From Bacteroidota bacterium (GTDB lineage: Bacteria > Bacteroidota > Bacteroidia > UKL13-3), in contig JAWXAU010000087.1 of NCBI GenBank assembly GCA_034439655.1, forward strand, positions 1-37,020: 37,020 bases of DNA, given 5' to 3'. Position numbers and translations under genes: made by a program. The notes below the pieces were generated by a model. That model was not told where the DNA came from. It searched no databases and worked only from the letters and a program-made list of their open reading frames with translations. This document shows, one piece after another, positions 1 to 37,020 of this stretch. The number at the start of each line of letters is the position of its first letter. Positions within the stretch are counted from its first letter, which is position 1.

Positions 1-106
1 ATGCCGAACTACATCCCGAAAGCCCCGCTTAATCCCGATAATTATCGGGATGCGGAGGGATTAGTCCCCCTTTTTTTGGACTATTATATATTGAGTTTCG
101 GTATAA
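1..106 (+). repeat. Dispersed hairpin element, copy A (cut by window start)
   Basis: Matches the right part of the element at 36869-37020 and, inverted, at 3192-3330. Shared blocks are ATGCCGAACTACATCCCGAA, GGATTAGTCCC, and GGACTATTATATATTGAG followed by TTCGGTAT. This copy differs in the middle: where the others have a short hairpin (ATCCCGAA..TTCGGGAT), it carries a longer insert holding the perfect 20-bp palindrome ATCCCGATAATTATCGGGAT at 32-51. Its left part lies outside the window. No coding capacity is seen, so it is best called a MITE- or REP-like non-coding repeat. Confidence 0.8.
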
Positions 107-472
107 ACCCTTGTTATATAAAAACCCATTCCTACATTTGTACCCTTGGAACTCGTGCAAACATATCATTCTAAAAAAGGCAGAAACAATCTCTGCCCTG
201 CACATTGCATTCGCAATACCATCTTTTCCATTACCGCCTACCCACCAATAGTTTGATTAAATAAAGTAGTTACTTTTAAAAAGTAATCCTTTGCTCTCTG
301 CCATGCAGGGGGATTCTACTTCATTTATATTTTTCTAACAATTTAATCAAATTATTATGCATTACGTTAAGTCCTTATTTCCATTTATATCATTTCCCTT
401 ATTAGTGAATGGATAGTTTCTAAACTCCGCAAAATATCCATTTACTATAAGCAAGAAACTATTGCCAATATA
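107..472. other. Gene-free stretch with inverted repeats
   Basis: No convincing complete gene is seen here. It contains a small hairpin (GGCAGA 179-184 with TCTGCC 192-197). It also holds an 11-bp inverted repeat, TTTGATTAAAT at 252-262 and ATTTAATCAAA at 341-351, enclosing a 17-nt palindrome (TTACTTTT A AAAAGTAA, 270-286). The last ~100 bases (from 371) are open in the frame of the following gene and probably encode its N-terminus. Confidence 0.5.
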
Positions 473-1207
473 GTGATAGGCATCATTTCAATGGCAACAG
501 ATTTGATATTCTCACTACTTACTTTACCCATCTTATGGTATCTATACAATCATTATCGGTTTATAGAATTGGAGCAAGATTCCATCATTACTTTCTGTGT
601 ACTATTCATTTTAATAGACTTCACGGAGTATTGGTTTCACAGGTTAAGCCATGAAATAAATTTATTATGGTCGGCTCATGTAGTGCACCACCAAAGTGAG
701 TTTTTCTACTTGAGTGTTGGGATTCGCACTTCATTTTTTGTACCTCTATTTAATATATTTTTCTATTTAATTTTTCCCGTCTTGGGTTTCAGTCCTGATA
801 TGCTACTATTGATTATTTTTATTCAAGGAATATACCAATTATTAATACATACAGAATTGATAGGCAGGCTTGGATTTTTAGAATATATATTGGTAACGCC
901 ATCTGCACATAGAGTTCACCATGGAAAGAACGATATTTATATCGATAAAAATTATGGAAAGATTTTTATTATATGGGACTTTGTTTTTCATTCTTACCAA
1001 AAAGAAATAGAAGAAGTAATATATGGATTAAATAAAACAATCGAGGTGAAAGGGTTTATTCGATCAATGACAGAACCCTACAGAACAATGGCAAAAGCAT
1101 ATAGAAAACTGGAAGTGAAAAAATATAGGAGAGCCGTTATTTTCAAAAAACCTGATAGAGCTGCTGAATTATATGATAGTGTGTTGAAGAAAGCTACCGA
1201 CAATTAA
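473..1207 (+). CDS. Sterol desaturase / fatty acid hydroxylase family protein
   Basis: Integral-membrane di-iron hydroxylase family. The three histidine clusters are visible: HRLSH around residues 56-60, HVVHH around 69-73 and HRVHH around 145-149, with hydrophobic segments at the N-terminus and between clusters. The family hydroxylates or desaturates lipid substrates; the substrate here cannot be read from sequence. The GTG at 473 is the first usual start codon, but the same frame is open back to 371 and encodes family-like sequence (KQETIAN just before residue 1). The only nearby ATG, at 357, is in another frame (ATG CAT TAC GTT), so the true start has either been lost by a one-base frameshift near 365-372 or is non-standard. 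Adding the upstream part would give about 278 residues, closer to the usual family length. The gene converges on the next one, with their stop codons overlapping. Confidence 0.85.
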   Translation: MIGIISMATDLIFSLLTLPILWYLYNHYRFIELEQDSIITFCVLFILIDFTEYWFHRLSHEINLLWSAHVVHHQSEFFYLSVGIRTSFFVPLFNIFFYLIFPVLGFSPDMLLLIIFIQGIYQLLIHTELIGRLGFLEYILVTPSAHRVHHGKNDIYIDKNYGKIFIIWDFVFHSYQKEIEEVIYGLNKTIEVKGFIRSMTEPYRTMAKAYRKLEVKKYRRAVIFKKPDRAAELYDSVLKKATDN

Positions 1208-1971
1208 TCCTCAGAAAGAAACCCATTCACCACCTCATAAAACTCTTGTGGTTTATCCGCATGAAGCCAGTGCCCTGCATTTTCGATAGTTTCTAATATA
1301 TAATTCGGGAATAATTTTTCTATCATATCCAAATCGCTATCTAATATGTATTTTGATTTGCTCCCTCTAATAAATAAAGTAGGACTATAATATATAGTTC
1401 CACTTACTTCGCCACTGATATTGTTATAATACTTTTCTAAAACAGGTAAATTCATTTTCCATATAAAGTCTCCATTTTCATCGCGTGTTAAATTCTTTAA
1501 TAGAAACTGCCGTGTAGAAAAATCTGCTAAGTCCTGAGCCATCAAATTATCAGCTTCGGTGCGACTTTGCAAGGTTTGCAAATTGATACGATGCAAAGCA
1601 CGGAACACCTCTTCATGCCCTGGTGGATAAGCCTTTGGAGCAATATCAGCGACAACCAATTTTTCAATTCTCGATGGATTTTCTAAAGCCATTTGCATTG
1701 CAATTTTCCCACCCATTGAGTGACCTATTATATATACTTTGCTAATGCTTTCGTGGTCTAAAGTTTCTATAATATCATCCACCATCACTTGCAAACTAAA
1801 CACATCACTATGCATTGATTTGCCATGGTTACGCATATCCATCACCAATACTTTATAATCTTTTGCAAACTGCTGTGCGAGCAAATGCCAATTATCTCCC
1901 ATACCCAAAAATCCATGCACTATAATAAGTGGTGGCCCTTGGTTTCCGTATGTTCTAAAATTTAGTAGCAA
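1204..1971 (-). CDS. Alpha/beta hydrolase (YbfF-like esterase)
   Basis: Alpha/beta-hydrolase fold, 255 residues. The oxyanion region HGFLG is at 19-23, the nucleophile elbow GHSMGG has Ser85, and the catalytic His is in GHWLHADKP (His234). The opening resembles small cytosolic esterases of the YbfF/BioH type; no signal peptide is seen. The natural substrate is unknown. The start is TTG at 1971; no in-frame ATG exists upstream, and an internal start would remove the first beta strand. Its stop overlaps the stop of the convergent hydroxylase gene, so no separate terminator fits between them. Confidence 0.88.
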   Translation of the reverse strand: MLLNFRTYGNQGPPLIIVHGFLGMGDNWHLLAQQFAKDYKVLVMDMRNHGKSMHSDVFSLQVMVDDIIETLDHESISKVYIIGHSMGGKIAMQMALENPSRIEKLVVADIAPKAYPPGHEEVFRALHRINLQTLQSRTEADNLMAQDLADFSTRQFLLKNLTRDENGDFIWKMNLPVLEKYYNNISGEVSGTIYYSPTLFIRGSKSKYILDSDLDMIEKLFPNYILETIENAGHWLHADKPQEFYEVVNGFLSED

Positions 1972-2046
1972 GTATTATAGTTCGTTATTGATTGGAGGGG
2001 ACACCAACCATGGAAAGAAAAATTATAATAACTGAGCCCCATTAAC

Positions 2047-2060
2047 CCCGCCGCGGCGGG
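2047..2060. repeat. GC-rich palindrome CCCGCCGCGGCGGG
   Basis: Perfect 14-bp palindrome in an AT-rich intergenic region. It is one of six copies in the window sharing the core CGCCGCGGCG; the outer bases differ between copies but remain self-complementary. Confidence 0.7.
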
Positions 2061-2148
2061 AACCATTCATCGTTCATTCCGCCGCTGCGGACATTATTTA
2101 TCATTTATCGTCTGCCATCCCCGTCCGCTTTAGCTGACGGATTAAATA

Positions 2149-2910
2149 TTATACAATCCCTCTCTCCTTTTTCACATACTCCCACGCACTTTGCACCGAT
2201 TTGAATTTTTCATTCGCATCTTTTTGATATTGATCTCCCAAGTGTGCTACTTTATCGGGGTGATATTTGAGAGCCATTTTACGGTATGCTTTTTTAAGTT
2301 CATCATCAGTGGCTTCTGCAGTTGTTTCCAATATTTTGTAAGATGATTCTGTATCTTTCACAAACATGGCTTTGATACTTTCAAAATCGGGTTGTGATAC
2401 ACCCAACCATGATGCAATATTTCGTATCATTTCCAACTCAGTACTATGCACATGTCCATCGGCAGTGGCCACACCAAAGAGTAAATGTATCATTTGTACA
2501 CGACTTGGATGATCGGTATACTGTCTTATTTGCTGGCATACATCACGCACCGGAATTTCTTTGGCCATCAAATCTTTGAGCAAATGCATTTGCTCTTGTG
2601 TATGCTCTTTCCCAAATTGGCGTTTGAAAAATTCTTTCACATAATCAAGCTCGCCCACGGTCACTTTTCCATCTGCTTTCATCACCGCTGCACAAAGCAC
2701 CATGAGACTTGCAGTAAAATCGGCATTGGTAACTTGCCGCCCATAAGTTTGAGTGGGATTAGGATTGTTTTGAAAAGCTGCTACACTTTCAGTATTGTCG
2801 AAAGCTGAACCTAAAACAAAGCCGAGCAAGGCACCCATTGGCCCACCAAGAGCGAAGCCTAGACCGCCTCCCAGCCATTTTGCATATTTTGAATAATTAG
2901 TTGTAGCCAA
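2149..2910 (-). CDS. TerB/DjlA-like co-chaperone with C-terminal J domain
   Basis: 253 residues. The first ~40 hold a glycine-rich hydrophobic segment (GGGLGFALGGPMGALLGFVLG), which could insert in a membrane. Residues ~65-175 resemble the TerB-like helical domain. Residues ~190-253 form a J domain with the diagnostic HPD at 217-219, which stimulates DnaK-type Hsp70 ATPase. This order matches DjlA-type membrane co-chaperones. The start is TTG at 2910; the next in-frame Met lies inside the glycine-rich segment, so TTG is preferred. It reads away from the structured intergenic region at 2911-3742. Its partner or client is not evident from the neighbours. Confidence 0.88.
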   Translation of the reverse strand: MATTNYSKYAKWLGGGLGFALGGPMGALLGFVLGSAFDNTESVAAFQNNPNPTQTYGRQVTNADFTASLMVLCAAVMKADGKVTVGELDYVKEFFKRQFGKEHTQEQMHLLKDLMAKEIPVRDVCQQIRQYTDHPSRVQMIHLLFGVATADGHVHSTELEMIRNIASWLGVSQPDFESIKAMFVKDTESSYKILETTAEATDDELKKAYRKMALKYHPDKVAHLGDQYQKDANEKFKSVQSAWEYVKKERGIV

Positions 2911-2940
2911 AGTACTATATATTTACGATTTTTGATTAAC

Positions 2941-2954
2941 CTCGCCGCGGCGAG
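2941..2954. repeat. GC-rich palindrome CTCGCCGCGGCGAG
   Basis: Perfect 14-bp palindrome with the CGCCGCGGCG core. Relative to the copy at 2047 the outer arms are changed on both sides together, so base-pairing is kept. Confidence 0.7.
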
Positions 2955-3191
2955 TACGATTGGTGTCAGATAACACTGCCGTCGCGACGTCATGCTGAAC
3001 TTGTTTCAGCATCTCTATATCTAATTCCAATGCTAAAACTTGTCGCAAGATTACAGCGAATTAAACATATATAAAATATTTTGTGCTTTAAATTTAAAAA
3101 ATTGGTAGCTGAAGCATCTTATAAATTTGTTGCAACGATATCTACACTCAGAAAATAACAGAAAATCCCTTGTCCTTGGTTACTGCATATT

Positions 3192-3330
3192 TAATACCGA
3201 CCTGCAATATATAATAGTCCAAAAAAAAGGGACTAATCCCGAATGCTTTCGGGATGTAGTTCGGCATTACCATTCTAAAATCTAAATCCGCCACAGGCGG
3301 AGAACTATTTTAGTTTAAGAATTAGTATAA
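3192..3330 (-). repeat. Dispersed hairpin element, copy B (inverted)
   Basis: Reverse complement of the element at 36869-37020. It begins TAATACCG, carries ATAATAGTCC, the core hairpin (ATCCCGAA..TTCGGGAT, 3237-3256 region), AGTTCGGCATTACCATTCTA, and ends GAATTAGTATAA. A short insert with its own hairpin (TCCGCC-ACA-GGCGGA, about 3288-3302) is specific to this copy. No open frame is present. Confidence 0.8.
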
Positions 3331-3346
3331 GAAATGAGGTGTAGAA

Positions 3347-3487
3347 ATGACCCGTATGGCTGAAAAGCCAGGATTAGACCGCGAAGCTATGGGCGGAGAC
3401 ATTTTAAAATACAGCAGTGATAGTGGCGAAACAACAGTTTTGATAATTCCCAAACGATACACACAGTACGCAATACACAAAACGTAA
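3347..3487 (+). CDS. Possible 46-residue ORF, unrecognised
   Basis: An ATG at 3347 opens a 46-codon frame ending TAA at 3487 (starts MTRMAEKPGLDREAMGGDIL, ends YAIHKT). A weak purine-rich stretch (GAGGTGTAGAA) precedes it. The composition is plausible for protein, but I do not recognise the family and no promoter is clear. The frame overlaps one arm of a 12-bp inverted repeat (3427-3438 with 3507-3518), so it could equally be part of a structured RNA or the remnant of a decayed gene. Confidence 0.25.
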   Translation: MTRMAEKPGLDREAMGGDILKYSSDSGETTVLIIPKRYTQYAIHKT

Positions 3488-3551
3488 AGAGGCCATCGAA
3501 GACGCTACTGTTGTTTCGACCGCGGTTTTGCATTGGGCCTCCCAAGCAAAA
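3427..3551. repeat. Inverted repeat and hairpin in intergenic region
   Basis: CGAAACAACAGT at 3427-3438 pairs perfectly with ACTGTTGTTTCG at 3507-3518. A second hairpin follows: TTTTGC-a-TTGGG at 3526-3537 with CCCAAGCAAAA at 3541-3551, loop CCT. It has no clear U-tract, so a simple intrinsic terminator is not the obvious reading. The rest of 3552-3742 holds nothing else I can name, except a TACTTTTG match to the Bacteroidota -7 box at 3583-3590. Confidence 0.5.
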
Positions 3552-3742
3552 AATTACCTCGGTATTTTAAAACACTTTTGCCTACTTTTGGTGTCAAATG
3601 TAGGGGCCTTAGCGGCGAGCGAGGCTATATACAAAGTAGTGAAATTGCTAAGAATATATTTTGAAAATTTTTTCTTTTGCAACGAAATTAATATTCAACC
3701 AATACAAAAAATTCTTTATAATTGCCTCTCAAATATCCCATT

Positions 3743-4654
3743 ATGGTACAAGTAGAAAATCTCACTTACGATTATCCTAGCCACAGAGCCCTTGATGGAC
3801 TTAGCTTTAGCATTCCATCAGGCTCCATCACTGCTTTAGTAGGGCCAAACGGTGCAGGGAAAACCACTTTGATGCGTTGCCTTGCAGGGCTTACCCGTCC
3901 GCTAATGGGAAGCATAATGATTAATGGTACTGATGTACTGGAGGACCCACGAAAAGTTCACAGACAAATTGGTTTCTTGGCCGATTTTTTCGGATTATAT
4001 GATAAGCTCACAATATATGAAGCCCTCACTTATTTTGCAAAAGCACACGATGTGCCTAATGATGAAGTAGACAAACGAGTATTAAGTATTATAGAACGCT
4101 TGCACCTTAGCGATAAAACACATGCCGATATTGGTCACCTTTCAAGAGGTATGAAACAACGTGTGGCTATTGGACAAACAATGGTTCATAATCCTGGATT
4201 TTTAATATTGGATGAACCTGCATCGGGCTTAGACCCTGAAGCAAGACACGATCTCGCTAATTTATTTAAAGAACTAAACAAAGACGGAATCACACTTTTG
4301 GTATCGTCGCATATTTTGGCAGAGCTTGATGAGTACTCCAATAATTTAGTAATTATGCGTGAAGGAAAAATTGTAGACAATGATTTCTTCGAACAAAAAA
4401 ATACAGATACCCGTCACTTATTATTAAAATTAACGCAGCCAAATACCGAACTCCTAAGTATACTAGAAGCAGAAACTCAAATATCAAATATTGAAGCGAC
4501 GGAAACAAGTGCCAGTTTCGATTTTGATGGTACCGAAACTCAACAAGCTGAACTGATGGTAACACTTATACGCAAAGGGCTTTCAGTATTATCTTTTGCC
4601 GAAGAAAAAGTGAATATGCAAGACAAATATTTGAATACTATTAAACAAAAATAA
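3743..4654 (+). CDS. ABC transporter ATP-binding protein
   Basis: 303 residues from ATG 3743 (an in-frame TTG at 3722 would add seven non-family residues). Walker A GPNGAGKT is at 34-41, the ABC signature LSRGMKQ starts at ~133, Walker B FLILDEP at ~153, and the H-loop SSHIL follows. The C-terminal ~90 residues are a variable tail. The layout matches the CcmA/drug-exporter (ABC-2) class of ATPases. It provides ATP-driven power for the membrane protein encoded 2 bp downstream. The substrate is not determinable. All nucleotide-binding motifs are intact. Confidence 0.93.
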   Translation: MVQVENLTYDYPSHRALDGLSFSIPSGSITALVGPNGAGKTTLMRCLAGLTRPLMGSIMINGTDVLEDPRKVHRQIGFLADFFGLYDKLTIYEALTYFAKAHDVPNDEVDKRVLSIIERLHLSDKTHADIGHLSRGMKQRVAIGQTMVHNPGFLILDEPASGLDPEARHDLANLFKELNKDGITLLVSSHILAELDEYSNNLVIMREGKIVDNDFFEQKNTDTRHLLLKLTQPNTELLSILEAETQISNIEATETSASFDFDGTETQQAELMVTLIRKGLSVLSFAEEKVNMQDKYLNTIKQK

Positions 4655-4656
4655 TT

Positions 4657-6102
4657 ATGAGCATCGCAATATTTAATAATAACCCGGAACTAAAACGTAA
4701 TGTTTTACTTGAGCTCACCCGCCAAAGACTTATTTTGATGCCCCTCATTATGGGACTTATCTATTTGATTAGTTTTAATTTTGGCAGCAGTGGTAGTTTT
4801 GCTACCAAAGCAAATGCTTTATCACAATTAATGTTTGCTATTATCATATTTGGATGGGGAACTTGGCAAGCTACTACCAGTTTTATTGATGAAATAAATG
4901 ACCGCACTTGGGACCAGCAACGCATGACCAGCTTGCATCCAATTACGATGATGGTAGGAAAATTATTTGGCAGCACTATATATATATGGTATGGAGCAGT
5001 AATGGCTTTGTTTATATATTTCATCACTTCATTATCGCTAGATGAAAGTGTTTTAAAAATAAAGACAGGTATCACGGCTATACTATTGGGGATACTAGGT
5101 CATGCCGTCGCTATTATAGTAAGCTTGCTGGTAATTCGTAAAAATCGTGATAAAAGCAAAATAAATACAAGACCTATTTCTATATTATGCGTGCTATTTG
5201 CATTGTCTTTTATTAGCTATGTATTTCCTTTTCATATATTTGGCTCTCTGTTTATAGCTGACCCACAAGCATCTTGGTATGCATTTGAACTACCGAAGTC
5301 GACTTTAACTTTAATATTTGTTATATTTTATTTGTCTTGGGCACTGTTGGGATTATATTATTTGGTAAGAGGTGAGTTGCAATTTGCAAATAAACCAACC
5401 TTGTTTATTATATTTTTAGTTTGCAATGCCATTATTGTAACTGGTTTAATACCCAATACTGGTATTAATAATTCCAGCAATTGGACCCACTTAAATGAAA
5501 TAGAAATAAAAACTATACCAACGTCGTTATATATATATACTTTTTTAATTTATTGCTTTATTTCAGCCATCATATCATCCTATTTCATTGTAATTATGGA
5601 TATCAAAGATTTTATTGGATTTAAAAAATTGATGTTCCTTGCCAAACAAAAAACATATAAACTATTATACAATGAAATTCCAGTATATATTTTGTCGTTG
5701 GTATTTGCAGCAATTGTGGCTATCATATTTACGATATACGCTCTGTTGGCAAACCCTGACAAGGAAGCGTGGGGTTACAATTATTACAATATCTCCAAGA
5801 CAGGTATCCCGTTCGTGTTTGCAGTTTTGCTTTTTGCGGTAAGAGATATATGTATTTTCCTGTGGGTGAATTTTACCATGAAAGCTCGCAGAGCAGATAC
5901 CCTGGCACTCACTTATCTGGTGATATTATATGTTTTAATTCCTATATTGGCCTCGCAATTAGCAGACAAATCCCTTCTTAATTTATTTGTGGCAATGCCT
6001 GGCAATGGCCCTTTGCTCACTATGATTCCACCCGCCATTCAAGCAGTTGTAATGGTATATATTTTAAGGCAACGATTTAAAAGTGCTGAATTATTAAGTT
6101 GA
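4657..6102 (+). CDS. ABC-2 type transporter permease
   Basis: 481 residues, strongly hydrophobic, with roughly ten to twelve predicted membrane segments, beginning with one at ~28-46. No soluble domain or catalytic motif is seen. The ATG lies 2 bp after the stop of the ATP-binding subunit, so the two are almost certainly co-transcribed and form one exporter. The length and repeated hydrophobic pattern suggest a large or duplicated ABC-2 permease. It is convergent with the acyltransferase gene, leaving only one base between stop codons. Confidence 0.85.
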   Translation: MSIAIFNNNPELKRNVLLELTRQRLILMPLIMGLIYLISFNFGSSGSFATKANALSQLMFAIIIFGWGTWQATTSFIDEINDRTWDQQRMTSLHPITMMVGKLFGSTIYIWYGAVMALFIYFITSLSLDESVLKIKTGITAILLGILGHAVAIIVSLLVIRKNRDKSKINTRPISILCVLFALSFISYVFPFHIFGSLFIADPQASWYAFELPKSTLTLIFVIFYLSWALLGLYYLVRGELQFANKPTLFIIFLVCNAIIVTGLIPNTGINNSSNWTHLNEIEIKTIPTSLYIYTFLIYCFISAIISSYFIVIMDIKDFIGFKKLMFLAKQKTYKLLYNEIPVYILSLVFAAIVAIIFTIYALLANPDKEAWGYNYYNISKTGIPFVFAVLLFAVRDICIFLWVNFTMKARRADTLALTYLVILYVLIPILASQLADKSLLNLFVAMPGNGPLLTMIPPAIQAVVMVYILRQRFKSAELLS

Positions 6103-6103
6103 G

Positions 6104-7254
6104 CTAACTATTCCCGGTTGGAACTGTAGTGAAACGTTTCTTTAGTGTGAGAAAGTATTTTTCATATAACTCATAACTGATTATGGGTATAAGAATACTG
6201 GTAGCAATCAACAATATTATATAAATATATAAGTTCTTTGTGTGCATGTTTGGCATCCAAACACCAAGTATAACAAGAAAAAACAAGTTGCCATACATAT
6301 ATATGCCAAAAGAAACCTTGCCCAAATAACTCCATATTTTATGACCAAATCTGAAAGGTTTTATGGCTCGGTTCAGGTTATAATCAAAAATTAGGATGGC
6401 AAACAGTCCGATGTAAAAATACTTCTTAAATACCACCAAAAACCAATCAAAACAATTGCCTACAATATCAAAAATAAGTGTGCCGAATAGTATGATAAAT
6501 AATACGGAACGTATAGTTGCATTCAAGCTGAAACTTATAGCCTTTGCAAAATGGAGGTACGCTATTAAAGCCCCAATCACCAAAACATCAATACGGCTGA
6601 AAGTGTGCAGGTATAGTGTGTACCAAGGCTCAGGATTGGATTGAAATGTATAAAACCTAAATGCACAACATCCCAATATGACAATAGAGAATAAAGCTGT
6701 TAAATATTTTTTGGGCGTGAACAAAATAAGCAATGGCCAAACGATATAAAAATGCTCCTCAATACAAATCGACCACAAATGAGCAAAAGGATAATCCCAA
6801 CGCATGGTATGTATGGTGCTGAAATTATTATAGAAAAACAGATTCGGGATATAATCAGGTTGCGGGGCGTTGGTTATATAAACTAGTAAAGGTGCAAGTG
6901 CGATTATTAAAAAATACAATGGCCAGATTCGTAAAGTACGTCTTATATAAAAATTCTTGATATTGATTTTTCCATATCTTTCTTTTCGGCAAGCAATAAA
7001 TAAGTGATTAAGAAACCACTGAGCAAAAAGAAAATATCGACCCCTATGCCCAAGTTGCGAATAAAACGATCTACATAAACACCCCAAGATGACAACTCTT
7101 TGAAAGTCCCGTTGCTCAATGACCCTATATTGCCCATCCAGCCCACCCATCCTTCGTAACCATGCACCACCACAATCATGATGGCAGCCACAAATCGGAA
7201 CAAATTCAGATGTGGAAAATATATTTTTGTAGCCGTATTGTTTGCTATACTCAT
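6104..7254 (-). pseudogene. Acyltransferase 3 (OafA/YrhL-like), frameshifted
   Basis: Two overlapping frames together encode one membrane O-acyltransferase. The first part (7254 to ~6980) gives LNLFRFVAAIMIVVVHGYEG, with the typical N-terminal His, and FFLLSGFLITYLLLAEK. The second (from ~6985 to 6104) continues with ERYGKINIKNFYIRRTLRIW and about eight more hydrophobic segments. The frames join within GCCGAAAAGAAAGATATGG (6972-6990 on the minus strand), where one inserted base would restore ~383 residues. Such enzymes acylate surface sugars or peptidoglycan. Either the gene is inactivated or the assembly has a one-base error in an A-rich run; no canonical -1 slippery heptamer is present. Confidence 0.8.
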
Positions 7255-7297
7255 ACTATTTAAAAGTGCGAATATAGAAAATATTTATGCTAATATA

Positions 7298-8215
7298 TTA
7301 TTTCTTAGGTGCGTAAACGGCATCTCCTTTGGGCGCAACACGCGTTGATATATTAAACCCTGTAGTCCACATAGTATATAAACCAGCTTTGGGGATTGCA
7401 TACCCTGGCATCATCCCAAACTCTAAACGGAAATGACCACCAAATGCACGAGTGCTACGCCACTGCCACCCCATTCGAAAACCTGTGTTACGAATGACAA
7501 TTGTACTCTGGTCATCGGCACCCTGCAAATAGGTTGGATTGATGTTTGTTTTGGGTGAGAACATAAAATCCAAATAAAATTCACGCATTCTTTTCTTGCC
7601 TTTTTCTTTCCTAAAACCTTCTACATTAATCTTGAAATCTTGTATGGTTTTTAATAATAATCCTCCGTACAAACTGGTAGTTGCCATATTGTAATAATTG
7701 GTATAACTAACATTGTTTGCGTCTTTACCGCCTACCTTTCCATTAATGTTATAACGCATTAAGCCGCCACGAATTCCAAATATTTTACGCACATAAACGG
7801 GAACGGGTAAATACGTTGTAGTAGTGGAACTATATCCTTGGCTTACTGCCAAAACAAATTTATAATTTTTTGTTTTCGCTTTATCAACCAAATGTATAGC
7901 TCCGGTAAGTTCCACAAAAGCCAATGGTTTAATTCCGTGTACCTTATCGCTGTCATCTCCTAAAACACTGAGCAAAAACCCTCTGGCGAACTTTGCTTCC
8001 AAAGACAAACGGCTAATCATATAATTGAACTGCAACCCCACTGGAGCGTCAATCACAGAAAAGTCCAGACCGGTATAAACCCCTACTGTAAAATTATTGA
8101 CATTATAAGGATTATTGTATTTATAACTATAATTATGCGTTTGCGAAAAAACATTTGATGCACAAACAATTGCAATAATTAATAGTAAAAGTTTGGTGTT
8201 ATATTTTGACTTCAT
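7298..8215 (-). CDS. Secreted, probably outer-membrane beta-barrel protein
   Basis: 305 residues from ATG 8215. The N-terminus is a clear signal peptide (KLLLLIIAIVCASNVFSQ). The remainder alternates hydrophobic and polar residues with many aromatic positions and ends in an aromatic-containing strand region, as in small Bacteroidota outer-membrane barrels. I do not recognise a named family. A longer reading to 8326 would add 37 residues ahead of the signal peptide and run through the divergent kinase gene, so it is rejected. It is divergent from the sensor kinase, with 43 bp between starts, hinting at shared control. Confidence 0.65.
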   Translation of the reverse strand: MKSKYNTKLLLLIIAIVCASNVFSQTHNYSYKYNNPYNVNNFTVGVYTGLDFSVIDAPVGLQFNYMISRLSLEAKFARGFLLSVLGDDSDKVHGIKPLAFVELTGAIHLVDKAKTKNYKFVLAVSQGYSSTTTTYLPVPVYVRKIFGIRGGLMRYNINGKVGGKDANNVSYTNYYNMATTSLYGGLLLKTIQDFKINVEGFRKEKGKKRMREFYLDFMFSPKTNINPTYLQGADDQSTIVIRNTGFRMGWQWRSTRAFGGHFRLEFGMMPGYAIPKAGLYTMWTTGFNISTRVAPKGDAVYAPKK

Positions 8216-8225
8216 GATATTTTTG
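8192..8225 (+). promoter_or_regulatory. Candidate Bacteroidota promoter for the sensor kinase
   Basis: TATTTTTG at 8218-8225 matches the TAnnTTTG -7 box, with TTTG at 8192-8195 placed 22 bases upstream as a possible -33 element. It sits 33 bp before the kinase ATG and overlaps the first codons of the divergent gene. Confidence 0.5.
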
Positions 8226-8258
8226 TTTAGTATTGCAAAGGTGATATTGAATAGCCAC

Positions 8259-11252
8259 ATGGGAAATACGCAAAAAGTAGTAATTATTAAATACCGCTGC
8301 CTTTTGCCGCTTTTTTTACTTTGCATTTTATTTCTCTTTCCCTATCATTCTAAATCTCAAAATTTAAACTTCGATAATTTTTCGGTTGATAATGGCTTAA
8401 GTCAAAATTCAGTGACCCATATTGTATGCGATAGTTTTGGACTTGTATGGATAGCTACGGCAGACGGCCTGAATTGCTACGATGGCAATAAAATTACCGT
8501 ATTCCATCACAATGAAAACGACCCCAATAGCATCCAAAATGATTATATATATTCCTTATTTGTGTGCGAAGGCCAGGATATTATCATTCAAGGTAAAGAA
8601 GGAATTGAGTGCTTTGAAAGAAAAACAGGTAAATTCAGTATGATTTTGGGAATTCCAGAAATGGCACAAAAAGGTATTTCGGGAAGACTGATAGGAGCCG
8701 ACTACTCGAATATATGGATTTTTACTGGGCAAAGTACTATTATAGAAATCAATAAATTCAACCTAGAAAAAAAAGAATTTTCATCCCCTATTATTAAAAA
8801 CTCTTCAATAGAAAATATTAATATCCTAAATCAACCTTTCAAAAAAGGTCAGCTATTTTATTCTGATATAAATCAATTATTTTGTTTAAATACGACCAAT
8901 CAAAAAATACAAGTAGTATATAAAAATTCCGAGCCTAGTAATTATATCATTGATGCCAAAGGCTCTCGAATTATTATATTGAAAAATGACAGCATTATTA
9001 TAAAAAACAATAATGGTACTATTGTTTCTGCAAGCAAGATATTGGGCTTACCAAAATTAAATAATATCAAGAATTTAATGGTTGACCTCCATGATAATAT
9101 ATGGATTCAATCCTATACAGATGGATTGCATATTATTTCTAAAAATTATTTGGGAAATTACTATTTAAAAAATTACCATCTCAACATTTCAATAAGCAGG
9201 ATCGCGTATGGATGTATTGACATGGCTGGGAATATATGGATAGGGACAGATGGGAATGGTATCTATTTTTTAAACCATAAAAAACTATTGTTTGAAAATT
9301 ATTCAATCAATCAAAAATCCCTGATGCTAAAATGTTTTTGCCCCATTGCTGAAAATAAAATACTGGTGGGCACGGTTTCAAATGGGCTTTTCGTCTTTAA
9401 TACAAAAGAAAACGCTATAATTCAAATTGACAAATTAAAAAATATGGATGTATTCTCTTTTTGCAAGAAAAGCCCCACAGAAGTATATATGGGAACCGGA
9501 AAAGGAATATATATATATGATTTTAAAAATCATGTGGTAAGACCCAGTGGGCTGCCTGGTGCCGATACAATTTCGGTTGCTAAACATATCACCATCAACA
9601 ACAATATATTATACATTTCCCATTCAACTGGATTGACGTTATACGATTTAAAAAACAATAAACTTACTAGTGGCTTTAAGTCCTCCTCATATTATCTATG
9701 CTTTGAGCCCGACAATAAAAGATATTTTTTGCTTACAGAATATATGGGTATTTGGTTCTTTAATGGTGCAACCCTAATTCAAATTTCCCCTAGTGCATTA
9801 AAAGATAATTTCTATTCTGCTCGCCACCTTTATCGAGAAAATAATTCTACCTATTGGTTTGCAACCGAGAAAGGACTTCTAAAATTCGTATTTGAAAATG
9901 AACAAAGAACAAAATATACCTCCTTTTTATATACAATTAAAGATGGCTTGCCCAATAATTTTATATATGCGGTAATGCCCGGCATTAATAATAATTTATG
10001 GTTAAGCACAAACAAAGGTATATGCGAGTTTGACCCCAATAAAAAAACCTCGGTAAGCTATGATATCAATGACGGTTTGCAGTCGAATGAGTTCAATACG
10101 GGTGCTTACTATTCCGACCAAAACGGCAATACATTATTTGGAGGAGTAACGGGCTTAAATTTCTTTAATATACATAAATTGCAAAAATTTAAATTCAATC
10201 CAAATATATTTTTTAATGAATTATCTGTTTCTGGTAAAAGCTATAAGTATATTGATATACCCGATATTATTGAAGTGCCATATACTGACAATGAAATAGT
10301 GGCTGGGTTTTACTGCAACGATTTTTCAAACCCCACACAAAACAAATATTTTTATCAGTTAGAAGGGCAGGACAAAGATTGGGTAAAAGCCCAGAGCCTT
10401 CGCCAAATAAGGTATGCCGGACTTGAACCAGGTAAATATATATTAAAAATAAAGACAATAAATGCAGACGGATTATATAGTCCAGAAAAAAAATTAACTA
10501 TTGTTGTGCGTCCTCCATTTTGGCGTACATGGTGGTTCATCACCCTAAGTATTATTATTTCATTATCAATTATTATATATGTTGTACAACGACTAAGCAA
10601 TAGCAGTATCAAACGGAAACTTAAGGAACTAGAACGACAGCGGGAAATAGAAGGCATCAGACAACGCATATCGAGCGATCTTCATGATGATATAGGTTCA
10701 GGACTTTCAAAAATGGCTTTGATAAGTGAGCTTGCTAAATCGCAAAAACAAAACCCACTAGAACTGCAAGACAAATTATCAAAACTAGCCAATAATAGCC
10801 GCGACATGATTCGAAGCTTGGGCGAAATTGTATGGGCCATCAACCCTCAAAACGACAAACTTCCCAACTTATTGGCATACATGCGTGACTATGCCTCCGA
10901 ATATTTGGAAACTACTGATATCGTTGTCACTTATCATATTCAAGAATCGCAAGATGCCATCCCCATCAATCCAGATTTCAAGAGAAATATATTTTTAACT
11001 TTGAAAGAATCTTTGCACAATGCTGTAAAATATTCAGGGGCAAGCCTTATCGAAATCGGATTCACGCTCGAAAAAAATCACTATACTTTTTGGATAAAAG
11101 ACAATGGTAAAGGTATCGATCCTGATACAATGCGTAAATTCGGACAGGGACTAAACAGTTTGAAAAAACGGGCCGAAAACATTGGTGCCATTTACAAAAT
11201 AGAAAGCGATATAGGCAAGGGCGTCAAGATTTCGCTAAGGGGAACTTTATAA
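8259..11252 (+). CDS. Propeller-type sensor histidine kinase (ligand_beta_prop / YYY / HisKA_3 / HATPase)
   Basis: 997 residues from ATG 8259. The order is: a signal/membrane segment (~10-30); a long periplasmic region of two-component propeller repeats (first unit GLSQNSVTHIVCDSFGLVWI); a Y_Y_Y domain (~685-755); one membrane helix (~759-781); a DesK/NarX-type dimerisation helix with phospho-acceptor His809 in SSDLHDD; and a HATPase domain with N-box ESLHNAVKYSG (~917-927), DNGKGID and GQGLNSL. It lacks the receiver and AraC domains of classical hybrid (HTCS) sensors. It probably senses a periplasmic ligand and phosphorylates the adjacent NarL-type regulator. The ligand is unknown. The start at 8259 places the signal segment right at the N-terminus. 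Confidence 0.92.
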   Translation: MGNTQKVVIIKYRCLLPLFLLCILFLFPYHSKSQNLNFDNFSVDNGLSQNSVTHIVCDSFGLVWIATADGLNCYDGNKITVFHHNENDPNSIQNDYIYSLFVCEGQDIIIQGKEGIECFERKTGKFSMILGIPEMAQKGISGRLIGADYSNIWIFTGQSTIIEINKFNLEKKEFSSPIIKNSSIENINILNQPFKKGQLFYSDINQLFCLNTTNQKIQVVYKNSEPSNYIIDAKGSRIIILKNDSIIIKNNNGTIVSASKILGLPKLNNIKNLMVDLHDNIWIQSYTDGLHIISKNYLGNYYLKNYHLNISISRIAYGCIDMAGNIWIGTDGNGIYFLNHKKLLFENYSINQKSLMLKCFCPIAENKILVGTVSNGLFVFNTKENAIIQIDKLKNMDVFSFCKKSPTEVYMGTGKGIYIYDFKNHVVRPSGLPGADTISVAKHITINNNILYISHSTGLTLYDLKNNKLTSGFKSSSYYLCFEPDNKRYFLLTEYMGIWFFNGATLIQISPSALKDNFYSARHLYRENNSTYWFATEKGLLKFVFENEQRTKYTSFLYTIKDGLPNNFIYAVMPGINNNLWLSTNKGICEFDPNKKTSVSYDINDGLQSNEFNTGAYYSDQNGNTLFGGVTGLNFFNIHKLQKFKFNPNIFFNELSVSGKSYKYIDIPDIIEVPYTDNEIVAGFYCNDFSNPTQNKYFYQLEGQDKDWVKAQSLRQIRYAGLEPGKYILKIKTINADGLYSPEKKLTIVVRPPFWRTWWFITLSIIISLSIIIYVVQRLSNSSIKRKLKELERQREIEGIRQRISSDLHDDIGSGLSKMALISELAKSQKQNPLELQDKLSKLANNSRDMIRSLGEIVWAINPQNDKLPNLLAYMRDYASEYLETTDIVVTYHIQESQDAIPINPDFKRNIFLTLKESLHNAVKYSGASLIEIGFTLEKNHYTFWIKDNGKGIDPDTMRKFGQGLNSLKKRAENIGAIYKIESDIGKGVKISLRGTL

Positions 11253-11314
11253 ATACTACCAAAGTGTGATTGTATACAATAATATTATAGTTGATTTTTG
11301 CAGTAAATAATTTT

Positions 11315-11941
11315 ATGCCTATAAAAACCTCATTAGTAGAAGACGATCCCGATTTACAAAAATCAATGGTGGAAATATTAAAATCATATCCCGATATAGA
11401 TTTGGTTTCTGTTTTTTCTTCGGCCGAGGACTGTATAGAAAACATTGCAAACAACATACCTGAAGTGGTATTGATGGATATTAACCTACCAGGGTTAAGT
11501 GGTATTGAGTGTGTTACGCTCTTAAAAATAAAATACCCTGCCATACATTTTATGATGTGCACTGTATATGAACACGATGATGCTATTTTTGATTCTTTGT
11601 GTGCCGGTGCCACAGGTTATATATTAAAAACAACCCCGCCCGATGAAATCCTCAAATCTATTTTAGATATTAAAGCTGGGGGTAGCCCCATTACTCCTTC
11701 CATAGCCCGCAAAGTAATTAAAGCCTTTAATACAATGCGTGCTCCTGCTGATGAGCTTGCCCTGCTCTCGCCTCGTGAAAAAGAAATATTAGAATATCTG
11801 TCGAAAGGATATCGTTATAAAGAGATTGGTTCCTTACTTAATATATCAACCGAAACAGTGAGAACACATATAAGAAATATATACGAAAAACTACAAGTGC
11901 AGAGTAGGACTGAAGCTTTGAATAAGATATATAAAAGGTAG
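11315..11941 (+). CDS. NarL/LuxR-family response regulator
   Basis: 208 residues from ATG 11315; an alternative start at 11291 adds eight residues. The receiver domain has the acidic pair at 10-11, phospho-acceptor Asp55 in VLMDINLPG and the conserved Lys in YILKTTPPDE. A linker leads to a LuxR-type helix-turn-helix (LSPREKEILEYLSKGYRYKE, then TVRTHIRNIYEKL). The gene starts 62 bp after the kinase gene, so this is the cognate output of that sensor. A GATTTTTG sequence about 20 bp ahead is a one-mismatch -7 box, so it may also have its own promoter. Target genes are not identifiable. Confidence 0.93.
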   Translation: MPIKTSLVEDDPDLQKSMVEILKSYPDIDLVSVFSSAEDCIENIANNIPEVVLMDINLPGLSGIECVTLLKIKYPAIHFMMCTVYEHDDAIFDSLCAGATGYILKTTPPDEILKSILDIKAGGSPITPSIARKVIKAFNTMRAPADELALLSPREKEILEYLSKGYRYKEIGSLLNISTETVRTHIRNIYEKLQVQSRTEALNKIYKR

Positions 11942-12030
11942 GTTTGGGGATTTAGAGCATATATGCTATTGTCAAGACAGAAGTCGCCCTTTAGTGCTTG
12001 GTGAATTCCTCCGCCTATGTGCGGCTATCG

Positions 12031-12070
12031 TGAACACAACCACGGGCAACTGGGAAATCAATTGTGTTCA
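12031..12070. repeat. 9-bp inverted repeat between convergent genes
   Basis: TGAACACAA (12031-12039) pairs perfectly with TTGTGTTCA (12062-12070) across a 22-base loop. It lies between the stops of the response regulator and the convergent hypothetical gene. Without a U-tract it is only a possible transcript-end structure. Confidence 0.4.
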
Positions 12071-12132
12071 GAGTAATATATATGCTAAATTAAAGAAAGT
12101 CCAATTGCCGCATGGCCCCATTTCCCAAATCC

Positions 12133-13794
12133 TTACTCCGGATAAACCGCAATCTTATTGATAAACATTACTGTTTTAGCATCCTTAGATTTTTTGTTTT
12201 TCTTACCGTCCTTTTCTTTCACAATCTTTTCCCACCCATATACTATATAATTGTTATCATATAATACACCTCCATTAATAAAATTTCGTTCCAACACTTC
12301 TTCTCCTTCTATATTCTCAATTTCTTCTTCGCTGGTAAGTTGGCTAATGGTATTATCGGAAGTTAATTTTATAAATTTAATTGTACCATCCTTATGTGCC
12401 AAGGTGAAATACAAATCGCCTTCTACTATTTCATTTCGAACCAACAAAGCATTGGGTGAAAATGTTCTATAATATGGCAACTCAATGCTTTGTTCCCATT
12501 CCTTCTTACCTTCTTTTGAGAAACCTAGAATTAATAATTTATCATACACATAACCATCGAATACCTGCCTACTTTCTGTTCGTTTGGTAGAAGCATTATA
12601 ATAATATTCCGTCTTATATGTAGGGTAGTATGTTTCGGCAGTAAGAATAAATTGATCGTCATCTTCAATTATATCATGAAACAATAGAGTTTGTCTAAAA
12701 GCTTTCTCCTTTGTTGCTGCTGCAGTAGTATTCTTCTTCTTTTTACTTTTTATGCGATATGTTTCCATTTCATCAAAACGAACCACCGTGGTAAAAGCAC
12801 ACTTGCCATTCTGTATTTTGCTTAAATATAAACCATTTGCCACCATACTCCCGTTCTCTGTTAGATATTTTGTTTCGGGACCATAAGTGCCAAATACTAA
12901 TTTCTCCTCCACATTGAGTGTATTAATCTTGGCACTATAAAAATCTTTACCAATGGGCAAATCTATTTCAGTTTCTTTTACTTTGCTTGCTTTGCCGTTA
13001 GGCGACAATTTGAAATTAACAACATATATTTTATTGTAATTTTTCTTTACTTTATTTTTTAAAGATAAATTGAGTTCTTGTTTTTCACTTTCCAAATCAG
13101 CAGCCATAATAGCAGATTGGTTAGGGTACTCCAGCAATTGTTCATCTATTTTTTTACTCTTAAAATTCAGACTTACCAAATAAGGTTTGTAGGGAAATTT
13201 GGTATATCCGAATAAAGAAGGAATACCAACCGCACAACAGTTAAGTGTTATTCTTGTACTTAATTGGCCAGGGGTAAGGCAGTCGAGCGTAGTTATGTAT
13301 GCACCATCGTCGCAGGGAACCAATTCTTGTATATATCTTTTCTTTTCAAAAACACCATCTATCTGCTTACTTTTTTTGGATATATGGTCAAATTCTATTA
13401 CTTGATAGTTCAGCGTAAACATAGGTGAAGATGAGTTTTTATCGATCACCAACAAATATATATTTTTTTTGTACTCTTTTATAGACCAAACTTTAGAATT
13501 ATCTGGAATCTTAAGTGTAGTATTATATAGTTTGTTTAAATCTCTATCATACTTATTTATATAAATATTCTCATCCTTGGCAAGGGTAAAAACCAGTAAC
13601 ACACCATTCGTATCAAGACCCACCACTTGCAATTGCTCAGGCTCGGTCTCTAATTGAAATTGGACACGGGTTTGGTCTTCATCAATCACCTGTGCCTTAT
13701 CGCCATTCTTTTTAGCCTTCTTTTTCTGAGCCTGTGCTTCGTGGCAAGCAAGTAACACTGACAATACAAATAATAAGGTAATAATTTTTTTCAT
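12133..13794 (-). CDS. Exported hypothetical protein
   Basis: 553 residues. The N-terminus MKKIITLLFVLSVLLACHEA is a signal peptide. LLAC could be a lipobox (lipoprotein anchoring) or cleavage could follow AQA; the sequence fits both. A Lys-rich stretch (QKKKAKKNGDK) follows, then a long mixed beta-type region with recurring aromatic/polar strands (for example VVGLDTNGVLLVFTLAKDEN), compatible with a WD- or propeller-like fold, though no repeat is convincing. The C-terminal part carries a second Lys-rich loop. I do not recognise the family. It is transcribed alone, with a good -7 box 28 bp upstream. Confidence 0.75.
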   Translation of the reverse strand: MKKIITLLFVLSVLLACHEAQAQKKKAKKNGDKAQVIDEDQTRVQFQLETEPEQLQVVGLDTNGVLLVFTLAKDENIYINKYDRDLNKLYNTTLKIPDNSKVWSIKEYKKNIYLLVIDKNSSSPMFTLNYQVIEFDHISKKSKQIDGVFEKKRYIQELVPCDDGAYITTLDCLTPGQLSTRITLNCCAVGIPSLFGYTKFPYKPYLVSLNFKSKKIDEQLLEYPNQSAIMAADLESEKQELNLSLKNKVKKNYNKIYVVNFKLSPNGKASKVKETEIDLPIGKDFYSAKINTLNVEEKLVFGTYGPETKYLTENGSMVANGLYLSKIQNGKCAFTTVVRFDEMETYRIKSKKKKNTTAAATKEKAFRQTLLFHDIIEDDDQFILTAETYYPTYKTEYYYNASTKRTESRQVFDGYVYDKLLILGFSKEGKKEWEQSIELPYYRTFSPNALLVRNEIVEGDLYFTLAHKDGTIKFIKLTSDNTISQLTSEEEIENIEGEEVLERNFINGGVLYDNNYIVYGWEKIVKEKDGKKNKKSKDAKTVMFINKIAVYPE

Positions 13795-13821
13795 TGATAA
13801 TTTATTTTAGTTAAGATTTTG

Positions 13822-13829
13822 CAAATATA
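13822..13829 (-). promoter_or_regulatory. -7 box TATATTTG for the exported hypothetical gene
   Basis: On the minus strand TATATTTG matches TAnnTTTG exactly, 28 bp upstream of the ATG at 13794. A clear -33 element was not found. Confidence 0.55.
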
Positions 13830-13853
13830 CCTACCTACGTTAACATACACAAC

Positions 13854-14220
13854 ACTATAAAAAGTTTAGAAGTTAGAAGACAGAAGCTTGAAGTTAGAAG
13901 CCAGAAGTTTGAAGTTAGAAGTTTTATATATTCCAACCTTATAAAAAGCTAGAAGTCCGAAGTCCGAAGTTAGAAGTTAGAAGTTAGAAGCTAGAAGACA
14001 GAAGCTAGAAGCTAGAAGTTTTATATATTCCAACCTTATAAAAAGCTAGAAGTCCGAAGCCAGAAGCCAGAAGTTTGAAGTTAGAAGCTAGAAGACAGAA
14101 GACAGAAGCTAGAAGTTAGAAGTTTTATATATTCCAACCTTATAAAAAGCTAGAAGTCCGAAGCCAGAAGCCAGAAGTTTGAAGTTAGAAGTTAGAAGCT
14201 AGAAGACAGAAGTTAGAAGC
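13854..14220. repeat. Heptad repeat array (GAAGNNN) with 97/104-bp higher-order units
   Basis: Almost the whole stretch reads as tandem seven-base units of the form GAAGTTA, GAAGCTA, GAAGCCA or GAAGACA. Non-heptad blocks beginning GTTTTATATATTCCAACC, followed by TTATAAAAAGCTAGAAG, interrupt it at 13921, 14018 and 14122. Their spacings are 97 and 104 bases, differing by exactly one heptad. A degenerate partial copy (ACTATAAAAAGTTTAGAAG) begins it near 13853. No gene is seen. Confidence 0.85.
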
Positions 14221-14230
14221 TAAGGGTCAG

Positions 14231-14415
14231 TTCGCCGCGGCGAATAGAAGCCCGAAGTATAAATCTACTCAACTTCCTTCGCCGCGGCGAACCAACTCCA
14301 AACTTCCTCCTTATTCCTTATTCCCACTTCCTCCTTCCTACTTCCCACTTCCCACTTCCCTTCGCCTCGGCGAACCTACTCCCAGCTTCCTACTTCCTCC
14401 TTCAAACTTCTTCCC
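14231..14415. repeat. Reverse-complement heptads (CTTCNNN) with GC palindromes
   Basis: Just beyond the GAAG array lies TTCGCCGCGGCGAA (14231-14244). After that, mostly CTTC-type units (CTTCCTA, CTTCCCA, CTTCCTC) run up to the menB promoter, broken by two more palindromes at 14278-14291 (identical) and 14361-14374 (TTCGCCTCGGCGAA). The whole region 13854-14415 is therefore a large imperfect inverted repeat of low-complexity arms. Confidence 0.8.
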
Positions 14416-14416
14416 T

Positions 14417-14424
14417 TAATTTTG
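14417..14424 (+). promoter_or_regulatory. -7 box TAATTTTG just ahead of menB
   Basis: Exact TAnnTTTG match ending 5 bases before the menB ATG at 14430. If used, the transcript would be leaderless or nearly so. No clear -33 TTTG is seen in the CTTC-rich DNA upstream. Confidence 0.45.
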
Positions 14425-14429
14425 CACCA

Positions 14430-15254
14430 ATGCAAAGCAATTACAACTGGAAAACCATAAAAGAATTCAAAGAGATTTTGTTCTTACAACTGGGGCAGAT
14501 GGCCAAAATAAGTATCAATAGGCCACAGGTACACAATGCTTTTACACCACTTACGGTTGATGAAATGATTGAAGCCATGGAACTCGCCCGCCAAATGCCT
14601 GATATAGGTGTTATCATACTTACGGGCGAAGGTGGCAAAGCTTTTTGCAGCGGCGGCGACCAGTCTGTTCGCGGACATGGTGGCTATGTGGGCGGCGATG
14701 GGGTGCCCCGCCTCAATGTACTCGACTTACAAATGCAAATACGCCGCATACCCAAACCCGTGATAGCAATGGTGGCAGGTTGGGCTATAGGAGGCGGACA
14801 TGTATTACACGTAGTATGCGACCTAAGTATTGCCGCAGAAAACGCTCGTTTCGGGCAGACAGGCCCTAAGGTGGGCAGCTTTGATGGAGGCTTTGGTGCT
14901 TCCTATTTGGCACGTGTAGTAGGACAAAAGAAAGCACGCGAAATATGGTTCCTCTGCGACCAATACGATGCCACAGAAGCATTGCAAATGGGACTGGTAA
15001 ACAAGGTAGTTCCACTTGACAAACTTGAAGAAACAACCATAGAATGGTGTAATAAAATTTTAGAAAAAAGCCCGATTGCACTGCGTATGCTCAAATCCGC
15101 GTTCAATGCCGAACTCGATGGCCAAGCTGGCATTCAAGAATTGGCAGGCAATGCTACTTTATTATACTACTTGAGCGATGAAGCCAAAGAAGGTAAAAAC
15201 GCTTTCCTCGAAAAACGCAAACCCGATTTTGACAAATATCCGAGATTGCCTTAA
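14430..15254 (+). CDS. menB: 1,4-dihydroxy-2-naphthoyl-CoA synthase
   Basis: Crotonase-fold enzyme, 274 residues, the usual MenB length. It closes the naphthoquinone ring of O-succinylbenzoyl-CoA in menaquinone synthesis, in the cytosol. MenB-specific features are [11 protein letters not shown] (72-82), the glycine-rich [12 protein letters not shown] (116-127) forming the oxyanion hole, and [14 protein letters not shown] (143-156), which separate it from generic enoyl-CoA hydratases. The C-terminus [16 protein letters not shown] is typical. No other men gene is adjacent. The upstream DNA is the heptad/palindrome region, so its control region is unusual. Confidence 0.97.
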
Positions 15255-15296
15255 TTACCGTATTAGTATAATATATAATATCTTTCAAAATAATAA

Positions 15297-16217
15297 ATGT
15301 CAAATTTGTATAATACGCCCATTCTTATTATAGCCTTCAATCGCTATGATACAACGGTGCAGGTTTTTGAGATGATTAAAAAATTAAAACCAAAATATTT
15401 ATATATAGCTGTTGATGGTCCACGCAAAAGCAAAGAGGGCGAAGCAGAAAAAGTAGAAAATGTAAAATCAATATTCAATAACATTGATTGGGAATGTGAA
15501 GTACATACACTTTTTCGCAAACAAAACCTCGGGTGTAAAATGGGTGTAAGCTCTGCCATCACTTGGTTTTTCGAACAGGTTGAAATGGGAATTATTATAG
15601 AAGATGATATACTTTTGGATCCTACTTTTTTTAACTTTGCAGAAGAAATGTTGGAGTATTATAAGGATGAAGAAAGAGTGATGGATATAAACGCTGTGAA
15701 TTTCCAACCCAAAAGACGAACAACAGATTCTTACTATTTTTCGAAATATGCCTTGGTATGGGGATGGGCAACATGGCGTAGAGCATGGGCAAAATATGAT
15801 GTAGCGATTAAAGACTATAATAAGAATATTTTGTCAGCGTTTATTTCCAATAAAAAGGTTCTACAACAATTTGATAAGAAATTTTCTCAAATAATTTCAA
15901 ACGAATTAGACACATGGGATTATCAATGGAATTATACTATATGGAAAAATAGCGGACTATGTATCACTCCTGAATTTAACATGTGTTATAATATAGGTTT
16001 TGGCGTAGATGCAACGCATACAGGAGGTGCAGACTTCCATGCCAGTAAAATGAAAATGGTAAAAATGGAGTTTCCTGTCTTTCACCCAGATACAAAAAAC
16101 ATAAATATAAAAGCAGACCAATATTACGAACTTTTTGCGGTAGAGCCTTCCTTATATAAAAGGTTGCTTGCTAAATATTTTCCAGAATTATATCGAATTT
16201 ATATAAAATTATTTTAA
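15297..16217 (+). CDS. GT-A type glycosyltransferase
   Basis: 306 residues. It begins with the nucleotide-sugar-binding pattern of GT-A enzymes (PILIIAFNRYDTT), followed by YIAVDGPR (~36-43) and a metal-binding EDD at 102-104 within IIIEDDILLDP. GWATWRRAW follows in the middle. This resembles the HlpA-like glycosyltransferases found in polysaccharide clusters. The sugar donor and acceptor cannot be inferred. The next gene starts 10 bp later, so the two form an operon. A near -7 box (TATCTTTC) lies about 10-20 bp before the ATG, just after menB. Confidence 0.8.
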   Translation: MSNLYNTPILIIAFNRYDTTVQVFEMIKKLKPKYLYIAVDGPRKSKEGEAEKVENVKSIFNNIDWECEVHTLFRKQNLGCKMGVSSAITWFFEQVEMGIIIEDDILLDPTFFNFAEEMLEYYKDEERVMDINAVNFQPKRRTTDSYYFSKYALVWGWATWRRAWAKYDVAIKDYNKNILSAFISNKKVLQQFDKKFSQIISNELDTWDYQWNYTIWKNSGLCITPEFNMCYNIGFGVDATHTGGADFHASKMKMVKMEFPVFHPDTKNINIKADQYYELFAVEPSLYKRLLAKYFPELYRIYIKLF

Positions 16218-16227
16218 ATATACATTA

Positions 16228-17013
16228 ATGAATTGCAAAATTTGTAACACGACAGCTACCACACTATTCAAAGCAAAGGTGATGCATAAATATCAAGTGC
16301 AATACTATCAATGTCCCAACTGTTTTTTCGTTCAAACTGAAAAAGAATATTGGTTAAAAGAAGCATATACCAGTGCACTGAATGTAAGTGACACAGGTAT
16401 ACTATATAGAAACAGAAAACTATTCGAAAAAACATTCTCTATATTGGTTTCAAATTTCGGCAAAAAGGGAAAATATATAGATTATGGAGGAGGTTACGGA
16501 ATATTTGTAAGGACGATGCGTGATGCTGGCCTCGATTATTATTGGCAAGATATATATGCTGCTAATTTATGTGCAAGAGGTTTTGAATATGACCCCAATA
16601 CTAAATACGATGCCTTGTCAACATTTGAAGTATTTGAACATCTTGTAGATCCTATTGAAGAAATTGAACAAATGTTCAAATTAGCAGATACAATTATTTT
16701 TTCAACTGAAATTATTTCTGACACTCCTCCTTCTTCAAATGAATGGTGGTATTATGGTTTGGAACATGGGCAGCATATAGCTTTATATTCTAAAAAATCA
16801 TTAGAAATTATAGGCGATAAATTCGGAGCACAACTATATACAGATGGGCGTGGATTTCATGCATTATCTAAAAAGAAGCTATCAAATTTCAGCTTTATAC
16901 TGAAGCTATCAAAAATAGGATTACCCTATATTCTAAAAACACAATTTAAGACAAAGTATTATACTGACCACCTAACATTGTCGCAGAAGTATACAAATTC
17001 TGAAAAGATATAA
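16228..17013 (+). CDS. Class I SAM-dependent methyltransferase with Zn-ribbon-like N-terminus
   Basis: 261 residues. The N-terminus has two Cys pairs, C3/C6 and C29/C32, spaced as a small zinc-binding unit. The Rossmann motif I reads YIDYGGGYGIF (~84-94), and FEVFEHLVDP supplies the post-I acidic/edge region, as in the Methyltransf_23 family seen in surface-polysaccharide loci. GLEHGQHIALYS lies in the C-terminal half. It probably methylates a sugar or related intermediate made with the adjacent glycosyltransferase, 10 bp upstream; that role is inferred from context. The start ATG is well placed. Confidence 0.82.
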   Translation: MNCKICNTTATTLFKAKVMHKYQVQYYQCPNCFFVQTEKEYWLKEAYTSALNVSDTGILYRNRKLFEKTFSILVSNFGKKGKYIDYGGGYGIFVRTMRDAGLDYYWQDIYAANLCARGFEYDPNTKYDALSTFEVFEHLVDPIEEIEQMFKLADTIIFSTEIISDTPPSSNEWWYYGLEHGQHIALYSKKSLEIIGDKFGAQLYTDGRGFHALSKKKLSNFSFILKLSKIGLPYILKTQFKTKYYTDHLTLSQKYTNSEKI

Positions 17014-17139
17014 TAATACGCATTAGTGTCATAATCAAACAACACATTACAAGAGAATTATATAGCAAATTATTGCCTAAAAAGCATACTATTCTGCCTG
17101 TCTTTAGCAAGAAAACAGTTATATTTAAAAAAAAGAACC

Positions 17140-17799
17140 TTAGTGAAGCCTATTGTACAATAATCTTCCTACGTAGGGTTCCATTCCTATATATAAATCA
17201 TCTAACAAATTTGGTAAGTTAAACAAATTTATTGCAGCTGAATCAGTTTTAACTTTGGAACCACTTATATATAATTTATAGGTATTCCCATCATAAACTC
17301 CGCAGATATGAACCCACCTACCATTGTTATAAGACAAGGGTGCAGAAACCCAAAAATTCCGCCGGAATTAAAATTTTGCCTTCCAAATGAAGGTTCATTT
17401 TTTAACCCTGTAGCTAGCAAATTATATCCTGTTGACCCTATGGGCCGCCCATCCCTAAAATTGCTGTAATTGAACCACTTGTGAACGTTCTAAACCAAGC
17501 AGAAATGGAAATTTCTACAGAAATATTCAGTGAACTAGAATTTGTTATTTGAATATTGTTTGAATTGCTAGCATCAAAACTATATGCAGAATTTGCATTA
17601 CCTTGTCTGTCTGTTGTTAATGATGCTCCATTAATTTTTCCATCATTGGCATTTTGAGTTTGATCTTTTGCATTACCATTAAATGGCCACCTACCCACAA
17701 GGCCAGCGGTAGGCACATAAGATGGGGCTTGACCTTTTATTGAAAACTTAGATAACATAGCTATAAGCAAAACAGAAATATACTTTTTTTACTAGTCAT
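17140..17799 (-). pseudogene. Decayed LamG/concanavalin-like secreted protein
   Basis: Fragments of one protein in different frames on the minus strand. From ATG 17799 an interrupted signal peptide can be read (restoring one A in the A7 run gives MTSKKKYISVLLIAMLSKFS). Then follow PTAGLVGRWPFNGNAKDQ and SAYSFDASNSNNIQI, the typical LamG opening. The frame breaks at GGGCGGCCC (~17445), continues in a second frame as STGYNLLATGLKNEPSFG, breaks again near 17360, and ends with SYNNGRWVHICGVYDGNTYK and a cut-off RLLYNRLH. At least three one-base shifts plus a missing C-terminus indicate a pseudogene; poor local assembly is the alternative. Confidence 0.75.
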
Positions 17800-17871
17800 T
17801 ATATAAATATTAATTAGTGTTGCGAATGAATTGGATTTTAATTAAAATAGCAACTAAATAAGTAAATTTAC

Positions 17872-18408
17872 CTACACCAATGCCAGCATCAAACAACAAA
17901 ACACCAACATAATTGCTGAAAATATGGAGAACTGAAAGCCATACTGAATAGCAAAATTTCCTTTTGCAAGCAAACATACTATTGCCCCCATCAAACCCAA
18001 GATAGGAAAGAAGCTAAAAACAATATATATATTTACTACACTCCAAAATATATCTTCATTGGGTTTATCAATTTGATATCGCACTGTGGTATTATAAAAA
18101 GGCGTTTGCCATAGTTTGAGCATCACCACGCCTTCAAAGTCTTCACTGCTTTTTTGTGTGCTTCTAAAATGACCTTTGTCAGTATAAATAGTTATATCAG
18201 TTACAGTATTCATGCTACTTCTGCCTGTATATTTAACTTCTGTTTGAATAAATTTAGCATCAACAGGTTCCGAAAAAGCACCCATCAAAAAATTCACTAT
18301 CAAAAACACATAAGCTGCCAAACAAGCTATTGCTACTTGCTTTTGCAGTCGAAGACGCTTCTTTACCTTTAAGGTTTCTGGGGCTGAATTATAATATTCT
18401 AGTTCCAC
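17872..18408 (-). CDS. Small integral membrane protein, unknown
   Basis: 178 residues from GTG 18408 (no upstream ATG fits). One membrane helix lies at ~25-45 and two more in the C-terminal third (~118-142 and ~150-176). Between them is a ~65-residue soluble loop with beta character (TDITIYTDKGHFRST...RYQIDKPNED). This helix-loop-helix plan resembles DUF3592-type envelope proteins, but I cannot assign it firmly. It is divergent from polA across an inverted-repeat region. Function unknown. Confidence 0.65.
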   Translation of the reverse strand: MELEYYNSAPETLKVKKRLRLQKQVAIACLAAYVFLIVNFLMGAFSEPVDAKFIQTEVKYTGRSSMNTVTDITIYTDKGHFRSTQKSSEDFEGVVMLKLWQTPFYNTTVRYQIDKPNEDIFWSVVNIYIVFSFFPILGLMGAIVCLLAKGNFAIQYGFQFSIFSAIMLVFCCLMLALV

Positions 18409-18432
18409 TTCTGAAAAAAATTACGCATTACA

Positions 18433-18525
18433 AATTACGAATTACGACAAGATTTTGTCGCTTTCATTAATCGCAAATCTAGGTCACAAATGTAATTCGT
18501 AATTCAACATTCGTAATTCGTAATT
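18433..18525. repeat. 15-bp inverted repeat of octamer units upstream of polA
   Basis: AATTACGAATTACGA (18433-18447) pairs perfectly with TCGTAATTCGTAATT (18511-18525). A further copy of the right-hand unit, GTAATTCGTAATTC, is at 18492-18505. Each arm is itself a tandem repeat of the 8-mer AATTACGA or its complement. A small hairpin, CGACAA-GATT-TTGTCG, sits beside the left arm. The right arm ends 5 bp before the polA -7 box. Confidence 0.75.
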
Positions 18526-18530
18526 TTAGC

Positions 18531-18538
18531 TATCTTTG
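18531..18538 (+). promoter_or_regulatory. -7 box TATCTTTG for polA
   Basis: Exact TAnnTTTG match, 17 bp upstream of the polA ATG and immediately after the inverted-repeat region. Confidence 0.6.
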
Positions 18539-18555
18539 CCCAATAATCTATAATA

Positions 18556-21387
18556 ATGTCCGATAAAAAATTATTCTTACTCGACGGCATGGCTCTTATT
18601 TACCGTGCCCACTTTGCTTTTATCAATAATCCGCGTATTACTAGTTACGGTCTTAACACTTCGGCTGTGTTTGGTTTTTGCAATACTTTGCTCGATGTAA
18701 TTAAAAAAGAAAAGCCCCATCACTTAGCTGTTGTATTTGACACTGCAGCACCTACCGAAAGACATCTTGAATATCCATTATATAAAGCCCAACGAGAAGC
18801 AATGCCCGAGGATTTGTCGAAAGCAATTCCTTATATATTTAGATTGGTAGAAGCATTTAATATTCCTGTAATAAAAATGGATGGTTACGAAGCCGATGAT
18901 ATTATTGGAACCCTTGCTGTACAAGCTGCTCAAGAAGGTTATACTACTTATATGATGACTCCGGATAAAGATTTTGCACAACTGGTAGCACCCAATATAT
19001 TTATATACAAACCTGCACGCTTGGGTAATGGAGTCGAAATAATGGGTGTGGATGAAGTACTTAAAAAATGGGAAATTACGGACGTAAAACAAGTTATAGA
19101 TATACTGGGTTTGTGGGGCGATGCTTCCGACAATATTCCTGGTGTGCCAGGAGTGGGTGAAAAAACCTCGAAAATATTGATAGCACAGTATGGAAGCATG
19201 GAAAATATTTTGGCAAATACAGACAAACTAAAAGGCAAACAGAAAGAAAATTTTGAAAATTTTAGAGAGCAGGCTTTGCTTTCAAAACGACTGGCAACAA
19301 TTAATATTAATGTTCCTTTAAAATTAGAAGATTTTAATTTGATTATGGAACCTGTCGACAAAGAAAAAACTGAAGCGTTGTTCAATGAATTAGAATTCCG
19401 AACACTCATGAAAAGAGTGCTAGGAAGCGACGTAGCTGAGCCTGCATTACAGCCAATTTTGAAGCCTGCAAAGGCTAAAGTAGATACAGGACAAATGGAT
19501 ATATTTGGCACCCCAGCAGCACCCGCAGAAACTGTTGTGGTAAAACCTTTGGAGCCTCAAACCACACAAGAACATTATGAAACCATAGCCACCCGCAAAC
19601 ATAATTATATATTAATTGATACTCCCGAATTACGAAAAGAATTAATTGCCAAAATGGCACAACAAACCAATATATGTTTTGATACAGAAACGACTTCCAT
19701 TGAACCTGTAAAAGCAGATATAGTAGGCCTTAGTTTTAGTTTTGTTGATGCGGAAGCTTATTATATCCCCCTACCCGAAGATTATAATGAAGCGAAAATT
19801 ATATTGGAAGAATTTAAACCCATTTTCGAAAACGAGACAATAGAAAAAACAGGACAAAATATCAAATACGATTATATAATATTAAAACGATATGATATAG
19901 AATTGAAAGGGAAATTTTTCGACACCATGCTTGCCCATTACCTCATGGAGCCTGACATGCGGCATAATATGGATGCACTCGCTATGGCATATCTATATTA
20001 TAAACCTGTTTCCATTAGTGAACTTATTGGCAAAAAAAGCGGACTGCAATCCAGCTTTAGAAATGTAGATATTGAAGTTGCAAAAGATTATGCTGCCGAA
20101 GATGCAGATATCACCTTGCAACTCCGCAAATTTTTTGAACCAAAGTTGGACGAACGAAATATCAGAAATCTATTATATGATATTGAACAACCGCTAATTT
20201 CCGTATTGGCAGATATGGAATTTGAAGGTGTGAAAATTGATACCGCATTCCTCAATAATTATAGCGTTGAACTGAAGGAACAAATTATTATTGCAGAGCA
20301 AGAAATATATAGATGTGCAGGGATGACTTTTAACACAGCATCGCCGCTGCAGCTAGGCAAAGTGCTGTTTGAGCACATGAAGCTAAGCGAGAAACCTAAA
20401 AAAACGGCAACGGGCCAGTATAAAACCGATGAAGATGTATTACAAAGTTTAAGTCAGCACGAAATTGTAAAACATATATTGGATTTTCGTCAACTTAGTA
20501 AGCTTAAATCTACCTATGTGGATGCACTTCCCTTATTGGTAAATCCTGCCACAGGACGAGTGCATACTTCATTTAACCAAGCTGTGGCTGCTACTGGGCG
20601 ATTAAGTTCCACAAATCCCAACTTGCAAAATATTCCTATCAGAACCGATTTGGGAAAAGAAGTACGTAAAGCTTTTATAAGACGTGATGAAAATTATACT
20701 TTATTAAGTGCAGATTATTCACAGATTGAATTACGAATTATAGCACATATAAGCAATGATGAAAATATGAAAGAGGCGTTTAGAAGTGGGCATGATATTC
20801 ATACCGCAACTGCTGCCAGAATATATAATATACCGATGGAAGAAGTGACCAAAGACCAACGCAGAAATGCCAAGTCAGTCAACTTTGGAATTGTATATGG
20901 GATTTCTCCCTTTGGGCTGGCAAATAATTTGGGAATTCCTCGCAAGGAAGCTGCTGAAATTATTGAAAATTATTTTAAAACATATCCCGGTGTAAAAGAT
21001 TATATGAATACAACTATAGATTTTGCCAAACAAAATGGATTTGTAGAAACTATATTAGGTCGACGCCGATATTTGCGGGATATAAACTCTGCCAATGCTG
21101 TGAATCGGGGGTTTGCCGAGCGTAACGCTATCAACGCACCTATACAAGGAAGTGCTGCTGATATGATAAAAATCGCTATGATAAAACTGCATAAACGATT
21201 AAAAACTGAAAATCTAAAAACCAAAATGATTTTACAAGTGCATGATGAATTATTATTTGATGTTCCTTTAAACGAAGTAGAAATAGCGAAGAAAATTATC
21301 ACCGAAGAAATGAGCCAAGCAATCCCGATGAGCATCCCAATTGAAGCCGAAGCAGGCACTGGAAATAATTGGCTCGAAGCACACTAA
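18556..21387 (+). CDS. polA: DNA polymerase I
   Basis: 943 residues, the normal length for a three-domain Pol I. The 5'-3' exonuclease domain (1-~290) includes GDASDNIPGVPGVGEKTSK. The 3'-5' exonuclease domain starts at ~370 with FDTET near 374, so the proofreading acidic residues appear kept. The polymerase domain (~540-943) has motif A SADYSQIELR near 717, the O-helix RRNAKSVNFGIVYG, and motif C QVHDE near 893. It processes Okazaki fragments and fills repair gaps. The start ATG 18556 fits the family N-terminus KKLFLLDGMALIYRAHFAF. The gene is preceded by a strong -7 box and an inverted-repeat region. Confidence 0.98.
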   Translation: MSDKKLFLLDGMALIYRAHFAFINNPRITSYGLNTSAVFGFCNTLLDVIKKEKPHHLAVVFDTAAPTERHLEYPLYKAQREAMPEDLSKAIPYIFRLVEAFNIPVIKMDGYEADDIIGTLAVQAAQEGYTTYMMTPDKDFAQLVAPNIFIYKPARLGNGVEIMGVDEVLKKWEITDVKQVIDILGLWGDASDNIPGVPGVGEKTSKILIAQYGSMENILANTDKLKGKQKENFENFREQALLSKRLATININVPLKLEDFNLIMEPVDKEKTEALFNELEFRTLMKRVLGSDVAEPALQPILKPAKAKVDTGQMDIFGTPAAPAETVVVKPLEPQTTQEHYETIATRKHNYILIDTPELRKELIAKMAQQTNICFDTETTSIEPVKADIVGLSFSFVDAEAYYIPLPEDYNEAKIILEEFKPIFENETIEKTGQNIKYDYIILKRYDIELKGKFFDTMLAHYLMEPDMRHNMDALAMAYLYYKPVSISELIGKKSGLQSSFRNVDIEVAKDYAAEDADITLQLRKFFEPKLDERNIRNLLYDIEQPLISVLADMEFEGVKIDTAFLNNYSVELKEQIIIAEQEIYRCAGMTFNTASPLQLGKVLFEHMKLSEKPKKTATGQYKTDEDVLQSLSQHEIVKHILDFRQLSKLKSTYVDALPLLVNPATGRVHTSFNQAVAATGRLSSTNPNLQNIPIRTDLGKEVRKAFIRRDENYTLLSADYSQIELRIIAHISNDENMKEAFRSGHDIHTATAARIYNIPMEEVTKDQRRNAKSVNFGIVYGISPFGLANNLGIPRKEAAEIIENYFKTYPGVKDYMNTTIDFAKQNGFVETILGRRRYLRDINSANAVNRGFAERNAINAPIQGSAADMIKIAMIKLHKRLKTENLKTKMILQVHDELLFDVPLNEVEIAKKIITEEMSQAIPMSIPIEAEAGTGNNWLEAH

Positions 21388-21388
21388 G

Positions 21389-21490
21389 ACGGAAGTTTGA
21401 AGGCAGAAGGCAGAAGATCTCTTCCCACTTCCAACTTCCCTTCGCCGCGGCGAACCTACTTCCTACTTCCTACTTCCCACTTCTTTATAC
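21389..21490. repeat. Second heptad/GC-palindrome region
   Basis: The polA downstream gap begins with GAAG-type units (GAAGTTTGAAGGCAGAAGG), then CTTC-type units, the palindrome TTCGCCGCGGCGAA at 21441-21454, and more CTTC units (CTACTTCCTACTTCCTACTT). It is the same architecture as 13854-14415 in miniature. Confidence 0.75.
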
Positions 21491-21497
21491 TAACTAC

Positions 21498-22916
21498 ATG
21501 ACACCAAAAATAGAAAAAATACTCAACCACAAATTCAGCATACCAATCATATTGGGATTTTCGTTTGTGCTGATGGTTAAATATATTATACTCAACCAAG
21601 ATTGTGAAGGTGGGGAAGATAATATGAGTTTATATACCCGAAGTCGTTTTGGACTATACCACCCCATAGCATTTTTTAGAGAACCTATCAAAATTTTGTT
21701 TGCCATGATTATGTCGCTACCCGCACAGCTAGGGTTTAAAGCAGTGCAGATTGTCAATGCCTTATTGGCTTGTTTGTCGGCTTGGTTTGCAGTGAAAATC
21801 ATATATAAAATGGAACTTAAAAATGCTTGGATTGCTATATTAATTACCTTATTCAGTCCGATGTATTTTTTGATTTCACTTACTGTATTATCTGAGATAA
21901 TGTTTAGTTTTTTTTTAATCTCAAGTGTATTACTGATATATAATAAAAAATATGTTTGGGCGGCTATTATACTATCTTTTTCGCCCTATATCCGATCGGA
22001 AGGTTTTGTATTAATGTTGATTTTTATTATATATTTTATTCTCGAGAAGCAATGGAAAGCATTGCCTTGGTTGATTTTGGGAACTTTGTTTTTCTCAATA
22101 AGTGGATACAGTTATCATAACGATATTATGTGGGTATTTCACAAAAATTATGGTGATGCCAGTGGCTTGTATGGGCATGGAGAATGGTATGATTTTATAA
22201 AAGGCAGTAAATTATATAATAGCCCTATACTTAATATTATGCTTCCATTGGCATTGGTAGTTGCGGTATACAAATTAAAATATTTGCTCACCCAGCAACG
22301 TAATTTTATTATATTGATTATGGGTTGTTATTTTGGCTTTTTACTACTTCACTCTTATCTGTGGTGGCAAGGCAAAGGGGGCTCACTCGGCCTTATACGC
22401 GTAATGGCATGCGTGGCTCCTTTATCAGGAATAATAGCAGTTTGGCTATTGTCCCAATCTGAAAAGTATATGAAAGGCCTGCAAGTATATTTATATATAT
22501 TTATTGCTTTGGGATCTGTATATTTTTGTTTCAACATAAATCGTTTTCCTATAGGTCTTGATGGCGAACATACTGTTGTTGCCAAATTATATAAACTGAG
22601 TATCCCGTATTTAGAAAAAGCACCAGAAATAAAATTCAACAGTACTTACTTTGCTTTCCTCGCAGGTATAGACCCTTATGATTATGAAAAAGGCGGAGAC
22701 TGCCTCACGGTGAATAAGGAAGTTCTTGACAGCATGAAACCTGGCAGCTTGGTACAATATGAAACCCATTTTGGCCCAAACGAATGCCAAACCGATACCG
22801 ATTTTTATGACAAACACCGACCCGATTTTGAAAAAGTTTTAGAAGTATATCCCGATGAACGTTTTAAAGTTCTAAATGGGTATGAATATAAAAATGTATT
22901 ATATAGGAAAAAGTAA
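21498..22916 (+). CDS. Polytopic membrane protein, GT-C glycosyltransferase-like
   Basis: 472 residues from ATG 21498. A longer frame from 21369 would overlap polA and translate the CTTC repeat, so it is rejected. There are about nine to eleven hydrophobic segments in the first 375 residues, then a ~95-residue soluble tail. An acidic residue in the first external loop (QDCEGGEDN, ~33-41) and the overall plan resemble GT-C fold transferases that use polyprenyl-linked sugars. No diagnostic motif proves catalysis, and substrate and pathway are unknown. It is flanked by polA and porX but is probably transcribed on its own. Confidence 0.6.
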   Translation: MTPKIEKILNHKFSIPIILGFSFVLMVKYIILNQDCEGGEDNMSLYTRSRFGLYHPIAFFREPIKILFAMIMSLPAQLGFKAVQIVNALLACLSAWFAVKIIYKMELKNAWIAILITLFSPMYFLISLTVLSEIMFSFFLISSVLLIYNKKYVWAAIILSFSPYIRSEGFVLMLIFIIYFILEKQWKALPWLILGTLFFSISGYSYHNDIMWVFHKNYGDASGLYGHGEWYDFIKGSKLYNSPILNIMLPLALVVAVYKLKYLLTQQRNFIILIMGCYFGFLLLHSYLWWQGKGGSLGLIRVMACVAPLSGIIAVWLLSQSEKYMKGLQVYLYIFIALGSVYFCFNINRFPIGLDGEHTVVAKLYKLSIPYLEKAPEIKFNSTYFAFLAGIDPYDYEKGGDCLTVNKEVLDSMKPGSLVQYETHFGPNECQTDTDFYDKHRPDFEKVLEVYPDERFKVLNGYEYKNVLYRKK

Positions 22917-22994
22917 AATTATATAATATCTGCTGTTTAAGTTTTTAACAAAATCAAGCTTATATACCTGTAACAAATGCAACCCTTTATTACG

Positions 22995-23028
22995 TTTGGG
23001 TAACTTCAATCAAAAGTCGTTACATTTG
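22995..23028 (+). promoter_or_regulatory. Candidate promoter for porX
   Basis: TACATTTG at 23021-23028 matches the -7 box exactly, and TTTG at 22995-22998 lies 22 bases upstream as a possible -33 element. The ATG follows at 23064, leaving a leader of roughly 30 bases. Confidence 0.55.
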
Positions 23029-23063
23029 AAGCAGATTTACACAACCAATTTAATTATTCAAAA

Positions 23064-24617
23064 ATGTCAAACAAAATTTCCATTCTGTGGGCCGACGACG
23101 AGATTGACCTGCTTAAACCACACATCCTATTTTTAGAAAACAAAGGGTATGAAGTAATGCCAGTTACCAGCGGTGTTGATGCCGTTGAAGAAATAAAAAA
23201 GCGTGGTTTCGACTTAGTTTTTTTGGATGAAAACATGCCCGGAATTAGTGGTATGGAAGCACTTACACAAATTAAAGCAATCCGCGATGTACCTTGTGTA
23301 ATGATTACCAAAAGTGAGGAAGAATATATTATGGAAGATGCCATCGGTTCCAAAATTGCCGATTACCTTATCAAACCCGTAAACCCCAATCAGATTCTTC
23401 ACTCCATTAAAAAACTTACCGAAAACGCCCGACTCACTAGCGAAAAAACAAACCAATCATACCAACAAGAATTTAGAAATATCGGTATGATGCTCAATGA
23501 TAATCTCAACTTCGACGAATGGTTAGCGGTATATCGCAAATTAGTATATTGGGAACTTGAACTCGACTCGGTTGAAGACAACCAAATGGGTGAAATTATT
23601 GCCATGCAAAAGCAAGAGGCCAATCGCAGTTGGGCGAAGTATATCAATAATAATTATATGAAAATGATGAAAAACCCTGGAGAGGGCGGACTAATCATGT
23701 CGCATCAATTGATGAAGAATAAAGTTTTTCCATTGTTGGACCAACCGGATCCTGTATTTTTTATATTGATAGATAACCTGCGTTACGACCAATGGAAAAT
23801 GATACAACCTTTTTTGGCTAGCCATTTCCGTGTGGACCAAGACGACTTATATATGAGTATTCTACCCACTACAACACATTATTGTCGTAATGCTTTGTTC
23901 GCTGGCTTACCTCCTGGAGAAATTGAACGCAAATTTCCAAACCTATGGAGCAACGATGAAGAAGAAGGTGGTAAAAATCTGCATGAAGAAGAATTTCTTG
24001 CCGAAAATTTGAAACGCCAAGGTCATAATATCAAGATGAGTTATACCAAAGTGGTCAACCTCGACCAAGGCAAGGCGATGGTCGATAATGTACATAATAT
24101 GTTTCAAAACAAGCTGAATGTAATTGTATATAATTTTGTAGATATGTTGAGCCATGCCCGCACCGAAATGGGTATGATAAAAGAACTGGCAGAGGACGAA
24201 GCAGCTTATCGTTCCTTAACCCGCAGTTGGTTCGAACACTCTCCCTTATTTGAAGCCATCAAAAAAATTGCACAGAAAAAAGTTAAGGTTATTATCACTA
24301 CCGACCATGGTTCTATACGTGTAAAAAATCCCGTTAAAATTATTGGCGATAGAAATACAACTGCAAACCTTCGTTACAAACAAGGCAAAAACCTAAACTA
24401 TGATAAGCGTGAGGTATTTGAAATTCGTAACCCAAAAGAAGCCAGCTTGCCTTGCCCACACGTAAGCAGCACGTTTGCTTTTTGCTACGAAGACAATTTC
24501 TTTGCGTATCCCAATAACTATAATTATTTCGTAAATATGTATAAAGATACCTTTCAACATGGTGGTATATCGCTCGAGGAAATGTTGATTCCTGTCGCGG
24601 TGCTGAGTACAAAATAG
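23064..24617 (+). CDS. porX: PorX: response regulator with PglZ domain, type IX secretion regulator
   Basis: 517 residues. The N-terminal receiver (1-~120) has the acidic WADDE, phospho-acceptor Asp55 in VFLDENMPG and the conserved Lys in YLIKPVNP. A helical linker leads to a PglZ domain of the alkaline-phosphatase superfamily: ILIDNLRYDQW, Thr269-Thr271 (LPTTTHYC) at the nucleophile position, and TTDHGSI for metal binding. This receiver-PglZ layout is that of PorX, which in Porphyromonas and Flavobacterium controls or takes part in type IX secretion and has phosphodiesterase activity. It agrees with the T9SS-sorted protein at 34459-36435. No porY kinase is next to it. Confidence 0.95.
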   Translation: MSNKISILWADDEIDLLKPHILFLENKGYEVMPVTSGVDAVEEIKKRGFDLVFLDENMPGISGMEALTQIKAIRDVPCVMITKSEEEYIMEDAIGSKIADYLIKPVNPNQILHSIKKLTENARLTSEKTNQSYQQEFRNIGMMLNDNLNFDEWLAVYRKLVYWELELDSVEDNQMGEIIAMQKQEANRSWAKYINNNYMKMMKNPGEGGLIMSHQLMKNKVFPLLDQPDPVFFILIDNLRYDQWKMIQPFLASHFRVDQDDLYMSILPTTTHYCRNALFAGLPPGEIERKFPNLWSNDEEEGGKNLHEEEFLAENLKRQGHNIKMSYTKVVNLDQGKAMVDNVHNMFQNKLNVIVYNFVDMLSHARTEMGMIKELAEDEAAYRSLTRSWFEHSPLFEAIKKIAQKKVKVIITTDHGSIRVKNPVKIIGDRNTTANLRYKQGKNLNYDKREVFEIRNPKEASLPCPHVSSTFAFCYEDNFFAYPNNYNYFVNMYKDTFQHGGISLEEMLIPVAVLSTK

Positions 24618-24640
24618 AATCATAACCGTTTTACAGAAAC

Positions 24641-24750
24641 CGTCATTGCGAGCGTTCCGATAGCTATGGGAGTCCGCTTGGCAATCTCGTAGAATTGGAG
24701 ACGCTCTAAAAATGAGATTGCTATCCAGAAGTTGCTCGCAATGAAGTCAA
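24641..24750. repeat. ATTGCGAG-type interspersed inverted repeat
   Basis: CGTCATTGCGAGCG at the left (24641-24654) mirrors GCTCGCAATGAAGTC at the right (24734-24748). Inner arms GGCAATCTCGT and TGAGATTGC pair as well. The sequence resembles a class of dispersed, non-coding GTCATTGCGAG elements known from many bacterial genomes. It sits in the porX-hpf gap. Confidence 0.7.
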
Positions 24751-24755
24751 ATAAT

Positions 24756-24800
24756 CCCACAAAAAAAGCCGGACTATAATAGTTCGGCTTTTTTTGTGGG
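24756..24800. terminator. Bidirectional intrinsic terminator
   Basis: CCCACAAAAAAAGCCG (24756-24771) pairs perfectly with CGGCTTTTTTTGTGGG (24785-24800) around a short loop. The A/T tracts on both sides make a terminator for porX (+) and hpf (-), whose stops are 139 bp before and 17 bp after it. Confidence 0.9.
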
Positions 24801-24816
24801 TAGAAATTAAGGAGTA

Positions 24817-25116
24817 TTATAATCCTTTCACCTTTTCTTTGAACCGTTTCAATTGTGTTATCAATGAATCCATAGCCAAATCAAGTGCGGCTTCAAACGA
24901 TTGGTGTTCGTGTTCTACAAACAGAACCTGTCCGTTCACCATCAATTTCATTTCTACTAATTTGTTGTGCTTTACCTCAACTTTTTGTAGGCGGAGGAAT
25001 ACCTTTAAATCTAAATGTCCATCATAGAAGGTGCGAAGTTTTTCAACTTTTGCACTGATAAAATCAAGCAATTTTTTGTCAGCGTCAAAATGGATAGATT
25101 GGATGTCAATTTTCAT
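24817..25116 (-). CDS. hpf: Ribosome hibernation promoting factor (short form)
   Basis: 99 residues, the length of short HPF/YfiA (RaiA) proteins, without the C-terminal dimerisation domain of long HPF. It shows MKIDIQSIHF, DKKLLDFISAKVEKL, a basic/hydrophobic beta region (LDLKVFLRLQKVEV) and the C-terminal helix SFEAALDLAMDSLITQLKRF, all typical of the S30AE fold. Such proteins bind the 30S decoding centre and stabilise idle ribosomes. The single-gene unit ends at the bidirectional terminator. Confidence 0.9.
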   Translation of the reverse strand: MKIDIQSIHFDADKKLLDFISAKVEKLRTFYDGHLDLKVFLRLQKVEVKHNKLVEMKLMVNGQVLFVEHEHQSFEAALDLAMDSLITQLKRFKEKVKGL

Positions 25117-25445
25117 GTTTGGTTAAATTAAATTAAAAAATTTTGAAAACTAAAATGAGGGTTAATAAAAACCCAAGGGGCAGTGATTTGATTTTGGTCT
25201 CTTGGTTCTAATGGCTTTTAGCGGACCAGGCTGCAATGCATGTTCGAAATAAGAACATTAGCTTGACAAAACCAAATAATAATAGTCATTTATTCACGAT
25301 TACTTTGCATGATGTTATGAATCACTTCATTATTTTTTCATATCCACAGATATTGATAAATTGAGGTTTTTTTCTTCATCCTTCCATTTTAAGGCAATTA
25401 TAAAAACTATATAATCTATTTTTGCAGCCATATATTATATAGTTT
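25117..25445. other. Intergenic region hpf-valS
   Basis: No gene, tRNA or strong repeat seen. It holds the divergent upstream regions of hpf and valS, a small hairpin ATGTTC-GAAATAA-GAACAT (near 25240-25258), and a perfect -7 box TATTTTTG at 25417-25424 for valS. Confidence 0.5.
25417..25424 (+). promoter_or_regulatory. -7 box TATTTTTG for valS
   Basis: Exact TAnnTTTG match 21 bp before the valS ATG (25446), in an AT-rich leader. Confidence 0.6.
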
Positions 25446-28043
25446 ATGAGTCTAGACACCAAGTATAACCCCGCTGCCGTTGAAGATAAATGGTATAAGC
25501 ATTGGCTCGATAAAAAATTGTTCCGCTCAGTACCCGATACCCGTGAGCCCTATACCATCGTAATTCCTCCTCCAAATGTAACGGGCGTACTTCACATGGG
25601 TCACATGCTCAACAATACCATTCAGGATATGTTAATCCGCCGTGCAAGGATGCTTGGTAAAAATGCTCTTTGGGTTCCAGGAACAGATCATGCCAGTATT
25701 GCTACCGAAGCGAAAGTGGTAAAAATGTTGGATGACAAGGGAATCAAGAAGGCTGATATCAGCAGAGAAGAATTTTTGAAATATGCGTTCGAATGGAAAG
25801 ATAAATATGGAGGAATTATTTTAGCACAACTTAAAAAACTAGGTGCCTCCTGCGATTGGGACCGCACAGCTTTTACCATGGACGAAGGCTACTCACGCGA
25901 TGTGATAAATGTATTTATCGATTTATATAGTAAAGGATATATATACCGTGGAATTAGAATGGTGAATTGGGACCCCGCTGCTAAGACTACGGTGAGCGAT
26001 GAAGAAGTGATAACTAGGCCGACGCACAACAAAATGTGTTATGTAAAATATAAGTACGAAGATGGAAGTGGTTACCTCACCGTGGCAACGGTTCGTCCTG
26101 AAACTATTATGGGCGATGTGGCTATTGCTGTGAACCCGGCAGACGAACGCTATAAACATTTGCAAGGCAAAAAAGTAATCGTTCCCTTTGTGAACCGTGC
26201 GGTTCCTATCATATTTGATGAGGCTATTGATATAGCATTTGGAACGGGTTGCTTAAAGGTTACCCCAGCTCACGATATTGTCGATTATGAAATTGGTCAA
26301 CGCCATGGACTTCCTGTAATTGATTGTTTGAATGATGATGGAACTATTGCAGAAATTGCGGGGGCCTTTGTTGGGCTCGACCGTTTTGTAGCCCGCAAAC
26401 AAGCCATCAAAGAACTTGAAGCAACAGGATTGCTAGAAAAAATAGAAGACTATACAAATAATGTAGGTTATAGTGAAAGGACCGATGCGGCAATAGAACC
26501 CAAACTAAGCATGCAATGGTTTTTGAAAATGAAAGAGTTCAGCAAACCTGCTTATGATGCTGTGATAAATGGGGAAGTAAATCTGATCCCAAACAAATTC
26601 ATCAATACCTATAAACACTGGATGGAGAACGTGAAGGATTGGTGTCTCAGCCGCCAGCTTTGGTGGGGGCATCGGATTCCAGCATGGTACAATGAAGAAG
26701 GACATTTTGTAGTTGCGGCAACGCAGACAGAAGCTGAAGCAAAATTTAAAGCGGAAAGTAAAACATATAATAATCTTATTCAAGATGAAGACTGTCTTGA
26801 TACTTGGGCATCATCATGGTTATGGCCCATTAGTGTTTTTGATGGTATAGAACATCCCGACAATCCTGAAATAAATTATTATTATCCTACCAACGACCTT
26901 GTTACCGCTCCTGAAATATTATTCTTTTGGGTAGCTCGTATGATTATGGCAGGTTACGAATACCGTGGACAAAAACCATTTAATAATGTATATTTAACTG
27001 GAATTGTTCGCGACAAGCAACGTCGTAAAATGAGTAAAAGTTTGGGCAATAGTCCCGACCCATTAGACCTTATTGCACAGTATGGTGCCGATGGTGTGAG
27101 GTTGGGTATGTTATTATGTTCGCCTGCTGGTAATGATATATTGTTTGATGAAAGCCAAGTTGAGCAAGGAAGAAATTTCAGTAACAAACTTTGGAATGCT
27201 TTCCGCTTGATAAAAAGTTGGGAAGTTGATGAAAGTATTAAAGCGGAAAATCAAGAATTATCGGTGCATTGGTTTCACAACAGATTTGATGAAGTATTAA
27301 AAGAAGTAAACGATGATTTCAATACCTTCCGTTTGAGCGAAGGTTTGATGAAAATATATAAACTCGTGTGGGACGATTTCTGCTCTTGGTATTTGGAAAT
27401 GGTGAAACCTGTTTATGGCCAACCTATATCCAAATATTTATATGATGCTACTATTATAATCTTTGATTCTATTCTTCGTTTATTGCATCCTATTATGCCA
27501 TTTATTAGTGAAGAGCTTTGGCAAGAATTGCAACCCAGAAAAGAAGGCGATAGTATATGTATCGCTGCATGGCCCACAGAATTTAATTCAGCGAAAGTGG
27601 ATGCCGAAAAAGCTTTACAACTGATTTCAGAAGTTCGTGCATTCCGCAACAGCAAAGGCATTTCGCCTAAAGAAGCAGTGGAATTATATATTATAGCTCA
27701 AAATCAAAATGACTATAATAAGTTTGAAACATTGATTGCAAAATTAGCAAATGTTTCCTCATTGATATATACAAAAGAAAAACTTCAAGGTGCTTATAGC
27801 TTTTTAATACATACCGATGAAGCATTTATACCTGTGGAACTTGATAAGGATGCAGAAACCAAACGTATAGCTGAAGAAATAAACTACCTAGAAGGTTTCC
27901 TTAAGAGTGTAGAAGTCAAACTCAGCAACGAACGTTTCATGGCGAATGCCAAACCCGATGTAATAGAAAAAGAATTACAAAAGAAAGCAGATGCCGAAAA
28001 TAAATTGCTGACGCTGAAAGAGCAATTGGGAATGTTGGTGTAG
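25446..28043 (+). CDS. valS: Valyl-tRNA synthetase
   Basis: 865 residues, class I synthetase. The HIGH-type motif HMGH is in PPPNVTGVLHMGHMLNNT (~40-58) and the KMSKS loop in RRKMSKSLGNS (from ~525). Between them lies the CP1 editing insertion that removes mis-charged threonine (TVRPETIMGDVAI region). The C-terminal ~65 residues form a coiled coil rich in Glu/Lys, as in ValS, which contacts tRNA. The length is near the family norm. The gene is transcribed alone; no T-box leader is recognised in the 300 bp upstream. Confidence 0.97.
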   Translation: MSLDTKYNPAAVEDKWYKHWLDKKLFRSVPDTREPYTIVIPPPNVTGVLHMGHMLNNTIQDMLIRRARMLGKNALWVPGTDHASIATEAKVVKMLDDKGIKKADISREEFLKYAFEWKDKYGGIILAQLKKLGASCDWDRTAFTMDEGYSRDVINVFIDLYSKGYIYRGIRMVNWDPAAKTTVSDEEVITRPTHNKMCYVKYKYEDGSGYLTVATVRPETIMGDVAIAVNPADERYKHLQGKKVIVPFVNRAVPIIFDEAIDIAFGTGCLKVTPAHDIVDYEIGQRHGLPVIDCLNDDGTIAEIAGAFVGLDRFVARKQAIKELEATGLLEKIEDYTNNVGYSERTDAAIEPKLSMQWFLKMKEFSKPAYDAVINGEVNLIPNKFINTYKHWMENVKDWCLSRQLWWGHRIPAWYNEEGHFVVAATQTEAEAKFKAESKTYNNLIQDEDCLDTWASSWLWPISVFDGIEHPDNPEINYYYPTNDLVTAPEILFFWVARMIMAGYEYRGQKPFNNVYLTGIVRDKQRRKMSKSLGNSPDPLDLIAQYGADGVRLGMLLCSPAGNDILFDESQVEQGRNFSNKLWNAFRLIKSWEVDESIKAENQELSVHWFHNRFDEVLKEVNDDFNTFRLSEGLMKIYKLVWDDFCSWYLEMVKPVYGQPISKYLYDATIIIFDSILRLLHPIMPFISEELWQELQPRKEGDSICIAAWPTEFNSAKVDAEKALQLISEVRAFRNSKGISPKEAVELYIIAQNQNDYNKFETLIAKLANVSSLIYTKEKLQGAYSFLIHTDEAFIPVELDKDAETKRIAEEINYLEGFLKSVEVKLSNERFMANAKPDVIEKELQKKADAENKLLTLKEQLGMLV

Positions 28044-28148
28044 GGTTCTCTTTGTTGTATAATTGTGCCGTCCTCTCTGCTGCCAATAATTGTTGAATTT
28101 TAAGTCAATTCATATATTATTCTTTATCAAATACTTGCAAATATAAAA

Positions 28149-28244
28149 CATTAATTTAGTCAGTCAATTGACTGAATTTACATTAATTCAGTCAGTCAAC
28201 TGACTGAATTAACATTAATTTGGTCAGTCAATTGACTGAATTAA
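28149..28244. repeat. Three 32-bp tandem palindromic units (candidate operators)
   Basis: Three units start at 28149, 28181 and 28213, each 32 bp, beginning CATTAATT and ending GAATTTA or GAATTAA. Each holds a palindromic core at an identical offset: TCAGTCAATTGACTGA at 28160-28175 and 28224-28239, and TCAGTCAACTGACTGA at 28192-28207. In the middle unit the symmetric arms extend to 14 bp (TTAATTCAGTCAGT and its complement). The spacing is about three helical turns. The last core ends 16 bp before a perfect -7 box. These are not CRISPR repeats, since no spacers separate them. Confidence 0.85.
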
Positions 28245-28255
28245 TGTTTTTGTGT

Positions 28256-28263
28256 TATATTTG
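28256..28263 (+). promoter_or_regulatory. -7 box TATATTTG for the ATPase gene
   Basis: Exact TAnnTTTG match 18 bp upstream of the ATG at 28282. The third palindromic core (28224-28239) covers the place where a -33 element would be. Confidence 0.6.
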
Positions 28264-28281
28264 CGGTGTTAAAAAAGTGGT

Positions 28282-29409
28282 ATGTATCATAGAAGTCTGC
28301 AAAAAGTAATCGAAAAAAATCTTTCCAAACAGAAGGTTTCAATACTACTGGGTGCTAGAAGAGTGGGCAAAACAGAAATCCTTCAGGCTATATATGAATC
28401 CAGAAAAGACACTACACTTTGGCTAAATGGTGAAGATAGAGATACCGAAGTATTATTGGAAAGACGGAGCGAAGCAAATTACAGAAAACTTTTAGCAGGC
28501 TATAACTTATTAATTATTGATGAGGCACAATATATAGAAGATGTTTCTCGAAAAGTAAAATTGATGATAGACACCATCAAGCCTTTGCATATCATTATTA
28601 CAGGTTCATCTGCTTTCGACTTGTCACAAATGGGTGAGCCATTAGTAGGCAGAAGTATTACGTATCATTTGTACCCGCTAGCTCAAATGGAATGGAAACA
28701 AAATGAGAACTTATTGCAAATAAAACAGAACTTGGAAGACCGTCTTATATATGGTAGCTACCCTGAACTGAGCAGTATAGAAAACGATGATGATAAAGCT
28801 ATCTATTTAAAGGAATTGGTAAATACTTATTTATTAAAAGATATATTAATATTTGAACAAATAAATAACTCACAAAAGTTAAGGGATTTACTCAAATTAA
28901 TTGCCTATCAAGTGGGCTCGGAAGTATCGTTGGATGAGATTGGAAAACAACTAGGGATGAGTAAAAATACAGTATCCAGATATTTAGATTTATTGGCAAA
29001 AGCTTTTGTGATATATAGTAGAAGTGGTTATAGTAATAACCTAAGAAAAGAAATTGTGAAAAGCAAAAAATGGTATTTTGTCGACAATGGTGTACGTAAC
29101 GCCATCATCAATGATTTCAGACCCGCAGCACTGCGAAGTGATATTGGCATCTTATGGGAACAATATATATTGGGCGAAAGAATTAAATATAACGAGTACA
29201 AACAAATACATACAGAAAGTTATTTTTGGAGAACCTACGATCAACAAGAAATTGACTTAATAGAACAGAAAAACAAAAAACTTTCTGCGTTTGAATGTAA
29301 ATGGAAAGATACTATAATAAAAGCTCCGACAGCTTTTACCAAATCATATCCTAAAGCTACATTCCAAGTTATTAATCATGAAAATTATTTAGATTGGATT
29401 GATGATTAA
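28282..29409 (+). CDS. AAA ATPase / DUF4143 family protein
   Basis: 375 residues. The N-terminal P-loop ATPase domain (AAA_14 type) has Walker A GARRVGKT at 24-31, Walker B LLIIDEAQ (Asp80-Glu81) and sensor-like IITGSSAF. A winged-helix segment follows (~205-240, EIGKQLGMSKNTVSRYLDLL), then the DUF4143 C-terminal domain. The latter carries a PD-(D/E)XK-like pattern, EID at 323-325 and ECK at 338-340 (D-x12-ExK). The family is widespread and poorly understood; some members are linked to mobile or defence regions, but no partner gene is adjacent here. It is preceded by the triple palindrome array. Confidence 0.88.
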   Translation: MYHRSLQKVIEKNLSKQKVSILLGARRVGKTEILQAIYESRKDTTLWLNGEDRDTEVLLERRSEANYRKLLAGYNLLIIDEAQYIEDVSRKVKLMIDTIKPLHIIITGSSAFDLSQMGEPLVGRSITYHLYPLAQMEWKQNENLLQIKQNLEDRLIYGSYPELSSIENDDDKAIYLKELVNTYLLKDILIFEQINNSQKLRDLLKLIAYQVGSEVSLDEIGKQLGMSKNTVSRYLDLLAKAFVIYSRSGYSNNLRKEIVKSKKWYFVDNGVRNAIINDFRPAALRSDIGILWEQYILGERIKYNEYKQIHTESYFWRTYDQQEIDLIEQKNKKLSAFECKWKDTIIKAPTAFTKSYPKATFQVINHENYLDWIDD

Positions 29410-29430
29410 CCCTTTTTTGTTCTGATGCTC

Positions 29431-29796
29431 TCACACCTGCCCCAAAACCGTATGCAACCAAAAAGCCAATGGTGCAAGAATCGAAACCAATCCAAATATC
29501 CAGAAAAAACGCATGGCAAACCAAAGTTGGGTGAGGATATTTAATCGGTCAAAAACATTTCCGAGTATTCGTTTATTTACTTGCCAAGTGGCAAAAACAA
29601 TTAATACAGAAATTAATATATTAAATAAAACATGCACTACGATTAATTGGTACCGGTCCTTTACAAACATCGCAAAAATTTCTTCAGTAGAATAAGTACT
29701 ATATAATGATGAAGCAAGAATCAAAACTATACCTGTAATAAGGATACGGAGATGTGCCCGTTTAAATTTGTGAGATAGTGTTGCCGCTTGTATCAT
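29431..29796 (-). CDS. Small integral membrane protein, unknown
   Basis: 121 residues with three or four hydrophobic segments (RILITGIVLILASSLYSTY, LIVVHVLFNILISVLIVFA, LWFAMRFFWIFGLVSILAPL and onward). A basic N-terminus before the first helix suggests a cytoplasmic start. I do not recognise the family. Its stop lies 21 bp from the convergent ATPase stop. A one-mismatch -7 box (minus strand, CAATTTTG) is upstream. Confidence 0.6.
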   Translation of the reverse strand: MIQAATLSHKFKRAHLRILITGIVLILASSLYSTYSTEEIFAMFVKDRYQLIVVHVLFNILISVLIVFATWQVNKRILGNVFDRLNILTQLWFAMRFFWIFGLVSILAPLAFWLHTVLGQV

Positions 29797-29948
29797 ATAT
29801 AATTCGTTTGCAAAATTGCAATTATATTATATTCGATTAAACAAAAAATTGCTGAAACGTATTTTTAGAGACATGAATTTCTCTCCCATTTCTTGTTTAG
29901 TTAACTCACCATTCCGTATCTTCGTAGGCTATAAAGTGTATTCCCTCC

Positions 29949-32354
29949 ATGCAAGAAAAAGAAACCGCCATCACTTTCGATATTTTCAAAAAAGAAGTGC
30001 TCACCGATTATGCCACAGCTTTTAAAAGCCGCCATACTAGCCTTATTGGCCGCAAAGAGGTTTTAACGGGTAAAGCTAAGTTTGGAATTTTTGGCGATGG
30101 TAAGGAAGTGGCACAACTTGCTATGGCCCGTGTTTTCAAAAACGGAGATTTCCGCTCTGGATATTACAGAGACCAAACTTTCATGTTTGCCATTGGTGAA
30201 CTTACTATACAAGAATTTTTTGCACAATTATATGCCGAACCATCTGTAGAAGCCGAACCCTCAAGTGCTGGTCGAAGCATGAATGGTCACTTTGGTACAC
30301 GTTTTTTGGATGATAATGGCAACTGGAAAAACCTGACTGAACTTAAAAATTCCACTTCTGATATTTCACCCACTGCTTCGCAAATGAGCCGTGTGGTGGG
30401 TCTTGGCTATGCTTCCAAATTATTTCGTAATAATATAAATATACAGCACCTTACTCAGTTTTCCGATAAAGGAAATGAAGTAGCCTTTGCAACAATAGGA
30501 AATGCAAGCACCAGCGAAGGAGGCTTTTTTGAAGCCATCAATGCTATGGGAGTTTTACAAGTACCCGTGGTAGTTTCTGTATGGGATGATGGTTATGGAA
30601 TTTCTGTCCCTGCAAAATATCAAACCACCAAAGAGAGTATTAGCGAAATACTCAAAGGTTTCCAACGCGACGATCAAAATGAGGGTTATAATATATATCG
30701 TGTAAAAGGTTGGGACTATGCAGAGCTTTGCAGAGTATATGAAGATGCCACCAAAATAGCTAGAGAAAAACATATTCCCGCCATTATACATGTAGAAGAA
30801 ATGACGCAGCCGCAAGGCCACTCAACTTCTGGCTCGCACGAAAGATATAAAACCAAGGAACGCCTGCAATGGGAACAGGATTTTGACTGTGTCAAAAAAA
30901 TGCGGGAATGGATTTTGACAAACAGTATTGCAACTCCAGAAGAACTTGAAGCTATTGAAACTGCTGGATTACAACAAGTAAAAGACGAGCAAAAAGCATC
31001 TTGGCAATCCTATCTATCAAAAATAAAAGCTGATGTAACGGAAACTATTCTTTGCTTGGAAGCCTTAGCTAATGTGTCGGACAAAGCTAATTCAATAAAG
31101 CAAGCGGGCACTTCATTGTTAACTATTACAGAACCTACGCGTCGTGATATTTTTGAAGCTATATTTACTAGCATTCAATCGACCGTAGGGGAACAAAGTC
31201 CTGAAAGAAACCAATTGTTACAACTGCTCGCTCAGTATAAAGAAGTTAACAAAGATCGTTACAACTCGCATTTATATAGTCAGTCGAGCAAGGCATTGGG
31301 TAATATTGAGCAAGTGGAAGCGATATATAGTGAAGAAAGCAAAAACATGGATGGCCGCGAAATACTGCAAGCATGTTTCGATAAGGCTTTTGAACGCATC
31401 CCTGAACTATTTGCCATAGGCGAAGATGTGGGCAGGATAGGCGATGTGAACCAAGGGTTTGCAGGCTTACAAGACAAATACGGTGAATTGCGTATAACGG
31501 ATACGGGCATACGCGAATGGACTATTACAGGGCAGGGAATAGGAGCAGCCATGCGAGGCCTGAGGCCCATAGTAGAAATACAATATTTAGATTATTTTTT
31601 ATACGCTTTACAAATACTTAGCGATGATGTGGCTACACTACAATACCGTACAAAAGGTGGTCAAAAATGTCCGCTCATCATTCGTACACGTGGACATAGA
31701 CTTGAGGGGATTTGGCACTCGGGCTCGCCAATGGGCATGATTTTGAATGGCCTTAGAGGCATGAATATATTAGTACCCCGCAATATGACCCAAGCTGCTG
31801 CTTACTATAATACTTTGTTATTAAGCGATGAGCCAGCTTTAGTAGTAGAATGCTTGAACGGATACCGTCTTAAAGAAAAAATGCCTGATAATATTGGAGA
31901 GATTACTTTAGTGCCTGGTTTACCCGAAGTGCTTAAACAGGGAACAGATATTACGCTTGTAACTTATGGATCATGCTGTCGAATTGCAATGGAGGCAGCT
32001 CAAAAACTAGAAACTTTCGGTATCTATGTTGAGATAGTCGATGTGCAAAGCTTGCTCCCATTTGATACAAAAAGCAGTATCGTTGAGTCGTTGAAGAAGA
32101 CAGGCCAAATCGTATTTTTTGATGAAGATGTGCCAGGAGGTGCCAGTGCATTCATGATGCAGCAAGTGCTGGAAATACAAGGTGGATACCAATATCTTGA
32201 TGCCCCACCACTTACTATTACTGCCCAAGCACACCGCCCAGCATACGGCACTGATGGCGATTTCTTCTCTAAACCGCAAGCGAATGATGTGTTTGAAGCA
32301 TTATACCAAATGATGCATCAATATGCACCGGGTGAATTCCCGCCAATGTTTTAG
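29949..32354 (+). CDS. Fused alpha/beta E1 of 2-oxoacid dehydrogenase (branched-chain/pyruvate type)
   Basis: 801 residues joining E1-alpha (~1-370) and E1-beta (~455-801) in one chain, a layout common in Bacteroidota. It is the thiamine-diphosphate-dependent decarboxylase that feeds acyl groups to E2 lipoyl domains. The alpha part has GDGKEVAQLAMARVF and SAGRSMNGHFGT. The usual GDG..N diphosphate motif here reads GNASTSEG (184-191) ... WDDGYGIS (212-219), so the first Asp and final Asn of the consensus are changed. The beta part has IGEDVGRIGDVNQG, TDTGIREWTITGQGIGAAMR and PLIIRTRGH. 2-oxoisovalerate is the most likely substrate, but pyruvate is possible. No E2/E3 genes are adjacent. Confidence 0.88.
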   Translation: MQEKETAITFDIFKKEVLTDYATAFKSRHTSLIGRKEVLTGKAKFGIFGDGKEVAQLAMARVFKNGDFRSGYYRDQTFMFAIGELTIQEFFAQLYAEPSVEAEPSSAGRSMNGHFGTRFLDDNGNWKNLTELKNSTSDISPTASQMSRVVGLGYASKLFRNNINIQHLTQFSDKGNEVAFATIGNASTSEGGFFEAINAMGVLQVPVVVSVWDDGYGISVPAKYQTTKESISEILKGFQRDDQNEGYNIYRVKGWDYAELCRVYEDATKIAREKHIPAIIHVEEMTQPQGHSTSGSHERYKTKERLQWEQDFDCVKKMREWILTNSIATPEELEAIETAGLQQVKDEQKASWQSYLSKIKADVTETILCLEALANVSDKANSIKQAGTSLLTITEPTRRDIFEAIFTSIQSTVGEQSPERNQLLQLLAQYKEVNKDRYNSHLYSQSSKALGNIEQVEAIYSEESKNMDGREILQACFDKAFERIPELFAIGEDVGRIGDVNQGFAGLQDKYGELRITDTGIREWTITGQGIGAAMRGLRPIVEIQYLDYFLYALQILSDDVATLQYRTKGGQKCPLIIRTRGHRLEGIWHSGSPMGMILNGLRGMNILVPRNMTQAAAYYNTLLLSDEPALVVECLNGYRLKEKMPDNIGEITLVPGLPEVLKQGTDITLVTYGSCCRIAMEAAQKLETFGIYVEIVDVQSLLPFDTKSSIVESLKKTGQIVFFDEDVPGGASAFMMQQVLEIQGGYQYLDAPPLTITAQAHRPAYGTDGDFFSKPQANDVFEALYQMMHQYAPGEFPPMF

Positions 32355-32457
32355 TTTTACCCGTCACGGCAGGTTGGTTTTCGGTTGTTCCCAAATTTTT
32401 GTTTAACCAATTACAAAAAATATTTCATTTTTTCATAAAATGATGCAACCCTTTTCT

Positions 32458-32465
32458 TATTTTTG
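32458..32465 (+). promoter_or_regulatory. -7 box TATTTTTG for the sigma-factor operon
   Basis: Exact TAnnTTTG match 64 bp before the sigma-factor ATG (32530), giving a leader of about 55-60 bases. It is the housekeeping-type box rather than an obvious ECF promoter. Confidence 0.55.
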
Positions 32466-32529
32466 TACTCTAATAGTTTATAAAGCCCGAACCAACATGT
32501 AACACATTTACACTAACCTGTAAATTAAA

Positions 32530-33093
32530 ATGCCGAACTTCACTGAAGAACAAGAACTTATTGATGGTTGCCTCGTAGGTAACCACAGAGCTCAAGAGGC
32601 TCTGTACAACAAGTATGCAGCCAAAATGTTTGGGGTTTGCCTACGCTACAGCAGTAGCCGTATGGAAGCTGAGGACACTTTGCATGAAGGTTTCATGGCG
32701 GTATTTGAAACTTTGGAACGATTTGAAGCACGAGGTGCATTTGAGGGATGGGTGAGACGAATTATGATTAACACGGCGTTAAAAAAGTACAAACGCGAAA
32801 GAGTTTATCAATTGATGGATTTCAATGTGGATGTAATAGAAACAGCCAATGATAGTGATTTTTCACCGCTGCAAAAAATGCAAACTGACGACCTTATTAA
32901 ACTAGTTCAAAAACTAGCCCCCGGATATAGAAATATTTTTAACCTTTATGCCATCGAAGGATATAACCACAGAGAAATTGGCGAAGTTTTGGGAATATCT
33001 GAAGGCACTTCAAAATCGCAAATGGCCCGAGCAAGAGTATTGCTACAAGCCATGCTAAACAAACAATACGACAACGCTAATGAGCAACGATAA
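32530..33093 (+). CDS. ECF-type RNA polymerase sigma factor
   Basis: 187 residues with regions 2 and 4 only. Region 2 includes EAEDTLHEGFMAVFETLERF and GWVRRIMINTALKKYKRE. Region 4 includes LAPGYRNIFNLYAIEGYNHR and the recognition helix EIGEVLGISEGTSKSQMARA. This resembles the conserved Bacteroidota ECF group that precedes barrel-type genes, and is similar in kind to SigP, the sigma factor acting with PorX in Porphyromonas; identity with SigP is inference. The downstream gene starts inside this one (14-bp overlap), pointing to translational coupling with its likely regulator. Confidence 0.9.
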   Translation: MPNFTEEQELIDGCLVGNHRAQEALYNKYAAKMFGVCLRYSSSRMEAEDTLHEGFMAVFETLERFEARGAFEGWVRRIMINTALKKYKRERVYQLMDFNVDVIETANDSDFSPLQKMQTDDLIKLVQKLAPGYRNIFNLYAIEGYNHREIGEVLGISEGTSKSQMARARVLLQAMLNKQYDNANEQR

Positions 33094-34462
33094 AGAACAT
33101 ATTGACGATATTTTTAAGAATCATTTCGAGGATTACAAGCCTACACCTCCAAGCAATGTGTGGAGCCGAGTAAAGAGCGGATTGAATAATAATACCTCTG
33201 AAGAAACTTTATATAATAAATTCGATCAACACCAGCCACAACCACCAGCATGGGTTTGGGCAAGCCTTAGCAATATACTTAAAGGCCGTCAACGCATTAA
33301 AACCTACAAACGCATAGCAGCGGCTGCTTTGTTTTTTGCCGCACTTGGTGGTTTAATAGCTAGTCAATTTGCTGCTAACAATACTATAGATTCTTTGTTT
33401 GCATTTGAAAAAGATGACAATATCACTCTCAGCACCACACCAATAAAACCAATATTAGTGCAGCCAAAGATAACAAGTCTTGGCAAATCTACTTCAACTT
33501 CTGCTCCTAAAAACTATATATCATATACCCAAGTTCAAGCTTTTACCAATAATATTCCTGCCCATAATAATATAGTAGTGCCTGCGATTGAAAATACTGT
33601 TGCAAACGATTTCGAAGTCCCGGTTACAGCTCCAGAAATTTCTTATTTAGAGTCCATTTTTGCCAATATATCAATCCCTTCCATAGGCCACGGCACTCCT
33701 AGCATTATGCCAGAAAATAATTTCAACTACAAAGCTCCCCATTACAAAAGGCCTAACTTATTTGAAACTAATATAGAAATATTTGCAGGTGTTGCTAATA
33801 CTTTCCGCCAACTTGATAATAAATTGAATGCTACTGTCGCTTCAATACGAAAAGAATCAGAAGAATCTGCTGCCTCCTATCAATGGGGAATTAAATTTAA
33901 TTTGATTAAAAACAAAATATTATTCTCGAACGGCATAAGCATGTCTGAATACAACTACAAGGGTACTTATCAATTTCTAAAAGAGGACATGGTTAATTTA
34001 CATCCTAATTTCCCAACAGAGGTAAAAGGAGTTTATAAAGTAGAAGATTACCATGCGAAACAATTATCGAATAACAACTCCAATGTTTTAACCACCTATA
34101 AATTTATAAACTATAATACTGCTGTTGGATATTTGATTAACGCAGGTAGAAAATTAAATATAACACCTCAAATCGGGGTTGGTACAGGCTATTTAATGAG
34201 TAATATTGGACCAAAATTACAAGCTGGCAAACCTACCGAATACTCCTCAATGCCAGATGCTAATTCTCTTTCTTTAAATCAAAGATTAATGGTAAGTGGA
34301 GCAGTTGCACTAAAAGTTGATTTCAGATTATTGAATTCATTTAAAGTTGGAATAGAGCCGTATATAAACAAGCAAATAAACAAGCAGGATGTTACCTCGC
34401 CTCTTGGTGGTCAAAAACTTACCGCCAAAGGTGTTAACTTAACCTTTTCCTACAAATTTTGA
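33080..34462 (+). CDS. Possible trans-envelope protein: cytoplasmic head, one TM helix, C-terminal barrel
   Basis: 460 residues. Residues 1-75 are soluble and contain two copies of a short motif (YKPTPPSNVWSRVKSGL and HQPQPPAWVWASLSNIL). A basic stretch and a hydrophobic helix (~81-100, RIAAAALFFAALGGLIASQF) follow, then a Ser/Thr/Pro/Asn-rich linker (~105-220) and a barrel-like C-terminal half (~225-460) ending in aromatic VNLTFSYKF, as in outer-membrane strands. The head and helix sit where an anti-sigma factor is expected, so it may hold the sigma factor at the inner membrane and report from the outer membrane. That role is inferred from architecture and from overlap with the sigma gene. 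Confidence 0.75.
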   Translation: MSNDKEHIDDIFKNHFEDYKPTPPSNVWSRVKSGLNNNTSEETLYNKFDQHQPQPPAWVWASLSNILKGRQRIKTYKRIAAAALFFAALGGLIASQFAANNTIDSLFAFEKDDNITLSTTPIKPILVQPKITSLGKSTSTSAPKNYISYTQVQAFTNNIPAHNNIVVPAIENTVANDFEVPVTAPEISYLESIFANISIPSIGHGTPSIMPENNFNYKAPHYKRPNLFETNIEIFAGVANTFRQLDNKLNATVASIRKESEESAASYQWGIKFNLIKNKILFSNGISMSEYNYKGTYQFLKEDMVNLHPNFPTEVKGVYKVEDYHAKQLSNNNSNVLTTYKFINYNTAVGYLINAGRKLNITPQIGVGTGYLMSNIGPKLQAGKPTEYSSMPDANSLSLNQRLMVSGAVALKVDFRLLNSFKVGIEPYINKQINKQDVTSPLGGQKLTAKGVNLTFSYKF

Positions 34463-36435
34463 TATTTAAAAATAAAATATTTATAACCCTTTTTGCTGCC
34501 TTTATTTTTTCAATTGGTAGCAGTGTTGCTCAAAACTGTACTGCAAATTTTGAGTTCGATACAACTAACTATATAGTTACATTTAAAAATAAGTCTACTG
34601 CTGCAGGTATATATAAAAGCTATTGGAACTTAGGCGATGGTAATTATTCACTAAGCCCAAACCCAATACATGCTTATACAAATCCTGGCGAGTATTATGT
34701 GTTTCTAAAAGTAGAAGATGCTGCTAATAAATGCAAGGACATCTTCATGGATACAATTATAATAGTTGCAGCAAGCCCTGGATGCAAAGCAAATTATAAA
34801 ATTGGCGTATTGGGAGACTCACTTATTTGCAACAGTATCGCTACAGGAACTGACAGTTCTACTACCTACACTTGGTTTTTTGAAAATACAGTTTTCTCGA
34901 CGGACGAAAACCCTATTTGGAAATATACCAAAACGGGCATCAGAGCAGTTAAACTATTAATTCAAAGTCAAAATTGTACTGATTCAATAGAAAACGATAT
35001 ATATATAAAACCCAAATATATATGCGATGCCACTTTTGAAACTGTTACCAGTGCCGATACCACTACTTTTATAACAAAAACATATAATCCAAATGCGGTA
35101 TACTTTTGGGATTTTGGAGACAATACCACAACCACTGGCAATAGACCATTTCATGTGTACGAATATAATGGTACATACAAAGTAACGCTTACCATGGAAG
35201 ATACTGTTTCGGGCTGTGCCCAAACTTGGAGTAGCAATATTGGTATTTCTGGTCTTCCCGCTTTCAAAGTAAGCTATTCATATAATATCAATAAGAAAAC
35301 CGTTTCGTTCGAAGCTGCTGCTAAATTCAACCTTAAAAAAGAATTTATCTTTAGCTGGAAATTTGGAGATGGTGGAACCGAAACTGGAAATTTGGTTGAA
35401 CATACCTATAATAATTATGGAAATTATGATGTGGAACTTACTATTGTAGACACCCCTGTGTCGGCCGTTGTTACCAAAAAATTTACCATACTTGTTGTAA
35501 AAGATACCTCCAGCTATAGTTTGGGAGGGAAAATAAAATTAGATAATGGAACCCCCATTGATGAAGCTTTTGTATTACTAATAGAGAACGACAGTAATAC
35601 CAATAATCTACCACATGTGGTTGATACCACTTATATAACAGTAGCCGATTCGGGATTGTATTTCTTTAATCAAAAGAAACCAGGGCGTTATACTGTGAAA
35701 GTATTGATTAGCCCCAGTTCACTTTATTATAGTAAATATATACCAATCTATTTCGGCAACCGTATCTCTTGGAAAAACGCCCAATACTTTCAATTGACTC
35801 AAGATATTTTGCAATCGATAGAATTGAACCAAAAAACAATATCAACCAATGGATCTAATTCTATAACTGTGGTATTGACCATCGATAAATTAATAAAAGA
35901 AAAATACTTCCTGAAAAATCAATCCGCTACTTTATATGATGTGCTAGGGAAACCCCTACAAACAGGGCTTACCAACGCCCAAGGCAAAATTAAGTTCGAT
36001 AATTTGCATACCAGTATATATTATGTTAGATTTGATGTGGTAGGCAAAATTTCTAATGGGAAAAATGTGAGTTTTATTAAACAAGCTCCACCCACTGATA
36101 CCATATACTTTAATTTAGACGGATTCACGGTATCACCCTACGAAAACTTAAATACAAGTATTATACAAACTTCCACTTTAGCATATAGTGAAATTAGTTT
36201 ATTTCCAGTGCCTGCTAACGATCAATTGACTGTACACACCAATGTGAACCTGCTAGACCAAACACAAATTCAAATAATGATGATTGATGCCACAGGTCGC
36301 CAAGTGAAGAGGCAAGAAACCATCAACAAAGAATTTCACACCATCGATATTAGTAGTTTGCCACAAGGAATATACTGGTGTGTGCTTACTGGTAAAAACG
36401 GTTTTATTAAAAATATTCCAGTAGTTAAAAAATAA
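34459..36435 (+). CDS. Secreted multi-PKD protein with T9SS C-terminal sorting domain
   Basis: 658 residues. The start is TTG at 34459, overlapping the previous stop as TTGA; a signal peptide follows at once (IFITLFAAFIFSIGSSVAQN). Four PKD-like domains follow: ~27-110 (SYWNLGDGNYSLSPNPIHAY), ~113-190, ~190-270 (FWDFGDNTTTTGNRPFHVYE) and ~272-350 (FSWKFGDGGTETGNLVEHTY). Then come two carboxypeptidase-regulatory/Cna-B-like beta domains (~355-445 and ~475-560). The last ~80 residues are a T9SS type A sorting domain (ISLFPVPANDQLTVHT ... SSLPQGIYWCVLTGKNG). It should be exported to the cell surface by type IX secretion, and its role is likely adhesive or structural. Confidence 0.88.
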   Translation: MIFKNKIFITLFAAFIFSIGSSVAQNCTANFEFDTTNYIVTFKNKSTAAGIYKSYWNLGDGNYSLSPNPIHAYTNPGEYYVFLKVEDAANKCKDIFMDTIIIVAASPGCKANYKIGVLGDSLICNSIATGTDSSTTYTWFFENTVFSTDENPIWKYTKTGIRAVKLLIQSQNCTDSIENDIYIKPKYICDATFETVTSADTTTFITKTYNPNAVYFWDFGDNTTTTGNRPFHVYEYNGTYKVTLTMEDTVSGCAQTWSSNIGISGLPAFKVSYSYNINKKTVSFEAAAKFNLKKEFIFSWKFGDGGTETGNLVEHTYNNYGNYDVELTIVDTPVSAVVTKKFTILVVKDTSSYSLGGKIKLDNGTPIDEAFVLLIENDSNTNNLPHVVDTTYITVADSGLYFFNQKKPGRYTVKVLISPSSLYYSKYIPIYFGNRISWKNAQYFQLTQDILQSIELNQKTISTNGSNSITVVLTIDKLIKEKYFLKNQSATLYDVLGKPLQTGLTNAQGKIKFDNLHTSIYYVRFDVVGKISNGKNVSFIKQAPPTDTIYFNLDGFTVSPYENLNTSIIQTSTLAYSEISLFPVPANDQLTVHTNVNLLDQTQIQIMMIDATGRQVKRQETINKEFHTIDISSLPQGIYWCVLTGKNGFIKNIPVVKK

Positions 36436-36440
36436 ATTTG
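36433..36440 (+). promoter_or_regulatory. -7 box TAAATTTG for the epimerase gene
   Basis: Exact TAnnTTTG match whose first three bases are the stop codon of the preceding gene, 33 bp before the epimerase ATG. A small hairpin (GCAGT 36442-36446 with ACTGC 36453-36457) lies where transcription would start. Confidence 0.5.
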
Positions 36441-36473
36441 GGCAGTATAATAACTGCACCCGAAGTTTGATCC

Positions 36474-36884
36474 ATGAAATTAGAACATGTGGGCATTGCC
36501 GTAAAGGATCTCAGCCGCTCCAAAAAAATTTTTGACAGTTTGTTTGGCCATCAAAGCTATAAAACTGAAATGGTGGAAAGCGAACAAGTAAGTACAGTTT
36601 TTTACCAAACTGGCGTTTCCAAAATAGAATTATTACAAGCAGTGAGCAACGAAAGTGCTATATCCAAATTTATTGAAAAACGAGGTGAGGGAATGCACCA
36701 TCTGGCGTTTGAGGTAAGTGATATAGAGCAGGAAATAAGTAGACTAAAACTTGAAGGATTTCTATTTGTAAGCGATTCTCCAAAAGTGGGTGCCGACGGC
36801 AAACGAATTTGTTTTCTCCATCCCAAAAGCACCAATGGAGTGCTTATAGAACTTTGCGAAACTATAATTTATACCAATTCTTAA
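36474..36884 (+). CDS. mce: Methylmalonyl-CoA epimerase
   Basis: 136 residues, VOC/glyoxalase-like fold, the usual length. It interconverts (R)- and (S)-methylmalonyl-CoA in the propionate/succinate pathway. Metal ligands expected of the family are visible: His5 in LEHVGIAV, His75-76 in GEGMHHLAFEV and Glu126 in VLIELCE. No mutase or carboxylase gene is adjacent. The final codons (YTNS and stop) lie in sequence that repeats 18 bp downstream and belongs to the dispersed element, so insertion of that element may have set the present C-terminus. Confidence 0.93.
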   Translation: MKLEHVGIAVKDLSRSKKIFDSLFGHQSYKTEMVESEQVSTVFYQTGVSKIELLQAVSNESAISKFIEKRGEGMHHLAFEVSDIEQEISRLKLEGFLFVSDSPKVGADGKRICFLHPKSTNGVLIELCETIIYTNS

Positions 36885-37020
36885 ACTAATACCAATTCTT
36901 ATCCTAAAATAGTCCAAAGATTATTTTAGGTTTGTAGAATGGTAATGCCGAACTACATCCCGAAAGCATTCGGGATTAGTCCCTTTCTTTTGGACTATTA
37001 TATATTGAGTTTCGGTATTA
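36869..37020 (+). repeat. Dispersed hairpin element, copy C (may continue past window end)
   Basis: Starts TTATACCAATTCTTAAACTA, then a second ACCAATTCTTA unit, then CCTAAAATAGTCC. It continues with GAATGGTAATGCCGAACTAC, the core hairpin ATCCCGAA-AGCA-TTCGGGAT, GGATTAGTCCC, GGACTATTATATATTGAG and TTCGGTATTA. The ends TAATACC and GGTATTA are inverted, and ATAGTCC/GGACTAT form an inner inverted pair at a similar distance, so the element can fold into one long interrupted hairpin. Confidence 0.8.

Follow-up and report, generated by a model that had tools for sequence, protein, structure and literature searches.

Tandem 32-bp dyads at the promoters of DUF4143 ATPase genes covary with the recognition helix of the encoded protein

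A single-gene locus with an array at its promoter

The window, the whole 37,020-nucleotide stretch of Bacteroidota DNA analysed here, contains a gene for an ATPase with AAA_14 and DUF4143 domains (PF13173, 89 bits, and PF13635, 136 bits, both above cut-off), whose product is matched over residues 1–373 by the PADLOC model PDLC04789 (PDC-S01; E=3.6e-150), and, ahead of it, an array of three palindromic 32-bp units at a Bacteroidota-type promoter (Table 1). The gene stands alone, its nearest same-strand neighbours being valS and an E1 dehydrogenase gene, and is not part of a type II toxin–antitoxin pair. Elsewhere in the window lie a response regulator with a PglZ domain and PorX-like architecture (23064–24617) and a protein in which PKD domains are combined with a Por secretion C-terminal sorting domain (34459–36435).

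Table 1. The ATPase gene, its array and its promoter, in window coordinates
Feature	Position	Strand	Basis
AAA_14-DUF4143 ATPase gene, 375 aa, matches PDC-S01	28282..29409	+	Pfam; PADLOC E=3.6e-150; AF2 pLDDT 89.4
Walker A GARRVGKT, residues 24-31	28351..28374	+	sequence and alignment
Winged helix, residues 198-266; recognition helix 228-241	28873..29079	+	AF2/DSSP
Codons of residues 227-229 (S-K-N), putative DNA-reading triplet, pairing with half-site C5, G7, T6	28960..28968	+	covariation, held-out test
PD-(D/E)XK-like domain core, residues 288-340	29143..29301	+	alignment, secondary structure
Array, three 32-bp units (28147-28178, 28179-28210, 28211-28242)	28147..28242	.	sequence; unique in genome
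Operator dyad 1, TTTAGTCA-GTCAAT-TGACTGAA, centre 28165.5	28155..28176	.	frame from orthologues
Operator dyad 2, TTCAGTCA-GTCAAC-TGACTGAA, centre 28197.5	28187..28208	.	sequence and half-site calling
Operator dyad 3, TTTGGTCA-GTCAAT-TGACTGAA, centre 28229.5	28219..28240	.	right half-site overlaps likely -33 TTG
Likely -33 TTG, 21 bp ahead of -7 element	28232..28234	+	sequence; sigma-70 consensus scan lists same TTG
-7 element TATATTTG (TAnnTTTG type, Bacteroidota-type promoter)	28256..28263	+	sequence; family-wide TAnnTTTG enrichment

A fold search with residues 1–277 returned as the nearest matches the archaeal STAND/MNS-type ATPases PAB2304 (2qen, Z 16.3) and SSO1545 (2fna, Z 15.6), a likeness of fold at 18–19% sequence identity, followed by CED-4 and plant NLRs (Z about 14) and Avs proteins; Orc/Cdc6 (2qby) and DnaA were also matched. 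By fold match, then, the protein has the combination of ATPase and winged helix found in STAND-type proteins. A PDB sequence search with the protein gave no meaningful match, NCBIfam gave weak HTH matches only, and a literature search on SSO1545 and PAB2304 found no DNA-binding function, most of the papers returned using a DUF name in an unrelated sense. Residues 288–340 we take to be nuclease-like, from a reading of their motif and from general knowledge: across 29 aligned sequences D325 and K340 are invariant and E338 nearly so, and in the AF2 model the three lie on or adjoining strands 323–330 and 333–339. The expected D...(D/E)xK residues are thus conserved on the expected strands of a predicted PD-(D/E)XK domain, whose role would presumably be that of a nuclease.

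The three units of the array are 91–97% identical. A sequence-only reading had placed palindromic cores at 28160, 28192 and 28224, and we recover all three, the one at 28192 with 1 mismatch and the spacings 32 and 32; when up to 3 mismatches are allowed, 4 core matches are found against 0.19 expected, and none of 100 shuffles reaches four. That reading took the middle unit, with its 14-bp arms around a different centre, as the deviant. The arms are real, and comparison with orthologues reverses the assignment: it is the middle unit's centre, 28197.5, that is conserved, and the centre as first read is 2 bp off in the outer units. The orthologues set the operator frame as TTnnGTCA-N6-TGACnnAA, centred at 28165.5, 28197.5 and 28229.5; the outer units also hold a second dyad, the core that was first read 2 bp away, because their N6 is GTCAAT. 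The units are not a repeat dispersed through the genome, since the 14-base core CAGTCANNTGACTG occurs at a single place in its 3.5 Mb, namely this array, and the 25-bp site, sought with up to 3 mismatches, is likewise found only here. Rfam has no match at the array. The -7 element lies 16 bp past the last core, as had been claimed, and the TTG taken as the -33 element follows the spacing rule for Bacteroidota promoters; it is overlapped by the right half-site of the last dyad.

Arrays and promoter geometry across the family

Two Bacteroidota relatives, with proteins 90% and 89% identical to that of the window (L013 and L014), have the same valS and E1-dehydrogenase neighbours; at 68–75% identity the neighbourhood differs, and the gene and its array are the only common segment. 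We divided the family by identity to the window protein into subfamilies A (>=48%), B (36–48%) and C (<36%), and took 66 upstream regions of neighbouring genes as controls. Significant tandem repeats in the 200 bp before the start codon (those in which the best repeat exceeded the 99th percentile of shuffles) occur in 75% of subfamily A, 54% of subfamily B and 0/66 controls; among the significant regions, 41/41 of subfamily A and 39/44 of subfamily B have exactly 32 as their best period. An exact GTCA-N6-TGAC is present in 43/55 subfamily-A regions, and two of them stand 32 bp apart in 29/55, against 0/66 controls in either test. Among Bacteroidota relatives the tandem dyads lie beside a TAnnTTTG promoter, and their sequence differs in nearly every lineage while the register is constant. 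The array is therefore conserved upstream of orthologues, and the suggestion, made from the window, that dyad symmetry rather than exact sequence is preserved proves true family-wide.

TAnnTTTG occurs within 100 bp in 102/137 family genes and 18/66 controls. The -7 element is helically phased with the dyads (best period 10.25 bp, R=0.80, n=66, with 2–7 units per array in this set), a result whose significance is inflated by the kinship of the sequences; together with the exact 32-bp period, this phasing supports the earlier proposal that the sites are read from one DNA face. Across the family, the distance between the last dyads and the -7 element takes several values, and these dyads cover the -33 element, the spacer, the -7 element itself or the likely start site.

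Subfamily C comprises mostly GPRQxGKTT proteins, two paralogues of the source genome among them, and its promoters often carry, in place of an array, a single extended palindrome that can reach 47 bp. Near-perfect 47-bp palindromes enclose the promoter at L009 (in the source genome; C115, about 930–975), L061 and L197, some of them extending to the start codon. Elsewhere in the source genome, a divergent DUF4143 paralogue (L012; C177, TRF 2652–2998) is preceded by 10.5 copies of a 33-bp repeat (TGTCACAAAGTTAGGG...) reaching up to the start codon, and a paralogue broken by one TAA (L010; C150, 728–936) by about 5.6 copies of a 32-bp unit with GCGATTACAATC. Dyads such as AAATTGCTTGTTTAGTAGCAATTT, read by eye, are found at the DUF4143 promoters of Patescibacteria loci (L294–L309).

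Covariation of half-sites with the recognition helix

Half-sites were called in 81 genes without protein data, by a caller that favours A at position 4 and G or C at positions 5–7; since tandem dyads have a second set of symmetry centres, in the spacers, automatic choice of the centre can mix operator and spacer dyads. All 375 protein columns were ranked by normalised mutual information with each half-site position across these genes. The top columns were residue 227 for base 5, residue 229 for base 6 (0.69, the next column scoring 0.30) and residue 228 for base 7, three consecutive positions at the start of the recognition helix of the winged helix in the AF2 model. At base 5, D227 goes with G (36/36) and S227 with C (34/36); at base 6, N229 goes with T (42/43), K229 with G (17/17) and E229 with C (8/8); and at base 7, K228 goes with G (49/52), one apparent exception in these tables being a gene, L032, that the half-site caller mis-called. 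Contacts of Asn with an A:T pair, of Lys with G and of Glu with C are familiar ones. On a tree that leaves out the helix, the inferred number of changes is about 8 for base 5, 17 for base 6 and 19 for base 7; where closest relatives have different letters at base 6, they also have different residues at 229 in 22/23 pairs, against a background of 0.45. Within subfamily C alone (29 genes), residue 229 ranks top for bases 5 and 6 and residue 227 second for base 5, in a scan of few sequences that follow the base rules only in part. The triplet of the interrupted paralogue L010, D-N-Q, agrees with the code.

With the rules fixed beforehand, we turned to 47 new genes whose products are less than 80% identical to every protein of the training set (median identity to the nearest one, 54%). 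The predicted perfect dyad was present in 12 of the 25 genes with a determinate prediction, where wrong patterns scored 1.6% (permutation p=5e-5), and where an array could be called blind (17/47) the rules were right in 11/12, 9/10 and 6/7. The misses are mostly divergent members, which the code does not fully cover, because 13/25 testable genes have no perfect predicted dyad and a 32-bp array was callable in only those 17. That bases 5–7 covary with the recognition helix of the same protein, and that this pairing predicts operators in held-out genes, argues that the ATPase itself reads the array, and lends support to the self-regulation suggested when the locus was first inspected.

The sites have few other locations. 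Across 295 genomes, a two-unit GTCA array adjoins a DUF4143 gene at 15/17 loci, one further locus at a contig end having been set aside; two arrays are orphans (L290, 4891–4936; L291, 4881–4926), with neither a DUF4143 gene nor a detectable relic of one. The extended site has 0–4 occurrences in each of 13 further genomes, mostly at the gene's own array, and the arrays of paralogues within one genome differ in bases 5–7 in 6/6 comparable pairs. Three genes (L287, L288 and L289) are flanked on either side by arrays of like orientation, and at L287 there are also tandem duplications of about 153 bp; of 44 genes tested for a downstream copy, 2 have one. The two orphan arrays and the three genes with a downstream array go beyond what plain promoter autoregulation explains.

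Proposed function and its alternatives

The array, its 32-bp register, its conservation through the family, a covariation that predicts unseen operators and the near-absence of other targets are established here by computation. We consider it highly probable, on the evidence of sequence, that the array is the operator of the DUF4143 ATPase itself, whose winged helix would read the sites in a circuit of autoregulation, most likely repression. As in an autogenous regulator, the sites lie at the gene's own promoter, and recognition by its own DNA-binding domain is indicated indirectly, by covariation and held-out prediction. The winged helix would read the half-site 5'-[7][6][5]A-3' through residues 228, 229 and 227, with one pair of subunits, presumably a dimer, on each dyad and neighbouring pairs aligned along the same face of the DNA at intervals of 32 bp, or three turns, where they may bind cooperatively; at the window's array we infer, as the sequence-only reading did, a dimeric binder, cooperativity and blocking of the -33 region. 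Binding would most likely repress the protein's own gene, because the last dyads lie within the footprint of RNA polymerase. Every member of the family would have its own operator specificity, and there would therefore be no cross-talk between paralogues of one genome.

Covariation cannot separate repression from activation, and the same data would suit a protein that activates its own promoter: STAND regulators such as MalT activate from arrays of sites, and the subfamily-A array ends upstream of the -7 element. We nevertheless regard positive autoregulation as rather improbable, given that the varied placement of the last dyads, from the -33 element to the likely start, fits steric repression better. 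A replication origin, an iteron set or a mobile-element end on which the ATPase acts, with promoter control secondary, seems very unlikely. The resemblance to Orc/Cdc6 and DnaA in the fold search, the gene and array as sole common segment between loci at 68–75% identity, and the rare orphan and downstream arrays would be in keeping with it, but a viral-contig scan with the window protein (one scan) found no relative, 15/17 arrays abut the gene's promoter, a downstream copy accompanies only 2/44 genes and the closest relatives keep the valS neighbourhood. Orc1/Cdc6, an AAA ATPase with a winged helix like the window protein, binds arrays of sites at origins (origin boxes); unlike these, the window's sites are placed in a promoter, with which they are in phase. 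Although terminator-like stems are found at the array, it is extremely improbable that its palindromes serve as an intrinsic terminator of valS or arose as a chance repeat: the array accompanies the ATPase gene through changes of neighbourhood, and its covariation with the recognition helix rules out either as the main function. A terminator role additional to that of operator is possible.

The array might instead be a private 'self' address that holds an ATPase–nuclease oligomer inactive on the chromosome, from which phage attack (through DNA degradation, replication or competition) would free it and turn the nuclease on, as in abortive infection. There are more units than a promoter needs (2–7, with L012 reaching 10.5 copies of its 33-bp repeat), the Walker and PD-(D/E)XK-like motifs are conserved, the fold is near those of STAND-type ATPases, CED-4, plant NLRs and Avs, and the protein matches PDC-S01. 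Against this, the arrays are at the promoter and phased to it, for which plain autoregulation accounts, and PDCs are described as unvalidated (PMC12988326); we think such an address unlikely, if worth keeping in mind.

Autorepression, our preferred reading, has precedents in type II antitoxins and restriction–modification C proteins, whose DNA-binding products likewise control or repress their own promoters (PMC12255303); unlike them, the window protein joins a DNA reader, an ATPase and a nuclease-like domain, and its family has exact 32-bp arrays with a specificity private to each gene. BrxR/CapW and RptR, transcriptional repressors of defence genes (PMC12255303), are encoded by separate genes, whereas here the effector itself is the proposed DNA reader. 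PDC-S01, a PADLOC single-gene phage defence candidate (AAA_14-DUF4143, COG1373-like) whose model the window protein matches, is reported to rank fourth in frequency among the 'defence' genes of prokaryotes, though unvalidated (PMC12988326), and to be the single locus that occurs most often in rumen genomes (PMC12988326, PMC13356809). The accessible text of these surveys gives no operator, DNA specificity or regulation for PDC-S01, and among the papers listed for DUF4143, COG1373 and AAA_14 we found nothing on function or DNA binding.

A defence role for the DUF4143 ATPase is possible, because of the PDC-S01 match, the STAND-like fold and the retained Walker and PD-(D/E)XK-like residues; more speculatively, ATPase switch and nuclease-like domain could constitute a phage-defence response that is released when repression is lifted. 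It is conceivable, if doubtful, that this is an abundant single-gene ATPase–nuclease family with private self-recognising arrays and an evolvable three-residue/three-base code, in which the array is the 'self' address that silences the nuclease until infection disturbs it. PDC-S01/DUF4143 is among the commonest uncharacterised prokaryotic gene families, a defence candidate without a mechanism, and through its arrays it gains a first function that can be tested, that of a sequence-specific self-regulator whose operator would be predictable from three residues. The family may thus offer a large natural set of orthogonal regulator–operator pairs, and its arrays and code a route to studying the co-evolution of DNA recognition and target sites.
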